In this document: positions 1 to 20,623 of the stretch, one piece after another
Numbering within the stretch: position 1 is the first letter of the stretch
Layout: each line of letters starts with the position of its first letter
Source: a virus
Direction: 5' to 3' (one strand)
Length of the DNA stretch: 20,623 nt
IMG/VR virus record: IMGVR_UViG_3300032117_000187
Coordinates: 1-20,623 of that record
Made by a program: the position numbers and the translations under genes
Notes under the pieces: model-generated
Databases searched by the model: none
Seen by the model: the letters and a program-made list of their open reading frames with translations, nothing else
Told to the model about the DNA's origin: nothing

Positions 1-2613
1 GAATACTGCAATGTCAATTTTATCACCAACTGCCGGTGTAGACATCAATGCTATAACATTGTAAACACCATAAGGTATTAAATTGTAATCGTTGCCAGGT
101 TCTAGTATTTGATTATTTACATAAACCTTAAGATGCGGAATAGTTGCAGAATCTACAGGCAATGCATCAAGTTGAATAGCTGCATAAGCACCAGCTGGAG
201 TAATTGATCCAATTGGATATGTTGCACTAGTATCTTGTACAATAGATAAAGAGCGACCATCAAAAAACTTAGTTATAAGTTGATATTGTTCAGTTGGCTC
301 AATACCCACCAACCAATTATTCAACTTGATTGTTTCACCATTGGCATTATTTTTAACCAGGTATCCTGTGTTACATGCAATCTTTGATGTGGTGTTTACA
401 CCAGACTCGTAAGTAAAGGTATCAGTGTCGTATGAGTTTTCAAATACAATATCGCCAATGTTATTAAAGTTTTGATACTGTAAAGGAAAGCCCAATACAG
501 AATCATTGGTGCCTGTTGCCACAGTTGGATAACTAAAGAATGTTGTTCCACTAAATGTGCTGCTAGGATATACTGTAGTGTCGCTGAAACTGTATCCGTT
601 ATTGTCTACTAGATCAAACAGTGGTGCTTGGTTAAACGCTGTTTTTTCTTGACTGCTATGCCAGCTGGTTCCATCAAACCAGAATGTTTTACCAACGTTG
701 GCACCCTGAGAAATTAAAACAGATTGTCCAGCAATAACTGGATCATCCGATGTTTCAATTAATCTTAAGAAATATTGACTATTAATATATTCAATGTCAA
801 CTTGCCAAATTTCATTTGCAACGGTGGTATCGTAGTCATTTGCAAAAATAACACGCATACCTTGAGTCAACAATATTCCATCAAGCGTATACGACTGCTG
901 TCCCTCAATGTGAACGAAGGCATCTGTACTATCAAATGTAATTAAATCAACACTATTCTTAGCTTGTGATCCAAAGTTGAATAACTGTAGGTTGGGTTCA
1001 AATTCAATGATAGCACGACGGCCGGACATATTAGGCCCGTAGTTGACTGAAGTGTTATTGTATGCGGCTGTGGCATTCAATACATCTTTATGGAACCAAC
1101 GGTTACTACGGCTCCAGGCATTACGATCCTGGCTAGAGCGATTAATAGTTATATAATCTGTGGTTGTTGCGATTTCTGATGCAAACGATTCAGGTACAAT
1201 CAATTGATCAACTGGGGCAAGTGCAATACCAGTGCCAACACCATCAACATAATATTGATTGCCTGCATAGGTGCCAGGGACAACTAAGCTATCAAACTGA
1301 ACTTTAAGTCCATTGGTGAATATCACGCCGTTTGGACTTGTGTAATTGGTTTTACCAAGAATGTCGTTATTAATATCAATTGGTGTTGATACGTTATCTA
1401 CTAATTTGATTTGTCCTACAAATTCTGGATTACTACTATCTTGATAAAACAAGTAAGCAGCAGGAGCTGTGATCAATGGCACACGTTGATATATGTTATT
1501 TTGATTCAACCAGAATTGAGTTGATGCATACGTTTTACCGGATCCAATAAAGATCTTTTGTAATGAAGCTACACCAACGGTTGGACGAATTTGTATTGTA
1601 TAATCTGATCCTGTGGGTACCAAATTAATTTGCCATACGCCCGGGCGGTTAGCTGTAGGAACAACGCCTGGCATTAGGCCGCCGGCCACTGTCCAGAAAC
1701 TATCGTCTTGTGCATTGTTAATAAAAATAAATGTTTTATTTTGTAATTGATTAGTAATGCCATCTAGGCCTTCGGGAAAGTTCTTCAGGAAGGTACTTAA
1801 TAATACGTTTTGTATGTCAGTATAATTAAATGTTACTGCGGCACTAACTGTAGCATTAGTGGGCATACTAACAAAAAAGTCTTGTGCATTTGATTGCGGA
1901 ACATTAAATTGTATTACGCCAGAGTCTGTGCCGTTGTTACTAACACCATATACTTCTCTGGTATTAATAGTTGCCACGTTGGGATCTACGCCATTAACGC
2001 CTTCTTCACTTTGAATCCAGAAGTTAAAGCCAGGTTGGTCAACTATAAATTTATATGTACCCCCACGAGCCAATGTCAATTGCGTATTAGGATGTCCGCC
2101 ATAGGTACTAAATGTAAAACCACCCACTGCTGTATTTCTTGTAACTGTGTAGTCTGCCAGTAGTGGAGTTGCGCCGGATGTTACTTCAACTGAGTCCGGG
2201 CCATTTGGTATCCAGTAGTAATTGTTATAGTTTACAAACTTATCGTAATCAAAATGTCCATCAAAATTATAATAGTCAGATGTAAATAAACGTTGATGAT
2301 TATCTACTAGTCCGCCATTGTTTGCAATACTTTGTAGTAGGTCAATATATCCACTGTTTAATACCACATTGTTGTTTTTATCTTTAACCACAACACTTGG
2401 CTCAAGTTGATAGTTGGCACGCTGAGTACTAAACTCAGGAACATAATTGTCGCCTAGTTTATATGTTGGAGCAAATGTTCGACCAATATATCCACTAACC
2501 GGAATGTTAACTGCATCAGTTAATAACTGATCTATAGTTGCGCCAAGGAAGCGTTGGTTGGTTACCGATTTAAAGGTATCTGGTAAAAAATTAAGTGTTG
2601 ATCTTATTGCCAT
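1..2613 (-). CDS. Large virion structural protein in the gp7 position, 3' end cut by window edge
   Basis: The frame starts at the ATG at 2613 and stays open to base 1, giving about 871 residues with no stop in the window. The N-terminus reads MAIRSTLNFLPDTF and continues with GYIGRTFAPTYKLGDNYVP; from memory this resembles large uncharacterised structural proteins that follow gp6 in marine T4-like phages. The body is rich in Asn, Thr, Tyr and Gly with many short beta-strand-like stretches, typical of baseplate or fibre proteins, and shows no enzyme motif. Its ATG overlaps the gp6 stop codon as TAATG, so the two are probably translationally coupled. In T4 the gene after gp6 is gp7, a large wedge protein, so a wedge or tail-periphery role is inferred from position only. 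It is likely expressed late from the promoter at 5650-5659. Confidence 0.8.
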   Translation of the reverse strand, partial: MAIRSTLNFLPDTFKSVTNQRFLGATIDQLLTDAVNIPVSGYIGRTFAPTYKLGDNYVPEFSTQRANYQLEPSVVVKDKNNNVVLNSGYIDLLQSIANNGGLVDNHQRLFTSDYYNFDGHFDYDKFVNYNNYYWIPNGPDSVEVTSGATPLLADYTVTRNTAVGGFTFSTYGGHPNTQLTLARGGTYKFIVDQPGFNFWIQSEEGVNGVDPNVATINTREVYGVSNNGTDSGVIQFNVPQSNAQDFFVSMPTNATVSAAVTFNYTDIQNVLLSTFLKNFPEGLDGITNQLQNKTFIFINNAQDDSFWTVAGGLMPGVVPTANRPGVWQINLVPTGSDYTIQIRPTVGVASLQKIFIGSGKTYASTQFWLNQNNIYQRVPLITAPAAYLFYQDSSNPEFVGQIKLVDNVSTPIDINNDILGKTNYTSPNGVIFTNGLKVQFDSLVVPGTYAGNQYYVDGVGTGIALAPVDQLIVPESFASEIATTTDYITINRSSQDRNAWSRSNRWFHKDVLNATAAYNNTSVNYGPNMSGRRAIIEFEPNLQLFNFGSQAKNSVDLITFDSTDAFVHIEGQQSYTLDGILLTQGMRVIFANDYDTTVANEIWQVDIEYINSQYFLRLIETSDDPVIAGQSVLISQGANVGKTFWFDGTSWHSSQEKTAFNQAPLFDLVDNNGYSFSDTTVYPSSTFSGTTFFSYPTVATGTNDSVLGFPLQYQNFNNIGDIVFENSYDTDTFTYESGVNTTSKIACNTGYLVKNNANGETIKLNNWLVGIEPTEQYQLITKFFDGRSLSIVQDTSATYPIGSITPAGAYAAIQLDALPVDSATIPHLKVYVNNQILEPGNDYNLIPYGVYNVIALMSTPAVGDKIDIAVF

Positions 2614-5600
2614 TAATATGTGCCTACGATAGTGTTGCCAAGATTAAGTTGTGCTGCTGTTACTGCGCTAATAATATCTACGTCATTGACCGTTGCTGCA
2701 CTTGTAATAATTTCCCAAGGTTCAGCGTTAATCTGGAAGTAGTTACCAAATACCAAGTTGTCGTCTGCTGGCACAATTAACACACTAGCAATAGTAGGAA
2801 CTAAACTTGTATGTAGGTATGCCGCTAATTCACTAAAATAGAATGTGTCACCAAAGTCCCAGTTTGCAATGTTAAAGTATGCGTTGATCGCAGCAATAAC
2901 CTGACTCTTAACTTCGTTAGGTGTAATACTAACTGCAGGGTTAATAACAACCTGGAAGCGAGCACGTAAACTAGGATCAGCTTTAGATCCAAAGAGTGGT
3001 TTAAATTTAGCAGGATTGTAAATTAAACTATCACTAACTGTTTTAAAATTGTCTAATTTACTATAGGCAATTTCTAAACTACTTGAAGTTGGTGCAACAG
3101 GCTCTACTAGAGTACCTGTTAAATCCTGTATCCAATTCATATAGCTTGTTGTGTAGTCTGCTGTTAATACATATAGGTCAATCAAGTTAACCGGTGTAGG
3201 ATCAACACGATTACGATTTGGGCTATTGTGTTTATACTGGAAATATAGACTGCTACGTGATGTTGCGGTGTTGGCAACTGTAGTATATAAATCAGGATTG
3301 TCTGGTGTGCCGGTCATTTGTGTTTGCGGGAACGATACTAAAATTTCATTGCGACTAACATAGCCATCGTTTGCTGTGATGACATCGTATATATCCCAGA
3401 TAATATCTGTGCCAAGCGGGGTACTATTACCAGGGTGTGAGTTTATCTTTAAGATTTTAATTAAGTCAGCAACAGGAGCACCAATTGTTGAATCATAAAC
3501 TTTAACAGTTGGATCAAAGTAGAAATTGGTCTCAGATGCACTAGCAAAACTATACTGTAATGTTTTGTATTGAATATTGTATAAGCCGGCATTGTATGTA
3601 AACTTCAATAACCAATTGGTACTTGAACCAATTTGACTTGGAGGAATATTGGCCCACACTTGATTTACTTGATCAAAATATAAGCCAAAGTTGACCATTG
3701 ACTGAATTTGTGTGGCTATAGTTGTAATCACCGATCCAGTTAAATCATTTTTAATTGGAGGAATAATAGAACTTACAATAGATCCGGTTGGTACAACCAT
3801 GCCAAAGTAGGTTTGTGAATTGCCAACTACGTTAGTAACTGACGAATAGAATGATGTTGCATTTGAATTGGCATTTGTTAGGAACTTTACGCTTGATCCT
3901 GTTGTGACATATTTTAAATTGCCACTGGCAACATTGCCCACGTTGATTACGTTACCATTGTAGGTTAAATTACCGTAACTACTTGATGTAGTATTACCTG
4001 TTTGCACAAAAGTAACATTACTGTGCGTTGGCGCATAGCGTGGATAATTTGCATAGTAGTAGTTTGTCATTCCGGTAGAACTTAATACAGGAATAACGTC
4101 ATTATAGATTGCAGAGTAGATATCGTTAGTGGTTAAGAAACTAAATGTTTCTGACCCAGTGATAGCATTGGCATACAATATACCATCGTCGGCAAAAATA
4201 TTTGTGCTACTAAAACTGCCGGTTGTATCTAGCGTATCAAGATATAGACTTACACCACTACTTGTGCGGTTAACTGCTTTAATTTTTTGTATACTAGTAA
4301 AGTTTGTTAATGGAAAGATATTATAATCTTCACCAGTGATCATACGATTCTGTGTATAATAATTTTGCGGTGCGTATGTTTTAATACTTTGTAAACTTTG
4401 AGTAGCTGTTGCATTGGTTACAGTATATTGTAAACTAGCCACAACTGTTAGAGTCTGTCCGTTACCATGAGCATCAACATAGGGAATAGCAACTACAACG
4501 TTTGATAAATCATCTGGAGTAATAGTGTATGAAAGACCATTGCTTGTGCGGAAGTAAAAATTAAATGCGCCTTGCGGAATGTTGGCAAAAGAGCCGTCAC
4601 CGAACACTAAACTGACCTGGTCATTGTTTAATGTATTAACTTGGTACAAGTTCTTGTTTGTTGATTGGTTAAAAACAACATTGATACCGGGTAGCGCAGG
4701 CACTTGAGTCCATAGTGTTTGCGGAACATTGTTTACGTTTAAGCTATACAACCAGCCATCGGAATTATTAATGTTGTTTGTTGCAACTGTAACAAAGTTG
4801 TTTGGAATAGCATTTTGTATTTTAAAGTTGGTGGCCTGCATACTTCCCTGTTTAAAGTACAAGAAGAAGCCAGTGTTATTACTGTTATTACCATTGTTGT
4901 CGTTTTGGTAAAGAATGTTAAATTGACCCAAGTTAGTTGGGTCGCGCTCATATATGTAACTTTGACCTAGTGTACTTGCACTAACAGCTTCAAAGTTAAC
5001 TTTTGTATTCTGAATATTAACACTAAATGGTGCCAGGGGTAATGTATTGCGATTTAAACTAATTGTGTATTCACTAGTTTGTACGCCATTGATAGCCTGT
5101 GTGTTACCAGGTTTGCCGATTGCTTGGTTAGTAACCAAGGTAGCATTTAAAATTGTAGTGAACTGCTCTAACCAATTGGTATTGGTTAAATCGTTCCAAT
5201 AAATGGTAGTATTGGCTAGACTATTGCCGTTACTGTCAGTGATGTTCTCTGTTGTACTGATACTGTTAAATTTAATTAGACCGCTTGCGCTTTGTGTACG
5301 GGTCGGATTATAGCTCAACATACGTGCTAATTTTAGAATACTGTCGCGACGTTGCGCTGTATCAATAAAGTTTTCACGTGCGTTTAGATCTGTGCGGAAA
5401 CTCAAACTTTGACCCAAGAACGCAATCATATCAATCAGTGCCAGGTACTCACTTGATTCTAAGAAGTCATTGAATGTTTCTGGATAATAGGTCTGCAGGT
5501 AGTTGATCATTGAGTTACGAAGTGTTTCAAAGTCGTAACTAGTGAAGTCCGCATTAGTAAAGCTCTGATAGACCTTAGTCCAGTCCTGGTTTACTAAAAG

Positions 5601-5627
5601 ATTTGTTTGACGTGTTGTTTGTGCCAT
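2613..5627 (-). CDS. 6: Baseplate wedge protein gp6 (baseplate J-like)
   Basis: This 1004-residue protein is the wedge subunit that in T4 forms the continuous ring around the baseplate hub. The N-terminal 130 residues are diagnostic of the T4-like gp6 family: FLESSEYLALIDMIAFLGQ, then SFRTDLNARENFIDTAQRR, then ILKLARMLSYNP. It is much longer than T4 gp6 (about 660 residues). The extra length is Asn/Thr/Ser-rich material in the middle, roughly residues 200-750, as seen in other exo-T-even phages. The C-terminal 200 residues (ARFQVVINPAVSITPNEVKSQ, then a run around DFGDTFYFSELAAYL) look like the conserved gp6 dimerisation part. The start is preceded by a TAGGTAAA ribosome site and by a late promoter 22 bases upstream. 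The stop overlaps the next gene as TAATG. Confidence 0.93.
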   Translation of the reverse strand: MAQTTRQTNLLVNQDWTKVYQSFTNADFTSYDFETLRNSMINYLQTYYPETFNDFLESSEYLALIDMIAFLGQSLSFRTDLNARENFIDTAQRRDSILKLARMLSYNPTRTQSASGLIKFNSISTTENITDSNGNSLANTTIYWNDLTNTNWLEQFTTILNATLVTNQAIGKPGNTQAINGVQTSEYTISLNRNTLPLAPFSVNIQNTKVNFEAVSASTLGQSYIYERDPTNLGQFNILYQNDNNGNNSNNTGFFLYFKQGSMQATNFKIQNAIPNNFVTVATNNINNSDGWLYSLNVNNVPQTLWTQVPALPGINVVFNQSTNKNLYQVNTLNNDQVSLVFGDGSFANIPQGAFNFYFRTSNGLSYTITPDDLSNVVVAIPYVDAHGNGQTLTVVASLQYTVTNATATQSLQSIKTYAPQNYYTQNRMITGEDYNIFPLTNFTSIQKIKAVNRTSSGVSLYLDTLDTTGSFSSTNIFADDGILYANAITGSETFSFLTTNDIYSAIYNDVIPVLSSTGMTNYYYANYPRYAPTHSNVTFVQTGNTTSSSYGNLTYNGNVINVGNVASGNLKYVTTGSSVKFLTNANSNATSFYSSVTNVVGNSQTYFGMVVPTGSIVSSIIPPIKNDLTGSVITTIATQIQSMVNFGLYFDQVNQVWANIPPSQIGSSTNWLLKFTYNAGLYNIQYKTLQYSFASASETNFYFDPTVKVYDSTIGAPVADLIKILKINSHPGNSTPLGTDIIWDIYDVITANDGYVSRNEILVSFPQTQMTGTPDNPDLYTTVANTATSRSSLYFQYKHNSPNRNRVDPTPVNLIDLYVLTADYTTSYMNWIQDLTGTLVEPVAPTSSSLEIAYSKLDNFKTVSDSLIYNPAKFKPLFGSKADPSLRARFQVVINPAVSITPNEVKSQVIAAINAYFNIANWDFGDTFYFSELAAYLHTSLVPTIASVLIVPADDNLVFGNYFQINAEPWEIITSAATVNDVDIISAVTAAQLNLGNTIVGTY

Positions 5628-5649
5628 ATTAATGTTTACCTATATTGTA

Positions 5650-5659
5650 TATTTATCGG
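5650..5659 (-). promoter_or_regulatory. Late promoter upstream of gp6
   Basis: On the minus strand this reads CCGATAAATA, containing the NATAAATA late-promoter core known from T4 and cyanophages and recognised by the gp55 sigma factor. It lies 22 bases before the gp6 ATG in the 49-base gap after gp25. The same 10-mer occurs at 11872-11881 and 20534-20543. Confidence 0.8.
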
Positions 5660-5676
5660 CAAAATAATATGGGCAG

Positions 5677-6054
5677 TTAATTCGTGGTCAAAGTTGATGC
5701 ATTTTTATTAAAGTTTAGCAGAATAGTGTCTGATTGATTTGACGGGATATACGATAGAGATATTTGAATTTGCAATCCATTGGTTTGCTGTGTAACATTT
5801 ATACTAGAAACAGTTAATCTAGGATCATAACTAACAATTCGTTTGATATCCGACGTGATAATGTCTTGAGTTGTTTCGTTTAATGGCTCAAACAGCTGAT
5901 CCCAGATGATTGTGCCAAAATTTGGTTGCATTAGCTTAGATCCTTTACGGATATTAAAGTAATTCATTAAATCTTGTTTGGCCAGTGCATAGTCCGTTAG
6001 GCTATAACGTTTTTTGTTAACTAAGGTGCTAAATCCGCGATATACTATTGCCAT
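5677..6054 (-). CDS. 25: Baseplate wedge protein gp25 (GPW/gp25 family)
   Basis: This 125-residue protein is close in length to T4 gp25 (132 residues). The family links the inner wedge to the hub and sheath and has a counterpart in type VI secretion (TssE). Recognisable segments are NYFNIRKGSKLMQPNFGTIIW at residues 31-51, the following FEPLNETTQDIITSDI, and YDPRLTVSSINV near residue 75-86. The DPR tripeptide sits where the conserved acidic-Pro-Arg motif of the family lies. The start has the spacing and sequence context AGGTAAATATTAATATG, nearly identical to that before gp6. It lies 8 bases after the lysozyme-like gene and 49 bases before gp6, matching the wedge gene cluster of other T4-like phages. 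Confidence 0.93.
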   Translation of the reverse strand: MAIVYRGFSTLVNKKRYSLTDYALAKQDLMNYFNIRKGSKLMQPNFGTIIWDQLFEPLNETTQDIITSDIKRIVSYDPRLTVSSINVTQQTNGLQIQISLSYIPSNQSDTILLNFNKNASTLTTN

Positions 6055-6062
6055 ATTAATAT

Positions 6063-6713
6063 TTACCTACTTAAAACTGTCACAGCATAACGGCCTGCAT
6101 TAAAGACATTTGTACCGGCGCCAGTATTATTGTAGCGCCATGCCCATGCACCTGTTCCGCTTGTTCGTGATCCAGTGCCAAGTATCCAACATACGTAAAG
6201 CATGCCAGCTACTACATCAGCAGTATCATCATGTGTTATTGCTCCCACGTGTGTAGCAGAAACATATAAATCATTTAGATACTGGTATGCTAAATGATCT
6301 TGTGCCACAGTGGTTGTTAAGAATCCGTTTAGACTAGTAATATTATAAAAATAGTTTTCGTAAACATTTAATCCTTTGTTTACATACGTTGGGCGCCAGC
6401 AATGACGATAGTTTACGCAATCAGTGCCATATGCGGCATTGGATCCAAATGCAATCAGTCCGTATGATTCTAATAGAGCTGGTGTAAATTGATAACGACC
6501 AAGTGCGTTGCCTGCGCCAATTAAATTATAATTCCAGTTACTTTGACTGTACCCAATTTGTGCTTGTAAATTTTGTATCTGTGTAGGTGTTAGAATACCA
6601 ATGGTAGCCCAACTTGGTGCTGCAGAGGTAGTGGCGGCCGCAATACCAAGTAAACTGGTTGGTAGTGCATTAACAATTGGTTGCCCAAGAGAAGCGGCTA
6701 TTCCTGCATCCAT
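6063..6713 (-). CDS. Lysozyme-like (GRYQ-motif) baseplate-associated protein
   Basis: The start at 6713 (MDAGIAASLGQ) is chosen because its ATG overlaps the gp5 stop as TAATG, the same coupling used at two other junctions in this operon; an upstream in-frame ATG at 6752 would lie inside gp5. The resulting protein has 216 residues. Residues 70-87 (ALGRYQFTPALLESYGLI) and 168-181 (VAGMLYVCWILGTG) resemble lysozyme or transglycosylase-like domains in which a GRYQ segment and a GML...GxG helix follow a catalytic Glu. At the expected place of that Glu, in YSQSNWNYNLIG (55-66), I see Gln57. The N-terminal 40 residues are Ala-rich. Because gp5 here lacks the internal lysozyme found in T4, this protein may supply the cell-wall-cleaving or wall-binding part of the tail tip. 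Function is inferred; it could be catalytically inactive. Confidence 0.72.
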   Translation of the reverse strand: MDAGIAASLGQPIVNALPTSLLGIAAATTSAAPSWATIGILTPTQIQNLQAQIGYSQSNWNYNLIGAGNALGRYQFTPALLESYGLIAFGSNAAYGTDCVNYRHCWRPTYVNKGLNVYENYFYNITSLNGFLTTTVAQDHLAYQYLNDLYVSATHVGAITHDDTADVVAGMLYVCWILGTGSRTSGTGAWAWRYNNTGAGTNVFNAGRYAVTVLSR

Positions 6714-8119
6714 TATCTTTTCCAAGGTTCGTGTGCCGGAGCAATGGTACAAATACTACTGATTGATCCCGACGCTGTCCAGTTTGTGCCATTAAACGAA
6801 ACATCTGGTAAGCTATTCATAGTTGGCATGGTAGCAGATGGGGGATTGCCTGACCCGCCGCCCAGGTTAATTGATTGGCCGGCTATGGTAGCAGGACCAT
6901 TGGAGCTCATACTTAGTCCGCCACCGCTTAATAAACTTGCGCCGCCGCCACCAAACAGTTTTATTTGTCCGTTTGTACCTGCAGTCAACGAGCTCAATGC
7001 TTGAATATCAATAGTTTGCGGACTACTGATTTTAACACCCTTTGCACCACTAATGTTTACAGTATCATTGCTGTTGATGTTTAATGCTGCATCACTATGT
7101 AAATTTAAATCGCCTTTTGTTCTGACATTAAAACCTGTATCTGCAAATATGTTGATTTGTCCGTTGGATCCAAACTCTATCCATTGATTACCACTGGCAC
7201 TAGCTATGTAAAAAATACCTTCTGTGTCATTCATTAAAATCTGATGACCACCACTTGATCGTAATCTGATTAATCTGTCTACTCCAGAAACATCACCGTC
7301 ATCCATTACAAAACTATGGCCGCCCTGACGTGCTATAACTGCTTGTTTTGCATTTTCGCCAGGCGCAGCACTAACCTGCGGATTGTTCCCGGTCATTGAA
7401 CGCCCAGGAGTACTAATACCGTATACATTACTAGGCGATTCACGTAAACTACTAGAACTAATTGCACCGCGTACTAAGTCTTGATCTAATCCCTGTCCAA
7501 CTAAAATAATATTTTGGTACTCATGTACATAGCGCGGTGTGCTTGTAATTCCATCTGGAGTAAAACTAGATGAATCACCAGTGTATGCTTCTACTACCGG
7601 ACTAACACTCTTACTGTTAAGTGCAGGAGTTAGTGTGTCTGCTGGATTTGGCGGTAGTGTTTTACTTTTGTCTGAACTGATATTACGAGCTAACCCGGGA
7701 ACCATATGGTGGCTCATACTATCATAGATACATCCAATCCAATAGCCACGCTTTCTATCCCCTGCAGCAAATACCACTAAAACTTTATTACCAATGTCGG
7801 GAGGTACCATCCACATGCCATAACTCTGACCTGTGATAAATTGTGCGTCGGGTGCTGTGTCACTTGAATCTTGCGAGTCTGTGTTATAGGTTGTTCCATA
7901 GTATGGACTACAATAGCTTACAGGAATTTGATTGTTTGGGTCTGTTTTTTCTCCACCAAAGTCCGGAATGTACACCATTAACTGGCCCATACGTGTACCA
8001 ACCACGTGAGAAACTACAACCGCTTCATAGGGGCCAGAGTCTACTGTGGATTCTGTGTTTTTACTATCCGCTTTACTAGCTGGATCTGCGCCCGAGCGTC
8101 TAAATTGACCTGTTGCCAT
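6713..8119 (-). CDS. 5: Baseplate hub/spike protein gp5, without lysozyme domain
   Basis: This 468-residue protein corresponds to the central puncturing spike of the T4 tail. Residues 30-150 match the gp5 N-terminal OB-fold: PYEAVVVSHVVGTRMGQLMVYIPDFGG, then GMWMVPPDIGNKVLVVFAAGD, then GYWIGCIYD. Residues 265-425 show short regular strands rich in Gly, Asn and Ser (HQILMNDTEGIFYI, IEFGSNGQINIF, LNLHSDAALNINSNDTVNIS), as expected for a VgrG-type triple beta-helix. In T4 a lysozyme domain lies between these two parts; here that place holds only a Ser/Pro-rich linker of about 110 residues. The C-terminus ends in the distinctive CTIAPAHEPWKR. An AAGGAAA ribosome site precedes the start. The following gene encodes a separate lysozyme-like protein. 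Confidence 0.9.
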   Translation of the reverse strand: MATGQFRRSGADPASKADSKNTESTVDSGPYEAVVVSHVVGTRMGQLMVYIPDFGGEKTDPNNQIPVSYCSPYYGTTYNTDSQDSSDTAPDAQFITGQSYGMWMVPPDIGNKVLVVFAAGDRKRGYWIGCIYDSMSHHMVPGLARNISSDKSKTLPPNPADTLTPALNSKSVSPVVEAYTGDSSSFTPDGITSTPRYVHEYQNIILVGQGLDQDLVRGAISSSSLRESPSNVYGISTPGRSMTGNNPQVSAAPGENAKQAVIARQGGHSFVMDDGDVSGVDRLIRLRSSGGHQILMNDTEGIFYIASASGNQWIEFGSNGQINIFADTGFNVRTKGDLNLHSDAALNINSNDTVNISGAKGVKISSPQTIDIQALSSLTAGTNGQIKLFGGGGASLLSGGGLSMSSNGPATIAGQSINLGGGSGNPPSATMPTMNSLPDVSFNGTNWTASGSISSICTIAPAHEPWKR

Positions 8120-8135
8120 TTATTGAATTTTTCCT

Positions 8136-10556
8136 TTAACCTTCGCCCCATCTAGTGGCGTCGTATGCTGAATCTACTGCGCCAGATGAGTTAAGTGTTG
8201 CTTGTCCGTTGTTGCCTGTTGCTGAATTATATAAATCGCTTGCTGCTGTAGCAACTGCGCCTAGTCCAGTATTTACTAGTCCGCCCAATGTTTGCACCGC
8301 ACTATTGACTAGGCCTTGTGCTAGTTGACTTGTACCAACTGCGCCACGTCCAGTATTTGGAGCTCCGCCGGCAGCAACAAGTGCATCGTTTGATAATCGT
8401 ATCATACTTAATACTTGTGTAAATGTGCCGCCAGTGAACGTGTTTTTAATTGTTTTTATAATATACTGCCCGCTGAACAAACTAGGTACTGTACCAATTG
8501 TTGGTGTCATTAATCCTTTGTTGGTCTGATCTATATCTATATCCACTGGTGTATTAATTGTAACAGATGCAATTAAGTCACCATTGTCCATTTTAATATG
8601 TCCATATTGTTGTGCAAAATCTGATTGAGATATTTCTGCCAACCAGTTAGTACTTGTTGTTGGGCTTGGACTATATAGCCAATCGTCCTGTTTAAGTAGC
8701 GTAGGATCACCAACAATAGTTAACTCGAGATTCTGCATATCGCCCTGTAATTCACTATATACACTTCTCATCAAGTTCGCTGTTGTTTGTGCAGCCGGAT
8801 TAGCAATAATGTTCATACCAGTATTATCGCGTTGATCGTTTACAATATTTTTGTATCGCAATGGTGTGAGATTTTGTATTGATCCAAAGTTTGGAATCAA
8901 ATTTAATGCTCCCATCAGTGCAGAACTTAACGATATTGCGGGCCCACTAGCTAATACAGTATCTAGCCCAGTACTGGCAGTAGGTTGCGTTGCAGCAACA
9001 GATGAAGTATACGCATTTACCGCTGTAAAGAATGTTGCGTCAAAGTGAATATTGAGATCTAGGATATCAATGTTGTGTCCAGTGTATATATAGCTGTATG
9101 CTTTTGACGTATATGGTCTACTGTCTGTCAATAATGGTGCTGCTGGATGCTTTGCGTCGTATACACTATATTGGTGTATGTTGTAGGTGTATACCTTGGG
9201 ATATATGTTTCTGATAGAATCAAATACTCCATTGGTTGTTACCCCAGCAGCACTTGTTCCTGCATAGGTAGTCTGAACTACCGTTTTATAAGTGTTTAGT
9301 ACTTGCGTCATTGACGTTTGTACTTGGTCTGGTGTTGAGCTTTGTAAATCTAATCCAAGCTGTCCTATCAGGTAGTCTGATTGTATTAATACTTTATTAA
9401 TAATTTCCTGTATTGACGTACCCGATGCAATACTAAAGTTTCCAGTTGACAAGTCAATTGAACTAGCGTTTGGGTTGGCCTGGCTCAGGCTCATTTGTTT
9501 GTCATAAACAATTTTACTAGAGGCAATAGACGAGTCTATGTCAAATTTATAACTGTGAGCAGATTCAGCTTTTTTATCAGTTACTTCTTGTTGTAAAAAT
9601 TTATTCAATTGACTAGTAAATGAATTAGGTAATGTTGCATCAAAAAATTCACCTACTGTTTTTGCGATTACTGTTATATTTTTGGGAATCTTAGCAACTT
9701 CGTCTGCGTGTGCTTCGTGTCCTGCGGCAGTAAATGCAAGTGCGTATTCGGCGCCGCGGTTAGATACTTGTATTTTAAATTCTCGAATATTAATCGGAAA
9801 ACGTTTTCTGTATATGCTGGTTTGGCTTGCAGGTACTTGATTCCCTGCATCGTCGTATCCAACAAAATCTATTTGCAACATATAAGGTTGCTGAAGATAA
9901 TTTGATTTGCCTGAAGGGTTTAGTACTGTGTCTGCTTTTACTAGCGTGTCTAATAAAGTAACGCCATACGGTTCTGCTATAGTTAATGTACCGTCTGTCA
10001 TGTTGCTACTTTTACTAGTAGAGTTTAGTCCTACTACAGTATTAAAATCTATTGTTTGAATATTATAGTTTAGGCCCCGTTGCGTTGGCAATCTACGGTC
10101 TGGGTATAGTCCACTGTCTTCAGCAATTACATAACTATTTAATAACGGTGTAGTTGTACCTGTACCAGCATCGCCGCTATCAATTAATGCATTGTAATCA
10201 TTGATGTCTAACCACCATAAACTTGTTGCATAGGTCCAACTAGCATATTGATGCATTGGATTTGGAATCGCAGATCCTGCCACTGGAGCTTTGATAACGC
10301 TACCAAGAAGTCCTGCCAATGCTCCACTGAGTGCACCGTTTAATCCGCCGCTTAGGCCACCAGACAATGCCCCGCTTAACGCACCTGCTAATGCGCCGCC
10401 AATTGGTCCAGACACCGATCCAGCCAATGCAGTAACTCCGCTGGATAATGCTGAATTTGCTGCACCAGCGATAGGCGCTGTTACACCTGCGGCCACAACA
10501 CCAGTTAAATCTTGATTAACTTGGTCAGCTGAAAAAATTGGGGTTGGATCTGCCAT
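8136..10556 (-). CDS. Baseplate hub protein, gp27-like, with glycine-zipper N-terminus
   Basis: This 806-residue protein is placed between gp53 and gp5, where T4-like aquatic phages carry a hub structural protein. Residues about 692-726 (SGQYIIKTIKNTFTGGTFT followed by QVLSMIRLSNDAL) resemble the C-terminal beta hairpin of gp27/gpD-type hub proteins that sit on the spike. Residues 100-130 contain many aromatic residues (YASWTYATSLWWLDINDYN). The N-terminal 22-95 are almost entirely Gly, Ala, Leu and Ser in GxxxG-like repeats, and another Gly/Ala-rich stretch lies near residues 745-780. The protein ends RWGEG. A TTAGGA ribosome site lies inside the end of gp53. The gp27-like assignment rests on the short motif and the position next to gp5, so the exact T4 counterpart is not certain. 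Confidence 0.75.
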   Translation of the reverse strand: MADPTPIFSADQVNQDLTGVVAAGVTAPIAGAANSALSSGVTALAGSVSGPIGGALAGALSGALSGGLSGGLNGALSGALAGLLGSVIKAPVAGSAIPNPMHQYASWTYATSLWWLDINDYNALIDSGDAGTGTTTPLLNSYVIAEDSGLYPDRRLPTQRGLNYNIQTIDFNTVVGLNSTSKSSNMTDGTLTIAEPYGVTLLDTLVKADTVLNPSGKSNYLQQPYMLQIDFVGYDDAGNQVPASQTSIYRKRFPINIREFKIQVSNRGAEYALAFTAAGHEAHADEVAKIPKNITVIAKTVGEFFDATLPNSFTSQLNKFLQQEVTDKKAESAHSYKFDIDSSIASSKIVYDKQMSLSQANPNASSIDLSTGNFSIASGTSIQEIINKVLIQSDYLIGQLGLDLQSSTPDQVQTSMTQVLNTYKTVVQTTYAGTSAAGVTTNGVFDSIRNIYPKVYTYNIHQYSVYDAKHPAAPLLTDSRPYTSKAYSYIYTGHNIDILDLNIHFDATFFTAVNAYTSSVAATQPTASTGLDTVLASGPAISLSSALMGALNLIPNFGSIQNLTPLRYKNIVNDQRDNTGMNIIANPAAQTTANLMRSVYSELQGDMQNLELTIVGDPTLLKQDDWLYSPSPTTSTNWLAEISQSDFAQQYGHIKMDNGDLIASVTINTPVDIDIDQTNKGLMTPTIGTVPSLFSGQYIIKTIKNTFTGGTFTQVLSMIRLSNDALVAAGGAPNTGRGAVGTSQLAQGLVNSAVQTLGGLVNTGLGAVATAASDLYNSATGNNGQATLNSSGAVDSAYDATRWGEG

Positions 10557-10559
10557 TGG

Positions 10560-10859
10560 TTACAATCCTAAGGTTGCTTTTACCACTGACATTGATGGAA
10601 CATATATAATAGTTGGTGCCACAAAATCAAATAACGGATCTACCAGTGTATTTGGGTTGCGTACTGCAAATAACCACCACAGATTACTATCTTGGTACAT
10701 ATCGTATGCTAACAAATCCGGACGTAGATTGTACGGTGGGTCAATTTGATATAGCGCATCGCTTACGTCCGATGGGAATACAATTCCTTTCCAAATGTCA
10801 AGGAACGGTCCCCATACAGGGGTATTACGATAAGGACTAGTTGTTGCGTATGTTGCCAT
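10560..10859 (-). CDS. 53: Baseplate wedge protein gp53-like
   Basis: This protein of 99 residues matches the first half of T4 gp53, a small wedge protein of 196 residues that completes the inner wedge. The key stretch is LRPDLLAYDMYQDSNLWWLF at residues 46-65, equivalent to the RPEELANAIYGNPQLYWVLL segment in T4, followed by a LysM-like tail (PLFDFVAPTIIYVPS). Its ATG overlaps the stop of the preceding gene as TAATG, and only three bases separate its stop from the hub gene, so it is surely part of the late baseplate operon. It is about half the T4 length, as in other exo-T-even phages. Confidence 0.85.
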   Translation of the reverse strand: MATYATTSPYRNTPVWGPFLDIWKGIVFPSDVSDALYQIDPPYNLRPDLLAYDMYQDSNLWWLFAVRNPNTLVDPLFDFVAPTIIYVPSMSVVKATLGL

Positions 10860-11866
10860 TATAAGAATCCTCCAGGCCCAGCTACTCCGCCATTGCTGGC
10901 TTGTTGTGTAGCACCAAATGCACTTCCTGGGTTGCCCGAGCCTGCACTATTAATCAATGCACCTTTGGCAAAATCTTGTAAACTAAATCTCTGGCTCTGT
11001 GCCAGGCGACTGTACACAGGTTGAACTGTTAATGTTATTGTGCTGGTTGTTGGTAATCTAGTACTATTCAATACAGGATTGGTTACAAAAGGATTATACG
11101 TTACGCCAGGTTCTGGAATATCCATATAATCGCTGTCAGTTGGCATAGCATGATTAAAACTTGTTACCACGCAAGGCACGTTGGGCAAGTAGTATTGACC
11201 ATATCCGTTTAAGTATACAATCGGTGGCGGATTACCTGCTAGTGGATCTGCACCAAAGAACATTTTTGTCAATGATCTAAAAAAGTAAATTGTTGCCAAT
11301 AAGTACTGACCTTCATTTACGTTCTGTACTGTAAAGTCGCCTGTGATTGTAATTGGTTGCACTTCTGAGTTATCATAGAAGTACTGGGCATAGTTATTGT
11401 GTAGTAATTTTTGTGCAGAATAGTTTGCTACGTGTGTAACTGAGATTGATGGGGTATATGGAAAAATTACACCAACACGGGTTTGTCCTGCTGGGCCAAA
11501 TAAGCTGTTCATTCCCTGTGCCACTGCGCTGGTTACACCATTATTAGTTTCTGTGCGTAGCGGCGATAGTAAATTATTAGTTGGATCATTGTAGAAGTAC
11601 TTGCTGTTTGGCGGAAGTGTAATACGCACACGCCAATCATAGTTTGCCTGCGGGTAGTTAACTACCACCTGTGGTCCTACTGTTCTGGAACCGCCGGGAT
11701 TTGATGTACTATATGCAAACATGTCATTGACATTTTGTCTACTGGCTGTAGGATTGTAACCAACTTGTCCCTCAACTGAATTAAGGACGCTTTGGCCAAT
11801 CTGAGTTAGTAAACCCTGGCTTTGGTTTACTGCATTATTTAGAGGTTGGTTAGGTAGCACTGGCAT
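10859..11866 (-). CDS. Tail-tube initiator of the baseplate, gp48/gp54 family
   Basis: This protein of 335 residues opens the late baseplate operon. Residues about 165-215 (SEVQPITITGDFTVQNVNEG, then QYLLATIYFFRSLTKMFFG) are typical of the tail-tube-like proteins at the top of the baseplate (T4 gp48 and gp54), on which the tail tube polymerises. The following VPCVVTSFNHAMP also fits a tube fold. The first 55 residues and the last 35 are low in complexity and rich in Asn, Gln, Ser and Gly. I cannot decide between gp48 and gp54; both are of similar size (about 320-364 residues in T4) and related fold. The start codon lies only five bases after a perfect late-promoter motif, so its mRNA may be leaderless. 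Confidence 0.78.
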   Translation of the reverse strand: MPVLPNQPLNNAVNQSQGLLTQIGQSVLNSVEGQVGYNPTASRQNVNDMFAYSTSNPGGSRTVGPQVVVNYPQANYDWRVRITLPPNSKYFYNDPTNNLLSPLRTETNNGVTSAVAQGMNSLFGPAGQTRVGVIFPYTPSISVTHVANYSAQKLLHNNYAQYFYDNSEVQPITITGDFTVQNVNEGQYLLATIYFFRSLTKMFFGADPLAGNPPPIVYLNGYGQYYLPNVPCVVTSFNHAMPTDSDYMDIPEPGVTYNPFVTNPVLNSTRLPTTSTITLTVQPVYSRLAQSQRFSLQDFAKGALINSAGSGNPGSAFGATQQASNGGVAGPGGFL

Positions 11867-11871
11867 ACAAG

Positions 11872-11881
11872 TATTTATCGG
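11872..11881 (-). promoter_or_regulatory. Late promoter for the baseplate operon
   Basis: The minus strand reads CCGATAAATA, identical to the motifs at 5650-5659 and 20534-20543. With T4 late-promoter geometry, where the octamer covers about -13 to -6, transcription would begin at or next to the A of the ATG at 11866. Confidence 0.75.
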
Positions 11882-11885
11882 CTGT

Positions 11886-11903
11886 ATAATATGCCCATAT
11901 TAT
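11886..11903. promoter_or_regulatory. Perfect palindrome between divergent promoters, possible operator
   Basis: The site is a perfect inverted repeat with 8-base arms, ATAATATG and CATATTAT, separated by CC. It sits between the leftward late promoter and the rightward gp55 promoter. The symmetry and place suggest a dimeric regulator site; a hairpin in a transcript crossing it is an alternative. Confidence 0.5.
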
Positions 11904-11928
11904 GTTTAGGATACATTTCAAAATTAGG

Positions 11929-11958
11929 TTGACCTTTGGCAATTAAATATGTTAGTAT
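11929..11958 (+). promoter_or_regulatory. Sigma-70-like promoter for gp55 operon
   Basis: A TTGACC box at 11929-11934 is followed after 18 bases by TAGTAT at 11953-11958. The host-type hexamers and position just before gp55 suggest early or middle expression of the plus-strand operon. The predicted leader is about 20 bases, including the AAAGGA ribosome site at 11970-11975. Confidence 0.55.
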
Positions 11959-11966
11959 GTGCTAAC
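11951..11966. repeat. Near-perfect inverted repeat over the gp55 -10 box
   Basis: GTTAGTA and TGCTAAC, separated by two bases, form 7-base arms with one mismatch (a G-T pair in RNA). It covers the -10 box of the gp55 promoter, so it could be an operator or a hairpin at the 5' end of the mRNA. Confidence 0.45.
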
Positions 11967-11983
11967 TTTAAAGGAATCACCGG

Positions 11984-12877
11984 ATGGCTCGCAATAATTA
12001 TCTGAATAACAAAGATATTCTCAAAGAAATTCACAAAAGCAAAAACACTTACTGCCACTATACAGACCCATCTGTTGCAGATTATGATATGATTTTGCCA
12101 GACGTAAGCAAAATTAATAAAAAGAATATCATGCAAGCACGTAAAGATCGTGCTGTCCGATTGCAAAAATTAGCCCACGAAGCCGCTAGTGCAGATGGTA
12201 CTAAGCATAAAATGGACGAATTTGAAATTAAATTAAAAGAGATTGCCGATACCGATGTTGTGTTCCGTGTAATGACATGGGACCATATTCCTGTAGACGA
12301 TGTTAAAAGCCGTAAAGCTGCTGTCAAGGCAATGGAATTAGAAGATGATGGTCCTGCTCGTTCAGAATATGATGACGACGAATTAGATATTGCAGGTAAT
12401 ACCAAATACGTTAAAGTAAATTTTCCACCATTTGAACATTTTCAAGTTACCGAAGATGGTACTCCTGTGCTAGTAGGACGTAGTCACTGGAAAGGTGATT
12501 TTGTTGCTGGTGTGTTTAGCCGCGAACACGGTAAAATGACACCAAAACTTGCTCATATGTTTATTAAGCTGTGCGAGCGTTATGCTACACGCTCTAACTG
12601 GAGAGGATATACATACAATGATGAGATGCGTAGCCAAGCATTGCTACAACTATCGCAAATTGGACTACAGTTCGACGAGTTTAAGAGCCAGAACCCTTTT
12701 GCTTATTATACTGCCGCTATCACTAATAGTTTTACTCGTGTTCTTAACATAGAAAAGCGTAACCAAAACTTACGCGATGATATTTTAGAAATGAATAATT
12801 TAACGCCTAGTTACACACGCCAGGGACAAAAGATTAGTTCCACATCGGGTGGCAGCGACGGCGGATACGATGATTGA
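11984..12877 (+). CDS. 55: Late-transcription sigma factor gp55, enlarged form
   Basis: In T4, gp55 is the highly diverged sigma-70-family protein that binds host RNA polymerase core and recognises the late promoter octamer. Two T4-like blocks are visible: NNYLNNKDILKEIHKSK at 4-20 (T4 has YVNNKELLQAI), and the sigma region 2-like segment 187-262 with SNWRGYTYNDEMRSQALLQL and FKSQNPFAYYTAAITNSF. At 297 residues it is far longer than T4 gp55 (about 185); the extra part is about 110-150 residues between the two blocks, with an acidic patch at 119-136 (EDDGPARSEYDDDELDIA). The C-terminus is polar (GGSDGGYDD), without the hydrophobic clamp-binding peptide that I recall for T4. Ribosome site AAAGGA lies 8 bases before the ATG. 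The late promoters listed here are its probable targets. Confidence 0.9.
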   Translation: MARNNYLNNKDILKEIHKSKNTYCHYTDPSVADYDMILPDVSKINKKNIMQARKDRAVRLQKLAHEAASADGTKHKMDEFEIKLKEIADTDVVFRVMTWDHIPVDDVKSRKAAVKAMELEDDGPARSEYDDDELDIAGNTKYVKVNFPPFEHFQVTEDGTPVLVGRSHWKGDFVAGVFSREHGKMTPKLAHMFIKLCERYATRSNWRGYTYNDEMRSQALLQLSQIGLQFDEFKSQNPFAYYTAAITNSFTRVLNIEKRNQNLRDDILEMNNLTPSYTRQGQKISSTSGGSDGGYDD

Positions 12878-13050
12878 AGTACCTAGTACTTTTATTACTC
12901 TTACCATTATCTGGGTGTAGTAACTTACACTCAGATTTCCCCGAAGCCTGTGTAGTAGGAGTACCTACCAATAAGAACTGTTTTTCCTTAGGTGGCGGCC
13001 CAGGCGGTATTAAACTTGGGCCATTTAACATAGTCGATCACCAATTCTAA
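12874..13050 (+). CDS. Small phage lipoprotein, TTG start
   Basis: The frame from TTG at 12874 to TAA at 13050 encodes 58 residues beginning MKYLVLLLLLPLSGCSNLHS. It has a charged N-terminus (Lys2), a hydrophobic core of Leu/Val, and a textbook lipobox LSGC with Cys15, so signal peptidase II cleavage and lipid attachment are expected. The mature part of 44 residues has two further cysteines and a Gly-rich patch (LGGGPGGIKLGPF). The TTG overlaps the gp55 stop (TTGA), implying coupling. Seen: signal peptide and lipobox. Unknown: function. Outer-membrane lipoproteins of phages can act in lysis (spanin subunit) or superinfection exclusion, but no partner gene is visible and it lacks the Pro-rich look of Rz1. 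Confidence 0.78.
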   Translation: MKYLVLLLLLPLSGCSNLHSDFPEACVVGVPTNKNCFSLGGGPGGIKLGPFNIVDHQF

Positions 13051-13066
13051 TTGAGCAAAATAAGAT

Positions 13067-13095
13067 TTGAGTTTACTCAATCTTTCCTCTATACT
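13067..13095 (+). promoter_or_regulatory. Possible sigma-70-like promoter before gp47
   Basis: TTGAGT at 13067-13072 and TATACT at 13090-13095 are separated by exactly 17 bases. The gp47 ATG at 13103 is only 7 bases beyond the -10 box, so a transcript from here would have essentially no leader. The TTGAG/CTCAA inverted repeat at 13067-13080 overlaps the -35 box. It could be a chance match. Confidence 0.4.
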
Positions 13096-13102
13096 GATTA
13101 TT

Positions 13103-14119
13103 ATGACAAATCTATTTAAAAAAGCTGCAATCTTTACTGACATACACTTTGGGTTGAAGTCTAATAGTACGCTACACAATGAAGACTGTTTAGCATTTGT
13201 AAAATGGGCCACTGCCAAAGCCAAAGAAGAAGGATGCGAAACCTGTTTATTCTTGGGAGATTGGCATAACAATAGAGCAAGTCTTAATATTTTAACCTTA
13301 GGCTACAGCCTACGTGCATTAGAGCACCTAAATGAAAACTTTGACAATACTTACTTCATTCCCGGCAATCATGATCTTTATTATCGCGACAAGCGTGACG
13401 TACAGTCTGTGGAATGGGCCAAGCACCTCAGCAATATACACATTTGCAACGATTGGACTACTTTCGGGGATGTCACTATTGCTCCGTGGCTGGTTGGAGA
13501 TGACCACAAGCGACTTAAAAAATTAAAAGGTAAGTACATGTTTGGGCACTTTGAGTTGCCCGGATATTTAATGAATGCCATGGTTGCTATGCCGGACCAT
13601 GGTGAGATCACCGGAGATGATATGCAAGGGTTTGAGCATGTTTTTTCTGGCCACTTTCACAAACGACAAACCCAGCGCAACGTTACCTATATTGGTAATG
13701 CGTTCCCACATAACTATGCCGATGCCGGCGATGATGATAGAGGGTTAACTATTTTAGAATGGGACAAGCCCCCTGTATACCATAGTTGGCCCGATCAACC
13801 TATGTATCGTGTGTTCAGCTTAAAGGATGTATTGAATCATACAGAAACTATGCTTAAACCAAATATGCATGTTCGTGTAAACTTAGATGTAGATATTAGC
13901 TACGAAGAAGCAACCTTTATTAAAGAAACATTTATTGAAACATACAAGCTGAGAGAGATTACTCTTATTCCAGCCAAGGTAACTGATCTAACCGATTACG
14001 AAATAGCTGGTAATATTGAATTCGAGTCAGTCGATCAGATTGTGTATAGTCAGTTAAGCAGTATTGACAGTAACCAGTACAATCCAAATTTATTATTGGA
14101 TATCTACAGGAATCTATGA
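13103..14119 (+). CDS. 47: Recombination endonuclease subunit gp47 (Mre11-like)
   Basis: This protein of 338 residues is the nuclease subunit of the gp46/gp47 complex, which resects double-strand ends for recombination-dependent replication. All calcineurin-like phosphoesterase motifs are present: DIH at 13-15, GDWH at 52-55, GNHD at 88-91, GHFE at 148-151 and GHFH at 183-186, the metal-binding Asp and His residues of the Mre11 family. The ATG at 13103 is chosen because the conserved sequence begins within ten residues (AAIFTDIHFG); an upstream in-frame TTG at 13067 would add 12 hydrophobic residues not expected in the family. No clear ribosome site precedes it. Its stop overlaps the next ATG as ATGA. 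gp46 follows one gene later, the usual order being interrupted by the SGNH gene. Confidence 0.93.
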   Translation: MTNLFKKAAIFTDIHFGLKSNSTLHNEDCLAFVKWATAKAKEEGCETCLFLGDWHNNRASLNILTLGYSLRALEHLNENFDNTYFIPGNHDLYYRDKRDVQSVEWAKHLSNIHICNDWTTFGDVTIAPWLVGDDHKRLKKLKGKYMFGHFELPGYLMNAMVAMPDHGEITGDDMQGFEHVFSGHFHKRQTQRNVTYIGNAFPHNYADAGDDDRGLTILEWDKPPVYHSWPDQPMYRVFSLKDVLNHTETMLKPNMHVRVNLDVDISYEEATFIKETFIETYKLREITLIPAKVTDLTDYEIAGNIEFESVDQIVYSQLSSIDSNQYNPNLLLDIYRNL

Positions 14120-14829
14120 GGATTTATACCAACGGATGTTCATTTACTTACGGTGACGAATTACAGTCACCCGATACATCTGCGTGGCCAGTGCTGTTAG
14201 GTAATCTATTAGGTGCAACAACTGTCAACGATGGGGTGAGTGGAGGTACAAATTATAGAACTATATACCGCACCATTAAGCAATATCAACATAATTTTGA
14301 TTTGTACGTTATAGCATGGACCACTAATACCAGATTTACTTTTTATAAGTCAGACAACAATTACGAGATAAACTTTAATCCGGCATTGCAAAACAGCATG
14401 TACGGTAATAGCTCATTTTATCATAATTGGGGCGAGACCCTATACAATGTTTGGTACAACGAGCTGTATGCTTTTAAATTATGGCTTCAGCAAATTATAC
14501 AATTACAATCTTTTATCAAAGCACCATGTCTGATGATCAATACAATGCATAATAATATAGGTAAATGGTTTGCACCTAAGGAGCAGTTTATAGATTCTGT
14601 CAGAGAGTTAATCAATTTTAATATCATGACTGACGAACAAATATTTGACGAATACAACGAAATACAGTACTATGTACAACTAATCGACACATCAATGTTT
14701 TATAATTGGAATGCGTTTTATATTCAAGATTTATGTAACAAATTTCCGTGTGGACCAAATGGACACATATTAGAAGCTGGTCACACTCACTTGGCAGAAT
14801 TATTATATAATCACTTATGTTTAAAATAA
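14116..14829 (+). CDS. SGNH/GDSL-like hydrolase inserted between gp47 and gp46
   Basis: This protein of 237 residues starts MRIYTNGCSFTYGDEL. GCSFTYG at 7-13 matches block I of SGNH hydrolases, with Ser9 as candidate nucleophile, and TVNDGVSGGTNYRTI at 36-50 supplies the block II Gly. YVIAWTTNTRFTF near 69-81 stands at block III with Asn. Near the C-terminus GPNGHILEAGHTHLAELL (213-230) resembles block V, but the usual Asp three residues before the His is Pro214, so the DxxH pair is incomplete unless His223 or His225 serves. The family includes esterases, lipases and carbohydrate deacetylases; the substrate cannot be told. It overlaps gp47 by 4 bases and gp46 by 13, so it is fully inside the recombination operon. 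Confidence 0.75.
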   Translation: MRIYTNGCSFTYGDELQSPDTSAWPVLLGNLLGATTVNDGVSGGTNYRTIYRTIKQYQHNFDLYVIAWTTNTRFTFYKSDNNYEINFNPALQNSMYGNSSFYHNWGETLYNVWYNELYAFKLWLQQIIQLQSFIKAPCLMINTMHNNIGKWFAPKEQFIDSVRELINFNIMTDEQIFDEYNEIQYYVQLIDTSMFYNWNAFYIQDLCNKFPCGPNGHILEAGHTHLAELLYNHLCLK

Positions 14830-16586
14830 AAGATTTAACCGTTAAGAACTTTATGAGCGTGGGTAATACTACCCAGGCTGTTAACTTTGACCGGCAAGAC
14901 TTAACCCTGGTACTAGGTGAAAACTTGGACCTGGGTGGCGACGATTCTGGTGCACGGAATGGCACAGGTAAGACTACTATTATTAATGCCTTAAGTTTTG
15001 CACTTTACGGCAATGCTCTTACTAACATTAAGAAAGATAACTTAATCAATAAGACCAATGGTAAAAACATGATGGTTTGTATTGATTTTGAAAAAGACGG
15101 AGTTAACTACCGCATTGAACGTGGGCGCAAGCCAAATATAATGAAGTTCTTTGTGGGTGATACAGAAAAAGAAATCACCGATGATGCACAGGGCGATAGT
15201 AGAGAAACACAAGCAGAGATAGAACGTATGTTGGGTATGAGCCACGATATGTTCAAGCATATTGTAGCACTAAACACCTACACTGAACCGTTCCTTAGTT
15301 TAAGATCAAACGATCAACGTACTATCATTGAACAGTTACTGGGCATTACTTTATTGTCAGAAAAAGCAGATAGTTTAAAAGAGCTAAACAAAAAAACTAA
15401 GGATGCTATTACCTCAGAGGAGTTCCGCATTAAGGCCGTAACAGATGCCAACGTTCGTATACAAGAACAGATCGAAGCATTGAAGCGTAGACAAACCCTG
15501 TGGAACAACAAGCACGATGAAGAGATTAACAAGACACAAGATGCGATCGAAGAGCTTCAGAAGATCGATATCCAGGCCGAGATTCAGGCACACCAAGCGT
15601 TCAAAGCCTGGGATCAGACTCGAAAGGATCTCAATGAATTATCTTCGGCGATTAGCCGTACCAAATTGGACCGTAACCGCGAGGAGAAAACGATTAGCAA
15701 GATATCAGCAGAACTTGTTTCGTTGGAAAGTCATACGTGCCATACGTGCGGACAAGAGTTCCATGACGAAAAGCACCAACAGGTCCTGGGATCAAAGCAG
15801 AGAGAATTATCAGTGGCACGGGAGAGTGCGGAATCTCATGTTGCCACTTTGGCTGAGTTACAACAAGCTGAGTCTGGGCTGGGCAAACTCGGCACCCGTC
15901 CAGTAATGTTCTACGATAAAGAAGCGGATGCTATTCATCATCAAGCCACGGTAGATAATTTAATTAAACAATTAACTGCCAAAGCCGCAGAGTCGGATCC
16001 TTATAATGAGCAAATTGCAGAAATGCAAACTACAGCATTAGAAGAAGTTACATATGATGTTATTAACGAGTTATCTAACTTAAAAGATCACCAAGAATTC
16101 TTGCTTAAACTGTTAACAAACAAAGATTCGTTTATTCGTAAGCGTATCATTGATCAGAATTTAAGTTATTTAAATGCCAGATTAGGGCAGTACCTGGATC
16201 GCATCGGCTTACCACACACAGTTAAGTTTAATAATGATCTGAGTGTAAGCATTACAGAACTGGGACGTGACCTAGACTTTGATAATTTATCCAGAGGCGA
16301 GCGCAATAGACTTATCTTATCTCTATCCTGGTCGTTCCGTGATGTATGGGAAAGTTTATATCAACCAATTAACTTATTGTTTATTGACGAGCTAATCGAT
16401 TCGGGCATGGACAGTAACGGTGTTGAAAATAGTTTAAGTATTCTTAAAAAGATGAGCCGTGAAGCCAACAAGTCAATTTGGTTAGTATCTCACAAAGACG
16501 AACTGGCAGGCCGGGTAAACAATACCTTGCATGTTATTAAAGAAAACGGATACACAAGTTATAATACGGACGTAGACATTGTTTAA
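14817..16586 (+). CDS. 46: Recombination endonuclease subunit gp46 (Rad50-like)
   Basis: This SMC/Rad50-type ATPase of 589 residues partners gp47 in DNA end resection. Walker A is GARNGTGKTT at 45-54, preceded by an insert (GENLDLGGDDS) compared with T4 gp46. Coiled coil spans about 180-300 and 320-440 around a zinc hook CHTCG with Cys308 and Cys311. The C-terminal ATPase half has signature LSRGE at 491-495, Walker B LLFIDE at 520-525, D-loop SGMD, and switch SH at 558-559. T4 gp46 has about 560 residues, so it is full length. The start ATG at 14817 lies inside the end of the SGNH gene, and the end overlaps the TTG start of the next gene by 8 bases. The hook-proximal DNA, about 15470-15905, is clearly richer in G+C than the flanks. 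Confidence 0.95.
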   Translation: MFKIKDLTVKNFMSVGNTTQAVNFDRQDLTLVLGENLDLGGDDSGARNGTGKTTIINALSFALYGNALTNIKKDNLINKTNGKNMMVCIDFEKDGVNYRIERGRKPNIMKFFVGDTEKEITDDAQGDSRETQAEIERMLGMSHDMFKHIVALNTYTEPFLSLRSNDQRTIIEQLLGITLLSEKADSLKELNKKTKDAITSEEFRIKAVTDANVRIQEQIEALKRRQTLWNNKHDEEINKTQDAIEELQKIDIQAEIQAHQAFKAWDQTRKDLNELSSAISRTKLDRNREEKTISKISAELVSLESHTCHTCGQEFHDEKHQQVLGSKQRELSVARESAESHVATLAELQQAESGLGKLGTRPVMFYDKEADAIHHQATVDNLIKQLTAKAAESDPYNEQIAEMQTTALEEVTYDVINELSNLKDHQEFLLKLLTNKDSFIRKRIIDQNLSYLNARLGQYLDRIGLPHTVKFNNDLSVSITELGRDLDFDNLSRGERNRLILSLSWSFRDVWESLYQPINLLFIDELIDSGMDSNGVENSLSILKKMSREANKSIWLVSHKDELAGRVNNTLHVIKENGYTSYNTDVDIV

Positions 16587-17451
16587 CAGAGATATAAAAG
16601 TACTGCACATTGAGCCAACTGATGTTTGTCAGGCGGCCTGTGCCCTTTGCGCTCGTGAGATCGATCCTGCGTTTGATAAAACTATCAAACATCATTTATC
16701 TGTTGATCAAATTAAAGAAAAGTTTAGCGAAGACTTTATTCGCGGGCTGGACAAAATGTTTATGTGTGGTAACTACGGTGATCCTGCCGCAGGCAAATAC
16801 ACATTAGAAATTTTTGAATATTTTAGAAGTATCAATCCTGATATTACCTTAGGTATGAATACCAACGGTGGATTACAAAGTATGACCTGGTGGATTAAAC
16901 TAGCACGATTGCTCAGAAAGCCAAACGATTTTGTTGTGTTCAGTATAGACGGGTTAGAAGATACCAACCACATATACCGCAAAAACGTTAGTTGGGAAGT
17001 GCTAGAAGCCAACGTAGCATCATTTATTGCTGCCGGTGGCCCTGCCCACTGGGACATGCTGGTCTACAAACACAATGAACATCAAGTTGATGCTTGCGAA
17101 GCACTAGCAAAACGAATGAAGTTCAAATGGTTCCGTGCCAAGGTTAGCAAGCGAGAATATATTAACGGGCTAGAGGAACCAGCCAATTGGCAACGACCAA
17201 CATACACCCCAGGTAAAATCGATTGTCACGCACTGGCAGAAGCAAGCATTTACATAGATGCACAAGGCAATATTAGTCCTTGTTGCTGGTTAGGCGCAAG
17301 GCAACAAGATTTTATCACAGATATTAATCAAGTTGCAATACACTGGGATAACCCAGAATTGGCAGATCCTGTGTGTGTTATCACTTGCACCGCCAAGGCC
17401 AATATAACTGTATTTGAAAGTCAATGGCAACGCGAGGTTGAACTATGCTAG
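16579..17451 (+). CDS. Radical-SAM protein 1 with SPASM-like C-terminus
   Basis: This protein of 290 residues carries the radical SAM motif CxxxCxxC at Cys17, Cys21 and Cys24 (CQAACALCARE), which binds a 4Fe-4S cluster that cleaves S-adenosylmethionine. CGNYGDP at 63-69 takes the place of the GGE-type SAM-binding motif. Six more cysteines lie in the C-terminal 75 residues: Cys216, the pair Cys235-Cys236 in SPCCW, Cys266, Cys270 and Cys290. The pattern CHALAEASIYIDAQGNISPCC is typical of SPASM/twitch domains that hold an auxiliary cluster and usually act on peptides or proteins. The start is a TTG overlapping the end of gp46; no later ATG keeps the cluster motif. It is homologous to the next gene by eye. 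The substrate is unknown. Confidence 0.85.
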   Translation: MFNRDIKVLHIEPTDVCQAACALCAREIDPAFDKTIKHHLSVDQIKEKFSEDFIRGLDKMFMCGNYGDPAAGKYTLEIFEYFRSINPDITLGMNTNGGLQSMTWWIKLARLLRKPNDFVVFSIDGLEDTNHIYRKNVSWEVLEANVASFIAAGGPAHWDMLVYKHNEHQVDACEALAKRMKFKWFRAKVSKREYINGLEEPANWQRPTYTPGKIDCHALAEASIYIDAQGNISPCCWLGARQQDFITDINQVAIHWDNPELADPVCVITCTAKANITVFESQWQREVELC

Positions 17452-18467
17452 CCACGTGGCATTTTCATATTGAAATATCTAGTAAGTGTACTTTACGGTG
17501 TACTCGGTGTGCCCGACAAGAAGTCCCAGATAGTTTAGTTAATACTGAGTTAGATTTAGAGTTTTTTAAAAGAAATTTTACATCAGAATTTATTCTTGCT
17601 AATGTTGAGAAGATTACGTTCTGCGGCGACGATGGCGATCCTATATATGCACACGATTTAATTGCAGTAATTGAATATATCAAAAGTATTAAACCTGTTG
17701 AGATTGTTATTGTTACCAATGGTAGTCATAAGAAAACAGAATGGTGGACAGCACTAGGCAATGTGCTCACAGAAGTAGATACTGTACACTTTAGCGTGGA
17801 CGGGTATGACAATGCAAGTAACAATTTGTACAGGATAAACAGCGATTTCGTGTCTATTGTCCAAGGTATTGAGGCTCTAAGGGCTACCAGCCGGTGTCGT
17901 TTAGTATGGGCCGCTATTGCGTTTAAATTTAACGAAGATCATATAGAATACATGCAGTCTTTAGCAACAAAATTAGGAATGGATGCTTTCCAATTAACTC
18001 GTAGTACTAAGTTTGGAAAGATATATCCTAGCTACGGAATTGATGATCCCTTACAACCTAGCGATAGATATGTAAGTAGTTCACACAGGTTTGAAAGAGA
18101 TGTTGTAGTATTGACCAAGCGCGGACTTAATGCTGAAGTTAAGCAGATCAATTTGGAATTATTTAAGAAGACCCGGCCGCAAGGCGATGTTGTACCTAAT
18201 GTAGTTCCTTTATGCGAAATTGGTAACAAGGGCTTGTACATAGATGCACAAGGTAGATTGTTTCCTTGTTGTTGGGTAGCTAATCGCTATAGCCACAATA
18301 CAGAATGGCAGGAAATTGCTGGTCGTTTTAATTTAAACACTAGAACTCTTCAAGATGCTGTAAATGACAAGTTTTGGATTAGAGATTTTAAGCAGTTTGC
18401 ATGGCAAGAATGCCGTACTAAGTGCACCAGAAATGTAGTAAATCAAGAATATGCAACTTCCTGGTAG
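17445..18467 (+). CDS. Radical-SAM protein 2 with SPASM-like C-terminus
   Basis: This 340-residue protein is a paralogue of the gene before it. The cluster motif is CTLRCTRC at Cys15, Cys19 and Cys22, followed by CGDDGDP at 60-66 and a NGSHKKTEWW segment equivalent to NGGLQSMTWW in the first protein. The C-terminal domain has Cys257 (CEIGNKGLYIDAQGRLFPCCW), the pair Cys275-Cys276, and Cys323/Cys327 (CRTKC), a SPASM-like arrangement. Compared with its neighbour it has about 50 extra residues, mainly before Cys257. The ATG overlaps the end of the first gene (ATGCTAG, 7 bases), so the two are made together and may form a heterodimer or act in sequence. Substrate unknown; SPASM enzymes known so far mostly modify peptides. 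Confidence 0.86.
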   Translation: MLATWHFHIEISSKCTLRCTRCARQEVPDSLVNTELDLEFFKRNFTSEFILANVEKITFCGDDGDPIYAHDLIAVIEYIKSIKPVEIVIVTNGSHKKTEWWTALGNVLTEVDTVHFSVDGYDNASNNLYRINSDFVSIVQGIEALRATSRCRLVWAAIAFKFNEDHIEYMQSLATKLGMDAFQLTRSTKFGKIYPSYGIDDPLQPSDRYVSSSHRFERDVVVLTKRGLNAEVKQINLELFKKTRPQGDVVPNVVPLCEIGNKGLYIDAQGRLFPCCWVANRYSHNTEWQEIAGRFNLNTRTLQDAVNDKFWIRDFKQFAWQECRTKCTRNVVNQEYATSW

Positions 18468-18486
18468 AAAGAGATAACTACTATGC

Positions 18487-18915
18487 ATGTCATGGCTTTA
18501 CGAAACCTCTCTAGTAGAATCTCTTCCCGAAGATTGTGTCGGATTTGTTTATTTGATTACTAATAAACTGTCTGGTAGAAAATATATTGGCAAAAAGCTC
18601 GCAAAGTTTAGTAAAACAGCGTATAAAGTAGTTAAGCTGAAGAACGGAACTAAGAAGAAAAAGAAGATTCGTAGCAAGATTGACAGTGACTGGCAAGACT
18701 ATTATGGTTCTAGCCCGGAACTAACAAAAGATGTAGTTGCATTGGGGGTCGAAAACTTTAGTAGAGAAATACTTTACTATTGTCGATCAAAATCCGAATG
18801 TAGTTACATTGAAGCAAGAGAACAATTTGCTCGTAGAGTATTAGAAAGCAACGATTATTATAACGGACACATCCAGGTCCGTGTACATGGCTCACACATT
18901 ATCAACAAGATTTAA
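18487..18915 (+). CDS. GIY-YIG nuclease-like protein
   Basis: This protein of 142 residues has a GIY-YIG core: GFVYLITNKLSGRKYIGKK at 19-37, with VYL and YIG as the two signature tripeptides, a central Lys-rich insert (KNGTKKKKKIRSK), DWQDYYGSS, and a likely catalytic Glu in SYIEAREQF, followed by YYNGHI near the C-terminus. Similar short proteins occur in many T4-like phages, some annotated as Seg-like endonucleases, but homing activity has not been shown for this type as far as I know. No extra DNA-binding domain is present, unlike I-TevI. It ends the plus-strand operon, 19 bases after the second radical-SAM gene, and directly borders a gene-free, structure-rich region. Confidence 0.82.
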   Translation: MSWLYETSLVESLPEDCVGFVYLITNKLSGRKYIGKKLAKFSKTAYKVVKLKNGTKKKKKIRSKIDSDWQDYYGSSPELTKDVVALGVENFSREILYYCRSKSECSYIEAREQFARRVLESNDYYNGHIQVRVHGSHIINKI

Positions 18916-18937
18916 TTCAATAGACACAAAGTCTGCT

Positions 18938-18967
18938 CAGTAGTAACAATCAATATACAGTAGTGAC
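18938..18967. repeat. Direct repeat pair CAGTAGTRAC
   Basis: CAGTAGTAAC at 18938-18947 and CAGTAGTGAC at 18958-18967 differ by one base and are spaced 20 bases start to start. They lie at the left end of the structure-rich region. Confidence 0.45.
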
Positions 18968-19281
18968 TCGCACAGGTTAATATCATGTGCCTATGACAAC
19001 CGGATAATAACGGGGACGGAAGTCTTGCCGCTGTAGCAAGCACTTAGCAACTATCCTTAACAGGACGATGATCGGATATGCCTATTAACAACCGGTTTTG
19101 CTATTTGAAAAGATTTTAGGAAAGGCTAAAAGAAGGAGTAATACTCCTACGTTATTAAATATGTTCACGTATATTTAATAGCCGCCGTCGTAATAAAGAC
19201 GCACTTCGAGGTACCGGACGACCGCCTCTGTAATTAGTGTAACGTGATGTGATTGTGCTACTCGGATAATGCTACAATTTT

Positions 19282-19307
19282 CATTTTGCCCTTTATCGGG
19301 CAAAGTG
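19282..19307. terminator. Strong hairpin in convergent region, possible terminator
   Basis: CATTTTGCCC pairs with GGGCAAAGTG (one G-T pair) around the loop TTTATC, giving a 10-base stem. No U-run follows on either strand, so a rho-independent terminator is doubtful; it may be a helix of the candidate RNA. Confidence 0.35.
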
Positions 19308-19437
19308 TGACTGATTAATCTGGATAATACTAGAAGACTTACGTATGTCTTAACATTATCTGTTTAATATCTTTAAGAAGAAAACGATTGCTGAATGAAA
19401 TGAAAGCAATAGATCTGCGAAGTAGATCTTAAATCTG

Positions 19438-19668
19438 TTAAAAAAATGGAAGGCCGCTCTCTTTAGTAGTTTCCATATTTTTCTTAATAATGTTTCCTAT
19501 GATTTCTCGTTCTTGAGAACTTAAAGCCATAGCATCATCGTAAGATATACCCCCACGCATATACCAACTCATTCTTAACGCTTCATCTCTAATGGCTCTA
19601 GACTCCTTGTCGTAGTTTTCAACTAACTCTACGATAGCGTCATGGTCTAATGTCAGGAGCCGGATGCG
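19438..19668 (-). CDS. Minus-one frame extension of gp26 (gp51 position), made by predicted frameshifting
   Basis: From the slippery site the minus-one frame is open for 76 codons to TAA at 19438: RIRLLTLDHDAIVEL, then KESRAIRDEALRMSWYMRGG, ending ETTKESGLPFF. It contains no ATG, GTG or TTG before Met at 19572, which would leave only 44 residues, and no ribosome site precedes that ATG. Fusion after residue 285 of gp26 would yield a protein of 361 residues. In T4 gene 51 follows gene 26 directly, so this ORF holds the gp51 place though it is much shorter than T4 gp51 (about 249 residues). The charged helical look and the MRGG/GLPFF motifs, which I recall from small proteins beside gp26 in other T4-like phages, support a real gene. 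Confidence 0.7.
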   Translation of the reverse strand, partial: RIRLLTLDHDAIVELVENYDKESRAIRDEALRMSWYMRGGISYDDAMALSSQEREIIGNIIKKNMETTKESGLPFF

Positions 19669-20522
19669 AAAAAATTTGCGTAATCAAACAGTAAAGGAAT
19701 TTGATATTCTTTCTGGCATTCTGCACATGCAGCAGTTTGTGACTTAACTGCACCCTCAACGTTGATTTCGCTAAGTCTAGCTTGTACTTTCTTTACCACA
19801 TTGCCGTTGGCATTGTTGTAGAATTCTTTAATGAAATCCTTGTCGGTAACTCTTGAGCTGTCTTCTAGTTCGATGTACTCTGTGCTGTCAGCTACAGTAT
19901 CAATTCCGATTTGTATTAAATGCGACATACTACTAGCAATTTCTTTGATACGTTCTGGGCTGTCCGGTTGCTCTAGTGCTTTTGCCATTCTTTCTTCTTC
20001 GAATTGAATAGTGTTTCTGCGATTAACAATAAAGTACGGTTGCGGAATTAGTTTAATTTTTAAATTATCAATTTCAATCTTTTTATTATAGTCTGGGCAA
20101 GTAATACCAGCAAGACTAACTTTTAAATCAATGCCATGCTTGTTAGCAGCACCACAATGTGGGCAATTCGTTTCTACATCCATTTCTGTGCCGTAGCTGG
20201 CAACACGTATGGCAATTAAAATAGTATCAACATCAATACTAGGCATAGCCCACGCATCTCTAATATTTGGGCAACAACTCTGAATTACTTCAACTACACC
20301 GGACCCATTCATAAGTGCGTCTGGGGTGCGTAGTGTAATCTCATCACGAGCAGTCATTGGGTAAATAGGAATCTCCCCGTTAACTGGTAGATCTAAAGAC
20401 CCGTCTTTCCAGTATTGACCGTTTGACGGCAATTTTATATAGGCCGCAGGTTGTCTAAAAAACTTAGACAACGGGTTAAATTTAGGCACTGGTGCTGTAC
20501 TACTGTCTGGTGTATTTTCCAT
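19653..20522 (-). CDS. 26: Baseplate hub assembly protein gp26-like (T4 baseplate family), probable tail chaperone
   Basis: This protein of 289 residues begins with a short polar leader, then FRQPAAYIKLPSNGQYW and PVNGEIPIYPMTARDEITLR at 47-65, TPDALMNGSGVVEVIQSC at 66-83, and VDTILIAIRVASYG at 98-111, all characteristic of the gp26 baseplate-hub family in T4-like phages. CPHC at 120-123 and CAEC at 266-269 form a likely four-cysteine zinc site. In T4 gp26 is needed for hub assembly. The end contains a slippery heptamer four codons before the stop, and a downstream ORF lies in the minus-one frame, which suggests that it is a tail assembly chaperone made in two forms. Transcription is probably late, from TATAAATA at 20553-20560. 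Confidence 0.85.
   Translation of the reverse strand: MENTPDSSTAPVPKFNPLSKFFRQPAAYIKLPSNGQYWKDGSLDLPVNGEIPIYPMTARDEITLRTPDALMNGSGVVEVIQSCCPNIRDAWAMPSIDVDTILIAIRVASYGTEMDVETNCPHCGAANKHGIDLKVSLAGITCPDYNKKIEIDNLKIKLIPQPYFIVNRRNTIQFEEERMAKALEQPDSPERIKEIASSMSHLIQIGIDTVADSTEYIELEDSSRVTDKDFIKEFYNNANGNVVKKVQARLSEINVEGAVKSQTAACAECQKEYQIPLLFDYANFFASGS
19668..19674 (-). promoter_or_regulatory. Slippery heptamer T TTT TTC for minus-one frameshift
   Basis: On the minus strand the gp26 reading frame is AAT TTT TTC GCA. The heptamer T TTT TTC fits the X XXY YYZ rule exactly in phase, and slipping back one base enters the 76-codon open frame. The zero-frame TGA stop follows after four codons. I see no strong hairpin just downstream. 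Confidence 0.65.
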
Positions 20523-20533
20523 GGTTGATTTAT

Positions 20534-20543
20534 CCGATAAATA
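20534..20543 (+). promoter_or_regulatory. Late promoter for the right-edge gene
   Basis: CCGATAAATA on the plus strand, identical to the two minus-strand late promoters, lies 27 bases before the GTG at 20571. Confidence 0.7.
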
Positions 20544-20552
20544 TATTGATAC

Positions 20553-20560
20553 TATTATTT
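20553..20560 (-). promoter_or_regulatory. Late promoter for gp26
   Basis: The minus strand reads TATAAATA, the exact T4 late consensus, 30 bases before the gp26 ATG. It is interlocked with the plus-strand promoter at 20534-20543; predicted start points lie within a few bases of each other. Confidence 0.75.
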
Positions 20561-20570
20561 ATAGGCAAAA

Positions 20571-20623
20571 AACGTGGAAGAAAAACTCTTACAACAAATT
20601 CTTGAAGAACTGCAAAAAGGCGG
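20571..20623 (+). CDS. N-terminus of an unidentified late gene, cut by the right edge
   Basis: A GTG start at 20571 opens a frame reading MEEKKLLQQILEELQKGG up to the edge, with an AGG about nine bases upstream. The pattern is helical and amphipathic, coiled-coil-like. It follows a perfect late promoter, so a structural protein is likely. Tail chaperone genes often neighbour the tape measure gene, but too little is present to name it. Confidence 0.5.

Follow-up and report, generated by a model that had tools for sequence, protein, structure and literature searches.

A -1 programmed frameshift very probably gives rise to a short and a long form of the tail assembly chaperone (TAC) in this T4-like phage. 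The window, the whole stretch of DNA that was analysed, comprises positions 1 to 20,623 of the 20,623-base virus record IMGVR_UViG_3300032117_000187. The locus occupies 19438-20522, the coordinates given in the first-pass annotation, and is on the minus strand, which that annotation had left out. The gp26-like short form (TAC-N, 289 residues, T4_baseplate family) is encoded at 19653..20522 and matches PF12322 with an E value of 1.6e-19 and phrog_150, 'baseplate hub', with an E value of 4.6e-20. On the minus strand its final codons read GCA AAT TTT TTC GCA TCC GGC TCC TGA, so that the heptamer T TTT TTC (19668..19674) has the X XXY YYZ phase and lies four codons upstream of the TGA stop of the unshifted frame (19653..19655), as had been claimed. 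After a slip the -1 frame is open for 76 codons (TAC-C, 19441..19668) and ends at the TAA stop of the long form (19438..19440). The first ATG, GTG or TTG of this frame is an ATG, at codon 33 counted from the slip, as seen in the locus that carries the window sequence (L001, identical across all 1085 bases). The earlier description of a 76-codon frame lacking a usable start until 33 codons in is accordingly correct, as are the predicted products, the fusion of residues 1-285 to the 76 codons giving 361 residues and the unshifted product 289.

In the mechanism that we propose most ribosomes would stop at 19655, releasing the 289-residue short form, TAC-N. Some would pause at T TTT TTC, aided in most clades by a stem that begins about six bases further on. 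The two phenylalanine tRNAs would then re-pair one base back and translation would continue through the 76 codons to the 361-residue long form, TAC-NC. By analogy with lambda G/GT, many short copies and few long ones would cover the tape measure protein and recruit tail tube subunits.

The heptamer is conserved beyond chance. All 97 counted loci with a readable gp26 end carry T TTT TTC or T TTT TTT in phase together with an open -1 frame, and in 60 of them the TAC-C is less than 85% identical. The second form of the heptamer is that seen in XacN1. The loci were taken both from contigs of environmental viruses and from 15 named phages (Atu_ph07, Phosso, PA5oct, Kaldavass, BF, RaK2, 121Q, Munch, GAP32, CBB, Hallingskeid, XaC1, XacN1, SCTP-2 and Vibrio phage 2.275.O), drawn from best-match lists with the best 80 of 576 relatives kept. 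Outside this count are the near-duplicates L002, L006, L007, L010, L015 and L017, each carrying the heptamer, and L003 and L073, which end before the gp26 stop. Because the heptamer is kept in all 97 loci, the codon ahead of the two Phe codons has T as its last base in every case, and does so while encoding eight different residues, whereas 34% of gp26 codons elsewhere end in T. Other Phe-Phe pairs within the same gp26 genes are slippery in only 3/32 cases.

The heptamer is likewise present in 89/89 loci of other T4-like groups, including those of the cyanophage type (86 with TTTTTTC and three with TTTTTTT). These comprise 82 loci from relatives of S-PM2 or of Vibrio phage CZ01 (best 80 of 276 relatives kept) and the named phages C48C1, S-PM2, AS-szw, YB07, Cr30, CZ01 and Melnitz. 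Alignment of the gp26 loci of related phages, the check proposed with the original claim, hence finds both heptamer and phase retained in the two sets. A later fetch of 71 loci, partly overlapping the first set, gave heptamer and open -1 frame in 66 of the 67 readable loci, the remaining four being cut; two of the -1 frames in this fetch run past the contig end. The sole miss, L260, has the heptamer together with two in-frame stops inside gp26. In this locus (4924-5740) the two stops are adjacent and follow gp26 codon 109, the heptamer is intact and the -1 frame is open; its gp26 is either a broken gene or an assembly error. No slippery heptamer was found near the gp26 stop in T4 or Erwinia phage Cronus, each of which was read separately, and in both phages genes 26 and 51 are separate. 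The nearest in-phase heptamer in T4 gp26, TTTAAAG, is 103 bases ahead of the stop, where the -1 frame is closed.

The run of six T residues present in every counted copy might also allow the long form to be made through slippage of RNA polymerase, rather than of the ribosome. Polymerase slippage would not, however, require the codon phase, which is nevertheless kept in 97/97 loci, nor the covarying stem at ribosomal spacing described below, and a run of six bases is short for such an event, making this origin of the long form extremely improbable. Slipping of the ribosome into the -1 frame is the reading that we prefer, and the -1 frame evolves as protein. Beyond the 0-frame stop its median dN/dS is 0.106 (222 pairs from 71 loci) and its pN/pS is 0.18, compared with values of 1.34 and 2.17 for the remaining two frames, with half of all changes in the -1 frame falling at third positions.

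The downstream ORF might instead be a separate small gene, with its own start or translated by re-initiation after the gp26 stop. In some relatives start and stop overlap at the junction, as ATGA, TTGA or TAATG in 15/59 non-redundant loci, as ATGA or TTGA in 15/40 non-redundant loci of another set and as GTGA, TGATG or TAATG in 7/26 loci of a third, and depositors have annotated small genes with internal starts. Where the first start lies no more than 30 nt from the heptamer, on the other hand, a Shine-Dalgarno-like triplet is seldom in reach (3/24, 2/16 and 1/25 in the three sets), and a separate gene would have no need of an invariant in-phase T TTT TTY. Separate starts cannot account for the window, where there is none before codon 33, or for PA5oct, where a search of the -1 frame gave no start codon at all. 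A separate gene is a very unlikely explanation for the conserved arrangement. In those relatives with ATG, GTG or TTG near the junction the small ORF may in addition be translated from an independent start. With the -1 part read as the end of a frameshifted long form, the annotation is corrected for a branch of large T4-like phages. In the records of RaK2 (L019), PA5oct (L014) and PAC2 (L015) the -1 part is unannotated, and in the remaining lineage records examined it is given as a separate small gene with an internal start (18 records examined, among 60 of 64 listed).

It would seem fairly likely that the frameshift is driven by a stem with a fixed 5′ arm, the 3′ partner of which lies within the -1 coding frame and has been exchanged more than once during evolution. 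The stem was assessed by a swap test, asking whether a 12-base arm forms a more stable duplex with the sequence that follows it in its own locus than with that of other loci. In a first scan of 58 of the 97 loci (less than 85% identical and with enough flank), for which no registers were chosen beforehand, the signal is strongest for the arm at +12, counted from the start of the heptamer, with -12.8 kcal/mol for the own sequence versus -8.5 kcal/mol for the swapped (n=58). With a 16-base arm 31/58 loci are in the best 10% (p 4e-10), as compared with p>0.09 for four control arms. The result was replicated on loci fetched after the swap test had been settled on. For the 36 of 66 that were new, less than 85% identical to the first set and mutually, and with enough flank, the values are -14.6 versus -9.6 kcal/mol (p 8e-8), and among 15 other offsets only +36 is below 0.05 (p 0.013). 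In the cyanophage-type set the support from the swap test is weaker (p 0.003, 26 loci). For the lineage as a set the stem starts at +12/+13, about six bases past the heptamer. Structures that stimulate -1 frameshifting are typically about 5-9 bases after the heptamer, and +12 is the spacing expected of such a stimulator.

Folding gave a less sharp picture. The 100-base fold after the slip site, which was judged against shuffles, has a mean z of -1.9 versus dinucleotide shuffles and of -2.05 versus synonymous codon shuffles. The 100-base length is the one at which the fold stands out. The 60-base folds, which were those set against positional controls, have a z of -0.98 versus dinucleotide shuffles, no stronger than that of the control 200 bases down (-0.92), the upstream control being at -0.22. 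The best helices stood out weakly from synonymous codon shuffles, with 14/59 at p<=0.05 (combined p 5e-11), and this count was replaced by the partner-swap test. A Shine-Dalgarno-like stimulator upstream of the heptamer was also considered and was rejected, being present in 3/59 loci.

The position of the 3′ partner varies. Among 51 gapless loci the register i+j is 93 in 17, 107 in 16, 64 in seven and 94 in two, with nine loci showing none of these. The highest scores of the register scan are those of 93 (z 8.6) and 107 (z 5.0), and since registers 134, 86, 64, 140 and 137 reach z 3.2-3.8, these two alone stand out. In another locus set the partners are about 49-62 bases down, and the 3′ arm ends about 45-66, 73, 80-85 or 94-97 bases from the heptamer start, depending on the locus or clade. 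A single universal register was rejected, as registers differ between clades. On a register tree 107 and 64 each fall inside a well-supported group and at least 11 register changes are needed, the tree having been made by a quick method that leaves 20/56 inner branches open, with labels assigned by hand and rows with an unclear stem uncounted. For register 93, represented by 18 sequences including the window, both sides change in 7/13 pairs and 84.6% of cells pair, compared with 24-52% in slid registers; the covariation score was reached by 0/500 shuffles. Within-group register tests gave 0/2000 and 3/2000, and covariation was sought in the register-64 group of seven loci with no evidence found. 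Because the groups were picked by pairing, the within-group tests and the register-93 covariation lean towards structure, and the unselected swap scans of 58 and 36 loci are the cleaner evidence for the stem.

In the window the predicted 5′ arm, GGCTCCTGAC (19652..19661, minus strand), begins six bases past the heptamer, and is supported by the duplex and by the group covariation. Its predicted partner, GTCTAGAGCC (19594..19603, minus strand), is that indicated by the partner swap. GGCTC CT GAC (19661-19652) pairs with GTC TA GAGCC (19603-19594), giving eight pairs with a 2x2 internal loop. The window's own duplex is at -14.4 kcal/mol versus a mean of -9.9 kcal/mol with partners swapped (rank 0.04 for L001). 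Tested against synonymous shuffles, the fold of the window taken alone does not reach significance (p 0.10 and 0.31), and the arm has two possible partners, the helix search giving an alternative 7-bp partner for the 5′ arm at 19601-19607.

No stem was detected by the swap test in L016, L018, L020, L021, L022, L024, L025 and L027 (ranks 0.53-0.91), nor in L009, L059, L063, L081 and L095 (ranks 0.51-0.81). The first eight are the enterobacterial jumbo (RaK2-like) clade with XaC1, plus SCTP-2, and keep the heptamer; RaK2 itself (L019) has a swap rank of 0.11. If a fixed arm has been re-paired with new coding sequence where the stem is present, the ratio of short to long chaperone would thereby have been kept. 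The relatives thus offer many natural sites with a constant slip sequence and a varying downstream stem, and the control of this ratio is therefore directly testable.

The two families matched by the window gp26, PF12322 and phrog_150, are also those matched by both T4 gp26 and T4 gp51. In phrog_150 the coverage of T4 gp51 extends to position 280, while that of T4 gp26 ends at 235, gp51 being a version of the family with an extra C-terminal part. The cyanophage-type -1 ORF resembles this C-terminal extension of gp51 with an hhalign probability of 94% (E 9.5e-8, a single comparison). Since both the families and the extension match, T4 gp26 would correspond to the short form and gp51 to the long form, and it looks as if T4 carries the two as separate genes 26 and 51. 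The chaperone genes of the 2022 study by Vladimirov and colleagues are reportedly 26 and 51, which fits these matches. The TAC-N of the window lineage is related to that of the cyanophage type (E 4.7e-17). Its TAC-C shows a weak similarity to the gp51-type C-terminal part, with hhalign probabilities of 5% and 1% and E values of 0.008 and 0.039, each from a single comparison. The first-pass annotation had called this ORF the gp51-position partner of gp26, and the description is apt for position, the likeness in sequence to the C-terminal part of gp51 being weak.

Within the window gp26 the cysteines of the CxxC pairs C120/C123 and C266/C269 are invariant across 60 aligned sequences. The predicted structure of TAC-N has a mean pLDDT of 87. 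Among predicted structures of viral proteins it has 58 matches at E<=0.001 under various names, including baseplate hub assembly protein and baseplate protein. A Foldseek search of the PDB with this model gave no match at E<=0.001. The match to the HK97 chaperone 2ob9_A is middling (VIA Z 5.7, rmsd 4.4, 100/107 residues, rank 30) and stands among unrelated rows of similar Z. TAC-C is predicted to be helical, and its model likewise gave no match in the PDB by Foldseek at E<=0.001.

A TAC gene usually sits just upstream of the tape measure gene. In the window gp26 is divergent from a long gene on the plus strand that starts at 20574 and runs past the window end (20574..20623); in L001 its frame is open over all 483 codons that precede the edge of the locus. 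At the equivalent position L200 has a gene of 1162 codons, which matches the tape measure family phrog_2276 (E 4e-21) and, better, the endolysin family phrog_873 (E 2e-27), both matches covering roughly residues 600-795. Judged from these matches the divergent neighbour is at most a probable tape measure gene, because the endolysin family matches better over the same region. The neighbour in GAP32 matches phrog_14121, 'virion structural protein', and no family match was found for that in Phosso. In both of these phages the neighbouring gene, for a structural or hypothetical protein, has the portal gene after it. Cr30 has an annotated tape measure gene downstream on the same strand, past the -1 part and one small gene.

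Several other plus-strand ORFs of the window can be tentatively assigned by eye. Those at 11984-16586 resemble gp55, the late sigma factor of T4 type, and the recombination nuclease gp47/gp46. Two consecutive ORFs of 290 and 340 residues at 16579-18467, with the cysteine clusters CQAACALC and CTLRCTRC near their starts, look like radical SAM proteins, and the start of a 142-residue ORF at 18487-18915, GFVYLITNKLSGRKYIGKK, is reminiscent of a GIY-YIG homing endonuclease.

The short and long proteins could be real and yet not be tape measure chaperones, acting for example as structural subunits of the hub. The 'baseplate hub' annotations and the annotation of the CBB copy as a structural protein would be in line with such a role. 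The short/long architecture and the possible tape measure gene adjoining the locus speak against it, as does the earlier work, cited in the excerpts of PMC10885494 and PMC12846349, that assigns chaperone genes in T4-like phages, and a structural role in place of a chaperone one is unlikely. The claim of the first-pass annotation that a short and a long chaperone are made as a pair by -1 frameshifting is supported by the conserved heptamer and its phase, by the coding -1 frame and by the PF12322/phrog_150 family, the assignment of which as TAC rests on the citation of Vladimirov et al. 2022 in this literature.

The same annotation had proposed a link between T4-type genes and the general scheme of frameshifting chaperones. 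The link holds, but it is not new: according to the excerpts of PMC10885494 and PMC12846349, T4-like genes were tied to tail assembly chaperones by Vladimirov, Gautam and Davidson (Virology 2022). Poly-T slip sites in the TAC-N genes of T4-like phages are cited in the excerpts of PMC12846349, and those of PMC10885494 cite some T4-like phages in which the short gene is separate from a fused long gene. The window branch is like the T4-like systems of Vladimirov et al., as these sources describe them, in having short and long chaperone forms, and is unlike them in that its TAC-C has no clear gp51 similarity and its neighbour is divergent and possibly encodes the tape measure protein. T4 genes 26 and 51 share PF12322 and phrog_150 with the window gp26, but are two separate, divergent genes with no heptamer near the gp26 stop.

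The tape measure gene of lambda lies downstream of G/GT within one operon, whereas in the window the candidate is a divergent neighbour. Lambda G/GT is nonetheless similar in arrangement to the window gp26 in that a -1 frameshift late in the short ORF gives the long chaperone, this occurring at a low level near the end of the ORF according to the excerpts of PMC5009743. The TAC of Pseudomonas phage Adele and the Vandenendeviridae is also alike, with a -1 frameshift predicted by comparative genomics and a -1 frame open throughout, in every allele (PMC12846349, in part). It differs in its GTTTTT motif and in the tape measure gene lying downstream of the -1 part (same source), and the excerpts of this paper make no mention of an RNA stem at the locus. 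The excerpts of PMC10885494, PMC12846349 and PMC5009743 describe neither frameshifting of gp26 in jumbo phages of this kind nor a stem whose 5′ arm is fixed while its 3′ partner changes. Judged by these excerpts, the window branch and its jumbo-phage relatives are set apart by the covarying downstream stem present in most clades. A frameshifting TAC in T4-like phages is thus already known, and to this the window branch adds very clear conservation and a predicted stem.
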